From positions 1 to 39,425 of the forward strand of contig CANQFZ010000016.1 of the NCBI GenBank assembly GCA_947600065.1: DNA of 39,425 nt, read 5' to 3'. Both the position numbers and the translations under genes were made by a program. The DNA is from an uncultured Clostridia bacterium (GTDB lineage: Bacteria > Bacillota > Clostridia > Oscillospirales > Ruminococcaceae). The number at the start of each line of letters is the position of its first letter. Position 1 is the first letter of the stretch. Under the pieces are notes generated by a model. That model made no database searches, was not told where the DNA came from, and worked only from the letters and a program-made list of their open reading frames with translations. Shown in pieces: positions 1 to 39,425 of the stretch.

Positions 1-453
1 AACTCTAACCTCTTATCTCTAATTTCTTACCTCTAGAAGGGGAAGGGGGAGAGTGCGGGGCGCTGAGCGCGCCCTGCCCTTTTAGATGTAAGAGGTAAGA
101 AGTCAAAGGTAGTTTGAGATATAAGGTAATTTGACTTTCAGAGAAAGAGACTAGAGACTAGAACACTCACGAAAATCGGATAACCTCTCCTCTAAAACTC
201 TAACCTCTTATCTCTAATTTCTTACCTCTAGAAGGGGAAGGGGGAGAGTGCGGGGCGCTGAGCGCGCCCTGCGACCCGCTGTTGGCAGTTGACATTACAT
301 TATGTACAGTATTCAGTAACAGTCGAACAGTTGTCCGATGAATTTAACATTTATAAAAATAAGAGGTAAGAAATGAGCGAACAACCGTTTAATACAAATT
401 CTAACCTCTAACTTCTAGACCCTGAAAAGAAACTTTTTATTTAGACAGAATAA
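1..453. repeat. Gene-free repeat island at the left end
   Basis: No credible gene is seen here. A 77-base segment at 1-77 is repeated identically at 196-272; because the window starts at base 1 the first copy may extend further left. The segment ends in a short GC hairpin (GGGCGC/GCGCCC at 58-74 and again at 253-269). Between the copies, 84-162 is a partial plus-strand copy of the purine-rich repeat seen around 18.6, 24.3 and 33.3 kb (GTAAGAGGTAAGAA ... CAGAGAAAGAG ... CTAGA), without its inner GCGCATTATCCGCC hairpin. Further TAAGAGGTAAGAA / TTCTAACCTCTAAC fragments lie at about 361-417. No target-site duplication or transposase was recognised. Confidence 0.85.
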
Positions 454-969
454 TTACGCACCAAGCAAGAGCTTTACGGTTATGCCGCAGACAAGCCACG
501 CAGTTAAATCGGCGGTAAGTGCCGCGGCAGTCGCATAGCGTGTTTTTTTAGCTTTGACCGCCGAAAAATACACGGCTATTGTATAAAATGTTGTTTCGGA
601 AGAACCTATAAGCGTTGCGGCGACGAGCTCTGCAAAGCTGTCAGCGCCATTTGCGGCAGCTATTTCGTTATAAACCGCCATGGCTCCGCTCCCCGAAAAC
701 GGGCGCAATATGACGAGAGGCACGGCTTCCGGCGGGAAAGACACTGCTTCGCATATGGGCTTTAATAAGATCGTAAGCGCTTCGACAGCGCCGCTCGCCT
801 GAAACATTCCGACGCATACTATCAATAGCGTAAGCGCGGGAAGAATGTCCGCACAGGTCTTAAGCCCCTCGGACGCGCCATCGCAGAACGCTTCGAACAC
901 ATCGACCCTTTTTATTGCCGCATAAATAAGCACCCCGACCATAAGAACGGGAATTATGATATCCGTCAT
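454..969 (-). CDS. spmB: Spore maturation protein B (SpmB)
   Basis: A 171-residue polytopic membrane protein of the nucleoside-recognition (Gate) family. It matches SpmB, which acts with SpmA in dehydration of the spore core. Hydrophobic segments alternate with a conserved-looking GSGAMAVYNEI stretch and GSSETTFYT, both typical of the family. The reading frame stays open further upstream, but the ATG at 969 is preferred because it overlaps the spmA stop codon (ATGA) and gives the normal SpmB N-terminus (MTDIIIPVLM). It is the second gene of an spmA-spmB pair. No terminator is obvious before the downstream repeats. The family assignment is firm; expression in the mother cell during sporulation is inferred from the family. 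Confidence 0.9.
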   Translation of the reverse strand: MTDIIIPVLMVGVLIYAAIKRVDVFEAFCDGASEGLKTCADILPALTLLIVCVGMFQASGAVEALTILLKPICEAVSFPPEAVPLVILRPFSGSGAMAVYNEIAAANGADSFAELVAATLIGSSETTFYTIAVYFSAVKAKKTRYATAAALTADLTAWLVCGITVKLLLGA

Positions 970-1559
970 AGCTCTCCTCTTTTCCGCGTTTTTATCCTTG
1001 ACATAAGTTTTGCGGAAAGCACCGCAATGAAAAGAGAATATGCGGAAACTATCCAGACGCAAGGGAGTATCTCCATAGGGGCTTTCGCGCCGTTTGCCGC
1101 GCGGAGAGCGGCGGCCGTGGCGGGAATTATCTGAAGGCTGGCGGTATTAAGGACAGCAAGCATTATCATTTCGTTTGTTGCATAGTCGCCGCTTTGCTGT
1201 TCTTCGGCTATTGCTTTCATTGCCGCAATGCCTAAAGGAGTAGAGGCGTTTCCGAGTCCTAAAATATTTGCGGCGATATTCGCGGAAATAAGGCCCATGG
1301 CTTTTCCGCCCTTCTTTAAATTTCCAAACAAGAAACCTAATGGAATGGAAAGCACTTTTGAGAGTTTTTCGAGCAATCCCGCTTTTTGAGCTACCCGCAT
1401 AAGTCCGCTCCAGAAGCACATCATTCCGCAGATCGAGATAACAAGCTCTACTGCCTCTTTCGATTTAGAAATGATACTTCCCGAAAGTTCGCCCATATTT
1501 CCTGTTAATGCCGAAAATATCAGCGAAACAACAGGTATAATTATCAAAATTACTTTCAT
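966..1559 (-). CDS. spmA: Spore maturation protein A (SpmA)
   Basis: A 197-residue membrane protein of the Gate/nucleoside-recognition family, partner of SpmB. The diagnostic stretch NILGLGNASTPLG lies near residue 100. Two starts are possible; the ATG at 1559 is chosen because AAGG lies 8 bases upstream, whereas the GTG at 1568 falls inside that ribosome-binding site. The 3' end overlaps spmB by four bases, so the two are probably translationally coupled. A TTGACA-like box on this strand (1603-1608) lacks a good -10 partner. Presence of the pair supports a spore-forming lineage, although spmAB also occurs in some non-sporulating relatives. Confidence 0.9.
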   Translation of the reverse strand: MKVILIIIPVVSLIFSALTGNMGELSGSIISKSKEAVELVISICGMMCFWSGLMRVAQKAGLLEKLSKVLSIPLGFLFGNLKKGGKAMGLISANIAANILGLGNASTPLGIAAMKAIAEEQQSGDYATNEMIMLAVLNTASLQIIPATAAALRAANGAKAPMEILPCVWIVSAYSLFIAVLSAKLMSRIKTRKRGEL

Positions 1560-1616
1560 TTTTATCACCTTTTTGGCAAAAAATTTATTTTTTGTAAATT
1601 TTTGTCAATATATGTA

Positions 1617-1645
1617 TTGACATTTTTGTAAAATTATGGTATAAT
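1617..1645 (+). promoter_or_regulatory. Sigma-A-type promoter of the AbrB-like gene
   Basis: TTGACA (1617-1622), a 17-base spacer and TATAAT (1640-1645), a perfect consensus match. Transcription should start near 1652, leaving a leader of about 115 bases before the start codon at 1768. Confidence 0.85.
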
Positions 1646-1651
1646 ATGATT

Positions 1652-1715
1652 GAAAACAAGGTTATAGATTTTTATAATGCATAAACAAGGAACGCAAATC
1701 TATGGCTTGCTTTTC
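1652..1715 (+). promoter_or_regulatory. Hairpin at the 5' end of the AbrB-like mRNA leader
   Basis: Bases 1652-1671 and 1696-1715 can pair as an imperfect stem of about 18 pairs (arms GAAAACAAGGTTATAGATTT and AAATCTATGGCTTGCTTTTC) with a 24-base loop. The stem begins where the transcript is predicted to start. Such a structure could protect the 5' end or regulate translation; this is inference. Confidence 0.5.
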
Positions 1716-1767
1716 AAAAATGTCACAAAACAATGGCTAACAGCCGACTAAAAAGGGGGAATTTATT

Positions 1768-2031
1768 ATGGTAAAATCAACGGGAATTGTCAGGAAAGTA
1801 GACGAGTTGGGGAGAGTTGTAATTCCCATAGAGCTCAGAAGAAACCTCGGCATTGACGAGCGCGACGGCATGGAGATATTTGTAGAGGACGACAGGATCA
1901 TACTTAAAAAATATTCGCCTTCGTGCATTTTCTGCAACAACGCAGGCAGTATGACTACATTCAACAACAAAAACGTTTGCGTGAACTGTATCGAAAAGCT
2001 CAAAGGGCTTTCAATTGACACAACATCCTAA
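1768..2031 (+). CDS. AbrB/SpoVT-family transition-state regulator
   Basis: An 87-residue DNA-binding protein. Residues 1-48 form the AbrB swapped-hairpin domain (STGIVRKVDELGRVVIP, then LRRNLGI). The C-terminal part carries two CxxC pairs (Cys53/Cys56 and Cys71/Cys74), which suggests a small zinc ribbon, as in many clostridial AbrB homologues. AbrB proteins control transition-phase, sporulation or metabolic genes; the targets here are unknown. The start is supported by GGGGGA 7 bases upstream, and the gene has its own consensus promoter. It is monocistronic, closed by a terminator shared with the convergent membrane-protein gene. It could be annotated as AbrB, Abh or SpoVT; the exact orthologue cannot be decided by reading alone. 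Confidence 0.9.
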   Translation: MVKSTGIVRKVDELGRVVIPIELRRNLGIDERDGMEIFVEDDRIILKKYSPSCIFCNNAGSMTTFNNKNVCVNCIEKLKGLSIDTTS

Positions 2032-2053
2032 GAAATTATATTCTTTGGAAAGC

Positions 2054-2090
2054 AAAAAAATGCCCGCGGGAGATAAGCTCTCCTGCGGGC
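2054..2090. terminator. Bidirectional intrinsic terminator
   Basis: A 12-pair stem (2062-2073 with 2079-2090, one G-U pair) with a 5-base loop. On the minus strand it is followed by seven U, a strong terminator for the gene at 2112-2894. On the plus strand it closes the AbrB-like gene, with a weaker U-tract. Confidence 0.85.
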
Positions 2091-2111
2091 AGTCTGTTAT
2101 GTCTGTCTTGT

Positions 2112-2894
2112 TTATTCTTCTGTTTCCTCCAGCGGCTTTATAAGATACGGGTTTTCTTTTCGGATACCCTCTACATAGGGAACATCTACAACCTTTCCTT
2201 CTACCGTTTCTGTTCTCCACTCGACAATATCCTCGTTTAGGTTTTCATATTCGGCGGTGTGGAGGTGTTTACTTCCGATGACCATTTTACATTCTCCGAA
2301 CGGAATAGTGCAATCGCCTTTAGTTTCTTCTACATAATAAGACACCGTTTTTCTTGTTCCGCTTTCCTGGAGATAACGCACCACGCGATATTCGCCCGAC
2401 TTTGAAACATATTCATAAGAAGCATCTCGGCGGCTTAGGTCTACTCCCGTAAAACTAATTTTTCCCACAAATATCTGTATTGCCAGAAACGCCGCAATAC
2501 ACACTACGAACAAAAGAAGATAGATCGTTCCGAAAACGGTCTTGAGCGTTTCGTTTGATCTTGCGACAAAAAATGATATCGTCATAACTACTGCGGGCGG
2601 CACTATTATAAACCAGTGCCCAAATCCGAATACCAACAGCATAATTACCGCGATTGGGATAAGAAAGGTATTTACCTGGGTTATTACCTGTTTTCTTGTA
2701 TATATCATAAGCCCCAGAGACGCCATATTTACAAAAAGGTAAAGTATAAAAAGCGGCGCAGGGTTTTCAAGTATCATATAATACCCCAGACACAGCCACG
2801 CCACCCATACAATAAACGCCGTATATCCATAGCACAATACAGCTACTCCTCGGCGAAACCATTTATTTTTAAAAAATGCTACAACCTTATCCAT
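2112..2894 (-). CDS. Membrane protein with five predicted TM segments and a C-terminal soluble domain
   Basis: A 260-residue protein that I do not recognise. The N-terminal 150 residues hold about five hydrophobic helices (for example the stretches around VAVLCYGYTAFIVW, FILYLFVNMASLGLMI and IYLLLFVVCIAAFLAI). About 100 polar residues follow, with the motif SGEYRVVRYLQESGTRKT. The ATG at 2894 (MDKVVAFFKN) is preferred to a GTG at 2930, which has no ribosome-binding site; the ATG has only a modest AGG site 12 bases upstream. It is transcribed alone, between ftsZ and the AbrB-like gene, and ends in a strong terminator. Its architecture of membrane helices plus an extracytoplasmic tail is loosely similar to the unknown membrane proteins of the polyamine locus, but no clear homology was seen. 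Confidence 0.7.
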   Translation of the reverse strand: MDKVVAFFKNKWFRRGVAVLCYGYTAFIVWVAWLCLGYYMILENPAPLFILYLFVNMASLGLMIYTRKQVITQVNTFLIPIAVIMLLVFGFGHWFIIVPPAVVMTISFFVARSNETLKTVFGTIYLLLFVVCIAAFLAIQIFVGKISFTGVDLSRRDASYEYVSKSGEYRVVRYLQESGTRKTVSYYVEETKGDCTIPFGECKMVIGSKHLHTAEYENLNEDIVEWRTETVEGKVVDVPYVEGIRKENPYLIKPLEETEE

Positions 2895-3030
2895 ATTTTC
2901 AATTGTCCTCGCACGCCCGAATGATATCACTCGAGGCTTTTTAAGAATATATCCGTAAAATCACTCATATTATATTGTATAACAAATAGTAAAAAAAATC
3001 AAGTCTTTTAAGAAAAAAAGTATTCTTAAA

Positions 3031-3061
3031 AAATAAATGTCCCCAAGAAATGGGGACATTT
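3031..3061 (-). terminator. Intrinsic terminator after ftsZ
   Basis: A perfect 10-pair stem (AAATGTCCCC at 3035-3044 with GGGGACATTT at 3052-3061), followed on the minus strand by ATTTTTT. It lies about 20 bases beyond the ftsZ stop codon and should end the dcw transcript. Confidence 0.9.
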
Positions 3062-3080
3062 AAGCAGTTATTTCAACAAA

Positions 3081-4256
3081 TCAGTTATCTCTTCCCTGAT
3101 TGAACTTTCTGAGAAGCGTGTCGATATCCTGTGTTTCGCTAAAGCCTGTTCTTCTCACTCCCGCAGATACAGCCTCGGAAGGAACTCCTACGGGTTCTTC
3201 TTCAACCTTTTCGGAAGGTGCAGCCTCGGCGTTTACTCCGATACTTACCACGGGCTCGGGATCTTCGTCAATAAAGTCCGTAGCTATAGCTATAATGGAG
3301 ATCTCATCTTTTTCGAGAGTTTCATCGAAAACAACTCCGCATTTATACTTTGCTTCGGTGTCGAAATTCTCGGTTATCTTCTTCATCAGAGAATCAAACT
3401 CTTCAAGTTCGAACGACTCGGGAAGGCTTACATTAAGAAGTCCGCGTCTTGCTCCGGAGATAGAAGTTTCGAGCAGAGGGCTGTTCATAACTTCTTCTAT
3501 AGCCTCATCTACTTTTCTATCGCCCTTGCCGGTTCCGATAGCCATATGCGCTATTCCGGACTCACGAAGCGTCGAGCAGATATCCGCAAAGTCGATATTC
3601 AGATATCCTGTCTTATGGATAAGGGAAATAATTCCCATAACAGCTTTTGTCAGTATCTCATCGACCTTTTCAAAAGCGTTCTTTATCGTGATATTGCTGC
3701 CTTTAAGCTCTTTTATACGCTCGTTAGGAACAACTATAAGAGCGTCAACGTTCTTTTTCATCTCGTTTACGCCCTTGAGTGCCTCGCGCATTTTGGGCTT
3801 GCCCTCAAAATCAAAGGGCTTTGTAACAACGCCTACAGTCAATATTCCCTTTTCCTTTGCAACGGATGAGATAACGGGAGCTGCGCCTGTTCCTGTTCCG
3901 CCGCCCATTCCCGCAGCAACGAACAGCATCGACACTCCGTCGAGCTTATCTGCGATATCGTCACGGTTTTCCTCGGCAGACTGTCTTCCTCTTGCGGGGT
4001 CATTTCCTGCGCCCTGACCGCGCGTCGTTTTTCTGCCTATCTGGATACGCGTCATTTTGCTTCCGTCTTTGCTTCTGAGAGCAGCGACATCTGTATTTGC
4101 TATAACATACTCAACGTCGCCTACTCCCGAATTGACCATATGTTCAACCGCGTTTCCGCCTGCGCCGCCGACGCCGAAAACCATTATCTGCGTCGCAAGC
4201 TGAAAATCCTCGGCGACTTCAAATCCGTCGTCTAAACTATCCGGTATGAATGCCAT
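3081..4256 (-). CDS. ftsZ: Cell division protein FtsZ
   Basis: A 391-residue tubulin-like GTPase that polymerises into the cytokinetic Z-ring. The nucleotide-binding loop FGVGGAGGNAV is near residue 27 and the tubulin signature GGGTGTG at residues 118-124. The synergy (T7) loop region reads NIDFADICSTLRESG, a variant of the usual NVDFADVRTVM. An acidic, Pro/Glu-rich linker of about 50 residues follows, and the tail ends QDIDTLLRKFNQGRDN, a divergent form of the conserved C-terminal peptide that binds FtsA/SepF. The ATG at 4256 has AAGGAGG upstream. It is the last gene of the dcw cluster and has its own promoter and terminator. No ftsA lies beside it, so another membrane anchor, such as SepF encoded elsewhere, may be used; that is inference. 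Confidence 0.98.
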   Translation of the reverse strand: MAFIPDSLDDGFEVAEDFQLATQIMVFGVGGAGGNAVEHMVNSGVGDVEYVIANTDVAALRSKDGSKMTRIQIGRKTTRGQGAGNDPARGRQSAEENRDDIADKLDGVSMLFVAAGMGGGTGTGAAPVISSVAKEKGILTVGVVTKPFDFEGKPKMREALKGVNEMKKNVDALIVVPNERIKELKGSNITIKNAFEKVDEILTKAVMGIISLIHKTGYLNIDFADICSTLRESGIAHMAIGTGKGDRKVDEAIEEVMNSPLLETSISGARRGLLNVSLPESFELEEFDSLMKKITENFDTEAKYKCGVVFDETLEKDEISIIAIATDFIDEDPEPVVSIGVNAEAAPSEKVEEEPVGVPSEAVSAGVRRTGFSETQDIDTLLRKFNQGRDN

Positions 4257-4315
4257 ATCTGAAAATCCTCCTTAATAAACTTCCTCGGATCGGATATTTT
4301 TCTTATATTCAATTC

Positions 4316-4344
4316 ATTATAGCACATCTCATAAAAAATTGCAA
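4316..4344 (-). promoter_or_regulatory. Promoter of ftsZ
   Basis: On the minus strand TTGCAA (4339-4344), a 17-base spacer and TATAAT (4316-4321), in the divIB-ftsZ gap. It would allow ftsZ expression independent of the upstream cluster. The -35, spacer length and -10 are the same as in the mraZ promoter. Confidence 0.8.
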
Positions 4345-4399
4345 CTATTTTTTTATAATTTTCATAAATATTATTTTTCCATGGCGATTTTTGAGGAAA

Positions 4400-5572
4400 T
4401 CAGCTTTGTGAAGAATTCGAGCTTTGTGCTTCGTCGGGGGCGGAATCTTCGGGCTCTGTCGGCTGTTCGGGCACTGATGGTATGTCGTCATTTATCGGAC
4501 GAACGCCGGGTTTTTCGGGATTAGAAAGGGATATAACGACTTTTTCTTCAGCGCCGATCTGTTCTTCTATAAGATACTTTGCGACATTAAATTTGCTTTC
4601 AAGCTCTGTGGCGCTGCCGAGATTTAACAATATCCTGCCGCCGTCTACATAAACCTTTGGAGAATATCTGTCTGTCATATCTATCTCGGTTACGTTTTCA
4701 AGTTTGGTCTTATCTATTATCTCAAGCATTTCCCAGGGGAAATCGGTCTTTGTTTCATTTTTGGATTTGAGCCAAGCGCCAAGCTCAAGGCTTTCGGGCT
4801 CATATCCTTTAAGAGTTAAAATGCCGTCCTTTTCGGCATTATCCGTATGTTCAATTATTCTGCCGCCGCGAGATACTGTTGCATTTATGCCGTTTTCGGA
4901 AAGTATAAAGCACTCTTCGGCTTCTTTTATTGTAATTATAACTTTTGTGGGAAATGACTTTCTGACTTCGGCTTCATCTACAAAAAGGCATTTGTCCACA
5001 ATATTCTGCGCTGTTTTTTTCTCGTCTATGTAGAGAAGATTTTCACCTGTTTTAAGCTGAGAACCCCGGATTATATTTTCGGGCAGATAGCGGACCGTGC
5101 CCGAAACTTCGATATCCGAAAGCCTGAACAGAACGGTATTTGCAAGAACTATCAGCACAACGACCAGAACTACCGCCGCAAGGATATAATACAGAATATA
5201 ATTTTTGCCGCGGTTCTTGCGCTTTTTGCTTGCGGGAGCTTTTTCAGCCATAACGCGGGAAAGCTCCCTGTCGGCTTTTTGATTATAAGGCGCGTTTCTT
5301 TGAGGGGCGGGCTTTTTCTTCGCGAAAGGTCTTTTTTTATTTTTCAAGGGCTTTCCGGGAAGGTTTCCCTTTGATTTGACAAAATCCGACTGTTTGTAAT
5401 TCCCCGTGTTCTTTTTTGCGCCGCGCTGCTGCGTTTGCTGTGGTTTGCGCTGAGGTGTACGCTGTTGTGCATTCTGTGGTGTACGCTGAGGTTTACGCTG
5501 TTGTGCATGCTGAGAACGCGGTGCATTATTTGCAGACGGTCTTCTGTTCTGCTGTACAGGCTTTTTTTCCAT
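4400..5572 (-). CDS. divIB: Cell division protein DivIB/FtsQ
   Basis: A 390-residue bitopic division protein of the FtsQ/DivIB-FtsL-DivIC complex. A long cytoplasmic N-terminus (residues 1-124) is highly basic and of low complexity, rich in Gln, Arg, Pro and Lys, with tandem-like QQRxPQ units between about residues 20 and 52. One TM helix follows (about 125-149), then a POTRA domain starting FRLSDIEVSGTVRY (about 149-220), a beta domain, and an acidic Ser/Glu/Pro tail. The ATG at 5572 has GGAAG upstream. It lies between murA and ftsZ, the usual clostridial position. The N-terminal extension is longer than in typical family members. Confidence 0.9.
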   Translation of the reverse strand: MEKKPVQQNRRPSANNAPRSQHAQQRKPQRTPQNAQQRTPQRKPQQTQQRGAKKNTGNYKQSDFVKSKGNLPGKPLKNKKRPFAKKKPAPQRNAPYNQKADRELSRVMAEKAPASKKRKNRGKNYILYYILAAVVLVVVLIVLANTVLFRLSDIEVSGTVRYLPENIIRGSQLKTGENLLYIDEKKTAQNIVDKCLFVDEAEVRKSFPTKVIITIKEAEECFILSENGINATVSRGGRIIEHTDNAEKDGILTLKGYEPESLELGAWLKSKNETKTDFPWEMLEIIDKTKLENVTEIDMTDRYSPKVYVDGGRILLNLGSATELESKFNVAKYLIEEQIGAEEKVVISLSNPEKPGVRPINDDIPSVPEQPTEPEDSAPDEAQSSNSSQS

Positions 5573-5590
5573 ATTTTCACTTCCGTTATT

Positions 5591-6868
5591 TTACTGTAGC
5601 TTCTGAACTTTTTTAATATCAGCTCCGACCGAGCGCAGTTCCTTTTCTATTGCTTCATAGCCGCGCTCTATATAATTAACGCCGCTTATTTCCGTAGTTC
5701 CCTCCGCAGCTAAAGCCGCAACGACAAGCGCCGCTCCTCCGCGAAGCTCTGTCGCGCAAAGTTTTGCCCCCGAAAGCTTTTTAACGCCTTCTATAACGCA
5801 AACTCTGCCCTCGACTTTTATCTGCGCTCCGAGCCTTATAAGCTCGGACACATGACGAAAGCGATTTTCAAATATCGTTTCGACAAATACCGACGTACCC
5901 TCGGCTGTAGAACACAGCGCGGTAAAAGGCGCCTGAACATCGGTAGGAAAGGCGGGATAGGGCATAGTGCGGACGGTCTGAGGAGCGACAAGCTTTTTTC
6001 TGCTGCTTAGGTATATCTTTCCGCCGCCGTATGCGTATACCCTCACTCCCATTTGTTCGAGGACGGGTATAAAACCGTTCATCTGCGAAGGCTCGCAATG
6101 TGTGAGTATAAGCTCTCCGCGCGTCATTGCCGCGGCGCACATATATGTTCCCGCGACTATTCTGTCGGGAATTATCGTATGCTCTGAGGGACTGAGCTTT
6201 GAAACTCCCTCGATGTATATACTGCTTTCTCCTGCGCCGTTTATTTTCGCGCCGAATTTATTGAGGCAATTTGCAAGATCGACTATCTCGGGTTCTCTCG
6301 CGGCGTTATGTATTTCCGTAACGCCGTTTGCAAGTACCGCCGCGAGCATGATATTCTCAGTTGCGCCGACAGATGAAAAAGAGAGCGTTATCTTTGCGCC
6401 GCGCAATCCCGACGGAGTTTCACAGTCAAGATAGCCGTGTTCTTCGGTTATGACCGCGCCCATTTGTCTTAATGCGGACAAATGAAGATCTATAGGTCTT
6501 GAGCCTATATCGCAGCCTCCCGGAAAAGACAAACGGCAGCGCCCCGTTCTTCCGAGAACCGAGCCCAAAAATATAACGCTTCCGCGCATACGGCGCATAA
6601 GGCTGTCGGGGATCTCGTTTTCCGAGATATGCTGGGCGTCTACCGTCACGGTATCGCCGCTTCTTTTGCACTTACAGCCTAAACAGGAAAGTATCCTCAA
6701 AGCCGCGTCTATATCCGTGAGCTTCGGGCAATTATGAAAAACGCTCTCCCCATGCACAAGGACAGCCGCCGATAAAAGAGGAAGCGCGCTGTTTTTGGAG
6801 CCTTGGACGGCAATTTCTCCTTCAAGGCGTTTCCCGCCGTTTATTATAAGTCTGGGCTGATTATCCAT
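5591..6868 (-). CDS. murA: UDP-N-acetylglucosamine 1-carboxyvinyltransferase (MurA)
   Basis: A 425-residue EPSP-synthase-fold enzyme that transfers enolpyruvate from PEP to UDP-GlcNAc, the first committed step of peptidoglycan synthesis. The N-terminal GSKNSALPLL motif and the loop FPGGCDIGSRPIDLHL are visible. The Cys of PGGC (residue 119 from the chosen start) is the PEP-reactive, fosfomycin-target residue. The ATG at 6868 (MDNQPRLI) is preceded by GAGGTGG; an upstream in-frame TTG (6886) has no site. The gene sits between murG and divIB. Clostridia often carry a second murA elsewhere; only one is in this window. Confidence 0.96.
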   Translation of the reverse strand: MDNQPRLIINGGKRLEGEIAVQGSKNSALPLLSAAVLVHGESVFHNCPKLTDIDAALRILSCLGCKCKRSGDTVTVDAQHISENEIPDSLMRRMRGSVIFLGSVLGRTGRCRLSFPGGCDIGSRPIDLHLSALRQMGAVITEEHGYLDCETPSGLRGAKITLSFSSVGATENIMLAAVLANGVTEIHNAAREPEIVDLANCLNKFGAKINGAGESSIYIEGVSKLSPSEHTIIPDRIVAGTYMCAAAMTRGELILTHCEPSQMNGFIPVLEQMGVRVYAYGGGKIYLSSRKKLVAPQTVRTMPYPAFPTDVQAPFTALCSTAEGTSVFVETIFENRFRHVSELIRLGAQIKVEGRVCVIEGVKKLSGAKLCATELRGGAALVVAALAAEGTTEISGVNYIERGYEAIEKELRSVGADIKKVQKLQ

Positions 6869-6943
6869 AAAACCACCTCTCAACAATTATGCTGAAGCAT
6901 AATATGTTGAAAGGGGATTTTTTGTGATTAGGGCTTGTTCGGT

Positions 6944-8083
6944 TTACATAAAACTACTCGGGTCGTTTCCGAAAAGGTCGATTATTTCTTTCATTATAGC
7001 GTCGGAGGCATTCGACTTTTTCATTGAGCCTGCGTTTTTTTCCATTTCAAGAAGAGCGTTTCTGTCCTCATACAGCCTTGAAACTGTTTCAACAAGAAGC
7101 TCTCCCGTTAGGTCTTTGTCCTCTATGATAATTGCCGCGTTTTTGTCGGCGAGGGTCTTGGCGTTGAAATACTGGTGGTTTTCCGCCGCCTGCGGGAAAG
7201 GCACAAGAACAGACGCTCTGCCTATTTCCGTAAGCTCGGTTATGGTCATTGCTCCCGAACGGGATATAATTAAATCAGCCGCGCACATACATGTGTACAT
7301 ATTGTCGATATAATCGCGGAAAATATGGCGCGACTTGTCTTCGGTTATTTCGTTTTTCTTCAGTTCTTCGTAAAACATATCGCGGCTTCGCGTGCCGTAG
7401 GAATGGATATGATTTATTTCGCCCGTTTTAAGCTCCCACTTTATAAGCTCCGCGACTGCGGAGGTTATATGATTTGCGCCGAGAGAGCCGCCAAAGGACA
7501 GAACGGTAAAATTGTCTTTTAAACCTAAGCGCTTTCTCGCGGACTGTCTGTCCTCTATGGGGATATTCGTTCTGAGAGGATTTCCCGTTACAACACAGCG
7601 CGATGTGTCTTTAAGATACTTTTCGGCGTCCTCTGTCGCAAGAAGGACCTTGTCTGCTTTTTTCGAGAGCATTTTTGTGGTAAGACCCGGATATGAGTTG
7701 CTTTCGTGGGTGACGGTCTTTATTCCCATTGCCGCCGCCTGTGACAGAACGGTAGCCGTGACATAGCCGCCTGTGCCTACGGCGAGCATAGGCTTGAACT
7801 CCTTGATAATTTTTTTAACGGCGCGCTTTGCCGAAATGAAATAACAATACGCCGCCTTTACGTTTTTTACTAAGTTTACGGGAGTAGGCTTGCGCTGAAA
7901 TCCCAGCATCTCTACCCCGCGAAACTCATAGCCTGCTTTTGTCACAAGCTGTTTTTCCATTCCGTCGGGTTTTCCGACGAAGAGGATATTTGTATTCGGA
8001 AAGACGCTCTTTATTTTGTCGGCAATTGCGAGCGCGGGATTTATATGTCCCGCAGTGCCTCCCGCCGCAAATAACACGTTCAT
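6944..8083 (-). CDS. murG: MurG, lipid II synthase glycosyltransferase
   Basis: A 379-residue GT28 glycosyltransferase that adds GlcNAc from UDP-GlcNAc to lipid I on the cytoplasmic membrane face, forming lipid II. The N-terminal GGTAGHINPALA loop is at residues 8-19. The C-terminal nucleotide-sugar region reads SRSGAMTITELTEIG, followed by PFPQAAENHQYFNA. Length and both motifs match the family. It follows ftsW with a gap of about 20 bases and precedes murA by about 75 bases. Confidence 0.97.
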   Translation of the reverse strand: MNVLFAAGGTAGHINPALAIADKIKSVFPNTNILFVGKPDGMEKQLVTKAGYEFRGVEMLGFQRKPTPVNLVKNVKAAYCYFISAKRAVKKIIKEFKPMLAVGTGGYVTATVLSQAAAMGIKTVTHESNSYPGLTTKMLSKKADKVLLATEDAEKYLKDTSRCVVTGNPLRTNIPIEDRQSARKRLGLKDNFTVLSFGGSLGANHITSAVAELIKWELKTGEINHIHSYGTRSRDMFYEELKKNEITEDKSRHIFRDYIDNMYTCMCAADLIISRSGAMTITELTEIGRASVLVPFPQAAENHQYFNAKTLADKNAAIIIEDKDLTGELLVETVSRLYEDRNALLEMEKNAGSMKKSNASDAIMKEIIDLFGNDPSSFM

Positions 8084-8102
8084 TTTATCACCACCGTTTG
8101 TT

Positions 8103-9320
8103 TTATCTCAGCTTAGCTCTCTTGCTTATGGACAAAAGAAGTCCCATTTCCCAAAGCTGAAGCATGAGCGCAGTACCGCCGTAACTGAAGAACGGCATTG
8201 AAATTCCCGTGTTTGGTACACAGCAAAGGCAAACGCCGATATTTAAAAGCGCCTGAAGTCCGATATGGAACGTAATGCCCGTTGCCATAAGACAGCCAAA
8301 CCTGTCCTCGGCATGAGAAGCTATGACAAATCCGCGCATTACAAAGATAACGAACAGGAGTATGACCACCATTCCGCCGACAAAACCGAACTCCTCGCAA
8401 AGTATTGAAAATACAAAGTCATTTACCGCAAACGGAAGGTAATAATATTTCTGAGTGGAATTTCCGAAGCCCTTTCCCCATATTCCGCCCGAACCTATCG
8501 CAAGGGCTGACTGGTAGTTCTGATATGACCTGGCGCGCGGCTCGGAAAGGGGATCCATATACATAACTCTGTCGCCGAAATATGTAAATCCCGAAAGAGA
8601 GATCATTACTACAACGACCGCTATCGCCGCTATTGCTACGGGGATAATGGGTTTCATATTTATCCCCCCGACAAAGAGCATTACAGCACATATCGCAGTC
8701 ATGATCAGAAGTCCCGAAAGGTGCGACTGTATGCCGAGCATTATCGCGGCTACAATTACAAACAATATCCCCGGCTTAACTATACCGACGGTGAAGCGTC
8801 TGATGTTGTCGGAGTTTTTGTGGATATAATATGCAAGGTAAATTATAAGGCTTATCTTTAAAAAGTCGGACGGCTGGAACGTTCCGAAAAGAGGAATCTG
8901 CAGCCAGCGCTTTTGTCCCGCCTCCGCCTCGACTCCGAAAATGCACATAAAATTGAGCAGGAGCGTTAAGATGAGGAGTATATGTGCCAAGGTAATTTTG
9001 AGCTTTCCTTTAAACAATGAAAACTCGCGGCGCAGCAGGCGATAATCAAAAAAGCAAAGCGCTATCATTCCCACGAGACCTATCCCCGCGGCGGTTACCT
9101 GTTTTACGGTATAAGCAAAGCTGTCGCCGTCGTTATCTACATAAGACTGGGCGTGTCCCGCAGAAAACATCATAGTTATTCCGAAAACAAGAAGCACCAG
9201 AATTATGACCGTCATGGGCATATCTACTCTTCCTTTTACGGAAAAAAAGCGTATCCTGTTCGGGTCTTTGTTTTTCTGTTTTTTTACCGCGCCTTTTGGC
9301 GCACGGGTCATTTCTGCCAT
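8103..9320 (-). CDS. ftsW: FtsW/SpoVE-type peptidoglycan glycosyltransferase (SEDS)
   Basis: A 405-residue SEDS-family polytopic membrane protein that polymerises lipid II together with a class B PBP. About ten hydrophobic helices are visible. The C-terminal signature NTGISMPFFSYGGTALM is typical of FtsW/SpoVE/RodA, and position in the dcw cluster argues for FtsW or SpoVE rather than RodA. The first 30 residues are basic. The ATG at 9320 has GGAGG five bases upstream. It directly follows mraY; murD, which commonly lies between these two genes in Firmicutes, is absent. Confidence 0.95.
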   Translation of the reverse strand: MAEMTRAPKGAVKKQKNKDPNRIRFFSVKGRVDMPMTVIILVLLVFGITMMFSAGHAQSYVDNDGDSFAYTVKQVTAAGIGLVGMIALCFFDYRLLRREFSLFKGKLKITLAHILLILTLLLNFMCIFGVEAEAGQKRWLQIPLFGTFQPSDFLKISLIIYLAYYIHKNSDNIRRFTVGIVKPGILFVIVAAIMLGIQSHLSGLLIMTAICAVMLFVGGINMKPIIPVAIAAIAVVVVMISLSGFTYFGDRVMYMDPLSEPRARSYQNYQSALAIGSGGIWGKGFGNSTQKYYYLPFAVNDFVFSILCEEFGFVGGMVVILLFVIFVMRGFVIASHAEDRFGCLMATGITFHIGLQALLNIGVCLCCVPNTGISMPFFSYGGTALMLQLWEMGLLLSISKRAKLR

Positions 9321-9360
9321 AGCTTCCTCCGAACCAAATTTTTACTCTAATTCTATTTCA

Positions 9361-10401
9361 TTATTTCATGAACATCATCACGGCGAACCAGACCGAAAGC
9401 GCTCCTGTCGCTACCGTGATAACAGAGAAAACAACGTCTATTTTTATCTCGCTCCAGCCGCTCATCTCAAAATGATGATGTATGGGCGTCATTTTAAACA
9501 GGCGTTTTCCCTCTTTTGTGTGATATATTTTCTTTGTTATCTTGAAAACCGTAGATTGTATAACGACCGAAAGCGCCTCAAGGACGTAAATTATCCCCGC
9601 TATAACCATTAAAAATTCCGCGCCGCAGCCTACTCCCAGCGCGCAGACGATACCACCGAGAAACATCGAACCCGTATCGCCCATAAACACCTTTGCGGGA
9701 GGGAAATTCCACATGAGAAATCCGATAAGAGCGCCCGCGGTACAGAACGCTAGAAGCGACTCTCCGAACATTCCGAGTATTCCCGATATAGCCGCAAATG
9801 CCGCGCAGTATATGACTGTGACTGAAGAACAAAGTCCGTCTATTCCGTCCGTCAGATTTACGGCGTTTACAAGATAAAGTATTCCGAGACCCATTACGGG
9901 ATAGTAGAAAATTCCCATATCCCACTGCCAGCCCCACGGGAAAGCGATGACCGTTCTCGCAAAGCCGCTTATATAAACAGTCGCGAAATATGCGGCAATT
10001 ATAAGCACCTGGAAAATTATTTTCTGTATGGGAGTAAGTCCCTCGTTGCGTTTTTTCGCTACCTTTATATAATCGTCAAGAAAGCCGACCGCTCCGAAAA
10101 ACAGCGCCATTATTACTCCCGAAAGCGACACAATAAACTCGCGTTTGTCGCCGCCTGTTATGTCCGCTCCGTTTAGGCATATTATGACCATTCCGACGGC
10201 AAACGTAAGTATCACCGCCGTTATGAACATTATGCCGCCCATTGTGGCTGTGCCCTGTTTTTTTGCGTGCCATTTAGGTCCTATATCAAGGATAGTCTGA
10301 CCGTATTTCAGCTTATGCAGCCACGGTATGACCACAAAGCCCAGCAGCCATGCCGTCAGAAAAGACGCAACGGCGGCTATAACATTTGTCCAAACATTCA
10401 T
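9361..10401 (-). CDS. mraY: Phospho-N-acetylmuramoyl-pentapeptide transferase (MraY)
   Basis: A 346-residue integral membrane enzyme that moves phospho-MurNAc-pentapeptide to undecaprenyl phosphate, making lipid I. Motifs in order: GPKWHAKKQGTATMGG (41-56), the catalytic Asp pair in FLDDYIKV (Asp109/Asp110), NLTDGIDGL, GDTGSMFLGG and the C-terminal MTPIHHHFE. About ten TM helices match the family. It lies between murF and ftsW in the cluster. Confidence 0.97.
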   Translation of the reverse strand: MNVWTNVIAAVASFLTAWLLGFVVIPWLHKLKYGQTILDIGPKWHAKKQGTATMGGIMFITAVILTFAVGMVIICLNGADITGGDKREFIVSLSGVIMALFFGAVGFLDDYIKVAKKRNEGLTPIQKIIFQVLIIAAYFATVYISGFARTVIAFPWGWQWDMGIFYYPVMGLGILYLVNAVNLTDGIDGLCSSVTVIYCAAFAAISGILGMFGESLLAFCTAGALIGFLMWNFPPAKVFMGDTGSMFLGGIVCALGVGCGAEFLMVIAGIIYVLEALSVVIQSTVFKITKKIYHTKEGKRLFKMTPIHHHFEMSGWSEIKIDVVFSVITVATGALSVWFAVMMFMK

Positions 10402-10464
10402 AAATTTCCTCTTTTCAGGCTGTCGATAAAGCCTGAGGTTTGATTATTTCTACAGTTTACTGCT

Positions 10465-11799
10465 TTATTCTGTTCTTGCGGCAATTTCTTCCATTCTCAT
10501 GCCGCGGCTTCCTTTGAAAAGAACGTTGTCTCCTCTTTTTAAATTATGGTTTAAAAGCTCGGTAAGCTCCGATTTATTTTCGCTGTGGAAAACGGGGAAC
10601 TCGTGTCTGAAAAGCTCGTCGCGCAGCGCTTTCATTTCTTTTCCGTAAAGGAAAGCCATATCCGCGTTTTTCATCACGCACTCCGCAAGTCCCGCATGGA
10701 GCTGTTTTGACATCTCGCCAAGCTCCAGCATATCGCCGAGGACGGCTATTTTTCTCCCGCTCATTGTTCCCAAAACGGAAAGCGAGCTTTCCATAGAAGT
10801 GGGGCTTGCGTTATAGCAATCGAGGATAAATGTATAGCCGCCGCGTTTTTCTATCTTCTGCCTCATTCCCGAAGCCTCATAATTCATAAACGCGGGTATT
10901 ATCCTTTCGGGCGCTATATTAAACTCAATTCCTACGCAGAACGCCGCGAGAGCGTTTAAAATATGATGTTCTCCGATAACGGGAACCATAGCTGAATATT
11001 CCTTATTGTTATAATGAACGGTAAATTTTTCACAGCCGTTTTCATGAACGATATTATCCGCAAAAACGTCGTTTTTATCGGAAAAGCCGTAGCGTATTAT
11101 CTTTCTGCTAACGTTCACGGTTTTAAGCATATCGTCATCTCCGTTTATTATAAGCGGAGCGTTTTCGTCCGTGCCGTCGAGTATCTCAAGCTTTGCTTTG
11201 AGGATATTTTCGCGCGACTTCAGGTTTTCTATATGACACCAACCGATGTTTGTAATTACCGCGCAATTCGGGTGCGCCGTGCGGGAAAGCGCGCTTATTT
11301 CTCCTAGGTCGCTCATTCCCATTTCAATAACTGCGGCTTTATAGCTGTCGTCAAGTCTGAACAGCGTTTTCGGAAGCCCTATGTCGTTGTTGAAATTTCC
11401 CTCGGTCTTAAGAGTATTGAACTCGGACGACAAGACCGCGTAGATCATATCCTTTGTCGAGGTCTTTCCGACAGAGCCCGTCACTCCGCAGAGCTTTACG
11501 CCGAATTTGTCGCGGTAATATCTCGCAAGTTTAAGTTGTGCCGTTCTTGAATTTTCAACATATACAACAGGCTTTTCAACATTTAAACTGCCCTTTTCGG
11601 CGTCCGACAGCGCCGCCGCAGCTCCTTTTTCAAATGCTTTTCCTATAAAATCGTTTCCGTCAAAATTCTCTCCCTTTATTGCTATAAACAGCGCAGACTT
11701 TTCTATAGTGCGGGTGTCGGTAGATATGGAAGTTACGCTGACATTTTCTCCCACAAGAACGCCGCCTGTCGCCTTTGCAATTTCTTCTGCCGTAAACAT
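10465..11799 (-). CDS. murF: UDP-MurNAc-tripeptide:D-Ala-D-Ala ligase (MurF)
   Basis: A 444-residue Mur ligase that adds D-Ala-D-Ala to the tripeptide precursor. The ATP loop GVTGSVGKTS is at residues 105-114; the central domain carries VIEMGMSDLGEI and NIGWCHIENL, and a ligase C-terminal domain follows, with DCYNASPTSMESSL. Two starts compete: a GTG at 11808 that overlaps the murE stop, and the ATG at 11799. The ATG is preferred because AGGTGAT lies just upstream of it while the GTG has no site. The gene is effectively coupled to murE. Confidence 0.95.
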   Translation of the reverse strand: MFTAEEIAKATGGVLVGENVSVTSISTDTRTIEKSALFIAIKGENFDGNDFIGKAFEKGAAAALSDAEKGSLNVEKPVVYVENSRTAQLKLARYYRDKFGVKLCGVTGSVGKTSTKDMIYAVLSSEFNTLKTEGNFNNDIGLPKTLFRLDDSYKAAVIEMGMSDLGEISALSRTAHPNCAVITNIGWCHIENLKSRENILKAKLEILDGTDENAPLIINGDDDMLKTVNVSRKIIRYGFSDKNDVFADNIVHENGCEKFTVHYNNKEYSAMVPVIGEHHILNALAAFCVGIEFNIAPERIIPAFMNYEASGMRQKIEKRGGYTFILDCYNASPTSMESSLSVLGTMSGRKIAVLGDMLELGEMSKQLHAGLAECVMKNADMAFLYGKEMKALRDELFRHEFPVFHSENKSELTELLNHNLKRGDNVLFKGSRGMRMEEIAARTE

Positions 11800-11804
11800 A
11801 ATTA

Positions 11805-13259
11805 TCACCTGCCGTTTTTAAAATAATTATCAACAATTTCCTTTTCGTCAAAATGAAAATATTCGTCGCCTATCGCCTGATAGTCTTCGTGACCCTTTCC
11901 GCAGAGCGCTACGATATCTCCCGCTTTGGCAATTTCAAGCGCGCGGACTACCGCTTTTTCTCGGTCGGTATATTCTTCAAAAGCTGTGCCCTTCGGTATT
12001 CCTTTAACAACATCGTCTATTGTCTGCTGTGGGTCTTCGTGGCGGGGACTGTCCGTCGTCACTATGATAATATCGGAATATTTCGCGACTGTCTTTCCCA
12101 TATCGGGGCGCTTTCCGGCGTCGCGTTCTCCTGCCGCTCCGAAAACACAAATAAGGCGGTTTTTTGCAAGAGGTCGTAAAGTTGAGAGCAACTTTTCAAG
12201 TCCGTCCTCGGTATGAGCATAGTCGCGTATAACTGTGAAATCCTTGCTGTATAAGGTTTCAAGCCGACCGCTTACGCCCTTTATCTTTTCTAAAGCATTT
12301 ACAAGTTCGTCCGTATGAAAGCCGAGCAGGCTGCACATAACAATTGCAATCAGCGCGTTTATGACATTGTATTCTCCCGTAAGCGAAAACCGAACGGGAT
12401 AGCTCTTTTTTGCCGCCGCGTCAGTAAAAACAAACTCTGCTCTGTCGGGATATATCTTTATAAAGTCGGTGTAAAAATCGGCTTTTTCTTTAAGAGATAC
12501 GGTCTTTAACGGGACATTTTTTTCGCGGCAATAACTTGCTACCTTTTTTCCGTACTCATCGTCTATATTGACAACTGCATATTCGCAATTATCAAACAGC
12601 GACAGCTTTGCGGCGAAATAGTTGTCCATTGTTCCGTGATAGTCGAGATGATCGCGGGTAAGGTTTGTAAAAGCTGCGACACGAAAACAATTCCTCGCAA
12701 AACGGTGCTGTGCGAGAGCCTGGCTCGACGCTTCTACAAAGCAATACTCGGTCTTTTCCTCCGCCATTTTCCCGAACAACGAATACAGCTTTCTCGGTTC
12801 GGGGGTGGTAGGCGGACCGATATGAGAATAATTTAATCCACTGCCCGTATCGGTTCCGAGCGTTCCTATAACTCCCGTTCTGTGCCCTAAGTTACGCGTG
12901 AGCTGAGCGCAGATGTTGGCAATAGTCGTTTTTCCGTTTGTGCCCGTTACGGCACATATCTTCAGGGTTTTCTCGGGCTCTCCGTAAAATCTTGACAGCA
13001 ACTCGGGATAGACCGCGCGCGTGTCCGAAACGTTTATCTCATTTTTTATTCCGAGCTTTTTTTGTGTTACTATAGCAGCCGCGCCAAGTTCCAAAGCCTT
13101 TTCTGCGGCGGAATGTCCGTCGAAATTGTCTCCCTTTATACAGACGAAAACAAAACCGTTTTCTGTCTCGCGGCTGTCCGAGGTCACTCCTACTACCGTC
13201 CTTTCGGACAGCTCTGCGGGAATGTCGGCTATATTCTCAAAAAGCTCACTTATCTTCAT
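11805..13259 (-). CDS. murE: UDP-MurNAc-tripeptide synthetase (MurE)
   Basis: A 484-residue Mur ligase that adds the third stem-peptide residue. The ATP loop TGTNGKTT is at 105-112. The lysine expected to be carbamylated is Lys218 in DNYFAAKLSLF. The specificity loop reads DSPRHEDP (403-410); an Arg in this DNPR-like position is characteristic of enzymes using meso-diaminopimelate, so a mDAP-type peptidoglycan is inferred, though Ser replaces the usual Asn. GGAG lies 10 bases before the ATG. It sits between ftsI/spoVD and murF. Confidence 0.95.
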   Translation of the reverse strand: MKISELFENIADIPAELSERTVVGVTSDSRETENGFVFVCIKGDNFDGHSAAEKALELGAAAIVTQKKLGIKNEINVSDTRAVYPELLSRFYGEPEKTLKICAVTGTNGKTTIANICAQLTRNLGHRTGVIGTLGTDTGSGLNYSHIGPPTTPEPRKLYSLFGKMAEEKTEYCFVEASSQALAQHRFARNCFRVAAFTNLTRDHLDYHGTMDNYFAAKLSLFDNCEYAVVNIDDEYGKKVASYCREKNVPLKTVSLKEKADFYTDFIKIYPDRAEFVFTDAAAKKSYPVRFSLTGEYNVINALIAIVMCSLLGFHTDELVNALEKIKGVSGRLETLYSKDFTVIRDYAHTEDGLEKLLSTLRPLAKNRLICVFGAAGERDAGKRPDMGKTVAKYSDIIIVTTDSPRHEDPQQTIDDVVKGIPKGTAFEEYTDREKAVVRALEIAKAGDIVALCGKGHEDYQAIGDEYFHFDEKEIVDNYFKNGR

Positions 13260-13264
13260 TTTCG

Positions 13265-15769
13265 TTAATCTCCGCGGTCGTTTACCAAAAACGTAACGTC
13301 TACAACAGCGCCCTTATATCCCACTATGCCGCCCGCAATACTCTGCGATACTGCTACGGCATTTGCGTTTTCCGCTGCGCCGCCCGATATTTTTATGTTA
13401 AAGCCCGCGTTCGTCAGCTTTTCGTTTGCTTCTGCTACGCTAAGTCCTATTACATCGGGAACGGTACCGGTTTCGGGCTTTGCGCCGTTGAAATATACAA
13501 CAACGGTAGAACCTTTCGGTATGCTTTGTCCCGACGAGGGTATCTGGGCAGTAGATTTTTCGTTTCCTGTTTCGTTTCCTACAAAGCGATACTTAAAGCC
13601 GTTTGAAACAAGCAGGCTCTCAACGTTCATAGGAAGATTTCCGCCGACATAAGGCACGACAGCGTCCATTTTCTCCTGCTCCTCGGCTGTATATGTCGGA
13701 TAGATTCCCAAGTGCTCAAGTCCGTCGTGGAATACCGACGAAACGAAAGGCGCGGTTACTGTAGAACCATAATATGCAGAGCCCGTCGGCGTATCCGCCA
13801 TGACAAGCATAACTATCTGCGGATCGTCCATAGGCACAGCAGCGGCAAATGTCGAAACATATGTCATCTTTGCGCCTGCCGCGCTTCCGCCCGCAGCGTT
13901 ATATTCGTCGATCTTTTCGGCTGTTCCCGATTTTCCACCTATTCTATATCCGGGAATATATGCGTTGTTGCCGCCGTTTTGAGTTACTATTGTTTCAAGA
14001 ATGTTGCGCATCTGCGCCGAAGTCTCCTCGGAAATGACCTGACGTCTTATCTCGGTTTCCCTTGTTTCAACAACGTTTCCATCGCTGTCAAGTATCTTAT
14101 CCACAAGATGAGGTCTTACGAGGTATCCGCCGTTTACTATCGCCGCAAATGCCGTACACATCTGTATGGGCGTTATTTTGTTTGTCTGTCCGAAAGAGGA
14201 TACCGCAAGCTCAACGGGTCCCATGTTAGCTCTACGCACATAAAGGCTCTGCGCTTCTCCGGGGAGGTCTATTCCTGTAGGTTCCGTAAATCCGAACGCC
14301 TCGAAATAATCGCAGAATTTATCGCGTCCTAAAGCCTGACCTATAGCGATAAAACAAGGGTTGCAGGAGTTTGTTATCGCGCCCTGAAGGTCTAAAAGTC
14401 CGTGTCCCCAGCCTCTCCAGCAACTTATACTCGTTCCCGCAACTACCGAAACGCCCGTGCAGGTATGATGCCATGACATATCCACAACTTCCTGGTCGAG
14501 CGCCGAGGCGCAGGTAACTGATTTAAATACCGAACCGGGATAATAAAGCTCGTTTACGCCCTTGTTCTTCCACTGAGTTTCGCGGAGAACAGAGTTGAAC
14601 TCCTCTACCTCCTCGTCAGTTGCTCCCGACGCTATCAGATCTTCAAGCTGCTGTCTTTCATAGCTCCCCGCAATTTCAGAAGGGTTATTCAGATCATACG
14701 AGGGAATGGTAGCCATAGCTATTATCCCGCCCGTCTTGCAGTTCATCATTATAGCGCTCGCGCGATTTATTATCTGATACTGCGAAACGCACTGTTCGAG
14801 ATACTTTTCGCAATAATGCTGCATTACTTCATCAAGCGTAAGTACGAGGCTATAGCCGTCTATTGACGAATAGTAATAATCCTCGGCATATTCAACGCCC
14901 TCTCCTCTGCCGTTTGTCCTGTAATATGCCTTTCCGTCTGTTCCGCGAAGATATTCGTCATAATATGACTCAAGCCCGTAAACTCCCACGCCGTCAAAAT
15001 TTGTAAATCCTATGACCGACGATGCGAGAGAGCCGTTCGGATAATAACGCTTACTCGACTGCTCGGTATAAATGCAGTCGCTCAATATGCCGTTCTCTTT
15101 CATGAAATTCTGTATAAGCGTTACTTCGGGTTTTTCGACCTTACGCTTTACGATATAATACGCCTTATCGTGATCTTTGCATTGATCTATAAGGTCCTGC
15201 GGGTCTACTCCCTCAAGAATATTCGCCAGATTTGTTGCAATAAGCTCATCAAGCGGAACATATTCTTCAAGCGGCTTTTTATTCGGATCGTCGTTTGCTA
15301 CCCATTTATCAAGCTGTTTCTGATAAGACTTGCGGCGTTCCTGGTCTGCAAGATATACGGCCTTGGGAGCCAGAATAACATTCCAAACCGTAGAGCTTTG
15401 TGCAAGGACTGTTCCGTTTGCATCATAGATAGTTCCACGGTTTGCCATAAGCGAAAGCTCGTGGGTCTGCTGGGTGGTCGCCAGCATTTTCCATTTGTCG
15501 CTTTCAAGCACCGTATATTTTAGCAGATTATATCCTACAAAAGCCGAAAATCCAAAAACGCCGATAAGTATCAACAGCTGTCTGCCGCGATATCCCAATA
15601 TCGGCTTTTTTTCAACTTCTTCGTCTTCTTTCTTTTTAAAGAAGAGCGCAATATTTTTAAATCCGCGCTTTATCCTCTGCCCAAATGTGAGCTTTTGATT
15701 TTGCGGTTTGCGCTCGGGATTTGTATTCTGAGCCCTGCGAGGATCCGAATTTTTGTTTTTATCAGCCAC
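13265..15769 (-). CDS. ftsI: Class B penicillin-binding protein with PASTA domains (FtsI/SpoVD type)
   Basis: An 834-residue division or spore-cortex transpeptidase. A basic N-terminus is followed by one TM helix (about 63-85), a dimerisation domain, and the transpeptidase domain with catalytic SVFK (Ser413/Lys416), the SCN triad (in TNSCNPCF) and KSGT. Two C-terminal PASTA repeats follow (about 705-835), as in SpoVD and PBP2x. Only one such gene is in the cluster, so it cannot be decided whether it serves vegetative division, sporulation or both. The start is a GTG with GGAGG 10 bases upstream; no better ATG exists. It partners FtsW in septal synthesis. Confidence 0.93.
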   Translation of the reverse strand: MADKNKNSDPRRAQNTNPERKPQNQKLTFGQRIKRGFKNIALFFKKKEDEEVEKKPILGYRGRQLLILIGVFGFSAFVGYNLLKYTVLESDKWKMLATTQQTHELSLMANRGTIYDANGTVLAQSSTVWNVILAPKAVYLADQERRKSYQKQLDKWVANDDPNKKPLEEYVPLDELIATNLANILEGVDPQDLIDQCKDHDKAYYIVKRKVEKPEVTLIQNFMKENGILSDCIYTEQSSKRYYPNGSLASSVIGFTNFDGVGVYGLESYYDEYLRGTDGKAYYRTNGRGEGVEYAEDYYYSSIDGYSLVLTLDEVMQHYCEKYLEQCVSQYQIINRASAIMMNCKTGGIIAMATIPSYDLNNPSEIAGSYERQQLEDLIASGATDEEVEEFNSVLRETQWKNKGVNELYYPGSVFKSVTCASALDQEVVDMSWHHTCTGVSVVAGTSISCWRGWGHGLLDLQGAITNSCNPCFIAIGQALGRDKFCDYFEAFGFTEPTGIDLPGEAQSLYVRRANMGPVELAVSSFGQTNKITPIQMCTAFAAIVNGGYLVRPHLVDKILDSDGNVVETRETEIRRQVISEETSAQMRNILETIVTQNGGNNAYIPGYRIGGKSGTAEKIDEYNAAGGSAAGAKMTYVSTFAAAVPMDDPQIVMLVMADTPTGSAYYGSTVTAPFVSSVFHDGLEHLGIYPTYTAEEQEKMDAVVPYVGGNLPMNVESLLVSNGFKYRFVGNETGNEKSTAQIPSSGQSIPKGSTVVVYFNGAKPETGTVPDVIGLSVAEANEKLTNAGFNIKISGGAAENANAVAVSQSIAGGIVGYKGAVVDVTFLVNDRGD

Positions 15770-15914
15770 TTATTTCACTCCTCCAAAAAACCAAAAAAGC
15801 AAAGCCTATGTTGAACTTACCTCCACTTTCTCATTCTGAAAGTAAGCAACGGTCAGCCTTGCTAAATTTAGCTGACTTCATAACATGATAGCTTGTCACT
15901 AAAATATTATGCCG

Positions 15915-16409
15915 TCAAAAACCAATGTATTCCAAAACTCCGTCCCACCATGATTTAATGCTGCCAATAAATCCGAGGTCTTCTTCCTTTTCAACATTTA
16001 CAAGATTTTCGGTATTTATGCTTATATATTTCTTCTGCGACGGAGAAACCTTTGTCATCCCAAGGGTCTCTTCGGCATATTTCTCGATGTACGAGGTATT
16101 TACCATTGTGTCGAGCTTATTTTGCAGAAGCGCGTTATCGTCGAGCGCGTCCTGTAGCTCTGTCTGCTGTTTTTCAATTTGCATGGAAAGGTCGTCTACT
16201 CTTGTGTTTGAATAGTTGACCGCGCACAGTGCCCCGAACACCACGACTGCCGCCAAAGCAAGCTTTAATTTAGATCCGCTTTTTGAAACGGACAGTGTTT
16301 CCGAAATTTTTATTCTTGGTTTTTCCTCGCGTTTTTCGCGGTTTTCTCGATTAGACCTGTCAAAAAGCGACAAATCGTATGCAAGGTTTGTATCGTTATG
16401 ATAACTCAT
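15915..16409 (-). CDS. ftsL: FtsL-like division protein
   Basis: A 164-residue bitopic protein. The charged N-terminal ~55 residues (NRENREKREEKPR) precede one TM helix (about LKLALAAVVVFGALCAV), then a coiled-coil region (VDDLSMQIEKQQTELQDALDD) and YIEKYAEETLGM, typical of the FtsL/DivIC family. The ATG at 16409 has AGGAG eight bases upstream; a GTG at 16418 lies inside that site. Its place between rsmH and the PBP gene is the standard position for ftsL, and FtsL would join DivIB and DivIC in the divisome. Sequence conservation in this family is low, so the call rests on topology and position. Confidence 0.85.
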   Translation of the reverse strand: MSYHNDTNLAYDLSLFDRSNRENREKREEKPRIKISETLSVSKSGSKLKLALAAVVVFGALCAVNYSNTRVDDLSMQIEKQQTELQDALDDNALLQNKLDTMVNTSYIEKYAEETLGMTKVSPSQKKYISINTENLVNVEKEEDLGFIGSIKSWWDGVLEYIGF

Positions 16410-16425
16410 CGCTTCCACTCCTTTT

Positions 16426-17367
16426 CTATGTCCTTATTTTTTTGATAATTCTCAGCTTTGCGCTGCGGCTTCTCGGATTTTCCGAAACTTCTTTTTCGCT
16501 CGGCACTGTCGGTTTTTTTGTCACCAATTCTCCGCGCGGGAGCTTTCCGCATACGCAAACGGGAAACTCGGGCGGGCAAGTACAGCCCGTACAAAAATCC
16601 CTAAACGTATTTTTAACTATTCTGTCTTCAAGTGAATGAAACGTTATGACCGACATTTTCCCGCCGATCTTAAGCCTTTCAAACCCTTTTTCAAGCGCCT
16701 CGGAAAGAGCGTTAAGCTCATCATTTACTTCGATCCTTATTGCCTGAAAGCTTTTTCTGCAAGGATTTTTTTCGCGCCTGTATGCTGCGGGAACGCTGTC
16801 CTTTATTATCTCGGCAAGCTGTCCCGTTGTTTCTATCGGAGCTTTACCGCGAGAATTTACTATCCCTCTCGCTATTTTTGCGGCAAATTTTTCCTCGCCG
16901 TATTCGTACAATATCCTTTGCAGGTCCGAAAGCTCGTATTCGTTTACAACATCACGCGCGGACAATCCCTCGCCGCTCATTCTCATATCAAGCGGCGCGT
17001 CGTTATGAAACGAAAATCCGCGCTCAGCGGCGTCGAGTTGATGCGACGACACCCCCAAGTCAGCTATTATCCCGTCGAGCGCTTCTATCCCCAGCTCGTC
17101 GAGAACTTCGCTTATTCTTCTGAAATTACTATTTACAAAAGTGACAGGCAATCCCTCGAGCCGCTTTTTCGCGGCTTCTATAGCTTCGGGGTCAGTATCA
17201 AAGCATATGAGCCTGCCGCCCGTTTTCGGGTCTAATCTTTTAGCAAGCTCCAGGCTATGACCGCCGCCGCCTGTCGTAAGGTCGGCATAAACGCCGCTTT
17301 TATCCCCAAAAGCGCCGTCTACCGTTTCCTCTAACATTACGGGAATATGTGAAAATTCGACCCCCAT
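16426..17367 (-). CDS. rsmH: 16S rRNA (cytosine1402-N4)-methyltransferase RsmH
   Basis: A 313-residue SAM-dependent methyltransferase (MraW) that modifies C1402 of 16S rRNA. The N-terminal HIPVMLEETV and SAM motif DLTTGGGGHSLELAK are classic, followed by GIIADLGVSSHQLD and the C-terminal SVITFHSLEDRIVKN. The ATG at 17367 overlaps the mraZ stop (TGATG), implying translational coupling. A Cys-rich patch (CTGCTCPPEFPVCVCG) near residue 260 is usual for Firmicutes RsmH. Confidence 0.97.
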   Translation of the reverse strand: MGVEFSHIPVMLEETVDGAFGDKSGVYADLTTGGGGHSLELAKRLDPKTGGRLICFDTDPEAIEAAKKRLEGLPVTFVNSNFRRISEVLDELGIEALDGIIADLGVSSHQLDAAERGFSFHNDAPLDMRMSGEGLSARDVVNEYELSDLQRILYEYGEEKFAAKIARGIVNSRGKAPIETTGQLAEIIKDSVPAAYRREKNPCRKSFQAIRIEVNDELNALSEALEKGFERLKIGGKMSVITFHSLEDRIVKNTFRDFCTGCTCPPEFPVCVCGKLPRGELVTKKPTVPSEKEVSENPRSRSAKLRIIKKIRT

Positions 17368-17786
17368 CAAATATTCAGCTCTCCCTGTACCTGTTCAAAA
17401 TCGACGCTGTCAAATATCTTTTCATACTCTTCCCATGCCGACTTGTCCCAGATCTCCGCGCGATCCGCCAATCCCACTACGACGACATCGCTCGTAATTC
17501 CCGCATAACTTCTAAGCGCCGCGGGGAGCGCTATTCTTCCCTGCTTATCGGGCTCTGCCTCGCACGCGCTTCCGAAAATAAATCTTTGTACAGCGAGCGC
17601 GTTCTTTGAGGAATTGCCCTTTAATTTATCACGCAGAATCTCCCAGCTTTCGCCGGTATAAACAGTAAGGCATTTTTCATTAATGCTTTTGGAGATATAG
17701 AAATGTTCGCCGAGTTCTTTTAACAGCTTTGCGGGGAAATTCATTCTTCCCTTTGCATCGACCGTATGCTCATAGTGTCCGTACAT
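17367..17786 (-). CDS. mraZ: Transcriptional regulator MraZ
   Basis: A 139-residue protein with two AbrB-like SpoVT domains (MYGHYEHTVDAKGRMNFPAK near the N-terminus and a second GRIALPAALR copy after residue 75). MraZ forms ring-shaped oligomers and regulates its own cluster by binding short direct repeats upstream. The ATG at 17786 with GGGGGAG upstream is preferred over an in-frame GTG two codons earlier. It is the first gene of the dcw cluster, with a consensus promoter and candidate binding repeats in its 5' leader. Confidence 0.96.
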   Translation of the reverse strand: MYGHYEHTVDAKGRMNFPAKLLKELGEHFYISKSINEKCLTVYTGESWEILRDKLKGNSSKNALAVQRFIFGSACEAEPDKQGRIALPAALRSYAGITSDVVVVGLADRAEIWDKSAWEEYEKIFDSVDFEQVQGELNI

Positions 17787-17891
17787 TTCCACTCCCCCTT
17801 TCCAAAAGCGTTAATTCCCCATGAAATCCGCCCTTTGTGCCGTTCTCCTCAAACGGCGTTTCCGTAGAAAAAATTTTCCCCGTTTAGGAAA

Positions 17892-17928
17892 AGTGATTTT
17901 TTAGTGAAATTTTAAACCATTTTAGTGA
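17892..17928 (-). promoter_or_regulatory. Candidate MraZ operator repeats in the mraZ leader
   Basis: Read on the plus strand, AGTGA occurs at 17892, 17903 and 17924, spacings of 11 and 21 bases, i.e. on one face of the helix. The last two sit in near-identical 20-base units (TTTTAGTGAA(A)TTTTAAACC). They lie between the mraZ -10 box and start codon. MraZ is known to bind short direct repeats in this position; assigning these repeats to MraZ is inference. Confidence 0.45.
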
Positions 17929-17956
17929 ATTTTAAACCTCTTTTCCCCACAATCCT

Positions 17957-17985
17957 ATTATATCTCAATTCTTTTAGAATTGCAA
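17957..17985 (-). promoter_or_regulatory. Promoter of the mraZ/dcw cluster
   Basis: On the minus strand TTGCAA (17980-17985), a 17-base spacer and TATAAT (17957-17962). It predicts a leader of about 165 bases before the mraZ ATG at 17786. Confidence 0.8.
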
Positions 17986-18209
17986 GATTTTTTTTGAAAA
18001 AGATAAGATAAACTTTTATTAACGTTTTTGTGCAGTTTTCACAAAAAAGTATCTTTAACTCTGTAGAAAATCAATCAAAAATGTAAAAAATTTACACAAC
18101 ATATAGACAATATTTAGAAGGTTAAATCAATATGTTGGGCTTTTTTGGTGTTTTTTTGACATTTTTCGCGGCAAAAAAGCTTGTTCGGAGAGGAGGAAGG
18201 TTTAACGGG

Positions 18210-18245
18210 ACAAAAAATTGTGCGGGATTTTTCTCCCGCACAATT
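18210..18245 (-). terminator. Minus-strand intrinsic terminator without an adjacent gene
   Basis: A perfect 12-pair stem (18216-18227 with 18234-18245) with a 6-base loop, followed on the minus strand by TTTTTTG. The nearest upstream gene on that strand ends at 18728, 480 bases away beyond the repeat island. It either ends the polyamine transcript late or ends a small RNA made from the island. Confidence 0.75.
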
Positions 18246-18360
18246 CAGGTTGTATATAAAGTCTTAACAAGGTTCGCTAAGTTGTCACTGTTGAATAACT
18301 TTAGACAATTATATTTTACGCTCTGTTGTAAAATTCATTTTTAAGGTAGTTCCCCGCTCT

Positions 18361-18535
18361 GCACCTCTCCTAGGATTGTCGTTTCAAAGCACGGCTTTGA
18401 AACGACAATGCGGGGAAAACTCTTGTTTTCCCCGCACCCTTTAGCGCCTTGTGCCGTTTGCGGGGACGGAGTCCCCGCACCCCTGCCGGAGGGCAAAAAT
18501 TTTTTGAAAAAAATTTTTTCCCTCCGGACTCCCTT
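18361..18535. repeat. Hairpin cluster of the composite intergenic repeat (copy at 18.4 kb)
   Basis: Four successive hairpins: 18375-18409 (16 perfect pairs, stem ATTGTCGTTTCAAAGC, 3-base loop); 18409-18436 (stem TGCGGGGAAAAC); 18460-18478 (stem GCGGGGAC); 18486-18527 (CCGGAGGG/CCCTCCGG around an A/T tract). The first two recur at 39353-39417. The A/T hairpin and the TTTTTTGAAAAGGG stretch recur in inverted orientation at 33130-33190. Confidence 0.85.
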
Positions 18536-18606
18536 TTCAAAAAACTTTCGTGCGACGCCCGTTAGGTGGTTTGAATTTTAAACGTTGTTCGCCGACCAAA
18601 ACTTAT

Positions 18607-18725
18607 TCTAGCCTCTTGCCTCTTTTTCTGAAAACCAAATAACTTTTACGCTCAAAAGTTCCCCGAATTTCTTACCTCTTACAGCGTTATCCGCCGTAAG
18701 GCGGATAATGCGCTTACACTCTTAC
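18607..18725 (-). repeat. Purine-rich intergenic repeat, copy 1 (minus orientation)
   Basis: Read on the minus strand: TAGAAGTAAGAGTGTAAGCG, an inner hairpin (GCGCATTATCCGCC, TTAC, GGCGGATAACGC), then GTAAGAGGTAAGAA, a TTTTGAG...TTATTTGGTTTTCAG stretch, and AAAGAGGCAAGAGGCTAGAA. Near-identical copies are at 33287-33420 (+) and 33446-33575 (-), with partial or divergent copies at 84-162 and 24290-24475. It ends three bases before the 18728 gene's stop codon. Confidence 0.85.
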
Positions 18726-18727
18726 TT

Positions 18728-19369
18728 CTAACAGCTAAACTCGTTATTCTTCACGAAAAAGAACCTGACAAACTCTCCCTTTACAAGCTCTGCGACTGCG
18801 AATGTATGCGTTTCCTCGGAAAAATTCAACGAATATTCGCGGCTGAGTTTCGGATTATACTCTATTTTGTCAAGGTCTACCCCGTTTTCAATAAGCAACC
18901 GCACCGCGTCCTCGGGCTTGTCCGCTATGACCGCGGTCTTCATCTTCAAAAGCAGATTGCATATCATGACCTTTATAAGCTCGCTTATGATATCGTCCGA
19001 GGGCAGGACCTTTGTTTTCCCCTGTGCGTCAAGTTTTATAAGGAATATCCGAGGGTCTTCCGATGCTTCGTTCTTTACCGCTATCTGAAACTCGCCTATC
19101 CGTCCTATACACAAAAGCGAAAGCTCCGTTTTTCCTGCGGCAAACTTCATAACTGTCATTAAATTCGGGTGGAAGAACCTTAAACTCCCGCCCTGTCTGT
19201 TTACGGGCAAATATGCGTATTTCGACAAAAATTCCTTCAGCAAAAACGGCACAACGATACCTCGGCTGTTTTCGTTCAGCTCAAAATCGTTTTTGGTAAA
19301 ACCGTCCGTTATGCCGCCGTAAATGGTCTGCAATGCGGGGAGCGGTTTCATATTATACTGCACTGACAT
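18728..19369 (-). CDS. Unknown protein, last gene of the polyamine locus
   Basis: A 213-residue, probably soluble protein with no TM helix or signal peptide that I can see. I do not recognise the family. It begins with MSVQYNMKPLPALQTIYGGI and ends FVRFFFVKNNEFSC; the middle is mixed alpha/beta with an acidic helix (EDAVRLLIENGVDLDKI). The ATG at 19369 follows the nspC stop by 4 bases, with AAAGG overlapping the end of nspC, so it is co-transcribed and probably coupled to carboxynorspermidine decarboxylase. A role linked to polyamines is suggested only by position. Its stop codon lies directly against repeat copy 1. Confidence 0.75.
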   Translation of the reverse strand: MSVQYNMKPLPALQTIYGGITDGFTKNDFELNENSRGIVVPFLLKEFLSKYAYLPVNRQGGSLRFFHPNLMTVMKFAAGKTELSLLCIGRIGEFQIAVKNEASEDPRIFLIKLDAQGKTKVLPSDDIISELIKVMICNLLLKMKTAVIADKPEDAVRLLIENGVDLDKIEYNPKLSREYSLNFSEETHTFAVAELVKGEFVRFFFVKNNEFSC

Positions 19370-19373
19370 CTTT

Positions 19374-20522
19374 TTAAAGCCTTTCTTTAAAATCGCTGTA
19401 GCCGAAACTTTTCAACAGCTCTGTTTCGCCTTTCTCTTTTAGCAGATAAATTGACGGCAAGGGCATACCGTTAAAGGTGTTGTTCTTGCACATAGAATAA
19501 ATAGCCATATCCTCGAAAACGAGCCTGTCGCCCTCTTTAAGCGCGCTTTCAAACGAATAATCCCCGATTATGTCGCCCGCAAGGCAGGTGTTCCCGCCTA
19601 AACGGTAGGTGAACGGCATTTTATTCGGCTCGTCAGCACCGATAATGTTCGGTCTGTACGGCATTTCAAGGACATCGGGCATATGACATTCTGCCGACGC
19701 GTCGGTTATAGCTATCTTAACGCCGTTTTCGGTAACGTCAAGAACGCTCGTCACCAGATATCCCGCGTTCAGCGCAACAGCTTCCCCGGGTTCCAGATAT
19801 ACCTCCAAGCCGTATTTTTCGCGGAAGTCTTTTATTGTCTTTATCAATAGTTCAACGTCATAATCCGCTCGCGTTATATGATGACCGCCCCCGAAATTCA
19901 CCCACCTTATCCTGTCGAACATAAAGCCGAATTTTTCAACGAAGTGCGGTAAGGTATGGGCTAAAACGTCCGCGCCCTGTTCGCACATGGTGTGGAAATG
20001 CAAGCCGTCAATGCCGTCAGTAAGCGATAGTTCTTTTTTAAATCGGGAAACGGTCGTGCCGAGCCGTGAACCCTCGAAACACGGGTTGTAAATATCGGTT
20101 TCGATCTCGCTGTATTCGGGATTTACGCGTATCGCCGTTTGGATATAACGCTCGGACTTGCGGACCTTATCGCGGAATTTCGCCCACTGTTTGGGGGAAT
20201 TGAACACAATATGCGTGCATATGTTAAGCAGTTCGTCAAAATCGCGTTCGGGAAATGCGGGAGAAAAAACGTGATTTTCTTTCGCAAACGGCTTTGCCAT
20301 TTCTTCATAGCCCAATTTTGCCTCAAACAAGCCGCTCGCGGTACAGCCGTCAAGATACTCTGCAATAAGCGGGTAGGTCTGATACACCGAATATGCCTTT
20401 TGCGCAAGCAGTATCTTACAGCCCGCGCGCTCTCTGACATCTCGGAGAATTTCAAGGTTTTCCGTAAGTTTCCGCTCGTCAATGACGTAACACGGGGTGT
20501 CAACTTCGTTTGTCCAGTTCAC
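19374..20522 (-). CDS. nspC: Carboxynorspermidine/carboxyspermidine decarboxylase (NspC)
   Basis: A 382-residue PLP enzyme of the alanine-racemase (fold III) decarboxylase family that removes CO2 from carboxy(nor)spermidine. The PLP lysine is Lys42 in ILLAQKAYS; the phosphate loop is WVNFGGGHHITR; the substrate-side Cys/Asp motif CLAGD is near residue 300. Length matches the family. The start is a GTG (20522) with AGGTG 10 bases upstream; an ATG just upstream is out of frame and immediately stops. It follows the small membrane protein gene by 13 bases. The natural substrate (putrescine- or diaminopropane-derived) cannot be told from sequence. Confidence 0.93.
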   Translation of the reverse strand: MNWTNEVDTPCYVIDERKLTENLEILRDVRERAGCKILLAQKAYSVYQTYPLIAEYLDGCTASGLFEAKLGYEEMAKPFAKENHVFSPAFPERDFDELLNICTHIVFNSPKQWAKFRDKVRKSERYIQTAIRVNPEYSEIETDIYNPCFEGSRLGTTVSRFKKELSLTDGIDGLHFHTMCEQGADVLAHTLPHFVEKFGFMFDRIRWVNFGGGHHITRADYDVELLIKTIKDFREKYGLEVYLEPGEAVALNAGYLVTSVLDVTENGVKIAITDASAECHMPDVLEMPYRPNIIGADEPNKMPFTYRLGGNTCLAGDIIGDYSFESALKEGDRLVFEDMAIYSMCKNNTFNGMPLPSIYLLKEKGETELLKSFGYSDFKERL

Positions 20523-20535
20523 TTGAACATTTCAC

Positions 20536-20859
20536 CTATTTCTTTTTATTCATTGCAACGCTTGATATTATCGCGTAAATCACCGCTCCCGCTATTGCGG
20601 GTATCAGCAGATAAAACACATTATTATTTTTCATAAGACAGCCTAAAGCGTTTATCAGAAATATTACCGCGATAAACAGGAAAACTATTGCCGACTGTCT
20701 GAAAAGCGGCTTTAAATTCATGGTTTCGCGCTCTTGTTCGCTTGCGAAGATATATGAATTATTGAACGGCTTTCCCTTTTCCAAAAGATGAACTATTCCC
20801 AAAATCACGCTTGCCAGCATAAATGCTATACAAACAATTCCGGTAATAATTTCAGCCAT
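20536..20859 (-). CDS. Small three-helix membrane protein (DUF3784-like)
   Basis: A 107-residue membrane protein with helices at about 5-25, 55-73 and 80-102, and a polar loop containing ASEQERETMNLKPLFRQS. The layout resembles the DUF3784 family of small Firmicutes membrane proteins; this is a pattern-based guess. AAAGGAG lies upstream of the ATG. It is inserted between the carboxyspermidine dehydrogenase gene (gap 14 bases) and nspC (gap 13 bases), two genes that act consecutively. That suggests a function tied to polyamines or a passenger role. The function is unknown. Confidence 0.75.
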   Translation of the reverse strand: MAEIITGIVCIAFMLASVILGIVHLLEKGKPFNNSYIFASEQERETMNLKPLFRQSAIVFLFIAVIFLINALGCLMKNNNVFYLLIPAIAGAVIYAIISSVAMNKKK

Positions 20860-20873
20860 TGTCAGCTCTCCTT

Positions 20874-22076
20874 TCAGTCAACCAAAACAGGATTTCTGTC
20901 CTCTTCCCACGGCAATCCCCACTTATTCAGCGCGTCCATAAACGGATCGGGATCGAACTGTTCGACATTCCACACGCCCGCTTTCTTCCATTTGCCCGTA
21001 AGCACCATCATTGCGCCTATCATTGCGGGAACGCCCGTTGTATACGAAATTGCCTGCGAGCCGACTTCTTTATAACATTCCTGATGGTCGCAGATGTTGT
21101 AGAGATAATAATTCTTGTCCTTGCCGTCCTTTTTGCCGCGGAATATACAGCCGATGTTGGTCTTGCCGACGGTACGCGGACCGAGCGACGCGGGGTCGGG
21201 CAAAACTGCCTTTAAAAACTGCAAAGGCACTATTTCCCTGCCCTCAAACATAATAGGCTCAATGCTTGTCATTCCCACATTCTCTAAACACTTAAGGTGT
21301 GTTAAATAACTCTGCCCGAACGTCATAAAGAAGCGTATTCTCTTTATGCCCTTGATATTCAGCGCAAGGCTTTCAAGTTCCTCATGGTGGAGCAAATACA
21401 TATCCTTTTCGCCTACGCCTTTGAAGTTGTACACGCGCTTTATCTCCATAGGCTCGGTTTCGACCCACTTGCCGTCCTCTATATAACTGCCCTTTGCGGA
21501 AACCTCGCGGATATTTATCTCGGGGTTGAAGTTTGTTGCGAACGGATAACCGTGGTCGCCGCCGTTGCAGTCGAGAATGTCGATATAGTTTATCTCGTCG
21601 AACTCGTGCTTTTGTGCATATGCCGAGAAAACGCCCGTAACTCCGGGGTCAAAACCGCACCCGAGAACAGCGGTTATTCCCGCCTTTTCAAAGCGCTCTT
21701 TATACGCCCACTGCCATGAATACTCGAACTTTGCGGTGTCCTCGGGCTCGTAATTAGCCGTGTCGAGATAATCGACCTTACATTCAAGACAAGCGTCCAT
21801 AATGTGCAGATCCTGATACGGCAACGCGATATTCATCACAATATCGGGCTGATAAGACTTTATCAATGCGACAAGTTCTTCTACATTATCGGCATTGACC
21901 GAAGCCGTTGTGATAACGGTTTTCGTTTTGTCCTGCCATTTTTCCTTTAATGCATCGCACTTTGCTTTTGTGCGCGAAGCTATCATAATTTCCGAAAAGA
22001 CCTCGCTGTTCTGACAGCATTTTGCGACTACTACCGAAGCCACGCCGCCCGCGCCTATAATCAATGCTTTGCTCAT
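20874..22076 (-). CDS. Carboxynorspermidine/carboxyspermidine dehydrogenase (saccharopine-dehydrogenase family)
   Basis: A 400-residue NAD(P)H-dependent enzyme. The Rossmann motif IGAGGVASVVVAKC is at the N-terminus, and length plus GCGFDPGVTGVFSAYAQKH and NYEPEDT match the LYS1-like carboxynorspermidine synthases. It condenses aspartate beta-semialdehyde with a diamine and reduces the product to the carboxy-polyamine that NspC decarboxylates. The ATG at 22076 has GAGGAGG upstream. Its position next to nspC supports this function over lysine metabolism. Related enzymes acting on agmatine are known in other bacteria, so the diamine acceptor is open. Confidence 0.92.
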   Translation of the reverse strand: MSKALIIGAGGVASVVVAKCCQNSEVFSEIMIASRTKAKCDALKEKWQDKTKTVITTASVNADNVEELVALIKSYQPDIVMNIALPYQDLHIMDACLECKVDYLDTANYEPEDTAKFEYSWQWAYKERFEKAGITAVLGCGFDPGVTGVFSAYAQKHEFDEINYIDILDCNGGDHGYPFATNFNPEINIREVSAKGSYIEDGKWVETEPMEIKRVYNFKGVGEKDMYLLHHEELESLALNIKGIKRIRFFMTFGQSYLTHLKCLENVGMTSIEPIMFEGREIVPLQFLKAVLPDPASLGPRTVGKTNIGCIFRGKKDGKDKNYYLYNICDHQECYKEVGSQAISYTTGVPAMIGAMMVLTGKWKKAGVWNVEQFDPDPFMDALNKWGLPWEEDRNPVLVD

Positions 22077-22103
22077 TATAATAAATCCTCCTCTTTATTT
22101 CAA

Positions 22104-22745
22104 CTAAATAAACCATACCAATATTACAGCCAATGCCAAAAACGATACGATAAGCCCCGAAGTGAGTGCAGTTCCGACTTTGCTGTTCAGCATTTGCAGA
22201 GCGTGAAGTCTGACTAAAGTTATCACCAAAGCGGCGATAACAATTATCAGCACGCCCGCCGTTATTTTAAAAATGCCTGCCGTTTTATAACCGAAGTCAG
22301 CATACAAATACTCGTTTATCGAAACGCCGCTTTCCGACAGCCAGCCGTTTATTTCGCGCGTGTTAAGTCCGTTTTTGGGAGCAGTTCTCCGCAAAAGCGC
22401 TGTTATATGCACGTCGTCGCCGCGCGCAAGCCCGTCCGAGCCGAAATTATCCTCAAACCATTTCTCGCTTGCAAGGACAACATACTCGTTTGCGCCGTCC
22501 TCGCTTACCGTGAGGTAAAAATGCTCCTGATGCGTTGGGATAAGCCCGAACAGCTTGTGCGAAATTACCCACACTTCCAGCGCATAAAATGCGTCATATT
22601 CGATAACCTCGCCGTCGACCGCCGTTTCAACGGGAGCGGTGCGGGCTGTCAGGTCATGTATACCGCCTATTATCGACATTACAAGAAATATCGCGGCGCA
22701 TACCGAAACTATGATAATGCTTAATCCGCTGTTTCTCGTCCTCAT
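22104..22745 (-). CDS. Unknown membrane protein, paralogue A of the polyamine locus
   Basis: A 213-residue protein with an N-terminal TM helix (about 8-28), an extracytoplasmic domain of about 120 residues, and two C-terminal TM helices (about 155-177 and 190-212). It is a clear paralogue of the next gene upstream: both are 213 residues, share the topology, and align through KWFEDNFGSDGLA...VHITALL and YADFGYKTAGIFKITAGVL. The family is not recognised. It lies between its paralogue (gap 27 bases) and carboxyspermidine dehydrogenase (gap 27 bases). Transport, sensing or a lipid-modifying role are all possible; no catalytic motif is visible. Confidence 0.78.
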   Translation of the reverse strand: MRTRNSGLSIIIVSVCAAIFLVMSIIGGIHDLTARTAPVETAVDGEVIEYDAFYALEVWVISHKLFGLIPTHQEHFYLTVSEDGANEYVVLASEKWFEDNFGSDGLARGDDVHITALLRRTAPKNGLNTREINGWLSESGVSINEYLYADFGYKTAGIFKITAGVLIIVIAALVITLVRLHALQMLNSKVGTALTSGLIVSFLALAVILVWFI

Positions 22746-22772
22746 TCTGTTCTCCTTTTCTTCCTCAAAAAA

Positions 22773-23414
22773 TCAGTTTATCACTATCATTATAACAACA
22801 AACGCCAGAAGCTGAATTATAAAAAATATGCACATCATATTGCCCGTGACCTTAGTGAGCATATCCATTCTGAAAAATATCATCATCAGCACAAACGTTA
22901 TCGCCGCAGTTAACAGCAGTATTCCCGCTATAATTTTCATCACGGCAGTTGACGTGTACCCGACGTCTGCGTAATAAACGTTGTCGACCCGCCCAAGTTC
23001 TTCAATATCCGCGTTTATCTTAGCAATATCGAGCGCGCTGTTGTCTTTCACCAGCTTTAACATTGCCGTAATTTTAACGGGAGAATTTGCAACACCCTGC
23101 GCGCCGAAATTCTCCGAAAACCAGCTTTCATCTGCCTTTATCACAACGGGATTAAGCCCGTCCGCATTTGCCGTGACGTAATATTTCTCGGAATACAGGT
23201 GCGCTCCAAGAAAGCTGTGCCTTACTTCTGTTACTTCCTGCGCATACACGGCGTAATACTCCTGAATATCGCCGTTTACGCCTTTGCCCTGTTCAACAGG
23301 CTCGGCGAAAAGTTCCGAAAGCCCCGAAACGACCGTATGAAAGAAAAACACCCCGACCAGAATTACGGTTATGACGGTGCATATTACCGCGGTTTTTCCG
23401 TCGGTTACTTTCAT
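22773..23414 (-). CDS. Unknown membrane protein, paralogue B of the polyamine locus
   Basis: A 213-residue membrane protein with the same layout as paralogue A: one N-terminal TM helix, an external domain starting EYYAVYAQEVTEVRHSFLG, and two C-terminal helices. Matching segments include SWFSENFGAQGVA...VKITAML and YADVGYTSTAVMKIIAGIL. The frame stays open upstream, but the ATG at 23414 is preferred because it overlaps the speE stop (ATGA) and has GGGAGCGG just upstream. Translational coupling to spermidine synthase argues for a polyamine-related role, but the function is unknown. Confidence 0.78.
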   Translation of the reverse strand: MKVTDGKTAVICTVITVILVGVFFFHTVVSGLSELFAEPVEQGKGVNGDIQEYYAVYAQEVTEVRHSFLGAHLYSEKYYVTANADGLNPVVIKADESWFSENFGAQGVANSPVKITAMLKLVKDNSALDIAKINADIEELGRVDNVYYADVGYTSTAVMKIIAGILLLTAAITFVLMMIFFRMDMLTKVTGNMMCIFFIIQLLAFVVIMIVIN

Positions 23415-24274
23415 AGATCCGCTCCCTTTGTTTCGCGAAGAACGTCCCGTACATTCTGCGGCAGCGCAAAACAGCCTATATGCACAAAGCGGTTGTAATA
23501 GTAGGTTTTGAGCTCCTGACTTACCCACCAATCGGCGTTGAAATCGTCAACGGGGTGGAATTTCTTGGAAGCAAACCCGAACAACCAATGCCCCGACGGG
23601 TATGTCGGAATGTGCGCCTGATAAACGAGCGCGATCGGGAAAAACGACTTTATGCGGCTGTGAGCGCGTTTCATTGCCTGAGCATACTCATCATAAAACG
23701 TGCTTTCGTGCTGATTTACAAGTATTCCGTCCGCTGTCAATGCCTTATAGCAATTTCCGTAGAACTCCTTTGTGAACAGACCCTCGCCGGGTCCGAAAGG
23801 GTCGGTGCTGTCTACAATTATTAAATCGTATTCGTTTTCCGCGCCTCTGACAAATTTAAGACCGTCCTCATAGTAAATATGGACGCGCTTGTCATCAAGT
23901 GAACAAGTCGTCTGCGGGAGATACTCCCTGCAAAGCTCGACAACCCGCCTGTCAATTTCAACCATATCTATATGCTCTACGCTCTTAAACCTGCAAAGCT
24001 CGCGGATCGTTCCCCCGTCGCCTGCGCCAATAACAAGAACGCGCTTTATGTCGGGGTTTACCGAAAGCGGCACATGGGTTATCATCTCATGATAAATTTT
24101 CTCGTCCTTTTCGGTCAGCATAAGGCAGCCGTCCAGCACAAGTATTCTCCCGAAATCAAAGCTGTCGAGAATGTCTATTTTCTGAAACTCGCTCTGCTCG
24201 GACACTAAATGTTCTTTTATTTTAATCGAGAATTTCACGCCCGAAGTGTGATTTTCCGTGAACCAAAGTTCCAA
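23411..24274 (-). CDS. speE: Spermidine synthase (SpeE)
   Basis: A 287-residue aminopropyltransferase that moves the aminopropyl group of decarboxylated SAM to a diamine. The N-terminal MELWFTENHTSGVKFSIK is typical of SpeE; the dcSAM loop GAGDGGTIRE is at 83-92 and the catalytic-region DSTDP at 155-159, followed by PFGPGEGLFTKEFY. The start is a TTG with AAAGGAG six bases upstream; no usable ATG exists nearby, so this rare start is accepted. A divergent repeat copy separates it from the upstream membrane protein gene. Putrescine is the usual acceptor, but agmatine or another diamine cannot be excluded. Confidence 0.95.
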   Translation of the reverse strand: MELWFTENHTSGVKFSIKIKEHLVSEQSEFQKIDILDSFDFGRILVLDGCLMLTEKDEKIYHEMITHVPLSVNPDIKRVLVIGAGDGGTIRELCRFKSVEHIDMVEIDRRVVELCREYLPQTTCSLDDKRVHIYYEDGLKFVRGAENEYDLIIVDSTDPFGPGEGLFTKEFYGNCYKALTADGILVNQHESTFYDEYAQAMKRAHSRIKSFFPIALVYQAHIPTYPSGHWLFGFASKKFHPVDDFNADWWVSQELKTYYYNRFVHIGCFALPQNVRDVLRETKGADL

Positions 24275-24289
24275 ATTATTCTCCTTTCC

Positions 24290-24475
24290 TATCAGAGGTT
24301 AGATATTAGCGCATTATGCGCTCCGCGCAAAACGCTGCAAGAGGTAAGAGTTGAGGTCAAACGTGATTTTCCTGTTTAGAGTACATTTAGGTCATTGCTG
24401 CTCAAACAACATTATTTGGTTAAAGTTGATTTGGTTTCAACTCTTACCTCTTACTTCTTACTTCTTATCTCTATC
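24290..24475. repeat. Divergent repeat copies inside the polyamine locus
   Basis: A left part in plus orientation (AGAGGTTAGATATTAGCGCA, then an altered inner hairpin TTATGCGC/GCGCAAAA and AAGAGGTAAGAG) and a right part in inverted orientation ending ACCTCTTACTTCTTACTTCT. The last gene upstream on the minus strand (24471-25061) takes its TAG stop from the edge of this repeat. The copy divides the speA-side genes from speE. Confidence 0.7.
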
Positions 24476-25061
24476 TTGGCGGTCGGTTTATATAGCTCGG
24501 CTTTACAAACAGATGTACAAGCCATCTAGGTAACTTGTGCGCGTTGCACATGACCCAGACCGAAAAACCGACAAAGACCGCCCAGAACGCCGAAAAAATG
24601 CCGAAAATTATCGAGCAAGTCCGCTTTTGCTCGGCGTCGCTTTTTTCTACCGCCGTTCGGTCAACAAGCGTTCTGCCGCCAAATTCCGCGCTTATAAGGC
24701 TTTCCTTTGCGGTTATCACCGAAAGCCTGTCGCCCTCTTTGAGCAGCAAAACTCCGTCAATGTCGCAGGCGCTCGCCCACACGGAATATTCCTTTCCCGA
24801 AAGCGTAAACACCATACTGTCGTTTTTGCGGTATATTCCCTCAAACGAAAGTTCCGCTTGCGTGTAATCGCTCTTGTTAAGTCCCAAATTCATTGAGAAT
24901 ATCCACATTCCGACTATGTAAGCGAAAATCAGCGCCCAGATAAATATAAACTCTCCGGGGCTTCGGACGTTGCCGTTAAAAAGCTTGCTGCGGCTGTTGT
25001 ATACGCGCATTTTGCGCTTGTAGTTGTATTTTTGTATACGGGTGTTGTTCTTGCGTCCCAT
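24471..25061 (-). CDS. Unknown two-helix membrane protein downstream of speA
   Basis: A 196-residue protein. The first 35 residues are strongly basic (RKNNTRIQKYNYKRKMR), then a TM helix (about 37-60), an external beta-rich domain of about 80 residues (FTLSGKEYSVWAS, LKEGDRLSVITAKESL), a second TM helix (about 146-170) and a basic tail. I do not recognise the family. The ATG directly abuts the speA TAA stop, so the genes are coupled, although no strong ribosome-binding site is visible. The stop codon lies at the boundary with an intergenic repeat, so the C-terminus may have been altered by its insertion. An ancestral length cannot be judged here. Confidence 0.72.
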   Translation of the reverse strand: MGRKNNTRIQKYNYKRKMRVYNSRSKLFNGNVRSPGEFIFIWALIFAYIVGMWIFSMNLGLNKSDYTQAELSFEGIYRKNDSMVFTLSGKEYSVWASACDIDGVLLLKEGDRLSVITAKESLISAEFGGRTLVDRTAVEKSDAEQKRTCSIIFGIFSAFWAVFVGFSVWVMCNAHKLPRWLVHLFVKPSYINRPPR

Positions 25062-26516
25062 TTATTTTATAACTTGAAGATATTCTACTTTCATATCGCG
25101 GCAGCCCGTGACGTTGCAGCCCTTTTCTTTCGCGAACTTTATATAATCGAGAATGTCCTCGGTTATGCGCTCGCCCGGGGCTAAGATAGGTATCCCCGGA
25201 GGATAGCACATAACAAACTCGCTGCAAACTCTGCCTGCCGTTTTTTCTATGGGCATTGTTTCCTGCTCGGCGTAGAATGCCTGCTGGGGAGTTGTTACGA
25301 CTATGGGGTTTATATACTCATGGTCGAAAAGCCCGACGGGAGATCTTGAATACAGCCGCTTTATCTCGCTTAGCGCGCCCAGCAGCCGCTCTATCTCAAG
25401 CGCCCTGTCGCCGCCCGTGATTATCGCTAAAATATTTCCTATATCACCGAATTCGATTTGAATACCGTATTCATCGCGGAGAAGGTCGTAGACCTCAATT
25501 CCCGCGAGACCTATTTCCCTTGTATGAACGGAAAGCTTTGTCCTGTCAAATGCATAGAAATCCGCGCCGTTGCATAATTCCTCGCCGAAAGCATAATAAC
25601 CGCCCGTTTTGTTTATCTCGCTTCTTGCATAGTCCGCAAAGCTCTTGGTCTTTTCGTAGAACTCCGCGCCGTTTTGCGCAAGATTTCTCCGCGCAAGGTC
25701 AAGCGACACCATAAGCAGATAGCTGGCGCTTGTGGTCTGGGTGAGGTTTATTATCTGGCGGACATAGTCGGGGTCAACATTCTTCCCCATAAGCAAGACG
25801 GCGCTCTGCGTAAGGCTTCCGCCCGTTTTATGAACGGACACCGCGCACATATCCGCGCCGCAGCTCATACCGCTCGGAGGAAGGTCCTTTCCGAAATAGA
25901 AATGCGTTCCGTGAGCCTCGTCGCAAAGCGCCATAAGCCCGTGTCTGTGAGCAATATCGACGATTGCCTTTAAATTCGAGCAGATGCCGTAATAAGTAGG
26001 GTTATTTACAAGAACGGCTTTTGCGTCGGGGTTTTCCTCTATCGCCTTTTCTACGGCTTCGGGGGTCATTCCCAAAGGAATACCGAGCTGTTTATTTTCT
26101 CCCGGATCTACATAAACAGGAACAGCCCCGCAAACCACGAGCGCGTTTATCGCGCTTCTGTGGACATTTCGGGGTAGTATTATTTTTTCGCCCGCCTTGC
26201 AGACAGACATTATCATCGCCTGGACTGCGCCCGTTGCGCCGTTTACGATAAAGAACGAGTTTTCCGCGCCGAAAGCGTCCGCGCAGATCTCCTGTGCCTC
26301 TTTTATCACGGAAACGGGGTGGCAGAGGTTGTCGAGGGGCTTCATGGAGTTTACGTCGTTTTTAAGGCAGTCTACCCCTAAAAAATCGGTAAGCACCTCG
26401 TTTCCTCTCCCGCCCTTGTGTCCGGGAACATCAAACGGAACAACGCGGTTTAGGCGGTGTTCTTTCATTGCCTCATAGAGCGGAGCGCGGGTCTGGTCGA
26501 GCTTCAAATTCCACAC
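25062..26516 (-). CDS. speA: Arginine (or lysine/ornithine) decarboxylase, fold type I
   Basis: A 484-residue PLP enzyme of the Orn/Lys/Arg decarboxylase family, short biosynthetic form as in Bacillus SpeA. It starts LDQTRAPLYEAMKEH, has FDVPGHKGGRGNE near residue 28, DEAHGTHFYF near 199 and the PLP lysine Lys230 in SVHKTGGSLTQ. Arginine decarboxylase giving agmatine is the usual assignment, but substrate choice in this family cannot be read from these motifs. The start is a GTG with AAAGG upstream. It follows speD by 23 bases. No agmatinase or agmatine deiminase gene is in the window. Confidence 0.9.
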   Translation of the reverse strand: MWNLKLDQTRAPLYEAMKEHRLNRVVPFDVPGHKGGRGNEVLTDFLGVDCLKNDVNSMKPLDNLCHPVSVIKEAQEICADAFGAENSFFIVNGATGAVQAMIMSVCKAGEKIILPRNVHRSAINALVVCGAVPVYVDPGENKQLGIPLGMTPEAVEKAIEENPDAKAVLVNNPTYYGICSNLKAIVDIAHRHGLMALCDEAHGTHFYFGKDLPPSGMSCGADMCAVSVHKTGGSLTQSAVLLMGKNVDPDYVRQIINLTQTTSASYLLMVSLDLARRNLAQNGAEFYEKTKSFADYARSEINKTGGYYAFGEELCNGADFYAFDRTKLSVHTREIGLAGIEVYDLLRDEYGIQIEFGDIGNILAIITGGDRALEIERLLGALSEIKRLYSRSPVGLFDHEYINPIVVTTPQQAFYAEQETMPIEKTAGRVCSEFVMCYPPGIPILAPGERITEDILDYIKFAKEKGCNVTGCRDMKVEYLQVIK

Positions 26517-26539
26517 CGCCTTTCAGTATGAAGATATGA

Positions 26540-27349
26540 TCAATAGATATTCATTCCGCTGAATATTTCGATCATTTCGCGCCTCAGGCTGTTTGTAATT
26601 TCAAGGCGCTCCTGCGGGTGAATTTCATAAACATCTGTATTGAAAAGATAGTTCTGGAGTTCAATTTCCTTTATAAGCATTTTAGTATGGAATATGTTGG
26701 ACTGGTAGACGTTTACGTCCATAGCGTCGTATCTTGTGAGAGTTTTCGGGTCGATAAAGTCCTGAATTGAAGTAATGTTATTGTCAATGAAAAACTTCTT
26801 TCCCGAAACGTCGCGCGTAAATCCTCTTACGCGGTAATCTATTATAATTATATCCGAATCGAAAGAGCCGATAAGATAATCGAGAGTATTAAGCGGGGAG
26901 ATCTCTCCGCATGTCGCAACGTCGATATCTACTCTGAAAGTGGATATCGCCTTGTCGGGGTGATACTCGGGAAAAGTATGAACGGTTATATGGCTCTTAT
27001 CAAGGTGAGCATGGATTGTTTCGCCGTTCATATTGGAAAAAAAGCCCATTCCTTTATTGCAGGATTCGTCGATATGCGAAGGGTCGATTCTGCCCTCCGC
27101 AAAAAGGACGTTTACAGACGCGCCCTGAGGGTCATAGTCCTGTTTGGAAATATTAAGGACCGTCGCGCCGATCCTTTCCGTGACATCACACAGTATACGC
27201 GTAAGGCGTTCGGAATTATACTGTTCGTCGATATACGAGATATAATCCTTTTGTTCGCGCTCGCTTTTTGCATAGCAGATATCGTAGATATTAAAGCTCA
27301 GCGTTTTCGTAAGATTATTGAACCCATACAAAGACAGCTTTTTCTCCAC
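26540..27349 (-). CDS. speD: S-adenosylmethionine decarboxylase (SpeD)
   Basis: A 269-residue pyruvoyl enzyme of the Escherichia coli type. Self-cleavage is expected at Lys118-Ser119 within [17 protein letters not shown], making the pyruvoyl group from Ser119; a conserved Cys is at 147 ([13 protein letters not shown]). It supplies decarboxylated SAM for SpeE. The start is a GTG with GGGGGA eight bases upstream. It is the first gene of the polyamine locus and has a consensus promoter shared back-to-back with the PHP gene's promoter. Confidence 0.95.
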
Positions 27350-27400
27350 TTCCCAATCCCCCTTTTGAAAAAATAAAATTCAACTTATACAGTTAAAGAA

Positions 27401-27429
27401 ATTATAACATATTACCTCCGAAAAATCAA
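27401..27429 (-). promoter_or_regulatory. Promoter of the polyamine locus
   Basis: On the minus strand TTGATT (27424-27429), a 17-base spacer and TATAAT (27401-27406), about 50 bases upstream of the speD GTG. The divergent promoter of the PHP gene begins 50 bases away. Confidence 0.75.
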
Positions 27430-27478
27430 CAATTTTTTAAAATATTTTTATTGTTCTCGACCATTTATAATAATTGTG

Positions 27479-27507
27479 TTGACAAAGACGTCAAAATGTA
27501 GTATAAT
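27479..27507 (+). promoter_or_regulatory. Promoter of the PHP-one-carbon gene group
   Basis: TTGACA (27479-27484), a 17-base spacer and TATAAT (27502-27507), a perfect consensus. It leaves a leader of about 130 bases, with a small AAAGTC/GACTTT hairpin at about 27588-27603. Confidence 0.85.
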
Positions 27508-27646
27508 ATAACTGTATATTTTATAAAAACTGTACTGTATAAATTCGTCAATAATTGTCGATATGACGGAAAAGTGCGTGCAAATAAAAGTCAGAGGACT
27601 TTAATTATATTCATTTCATTTTTTGTTATGGAAAAGGGAGGCTTTT

Positions 27647-28489
27647 ATGAAAGCAGATCTGCATTGCCATACTACCATTTCGGACGGTTCGCTCGGGATT
27701 TCCGATATCATAAGACAGGCGGACAGGGACGATGTGCGCTGCATAGCTATTACAGACCACGACAGTCTTGCTTCTTTATCGCGTTCCTCGATACTCGGAC
27801 AGCGGTATAATGTTACGGTCATACCCGCTGTGGAATTTTCCGCTTTCGACCATTCCAGAGGGAAAAAGGTACATATCCTCTGCTATATGCCGAAAAAGCC
27901 CGACAGGCTCGAAGGGCTGTGTCTGAGGACAAGCGAAGGAAGAATGAAGCTCGGAAAGAACCTCGCGATGAAGGTGTTAGAAAAATATCCCATTACCCTC
28001 GAAAGTATCCTGCGCTATTCTGCAGGGAGCAAGGCAATTTACAAATGCCACATAATGCACGCGCTCATGGACTACGGCTATACGACCGAGCTTTACGGAA
28101 ACGTATACGACGAGATATTTGACGCGGACGAGGGACTTTGTGCCGAGCAGGTGCAATCGGAGGCTGACTTCTACCCAGATGTGAGATTTGTGCTTACGAT
28201 GATAAAAGCCGCGGGGGGAATATCGGTCATTGCCCACCCGAAAGTATTCGACAGTCTTGACCTTATTGAAGAACTTGCGAAAGAAAAAATACTCGACGGC
28301 GCGGAGGTCTGGCATTCGAGCGCGGATGAAAAATATCGCGGCGAAATTTCGGACATCTGCGACAGATACAAGCTTATAAAAACAGGCGGCTCGGACTTCC
28401 ACGGATTTTACAACCACTATGCCATACAGATAGGCTCGCTAACTACTCCCGAAGATGAGCTGAAAAAAATAATTCCTTTGGAGGAATAA
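27647..28489 (+). CDS. PHP-domain phosphoesterase (YciV/RNase AM-like)
   Basis: A 280-residue metal-dependent hydrolase of the PHP family. It begins ADLHCHTTISDGSLG (HxH motif, about residues 6-8), with ITDHDSL near residue 38, PAVEFSAF and HILCYMP further on, VIAHPKVF near 196 and GSDFHGFYN near the C-terminus; together these form the metal site. Family members are nucleotide or RNA 5'-phosphoesterases; the substrate here is unknown. The ATG at 27647 with GGGAGG upstream is preferred to an upstream in-frame TTG/ATG. It begins the plus-strand gene group, and the next gene follows by 5 bases. Confidence 0.88.
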   Translation: MKADLHCHTTISDGSLGISDIIRQADRDDVRCIAITDHDSLASLSRSSILGQRYNVTVIPAVEFSAFDHSRGKKVHILCYMPKKPDRLEGLCLRTSEGRMKLGKNLAMKVLEKYPITLESILRYSAGSKAIYKCHIMHALMDYGYTTELYGNVYDEIFDADEGLCAEQVQSEADFYPDVRFVLTMIKAAGGISVIAHPKVFDSLDLIEELAKEKILDGAEVWHSSADEKYRGEISDICDRYKLIKTGGSDFHGFYNHYAIQIGSLTTPEDELKKIIPLEE

Positions 28490-28494
28490 TTTTT

Positions 28495-29184
28495 ATGGCA
28501 GGAAAGACAATGCCGAAAAACAAGACGGACAAGTATGCCGAGCTTAAAAAAGCATTTGAAATAAACAAGGACGATAAAAACGCTGCGGTAATGGCGGCAT
28601 ATATGAGAGATCAGTTTAAATTCTACGGCTTGGCTACACCGAAAAGGAAAGCCGTTTATAAAGAATTTCTCAAAGCCGAGAAAAGCAAAGGCGTAATTGA
28701 CTGGGATCTTCTCGACAAATGCTATGAGGACGAGCACAGAGAGTTTCAATACTTGGTTTATGATTATCTTATTGCAATGAAACAGTTTGTATCATTTGAC
28801 GATATGCCGAAAATCAAGGGCTACATAACGGATAAGTCATGGTGGGATACGATAGATTTTTTATGCAAGGTAATAGGGAATGTAGGTCTTAGAGACGACA
28901 GGATAAAAGGGCTTATGGTCGAATGGTCGGAAGATGAAAATTTTTGGGTCAGAAGGACGGCTATAGAACATCAGCTCGGCTTAAAGGACAAGACCGACAC
29001 CGAATTACTGGAAAAGATAATAACAAACTGTTTCGGCAGCAGTGAGTTTTTTATAAATAAAGCGATAGGCTGGGCGCTGAGAGAATACTCAAAAACAGAC
29101 CCCGAATGGGTTAGAGGTTTTATAGAAAAGCACAAAAAGGAAATGAACAATTTAAGTATAAGAGAAGCTAGTAAATATATCTGA
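28495..29184 (+). CDS. DNA alkylation repair protein, AlkD-like
   Basis: A 229-residue all-helical HEAT-like repeat protein of the DNA_alkylation family. The motif SWWDTIDFLC (Trp117, Asp121) and the later WVRRTAIEHQL (Arg153/Arg154) correspond to the catalytic-groove Trp/Asp/Arg set of Bacillus AlkD, which removes N3- and N7-alkylated purines. A Trp-rich segment GWALREYSK completes the pattern. GGAGG lies upstream of the ATG. It is likely co-transcribed with the PHP gene; a functional link to the metabolic genes downstream is not apparent. Confidence 0.9.
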   Translation: MAGKTMPKNKTDKYAELKKAFEINKDDKNAAVMAAYMRDQFKFYGLATPKRKAVYKEFLKAEKSKGVIDWDLLDKCYEDEHREFQYLVYDYLIAMKQFVSFDDMPKIKGYITDKSWWDTIDFLCKVIGNVGLRDDRIKGLMVEWSEDENFWVRRTAIEHQLGLKDKTDTELLEKIITNCFGSSEFFINKAIGWALREYSKTDPEWVRGFIEKHKKEMNNLSIREASKYI

Positions 29185-29231
29185 CGGATAAAGAACACTA
29201 CGGACTTAAAGCCCGATACAAGGAGATAAAA

Positions 29232-30392
29232 ATGGACATAAAAGAAAAATCACTCGAAATGCACGAAAAATGGCAGGGAAAAATAGAGGTCATCTCCCGC
29301 GCGCCGATAAAAACACGCGAGGATCTTTCGACCGCGTATACTCCGGGAGTAGCGCAGCCGTGTCTTGAGATACAGAAGGACCCAGACCTTGCCTATAAGT
29401 ACACAAGAAAAGGAAATCTTGTGGCGGTTATAACCGACGGAACGGCTGTGTTGGGACTTGGCGACATCGGCGGTCTCGCGGGAATGCCCGTTATGGAGGG
29501 GAAATGCTGTCTGTTCAAGGAGTTCGGCGGCGTTGACGCGTTCCCTCTTTGCGTAAAGAGCAAGGACGCGGACGAGATAGTAAGAACAATTGAGCTTATT
29601 TCCGACAGCTTCGGCGGTATAAACCTCGAAGATATTTCAGCGCCGAGGTGTTTTGAAATCGAAAGAAAGCTGAAAGAAAAGCTCGATATCCCCGTTTTCC
29701 ATGACGACCAGCACGGAACGGCTATAGTAGTAGGCGCGGCGCTTATAAATGCCGTAAAGTGCGCGGGAAAGAAGCTCGGTGACATAACCGTCGTTATAAA
29801 CGGCGCGGGTTCGGCGGGAATTGCCATAGGAAAGTTCCTGCTCAATCTCGGAATAGGAAACCTTATAATGGTAGACCTTTGCGGGATAATAAACCGTGAC
29901 GACAAATACGAAAACCCCGCTCATGCGGAAATTGCAAAGCTGACGAACAAGAACAACATAAAAGGCACACTTGCAGACGCTCTTAAAGGTGCTGACGCGT
30001 TTGTCGGCGTTTCAAAACCGAACCTCGTTACGCCCGAAATGGTAAAGTCAATGGCAGAGAAGCCCATTCTGTTCCCTATGGCTAACCCCAATCCCGAAAT
30101 AACCTACGACCTCGCAAAGGAAAGCGGAGCGTATATTGTCGGCACAGGGCGTTCGGATTATCCAAACCAGATAAATAACGTTCTTGTGTTCCCGGGAGTA
30201 TTTAAGGGCGCTCTTTCCGTAAGGGCAAAGGCTATCACCGAGGATATGAAGCTGGCGGCGGCAAAGGCGATCGCGGCGCTTGTAACCGACAACAAGCTCT
30301 CGCCCGAATACATTATCCCCTCGGCGCTTGATAAGAGCGTAGCGGACGCGGTAGCAAAGGCAGTTGCGGACTGCTGGACAAGTAATAATTGA
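29232..30392 (+). CDS. Malic enzyme, NAD(P)-dependent oxidoreductase
   Basis: A 386-residue short bacterial malic enzyme that oxidatively decarboxylates malate to pyruvate. Motifs: YTPGVAQPCLEI (about 36), GDIGGLAGMPVMEGK (about 77), EDISAPRCFEIE, HDDQHGTAIVV (about 157) with metal-binding Asp, and the nucleotide fold GAGSAGIAIGKFL (about 191). Length matches the Bacillus YtsJ type. Cofactor preference cannot be settled by eye. AAGGAG lies upstream. It could supply pyruvate and reducing equivalents; the link to the methionine genes is positional. Confidence 0.94.
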   Translation: MDIKEKSLEMHEKWQGKIEVISRAPIKTREDLSTAYTPGVAQPCLEIQKDPDLAYKYTRKGNLVAVITDGTAVLGLGDIGGLAGMPVMEGKCCLFKEFGGVDAFPLCVKSKDADEIVRTIELISDSFGGINLEDISAPRCFEIERKLKEKLDIPVFHDDQHGTAIVVGAALINAVKCAGKKLGDITVVINGAGSAGIAIGKFLLNLGIGNLIMVDLCGIINRDDKYENPAHAEIAKLTNKNNIKGTLADALKGADAFVGVSKPNLVTPEMVKSMAEKPILFPMANPNPEITYDLAKESGAYIVGTGRSDYPNQINNVLVFPGVFKGALSVRAKAITEDMKLAAAKAIAALVTDNKLSPEYIIPSALDKSVADAVAKAVADCWTSNN

Positions 30393-30423
30393 TAAATATA
30401 ATTAAAAAGGAGATGAAAATAAA

Positions 30424-30687
30424 ATGACTTATGAATATTCACCGAGAGGGGTTTGCTCTCAGAAAATGATCTTTGACGTTGAGGACAATATCGTAAAGAA
30501 CCTAAGAGTTTTAGGCGGCTGCAACGGTAATCTTCAGGGAATTTCGAGGCTCGTAGAGGGACTGCCCGTAGACGAAGTAATAAAAAGGCTCGAAGGGATA
30601 CACTGCGGAATGAAGTCTACCTCCTGCCCCGACCAGCTCGCGCAGGCTCTCAAAGCTATGAAGAAAGCAGAGGAAAGTGGCAAATGA
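30424..30687 (+). CDS. Small TSCPD-domain protein
   Basis: An 87-residue protein of the TSCPD family, whose domain also occurs at the end of B12-dependent ribonucleotide reductases. Conserved Cys in VCSQKM, GGCNGNLQGISRLVEG, GIHCGMKSTSCPDQLAQAL are the family marks and suggest metal binding. The function of stand-alone members is not known. AAGGAG lies upstream of the ATG. Its stop overlaps the metF start (ATGA), so it is translationally coupled to metF. Confidence 0.9.
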   Translation: MTYEYSPRGVCSQKMIFDVEDNIVKNLRVLGGCNGNLQGISRLVEGLPVDEVIKRLEGIHCGMKSTSCPDQLAQALKAMKKAEESGK

Positions 30688-31550
30688 GAATACCCGAATT
30701 ATTTAAAAGCGGAAAAACCGTGCTTTCGTTTGAGATCTTTCCACCGAAAAAGGACGGTTCTATTGACACCGTATACAAAACGCTCGACGGGCTTTCGGAT
30801 CTTCACCCCGACTTTATAAGCGTTACATACGGCGCGGGAGGAAGCCTTCCGGGAGCGTCTACCCGTGAAATTACGTCCATAATAAAAGAAAAATATCACA
30901 CGACGAGCATTGCTCACCTCACTTGCATAAACTCCACAAAAGCGGATATTGACCGTATTATTGAGGAGTTTACCGAGTCGGGAATTGAAAACGTTCTGGC
31001 GCTTAGGGGCGATCTTATTCCCGACGTTGAGCCAAAGCATGATTTTCTCCATGCGTCCGACCTTATCTCGTATATGAAAGCAAGAAGCGATATGTCGTTT
31101 TCGGGGGCTTGTTATCCCGAAGGGCATACGGAATGCGACGATTTTGACGAGGACATTGACAATTTGAAAATAAAGGTAGACGCGGGAGCGGAACACCTTA
31201 TTTCTCAGCTTTTCTTTGACAACAGCGCGTTCTACAGATTTCTCGACAAGGCAAGAGCAAAAGGCATAAACGTTCCTATCGAAGCGGGAATTATGCCTTG
31301 TGTAAATGCAAATTCAATTAAGCGCATGATAACGATGTGCGGAGCGTCGCTTCCCGAAAAGTTTACAAAGCTAATCGCGCGTTATGGCGAAAAGCCCAAA
31401 GCAATGCGCGACGCGGGAATTGCATACGCGGTGGATCAGATAATCGACCTTGCGGCGCACGGAGTTGACGGAGTTCACCTTTACACAATGAACGATCCTT
31501 TTATTGCACGCAGGATATGCGAAAGCGTTTCGAGCGTTATAAAATCATAA
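30684..31550 (+). CDS. metF: Methylenetetrahydrofolate reductase (MetF)
   Basis: A 288-residue TIM-barrel flavoprotein that reduces 5,10-methylene-THF to 5-methyl-THF, the methyl donor for methionine synthase. The N-terminal VLSFEIFPPKKDGS carries the catalytic-region Glu; SVTYGAGGS, HLTCINSTKADI, ALRGDLI and GAEHLISQLFFDN follow in the expected order. The start overlaps the TSCPD stop. In Clostridia MetF can also belong to the Wood-Ljungdahl methyl branch, but nothing else of that pathway is here. Downstream, thiG and a methionine-synthase activation protein follow closely. Confidence 0.95.
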   Translation: MRIPELFKSGKTVLSFEIFPPKKDGSIDTVYKTLDGLSDLHPDFISVTYGAGGSLPGASTREITSIIKEKYHTTSIAHLTCINSTKADIDRIIEEFTESGIENVLALRGDLIPDVEPKHDFLHASDLISYMKARSDMSFSGACYPEGHTECDDFDEDIDNLKIKVDAGAEHLISQLFFDNSAFYRFLDKARAKGINVPIEAGIMPCVNANSIKRMITMCGASLPEKFTKLIARYGEKPKAMRDAGIAYAVDQIIDLAAHGVDGVHLYTMNDPFIARRICESVSSVIKS

Positions 31551-31568
31551 ACAAAAGAAGGAATAGAA

Positions 31569-32330
31569 ATGGAAGACGTACTGAAAATAGGCAAAAAGGA
31601 GTTTCACTCGCGGTTTATACTGGGCAGCGGAAAGTTTGATCTTGACCTTATAAATGCGGCTGTACAGAATGCGGGCGCGGAGATAATAACGCTTGCATTG
31701 CGCAGAGTGAACAGTTTTACGGGGAATATTCTCGAACATATCCCGAAGGGAGTTACATTGCTTCCGAATACATCGGGAGCAAGAAATGCGGAAGAAGCCG
31801 TTAAAATAGCAAAGCTTGCGCGCGAGGCTGGCTGCGGAGAATTTATAAAGATCGAAGTCATTCACGACTCGAAATATCTTCTCCCCGACAACTACGAAAC
31901 GGCGAAGGCTTGCGAGCTGCTGGCAAAAGAGGGATTTACGCCTATGCCGTATATGTACCCCGACTTGTATGCGGCGCGCGATATGAAAAACGCAGGCGCG
32001 GCGGCTATAATGCCGCTTGCCGCTCCGATAGGTTCTAATAAGGGACTTTCCACAAAGGAATTTATCCGTATTCTTATAGAGGAAATTGATCTGCCGATAA
32101 TCGTAGACGCGGGCATTGGCAGACCGTCGCAGGCGTGCGAGGCTATGGAAATGGGCGCGGCAGCTGTTATGGCGAACACCGCTATTGCGACTGCGGGGAA
32201 TATCGTTCAGATGGCGGAGGCTTTCAAAAACGCGATAAACGCAGGGCGCGGGGCTTATCTTGCGGGACTTGGAAGAGTTCTGGACAGGGCGTCGGCTAGC
32301 TCGCCGCTTACGGGATTTATAAACGACTGA
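31569..32330 (+). CDS. thiG: Thiazole synthase (ThiG)
   Basis: A 253-residue TIM-barrel enzyme that builds thiazole phosphate for thiamine from deoxyxylulose 5-phosphate, dehydroglycine and ThiS-thiocarboxylate. [12 protein letters not shown] and [15 protein letters not shown] are typical; the Schiff-base lysine is Lys94 in [45 protein letters not shown] is the phosphate site. Length matches ThiG. No thiS, thiF, thiH or thiO and no TPP riboswitch is visible nearby. It lies 18 bases after metF and overlaps the next gene by one base, so it is embedded in a methionine/one-carbon operon. Confidence 0.93.
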
Positions 32331-33004
32331 TGAATGAAATTAAGATTGACCGCGAAAACGCATACAGGTATATGGGTTTTCGCGAGCCTTTTTCGGAGAA
32401 TGTTGACGAAAAGACAGCCGAGGCAGTCGATAAAATTGAACAAGAACTGCTTAAAGCGGTAAAGCCTAAGTTTATCTGGCGGGTTTTTGATATCATAAGG
32501 GACAACGGGCTGTTTCTAAGCGGCTGTGATTTTGAGCTTTCGGGAAATGATATCAAAAAACATCTGTCGGGCTGCGATAAAGCGGCAATTGTCTGCTCGA
32601 CATTGTCTGCGGACTGCGATAAATTTATAGCGAAGATGAGCGTAAGGGGCGCGCTTGAAATGCTCGTGAGCGACGCGCTGGCGAGCGCGTATATTGAGCA
32701 GATAAGCGACGGCGCGGTAAAAGACCTCACGAAAAAAAACGAGGGCTTTTCGGCGACATGGGTTTTCGGCGCGGGTTATGGGGATTTTCCGCTCGATATC
32801 CTGCCGAAGCTGATTACGGCAGTTGACGGGGTGCGGAAAATCGGCGTTTCCACGACTGCCGCGAATACTCTTGCTCCGACAAAGTCTATTGTAGGCGTGG
32901 CGGGGCTGTCGCGCGAAAAAAAAGTCGTCACGGAAAAGTCGTGTGACAATTGCATTATGCGGGATAAATGCGAGTTTCGAAAAAACGGGGAAAGGTGCTT
33001 ATAA
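32330..33004 (+). CDS. Methionine synthase activation-domain protein (B12 reactivation)
   Basis: A 224-residue stand-alone version of the MetH C-terminal activation domain, which reactivates cob(II)alamin by reductive methylation with SAM. Recognisable parts are YRYMGFREP at the start, the GAGYGDFPLDILPKL region (about 148-163) matching the family's RxxPGYGD motif, and a Cys-rich tail CDNCIMRDKCEFRK common to clostridial members. The Arg that normally starts the SAM-binding motif appears to be Val here, so activity should be tested. The ATG overlaps the thiG stop (TGATG). The rest of MetH must be encoded elsewhere. Confidence 0.85.
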   Translation: MNEIKIDRENAYRYMGFREPFSENVDEKTAEAVDKIEQELLKAVKPKFIWRVFDIIRDNGLFLSGCDFELSGNDIKKHLSGCDKAAIVCSTLSADCDKFIAKMSVRGALEMLVSDALASAYIEQISDGAVKDLTKKNEGFSATWVFGAGYGDFPLDILPKLITAVDGVRKIGVSTTAANTLAPTKSIVGVAGLSREKKVVTEKSCDNCIMRDKCEFRKNGERCL

Positions 33005-33286
33005 GGCACTAAGACGTGCAAGGGGAAAAACCCATCTAGAGGCTAGGGGTTAGAAGTTAGAGGCTAGAAACTGTTCTGAGCGGCGGGGCGCGTTATCGTT
33101 TAAAACCACCAACCGGGCGGCGGCGCAGAAGTTTTTTGAAAAGGGTGTCCAGAGGAAAAAAATTTTTTTCAAAAAATTTTTTCCCTTTGGTCGCGGCGTA
33201 AGCCGCGAAACGGCGCTAGCTAAGCGCATCAGGTTAAATGCCTTCGGCATTGAACCTGGGATGCGGGGAAAACAAGAGTTTTCCCT

Positions 33287-33420
33287 TCTAGAGGTTAGAA
33301 TGTAAGCGCATTATCCGCCTCACGGCGGATAACGCTGTAAGAAGTAAGAAATCAAAGGTTGTTTTGGAGATAAAGTTATTTGGTTTTCAGAGAAAGAGGC
33401 AAGAGGCTAGAGTTTAAAAG
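33287..33420 (+). repeat. Purine-rich intergenic repeat, copy 2
   Basis: Plus orientation: CTAGAGGTTAGAATGTAAGC, inner hairpin 33306-33335 (CATTATCCGCC, TCAC, GGCGGATAACG), GTAAGAAGTAAGAAATC, a TTATTTGGTTTTCAG stretch and AAAGAGGCAAGAGGCTAGAG. It forms the left arm of a long imperfect palindrome with copy 3. Confidence 0.85.
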
Positions 33421-33445
33421 GAAAAGTTGTTTTCCGCTCAAAACA

Positions 33446-33575
33446 AATTCTAGCATCTAGCTTCTTCTTTTGATAACCAAAAAACTTTAAATCTCAAAAG
33501 CTCCCCTAAATTCTTACCTCTTACAGCGTTATCCGCCGTAAGGCGGATAATGCGCTTACATTCTTACTTCTAGCA
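33446..33575 (-). repeat. Purine-rich intergenic repeat, copy 3 (inverted)
   Basis: Minus orientation copy, 26 bases from copy 2. The first ~60 bases of copies 2 and 3 differ at only a few positions; the remainder is about three-quarters identical by eye. The inner hairpin is at about 33527-33556. Confidence 0.85.
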
Positions 33576-33589
33576 GGGGTTTTCCCCGC

Positions 33590-33624
33590 ATTGCCGTTTC
33601 AAAACAAAGTTTTGAAACGGCAAT
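33590..33624. repeat. 16-pair covarying hairpin (third copy)
   Basis: Stem ATTGCCGTTTCAAAAC (33590-33605), loop AAA, complementary arm 33609-33624. It is the counterpart of 18375-18409 and 39353-39387; the base changes relative to those copies are matched in the opposite arm. It is flanked by a short GGGG/CCCC hairpin as in the other copies. Confidence 0.85.
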
Positions 33625-33724
33625 CCTAAGAGATGTATTGAGCGGGAAATCACCTTGAAAATGCATTTACCATAGAGCGTGGAAGCGCGTTCCTTTCGAC
33701 TTCTTGTCAGTCTATCGTACAAAT

Positions 33725-33764
33725 AAACAGGCACACCCAAACTTTCGTTTGGGTGTGCCTGTTT
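33725..33764. terminator. Intrinsic terminator after the LRR gene
   Basis: An 18-pair perfect stem (33725-33742 with 33747-33764) with a TTTC loop. On the minus strand it is followed by ATTTGT; on the plus strand the stem itself ends in TTTT. It lies 40 bases beyond the LRR gene stop codon. Confidence 0.85.
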
Positions 33765-33803
33765 TAGTGGCTAAGAAGGGTATTATGAAAACGTCTGAAA
33801 TTA

Positions 33804-35666
33804 TCAGCGTTTCTTTCTTGAAATAACAACTGCCGCGCCTGCAAGGGCAATAACGCCGAGAGTAAGTGAAAGCCCTGCAACGCCTGTGTCGGGAGAGGTT
33901 GTGCCGCTGTTTGAAGAATTGCTGTCGGTAGAAGTTTCGCTGTCGGTGCTTGTTTCGCTGTCCGAAGGCTCGCTTTCAATAGCGCCCTCTACTTTTTCTG
34001 ATGTTACAACATATTCGCTAAAGTGGTCGGTTTCAAAAATAATGTTGCCGTTTTCGTCAATTGAAGCGTTCATGTCGTAATATTTTCCGTTAAGAATGTG
34101 GTAAACATAGATTTTAGCAAGCTTTTTAAGTGGTTCGGGAACAGGAATTTTTATTGTAACTTTTCCATTAGGCTGAACTTCCTTTTCGCCGTTCTTAAAG
34201 GAAATATCAAAACCGAAGCTGTTTTCATTGTCGGTCTTTTCCTCAACGGGCGTTACTGTAAGTACCGAGCCTTCTTCTATCACGCCTTCTTCGGTAGAAG
34301 CGGTAACGCCGGTTTTATCGTCGGCAGTGTATTCAACAGTAGGTTTCACTTCGGGGTCAGCGGATTTAAAGTGGATTGTGGCATTAGCAAAAACATCTGA
34401 AGGAGCTGCGTCTGTTTCATTTCCTAAAGAGTCGGTAATTATTATTTTATCCCATTGCTCCTTTGTGTCATTAAAATATACATCATTAAGCTTAGAATCC
34501 TGAGCAAATGCATATCTTTCCATTTTAGTAACGCTGTTCGGAATATCTACTCTGGTCAGGTTTGGACAAAATCCAAAAGCTCTTCTGCCTATTTCCGTAA
34601 TAGAATCAGGCAAAGTTACGCTTGTAATGCCGGAACCGTTGAAAATGTCCCTGGCAAGCTTAGTAATGCTATTAGGTATTTCTATACTTGTTAAATTTGT
34701 ACACTGACTGAAAGCTGACTCGCCTATTGATGTCACACTATCGGGAATAGTTATATTTTTCAGAGTTTTATTATTGTTAAAAACTCTTTCGCATATTTTT
34801 GTTACGTTGTCGGGTATAACAACATTTTCATCTGTACAAGTTTCTGCATCAATCAAAACGCCGTTTACAATAACGAGTGAGTTTTCTTCACGTTTACTAT
34901 CAAGCCATGGCGTACTGCTAAAAGGATTATATTCAAATCCAGTGAAGCTTTCGGGAATAACAATATCTGTAAGTTCAGAACAATTTGCCAAAGCACCAGA
35001 CCCTATTTTCTGAATACCTTCGGGTATGACAATACTTGTAATAGCAAGACCCGATAAACCGCTTTCGCCAATTTCAGTCAAGCTGTCCGGCAATGTAATA
35101 TTGTATAGATTAAGGTTGCCGTTGATTGCCCAATCGGCTATTATCTTTGTCCCTTCGGGAACGGAATAATCGTGTTCTGCCCTTTCATTAGGATATTGAA
35201 TAAGTTCGGTTTTGTCTTTATTGAATAATACTCCGTCGATAGAAGAAAAATATTTGTTATCCTCCGAAACATATATTTCTTCAATTCCGCCATATTCCAT
35301 TCCGTAGGTTTCAATTGTTGTTATATTTTCAGAAAGAGTTATTGATCTTATACTCCAAGAATTTATAAATGCATCGCTTCCGATAGAAGTAACTTTTCTT
35401 CCGTTTACTTCTGCGGGAATTTCCAGATCATATTTATCAGGATATGTTACTTCTTTGTGAAAATCGTCGTATGCTTCAGCTACACCGACAACTTTATAGG
35501 TTCCGTCGTCAAGCAACTCGTACTTAAATGCATCGTCTGTATAATTTTTGTCTTCTTCGGAAATTTCCTCTACGCTTTGTGCTGATACCGTCGGAAAATA
35601 CTTGACGGCTGGCGTTGCCATAAGTGCGCCCGCCAAAAGGATTGCGCTTAGTTTTTTGATTTTCAT
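33804..35666 (-). CDS. BspA-type leucine-rich-repeat surface protein with sortase signal
   Basis: A 620-residue secreted protein. Signal peptide MKIKKLSAILLAGALMATPA, then about 330 residues of BspA-like LRR_5 repeats (units such as NITIPDSVTSIGESAFSQCT, SVTLPDSITEIGRRAFGFCP), a beta-rich domain, a Ser/Thr/Asp-rich linker (ETSTDSETSTDSNSSNSG) and a cell-wall anchor: SPDTG (about 591-595), hydrophobic helix and SRKKR tail. SPDTG is a variant LPXTG signal of the type seen in Oscillospiraceae. The ATG at 35666 has GGAGG upstream; the longer open frame lacks a signal peptide at its start. The function is probably adhesion or binding. It has its own promoter, structured leader and terminator. Confidence 0.92.
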   Translation of the reverse strand: MKIKKLSAILLAGALMATPAVKYFPTVSAQSVEEISEEDKNYTDDAFKYELLDDGTYKVVGVAEAYDDFHKEVTYPDKYDLEIPAEVNGRKVTSIGSDAFINSWSIRSITLSENITTIETYGMEYGGIEEIYVSEDNKYFSSIDGVLFNKDKTELIQYPNERAEHDYSVPEGTKIIADWAINGNLNLYNITLPDSLTEIGESGLSGLAITSIVIPEGIQKIGSGALANCSELTDIVIPESFTGFEYNPFSSTPWLDSKREENSLVIVNGVLIDAETCTDENVVIPDNVTKICERVFNNNKTLKNITIPDSVTSIGESAFSQCTNLTSIEIPNSITKLARDIFNGSGITSVTLPDSITEIGRRAFGFCPNLTRVDIPNSVTKMERYAFAQDSKLNDVYFNDTKEQWDKIIITDSLGNETDAAPSDVFANATIHFKSADPEVKPTVEYTADDKTGVTASTEEGVIEEGSVLTVTPVEEKTDNENSFGFDISFKNGEKEVQPNGKVTIKIPVPEPLKKLAKIYVYHILNGKYYDMNASIDENGNIIFETDHFSEYVVTSEKVEGAIESEPSDSETSTDSETSTDSNSSNSGTTSPDTGVAGLSLTLGVIALAGAAVVISRKKR

Positions 35667-35723
35667 TTTGATCCTCCGTTTCTTTTTGCGGTATAATGTT
35701 ATTTTTCCCGCGCAATTTTCCCG

Positions 35724-35757
35724 CAAAAACAAAAAGTGCGCAACCGAAGCCGCGCAC
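35724..35757 (-). promoter_or_regulatory. Terminator-like hairpin in the LRR gene leader (possible attenuator)
   Basis: On the minus strand GTGCGC, a 10-base loop, GCGCAC, then TTTTTGTTTTT. It lies between the LRR promoter and its ATG, about 57 bases upstream of the start. The 3' arm could also pair with a TGCGC sequence just downstream, giving an alternative fold. Attenuation is inferred; no known riboswitch class is recognised. Confidence 0.5.
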
Positions 35758-35782
35758 CGAAAAATGCACAACTCCGTTAGCC

Positions 35783-35885
35783 GTCACGCAAATCGTTTCC
35801 AAAAAAAGGTACACGAAAAGAGTATGCACTTTTACCTATAGGCAAAGTGTGCACCTTTAGTTGGAAAATATTCAATTTGCGTGAC
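35783..35885 (-). promoter_or_regulatory. Long hairpin at the 5' end of the LRR mRNA
   Basis: Perfect 11-base arms GTCACGCAAAT (35783-35793) and ATTTGCGTGAC (35875-35885), with further imperfect pairing inwards (TTTCCAA...AAAGGT-ACAC against its counterpart) and an inner TGCACTTT/AAAGTGTGCA palindrome. Its outer edge coincides with the transcription start predicted from the promoter at 35892-35920. Confidence 0.6.
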
Positions 35886-35891
35886 ATTGTA

Positions 35892-35920
35892 ATTTTACCA
35901 CAATCGCCTTTGTTTGTCAA
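35892..35920 (-). promoter_or_regulatory. Promoter of the LRR surface protein gene
   Basis: On the minus strand TTGACA (35915-35920), a 17-base spacer and TAAAAT (35892-35897). It predicts a leader of about 220 bases. Confidence 0.8.
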
Positions 35921-36256
35921 TACTTTTCGAAAATATCATGCCCGAAAAATATTTGTCGGAAAAATGTACCCGATCTTACCGCGCACAATTCCCGCAAAAA
36001 CAAAAAGCGCGCGGCATTTCAGCGGCACAATTATTTCTGCATATATGAACACAAAAGAAACAACCATCAATGTTCAAAAGAAAAATATGCCGTAACTTAA
36101 TTATACCACAAGCACTTTTTGATTCTGTAATTTGAATTTTACCGTAAAAGTCGGAAAACCGCATTGATAAGCCAAATGTTAAAATTTGTCAATAAATCAG
36201 TAAAAAATTTTTTGAAAAATTAGTAAAAATTTATAAATCATATACAAAAAGTTAAA

Positions 36257-36282
36257 TCTCAGGCTGTATATAAAGCCTGAGA
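36257..36282 (-). terminator. Terminator after the EF-G-like gene
   Basis: A 9-pair stem (TCTCAGGCT at 36257-36265 with AGCCTGAGA at 36274-36282), followed on the minus strand by TTTAACTTTTTG. It is moderate in strength and lies 27 bases after the stop codon. Confidence 0.7.
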
Positions 36283-36308
36283 CTTGACTTATTCAGTCTG
36301 CAATTTTG

Positions 36309-38330
36309 TTACTTCTTGATCTCCGTCCCTGCGGGCAGCATTTCATATCTCGAAAACTCGGACGTAAACTCTCCAAGCCCCTGGGTTATCTGTCTTAAAA
36401 CAAGCGCAAAATCCATCATTTCCGCGTCGGGAGCTTCGGCGTTTACTTCGGTAAGTCCGTCGCCTATGCTGTTCATTCCCATGACCGAGCCTCTGCGTTT
36501 TGACAAAACGCTTATCACATCGCCCTGCTTGTCGTCGGGAACTATTATCTTATAACTGCTGAGCGGTTCGAGAAGATACGGCTCAGCCTGCTCCATACAG
36601 CTTCTGAACGCCATTGAAGCGGCAGTCTTGAACGCAAGCTCCGAGCTGTCGACAGGGTGATAGCTTCCGTCAATAAGCGTAGCTTTTAGCCTTACAACGG
36701 GATAACCGCCGATAGAGCCCTTTTCACAGCTTTCCTGCAAGCCCTTTTCTATCGCGGGGAAGAAATTCTTCGGAACAGAGCCGCCGAATATCTTCTCCTC
36801 AAATTTCAGCTCTTCGCCGTCGTACGGTTCAAACTCGATTTTAACATGACCGTATTGACCGTGACCGCCCGACTGCTTTTTGTGCTTCGCTTCGATAAGC
36901 ACTTTCTTCTTTATCGCCTCGCGGTATGCAACTTTCGGCTCGGACAGCGTAACGTCAATGCCGAACTTGCTTTTCAGTTTAGCTACCGCAACATCTATAT
37001 GCTGTTCGCCAAGTCCGCCGATAATGCGCTCGTGTGTCTCGTGATTGTGGATATATTCGAGAGTTCTGTCCTCTTCAAGAAGTCGTCTTATAGCCGCGCC
37101 TAGTTTGCTTTCATCGCCGTTTGCCGCGATCTTTACAGCGCGGAAATAGCACGCCTTTGGGAACTCCATAGGTTCAAACGCTCTGAGATCCGAAGGATCG
37201 CAAAGAGTGTCGCCCGTGTTCGCTTCTATCTTTGTTATCGCGCAGATGTCGCCCGCGTTTATCTCGGAAGCTTCTTCCTGGTTCTTTCCTACTACCGTTA
37301 TGAGTTTTCCGAAACGAAGCTCCGCTCCGCTTGTAGAAACGGGAACCGTCTTTGAGGTGAGCTTACCTTGAACGACCTTTACATAGCTTATCTTTCCTAC
37401 GAACGGGTCTGCAACGGTCTTGAAGATAACGCCCTTAAACGGCTTTGTTTCGTCATAATCCACAGGCTCGCCGTCAAGTTTTTCGAGCTTTCTTTCATTT
37501 GGCGAGGGGAGCATTGAAACGACCGCGTCAAGAAGCATATCAACTCCCGAAAGAGTATCGTTCGCACAGCATACAACGGGCGTTATCGTGCCGTTTGCAA
37601 CGCCGTCGTGTATTCCTTTTACAAGCTCTTCTTGAGTAAATTCTTCCTCATTGAAAAACTTGTCCATAAACTCCTCGTTGGTTTCCGCGACAGCCTCTGC
37701 CATTGCCGCGCGAAGCCCTGCAATTCTGTTTTCCGAGGCAGGCATTTCAACTTCCGTCGGAACGCCTTTCTTGTCGTATTTATACGCTTTCATTGTAAGC
37801 AGGTTTATGTATGCCTCAACGGGACCGTTCTTGTCATAAGGAACGACTATCGGGCAGACGGTAGGACCGAACTCTGTTTTCATCTGTGTAAACACGCGGT
37901 AGAAGTCGCTGTTTTCAACTTCCATACAAGTAACAGCCAGCATACAAGCCTTGTTCTGCTTCATAGCGAGCTTATATGCTTTCTGAGTTCCCGCGCATAC
38001 GCCGTCCTTTCCGTTTACGCAGACAATAACGCTTTCCGCGGCGCGTATGCCCTCATACATTCCGCCAACAAAATCGAACTGTCCGGGAGCGTCTATAACG
38101 TTTATCTTTGTATTTTTCCAGACCATATTTACTATAGCGGCGTTTATTGAGATCTTGCGCTTTATTTCTTCAGCGTCAAAGTCGCAGACGGTGTTTCCGT
38201 CGGCAATAGTTCCTATCCTGTCTGTTGCGCCGCATTTGTAGAGCATTGCCTCTGCGAGCGCGGTTTTGCCGCTTTCACCGTGACCCGCAAGGACCACGTT
38301 TCTTATAGCGTCAGCCGAAAAAGTCTTCAT
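36309..38330 (-). CDS. EF-G-like translational GTPase with degenerate G motifs
   Basis: A 673-residue protein with the full EF-G domain order: G domain (1-260), domain II, III, IV (AKHKKQSGGHGQYGHVKIE, SVPKNFFPAIEKGLQE) and V ending in RYEMLPAG. It belongs to the clostridial EF-G paralogue family, not the main FusA. The P-loop is GHGESGKT (16-23) and switch I RKISI. The G3 motif reads DAPGQFDF (80-87), with Gln where FusA has the catalytic His. The NKxD guanine-specificity motif appears as TCME in LAVTCMEVENSDF. GTP specificity is therefore doubtful. The ATG at 38330 has GGGAGG upstream. It is monocistronic, with its own promoter and terminator. The role is unknown; ribosome-associated function is inferred from the fold. 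Confidence 0.88.
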   Translation of the reverse strand: MKTFSADAIRNVVLAGHGESGKTALAEAMLYKCGATDRIGTIADGNTVCDFDAEEIKRKISINAAIVNMVWKNTKINVIDAPGQFDFVGGMYEGIRAAESVIVCVNGKDGVCAGTQKAYKLAMKQNKACMLAVTCMEVENSDFYRVFTQMKTEFGPTVCPIVVPYDKNGPVEAYINLLTMKAYKYDKKGVPTEVEMPASENRIAGLRAAMAEAVAETNEEFMDKFFNEEEFTQEELVKGIHDGVANGTITPVVCCANDTLSGVDMLLDAVVSMLPSPNERKLEKLDGEPVDYDETKPFKGVIFKTVADPFVGKISYVKVVQGKLTSKTVPVSTSGAELRFGKLITVVGKNQEEASEINAGDICAITKIEANTGDTLCDPSDLRAFEPMEFPKACYFRAVKIAANGDESKLGAAIRRLLEEDRTLEYIHNHETHERIIGGLGEQHIDVAVAKLKSKFGIDVTLSEPKVAYREAIKKKVLIEAKHKKQSGGHGQYGHVKIEFEPYDGEELKFEEKIFGGSVPKNFFPAIEKGLQESCEKGSIGGYPVVRLKATLIDGSYHPVDSSELAFKTAASMAFRSCMEQAEPYLLEPLSSYKIIVPDDKQGDVISVLSKRRGSVMGMNSIGDGLTEVNAEAPDAEMMDFALVLRQITQGLGEFTSEFSRYEMLPAGTEIKK

Positions 38331-38393
38331 AATGAACCTCCCGAAGATTGTTTTATACAGCGCTTTTCATTTTTCTAAACACGCTATAATAAT

Positions 38394-38422
38394 ATTATAC
38401 AATATCCTTTCACAAAATGCAA
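38394..38422 (-). promoter_or_regulatory. Promoter of the EF-G-like gene
   Basis: On the minus strand TTGCAT (38417-38422), a 17-base spacer and TATAAT (38394-38399), about 60 bases before the start codon. Confidence 0.8.
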
Positions 38423-38461
38423 GCGTTTTTGTGGAATTTTTTAAATTTTCACAAATTGCTA

Positions 38462-38490
38462 TTGAATATATGTGCATAATGTTATATAAT
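38462..38490 (+). promoter_or_regulatory. Promoter of the HD-domain gene
   Basis: TTGAAT (38462-38467), a 17-base spacer and TATAAT (38485-38490), about 35 bases before the start codon at 38526. It is divergent from the EF-G-like gene promoter. Confidence 0.75.
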
Positions 38491-38525
38491 TAAATAGTAA
38501 ACAACATTTACGGGAAGTGATTATT

Positions 38526-39236
38526 ATGAACAATGCTGCGCGGGATATGTTGGTTGCAATATCCGAATTTGCACAAAGCGGGCGCGGGGCTGATGTTTTA
38601 TCATACAAGAATGAGGACAACAATGACGGTTTGTTTTCGTATACGCAAACAGAAGACAGCGACTTTATACGCGGAGAATTGCAAAAAATAATAATGGGTA
38701 AATTCGCCACGGACGCGCTTATAAAATACGCCGATATTTTAAAGCTCATTATTCCCGAAATAGCGCCGTCAATAGGCTTTGAACAGCGCACGAAATACCA
38801 TGATTTTGACGTTTGGACGCACATTGCAAAGTCTGTGGGATACGCGCCATTTGAGCCGACGCTTCGTTTTACGATGATGTTTCACGATATCGGAAAGCCC
38901 GACTGTATGACGATCGACGAAAACGGCGCGGGACATTTCAGAGGTCATGGAGAACGTGGAAAGGTGCTTGCCGAAGGGATAATGAAGCGGCTGAATTTTC
39001 CGAAAGAGATGTTTGATAAGATAAGCCTGTTAATTTTAAACCACGACTACAGGATACCCGAAGATGAAGCGGGCATAAGAGAGCTTATAGAAATGTTCGG
39101 AAAGGAGTTTCTCGGAGAGCTGTTTATGTGCGAGATAGCCGACAGCATGGCGAGGAAAACAAACACCGAAACGGAGATGACAATAAGCCTTAGAGCGAGC
39201 CTTAAGATATTCAAACATATAGTTGATAATACATAA
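38526..39236 (+). CDS. HD-domain protein resembling the C-terminal half of CCA-adding enzymes
   Basis: A 236-residue protein. The HD metal site is clear: YHDFDVWTHIA (about 91-101), MMFHDIGKPD (His120/Asp121) and LLILNHDYRI. The preceding IRGELQKIIMGKFATDALIKYADILKLIIPEI resembles the segment before the HD domain of Firmicutes tRNA nucleotidyltransferases. The nucleotidyltransferase head with its GGxxRD motif is missing, and the window has no upstream remnant of it, so this is a free-standing or derived form. The ATG at 38526 is 8 bases after CGGGAAG and is preferred to a GTG at 38517. The likely activity is a phosphohydrolase on nucleotides; the substrate is unknown. Confidence 0.82.
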   Translation: MNNAARDMLVAISEFAQSGRGADVLSYKNEDNNDGLFSYTQTEDSDFIRGELQKIIMGKFATDALIKYADILKLIIPEIAPSIGFEQRTKYHDFDVWTHIAKSVGYAPFEPTLRFTMMFHDIGKPDCMTIDENGAGHFRGHGERGKVLAEGIMKRLNFPKEMFDKISLLILNHDYRIPEDEAGIRELIEMFGKEFLGELFMCEIADSMARKTNTETEMTISLRASLKIFKHIVDNT

Positions 39237-39257
39237 GCATTTGTGGAAGATAAATGG

Positions 39258-39290
39258 AAAGGGGAAACCTTTTAAAAGGTTTCCCCTTTT
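39258..39290 (+). terminator. Terminator after the HD-domain gene
   Basis: A perfect 32-base palindrome (arms AAAGGGGAAACCTTTT at 39258-39273 and its complement 39274-39289), followed by a short T stretch, 22 bases after the stop codon. Confidence 0.8.
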
Positions 39291-39344
39291 GATTTCACGC
39301 TCTAAAGTTTTTTCATACTGAATGTACTTTCCCGCCCAAAACAT

Positions 39345-39425
39345 CTTTTAGGATTGCCTTTTCAAAGCACGGCTTTGAAAAGGCAATGCGGGGAAAACTC
39401 TTGTTTTCCCCGCACCCCAGATTCA
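39345..39425. repeat. Start of another hairpin repeat copy, cut by the window end
   Basis: A 16-pair hairpin (39353-39368 with 39372-39387, stem ATTGCCTTTTCAAAGC, loop ACG), then a GCGGGGAAAAC/GTTTTCCCCGC hairpin ending at about 39414 and a CACCCC flank. This has the order and orientation of 18371-18440, so the composite repeat probably continues beyond the window. Confidence 0.85.

Follow-up and report, generated by a model that had tools for sequence, protein, structure and literature searches.

What is the hairpin-rich DNA that fills the gap between a 213-aa gene and mraZ at 18361-18725, and how did it get there? The window studied here is a stretch of 39,425 nucleotides. It is contig 16 of a draft genome (handle G000) that totals 2.22 Mb and is split into 80 contigs. 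An earlier note on this DNA, made from the letters alone, described a hairpin-rich island at 18361-18725 on the minus strand and a colinear one at about 33035-33290 on the plus strand. Both are present, the second at 33035-33286, and their modules come in the same order. The first belongs to a composite that spans about 18343-18732. On the minus strand this composite starts with heptamers, an A1 hairpin, more heptamers, an R-type hairpin with the loop GAGCG, heptamers again and a left flank with a GGCGAACAACG stretch. The left flank is followed by the motif AAGTTTTTTGAAAAGGG, the palindrome B, a short GC hairpin, the motif K, the hairpins C1 and C2, and a right flank that carries the R motif. 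No open frame of at least 90 aa is listed between 17792 and 18728. Gene calls are longest open frames with no annotation, and module labels, terminator-like calls and module-repeat calls were made by eye (Table 1).

The second island consists of a heptamer array, the B motif with its hairpin, and the core. K is replaced there by another hairpin, and the core hairpin is truncated at its 3' edge, where it runs into heptamers (33265-33300). Partial copies had been reported elsewhere in the window, and they were confirmed at 81-163, 24441-24475, 33287-33623 and 39354-39411. The contig start has a 77-bp stretch with a five-heptamer array that is present twice, 195 bp apart, with 1-77 letter-identical to 196-272. 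A gene for a BspA-type leucine-rich repeat protein (33804-35771) adjoins the second island, and similar proteins recur near other islands.

Table 1. Parts of the islands and fragments in the window, with the strand on which each is read.
Feature	Positions	Strand	Remark
Two heptamers, GTTAGAA GTAAGAG	18719-18732	-	contain the stop TAG (18728-18730) of the 213-aa gene
A1 hairpin, GCGCATTATCCGCC-TTAC-GGCGGATAACGC, heptamers on either side	18684-18713	-	
Two heptamers, GTAAGAG GTAAGAA	18669-18682	-	
R-type hairpin, AACTTTT-GAGCG-TAAAAGTT, in module A2	18641-18660	-	GAGCGTAAAA at 18644-18653
Two heptamers, GCAAGAG GCTAGAA, left edge of the core unit	18606-18619	-	
B1 motif, AAGTTTTTTGAAAAGGG	18531-18547	-	
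B hairpin, long palindrome with A/T core, 42 bp	18486-18527	-	
Short GC hairpin, TGCGGGGAC-TCC-GTCCCCGCA; sequence varies among copies	18459-18479	-	by reading
K motif, GCGCTAAAGGG, conserved lead of the core hairpin	18437-18447	-	
C1, invariant core hairpin, GGGGAAAAC-AAGA-GTTTTCCCC	18412-18433	-	
C2, covarying palindrome	18376-18408	-	
Right flank with R motif (GAGCGGGGAA); imperfect direct repeat of the unit's left flank	18343-18369	-	
Terminator-like hairpin and T run, now beyond the island	18211-18246	-	by reading
Five-heptamer array, left edge of the second island	33035-33069	+	
B1 motif	33129-33145	+	
B hairpin	33149-33190	+	
Alternative lead hairpin (GCATCAGGTTAAATGCC...GGCATTGAACCTGG) replacing K	33226-33259	+	
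C1 cut at its 3' edge, heptamers directly after	33265-33286	+	
A1 hairpin	33306-33335	+	
A2 module and heptamers	33372-33412	+	
Inverted copy of module A (heptamers, A2, A1)	33448-33574	-	
C2 palindrome without full C1	33591-33623	+	
Fragment: heptamers, A2-like stretch, heptamers	81-163	+	
Five-heptamer array	198-232	-	also at 3-37, inside the identical 77-bp repeat
Five-heptamer array	24441-24475	-	contains the stop of a 196-aa gene (end 24471)
C2 palindrome	39354-39386	-	
C1, exact	39390-39411	-	14 bases from the contig end

The note had expected hundreds of copies in the genome. This holds for the heptamers, for which a 19-mer pattern has several hundred matches in the window's genome (476, control 1), and the core has roughly a hundred copies. 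With up to 3 mismatches allowed, the directional 22-nt core GGGGAAAACAAGAGTTTTCCCC matches the 2.2-Mb draft 118 times, 60 times forward and 58 times in reverse, and the reversed-pattern control has 0 matches. The listing of 100 core places contains 84 exact matches and 9 with a single mismatch. The B motif AAGTTTTTTGAAAAGGGNNTCCA has 67 matches genome-wide at up to 2 mismatches (control 0). BLAST against the own genome gave at least 116 matching pieces, with 40 of 260 candidates scored. Many contigs of this genome (e.g. 6, 18, 33, 38, 41, 51, 55, 61 and 77) end in or near repeat copies, so the true copy number may be higher.

At up to one mismatch the core is found in 20 of the 43 genomes of the genus, the window's own included, with 1 to 93 copies each. 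Several near-complete congeners have zero cores at this cut-off, and some of these carry other modules. In a sample of the family (396 genomes, 126 genera) seven members of the genus match and the core is absent from the 389 other genomes. In a sample of the order (394 genomes) three members of the genus match and the 391 genomes outside it have no core. The B motif was found in 0 of 45 other family genomes. A search with one protein of the window gave, as the closest named relatives found, MAGs of uncultured Clostridia and Oscillospiraceae, several of which come from isolates named Lapin. The hosts are one genus of uncultured Oscillospiraceae-like bacteria, probably of gut origin.

Rfam 15 gives nothing for the window at its gathering (curated) thresholds, and for 18250-18740 at E up to 1 it gives only a meaningless match, mir-4659 at E 0.99. 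A phage, plasmid or virus origin was rejected: the unit has no match in phage and plasmid collections, and the exact C1 has none in a collection of viral contigs. No paper with the C1 string was found in a search that most subscription papers lie outside. Among the matches listed for intergenic, palindromic or stem-loop repeats in the literature, none concerns these bacteria. PMC2267715 treats stem-loop families in 40 genomes, and the accessible part of it names none of this bacterial group. These are genuine islands of a large repeat family, and we take the family to be new, no description of it having been found in that search.

Three readings had been suggested for it: a mobile element, a structured RNA, or a nucleoid or boundary element like REP/BIME sequences. 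The order of the string is fixed as palindrome (B), short GC hairpin, K, invariant core hairpin (C1) and second palindrome (C2). Polarity and placement were counted at 101 core sites in 366,853 fetched bases of the window's genome, not at all 118. Within 260 bases, K or its replacement hairpin lies upstream of 91 of the 101 cores and downstream of 2. The corresponding counts of cores, upstream first, are 75 and 6 for B1, 48 and 17 for heptamers, and 14 and 52 for the D motif. In distant congeners K and C1 are kept and most other parts have changed. K is letter-identical at all but one of the congener sites displayed, and one copy in the congener G022 (L257) is without it.

The helices show strong covariation. 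There were 51 C modules after near-duplicates had been removed; 13 with other right ends or too much divergence were dropped by hand, and 38 were aligned. In this alignment 98.6% of the cells are paired and double changes occur in 12 of 25 pairs. The alignment has 82 double-change cells; shuffling gives 19.0, and sliding the partner gives 16 at most. C1 is nearly invariant, with 11 of its 12 pairs never changing. Only 3 of the 950 cells are G-U. C2 has 10 G-U and 7 A-C of 1561 pairs, from 113 stretches that were kept because they fold (score at least 8), so the paired fraction is high by construction and a few are other hairpins. For the B hairpin (58 units; 1076 Watson-Crick, 5 G-U, 1 A-C and 6 other of 1088 pairs) and the short hairpins (0 G-U and 0 A-C of 487 pairs in 59 hairpins, some of them parts of B) the stretches were chosen for folding, and only the ratio of G-U to A-C is informative. 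The count for B leans to G-U, but 5 versus 1 is too few to weigh.

Helices selected in an RNA of one strand would be expected to tolerate G-U but not A-C. Here G-U makes up less than 1% of the pairs and is hardly more frequent than A-C, a result that suits DNA hairpins or cruciforms, or RNA transcribed from both strands, better than an RNA made from one strand. Cores between co-directional genes show no strand preference either, with 19 in the direction of the genes and 17 opposite. By pair types, orientation and Rfam, a structured RNA read from one strand is disfavoured.

The unit lies between related sequences. In 72 of 109 units of the G000 type with a B motif the left flank aligns with the right (score at least 10), compared with 11 for the reverse complement and 7 for a shuffle. 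The best alignments cover the R motif, GTTTTGAGCGG.GAACAAC, which is found elsewhere as a hairpin (18641-18660). There are 98 gap architectures in the window's genome, and they are mosaics of palindromic modules in alternating orientation within intergenic gaps, which is the layout of BIMEs. Close pairs of cores (less than 1200 bp apart) are tail-to-tail in 10 cases, tandem in 6 and head-to-head in 0. In G022 there are six tail-to-tail dimers (L251-L256) with their cores 240-251 bp apart. Long strings of differing hairpins lie on both outer sides of these dimers. The C2 arms are mismatched in L229, L063 and L087, and those of L229 apparently come from two classes; such arms are a sign of recombination or mutation inside the hairpin. 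An alternative right end (CTGGAGGGGGAGCGGGG...) takes the place of the usual right flank of C2 in L011, L022, L026, L075, L085 and L208.

Cores avoid open frames, with 3 of 101 inside ORFs of at least 120 aa. They also avoid divergent gaps and favour convergent ones. A core occupies 17 of 28 convergent gaps, 30 of 86 co-directional gaps and 4 of 24 divergent gaps (P = 0.0018). With the ORF cut-off at 150 aa the counts are 17 of 26 convergent versus 4 of 19 divergent (P = 0.006).

Heptamer arrays mostly have 3 or 5 units. Within 100 bp of a stop codon 37 of them read with the gene versus 3 against, or 26 versus 3 when the stop lies outside the array; the zero-distance part of this bias is partly an artefact of ORF calling. 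Near start codons 0 read with the gene and 10 against. A function of the heptamers in RNA was our first idea. It was dropped, since the arrays also abut the starts of genes on the opposite strand (10 versus 0). The stops in all frames of an array prove nothing, as they follow from the period of 7 and the TAG in the unit. The simplest reading is that the arrays are the left edges of islands, reading inward. A second type of heptamer array (AGTTGAC, AGTTTAC, AGTGTAC...) has 56 arrays in the 366,853 fetched bases.

The same site can be compared among relatives. Downstream of the 224-aa gene (32330-33004) the window's genome has a 0.6-kb composite and G034 has one simple unit. In G041, G040 and G037 this site is empty, with only a terminator-like hairpin directly after the stop. 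The gene beyond the site is the same in G000, G041 and G037 and different in G034, and G040 has intervening genes (by eye). At the second site, the gap bounded by the 213-aa gene and mraZ, the window carries module A plus a core unit, L104 a core unit without A, and L103 two tandem units. Heptamers and an A2-like stretch, but no core unit, are present in L102, where the protein of the 213-aa gene is 97.6% identical. In L105, L107, L115, L117, L119 and L126 this gap is 438-533 bp long and the unit is absent. The terminator-like hairpin remains beyond the island at both sites. Some islands are conserved at their site between G000 and G041 or G040, so many copies are old. Other islands at shared sites differ by whole modules.

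The congener G022 offers another line of evidence. The set examined there was 25 single copies, one of which (L259) has a short left flank; the 12 cores of the six dimers were outside the test. Eight of the 25 (L258, L260, L263, L267, L268, L270, L271 and L275) are flanked on both sides by one and the same hairpin of 21-32 bp (score 17-28), and each site has its own hairpin. In the control, 1 of 600 left-right pairs across different sites reaches 15. The other 17 have no hairpin direct repeat. A common left motif marks a subfamily of 14 of the 25 sites; seven of the eight cases fall in it, and their right repeat begins 45-49 bp beyond C1. Across all eight, the element between the repeats measures 219-334 bp. 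At most of the eight copies its ends are inversely alike by eye, which makes them imperfect terminal inverted repeats; in L260 the 5' end is CAGGCCGTCGAAAAAGT and the 3' end, inverted, is CTGCTTGTCGAAAAAGT. The G022 end string is CAGNCCGTCGAAAAAGT. A long open frame ends 3-23 nt before the start of the left hairpin copy in seven of the eight cases and 79 nt before it in L260. A T run follows the right copy in the fashion of a terminator in at least four (L260, L267, L268 and L270), and the right copy in L258 and L263 is without one. From the sequences, the pattern looks like an insertion that duplicated a whole hairpin.

This pattern was sought in other genomes as well. In G021 none of the 12 sites with a left flank show hairpin repeats despite the same left motif (4 of the 16 sites have no left flank). 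No repeats of a host hairpin were found at 62 sites of G000 and 65 of G034, G040 and G041; the 4 and 9 repeats found there are modules of the family by inspection. Among 13 sites in other congeners, one (L192 in G031) has a 38-bp exact repeat around the core with a hairpin inside. It partly recurs in L185 and is probably a family module. The 26-bp repeat seen in L183 is the B palindrome of this species itself. The terminal repeat of G022 is not found at the ends of units in the window's genome: it has 16 matches in the 366,853 bases versus 2 in one shuffle, 7 of them inside B hairpins and the others with no evident relation to island ends. Thus the window's copies may move differently or be fixed.

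Mobile DNA is the most likely of the suggested readings. We argue that the islands are probably a non-autonomous, chromosome-borne mobile DNA element of one genus. The best reading of its behavior is that it inserts at hairpins, which it can duplicate, and that BIME-like mosaics were built from it in the window's genome. Within the row of hairpins that makes up its core, C1 and the lead GCGCTAAAGGG hardly vary in sequence, and the neighboring palindromes change yet stay self-complementary. A protein encoded elsewhere would probably recognize the lead and C1 as DNA. The element would land behind stop codons, at terminator-like or other hairpins. The target hairpin is seen in the sequence on both sides of some G022 copies, and from this we infer the act of insertion. 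The gene would keep an end hairpin afterwards, and the insertion would be tolerated. In the window's genome the unit lies between imperfect R repeats, is often edged by heptamers and occurs in tail-to-tail pairs. We infer that these mosaics were amplified from the product of an ancestral insertion into an R hairpin.

It is possible to go further, and we do so tentatively. The family may be a new class of non-autonomous element built from DNA hairpins, in which a protein reads C1 and the lead, insertion takes place at the foot of a target hairpin (typically a terminator), and the target is duplicated whole. The duplicates could become modules and the string could grow by repeated insertion. This would explain why the neighboring palindromes differ and are nearly perfect all the same. 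We hold this more doubtful than mobility itself.

The mobilizing enzyme could be an IS1182/IS1272-like transposase, which is a guess. The G022 ends may resemble those of IS1182 members; among the literature matches listed, no paper has the G022 end string together with IS1182. An all-against-all comparison of 277 ORFs of at least 120 aa near copies in the window's genome gave no group recognized as a transposase, and one recurrent protein was annotated, the leucine-rich repeat protein at 33804-35771. A Y1 transposase (PF01797) is absent from G000, G034, G040, G041, G031, G022 and G033. Four Y1 loci from G011, G021 and G037 have neither core nor K beside them. The search for a parent IS covered this Y1 family, and the islands may yet stem from the decay of an IS of another kind.

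It is worth considering how the family compares with known systems, as far as the accessible parts of the cited papers describe them. REP, BIME and REPIN sequences with their RAYTs (PMC3733652, PMC3116915) are likewise high-copy, non-autonomous intergenic palindromes that form inverted pairs and mosaics. They also lie mostly downstream of genes, in convergent or unidirectional gaps. REPINs are inverted doublets (PMC3116915), like the tail-to-tail pairs here. However, a REP is 20-40 bp long, and the unit here has several hairpins and a length of roughly 190-290 bp. Its conserved lead is GCGCTAAAGGG, and by reading no GTAG or CGTC tag was recognized next to a palindrome of 20-40 bp. No Y1 transposase is found here, which counts above all against GTAG REPs, as PMC3733652 describes CGTC REPs too as lacking a dedicated transposase. 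The likeness to REP/BIME sequences stands for the layout, and membership in the REP/RAYT system was rejected.

MITEs (PMC10969869) are also small, intergenic and without an open frame, and the G022 copies are MITE-like: eight of the 25 single ones have direct repeats of the target, and most of these eight have terminal inverted repeats that are imperfect and judged by eye. They differ in that the target repeat in G022 is a complete hairpin of 21-32 bp, and the units of the window's genome lack the G022 ends. IS1272 and IS1182 offer a parallel for the target, since theirs are inverted repeats of differing sequence (PMC5678879); Wan et al. 2017 also cite the IS1182 family, some members of which target palindromes. 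IS1272 has its own transposase (1.9 kb) and replaces the hairpin without duplicating it. One branch of the model in that paper (Fig. 13, pathway b) would duplicate the whole stem-loop, and the G022 copies resemble its outcome.

BOX has a modular build. Pneumococcal BOX, RUP and SPRITE are lineage-restricted, clustered and nested like the present family, and the authors judge all three parasitic (PMC3049150; clustering, PMC10969869). The TAACTGA arrays of Beggiatoaceae, Cyanobacteria and Bacteroidetes (PMC4679880) are intergenic arrays of 7-base units with few copies, as the heptamer arrays are. In the BOGUAY genome they lie just upstream of starts, whereas the GTTAGAG-type arrays here are at the 3' ends of genes and at island edges. 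The AGTTGAC-type arrays of the window's genome are similar in build to the published ones.

Several other explanations must be weighed. The family could be a domesticated 3'-UTR element or two-way terminator whose hairpins act in RNA of both strands, in termination or in protection of mRNA ends, and which spread because it is useful. This would account for the copies behind stop codons and in convergent gaps, and at two sites the element lies between the stop codon and a terminator-like hairpin. The rarity of G-U would also be expected if both strands were transcribed, and several G022 copies have a T run closely behind the C1 hairpin. However, the copies inspected in the window's genome have no T run after C1, C2 or B. 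The terminator-like hairpin persists beyond the island at the two sites. The same genes do without the element in relatives, and the number of copies runs from 0 to 93 across the genus, with none at up to one mismatch in several near-complete genomes. We consider this scenario rather unlikely. The same spread of core numbers makes the nucleoid role put forward by the earlier note unlikely. A broader form of that idea is that the islands are sites for a nucleoid, gyrase or replication-barrier protein that recognizes C1, with a function like that of BIMEs. C1 is conserved across the genus while its surroundings change, and the intergenic location and convergent-gap bias agree with such sites. 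Against this, 20 of 43 genomes is a patchy distribution, the copies are clustered and nested rather than spaced, and the conserved asymmetric AAGA loop would better fit recognition of a single strand. We judge it improbable.

One could also regard the islands as passive debris, old elements that are reshuffled only by homologous recombination, slippage and hairpin-templated correction and have no present mobility. The chimeric or mismatched C2 hairpins of L229, L063 and L087 agree with this, as do the module swaps at conserved sites, the several islands conserved between species and the restriction of host-hairpin repeats to G022. But recombination alone hardly fills an empty site, and it hardly makes hairpin repeats of 21-32 bp, differing in sequence, around single copies. 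This is the least probable of the explanations, and we give it very little credence.

A mobile element, on the reading we prefer, would add to the Clostridia an intergenic repeat family that is outside the REP/RAYT system. Its landing may be harmless by design, as the end hairpin of the gene is on both sides of the element in the G022 cases. The count of G-U against A-C pairs is a cheap way to tell hairpins in DNA from those of a one-strand RNA, and it can be used on other repeat families. The repeats at many contig ends also mean that the family matters for assembling the genomes of these bacteria.
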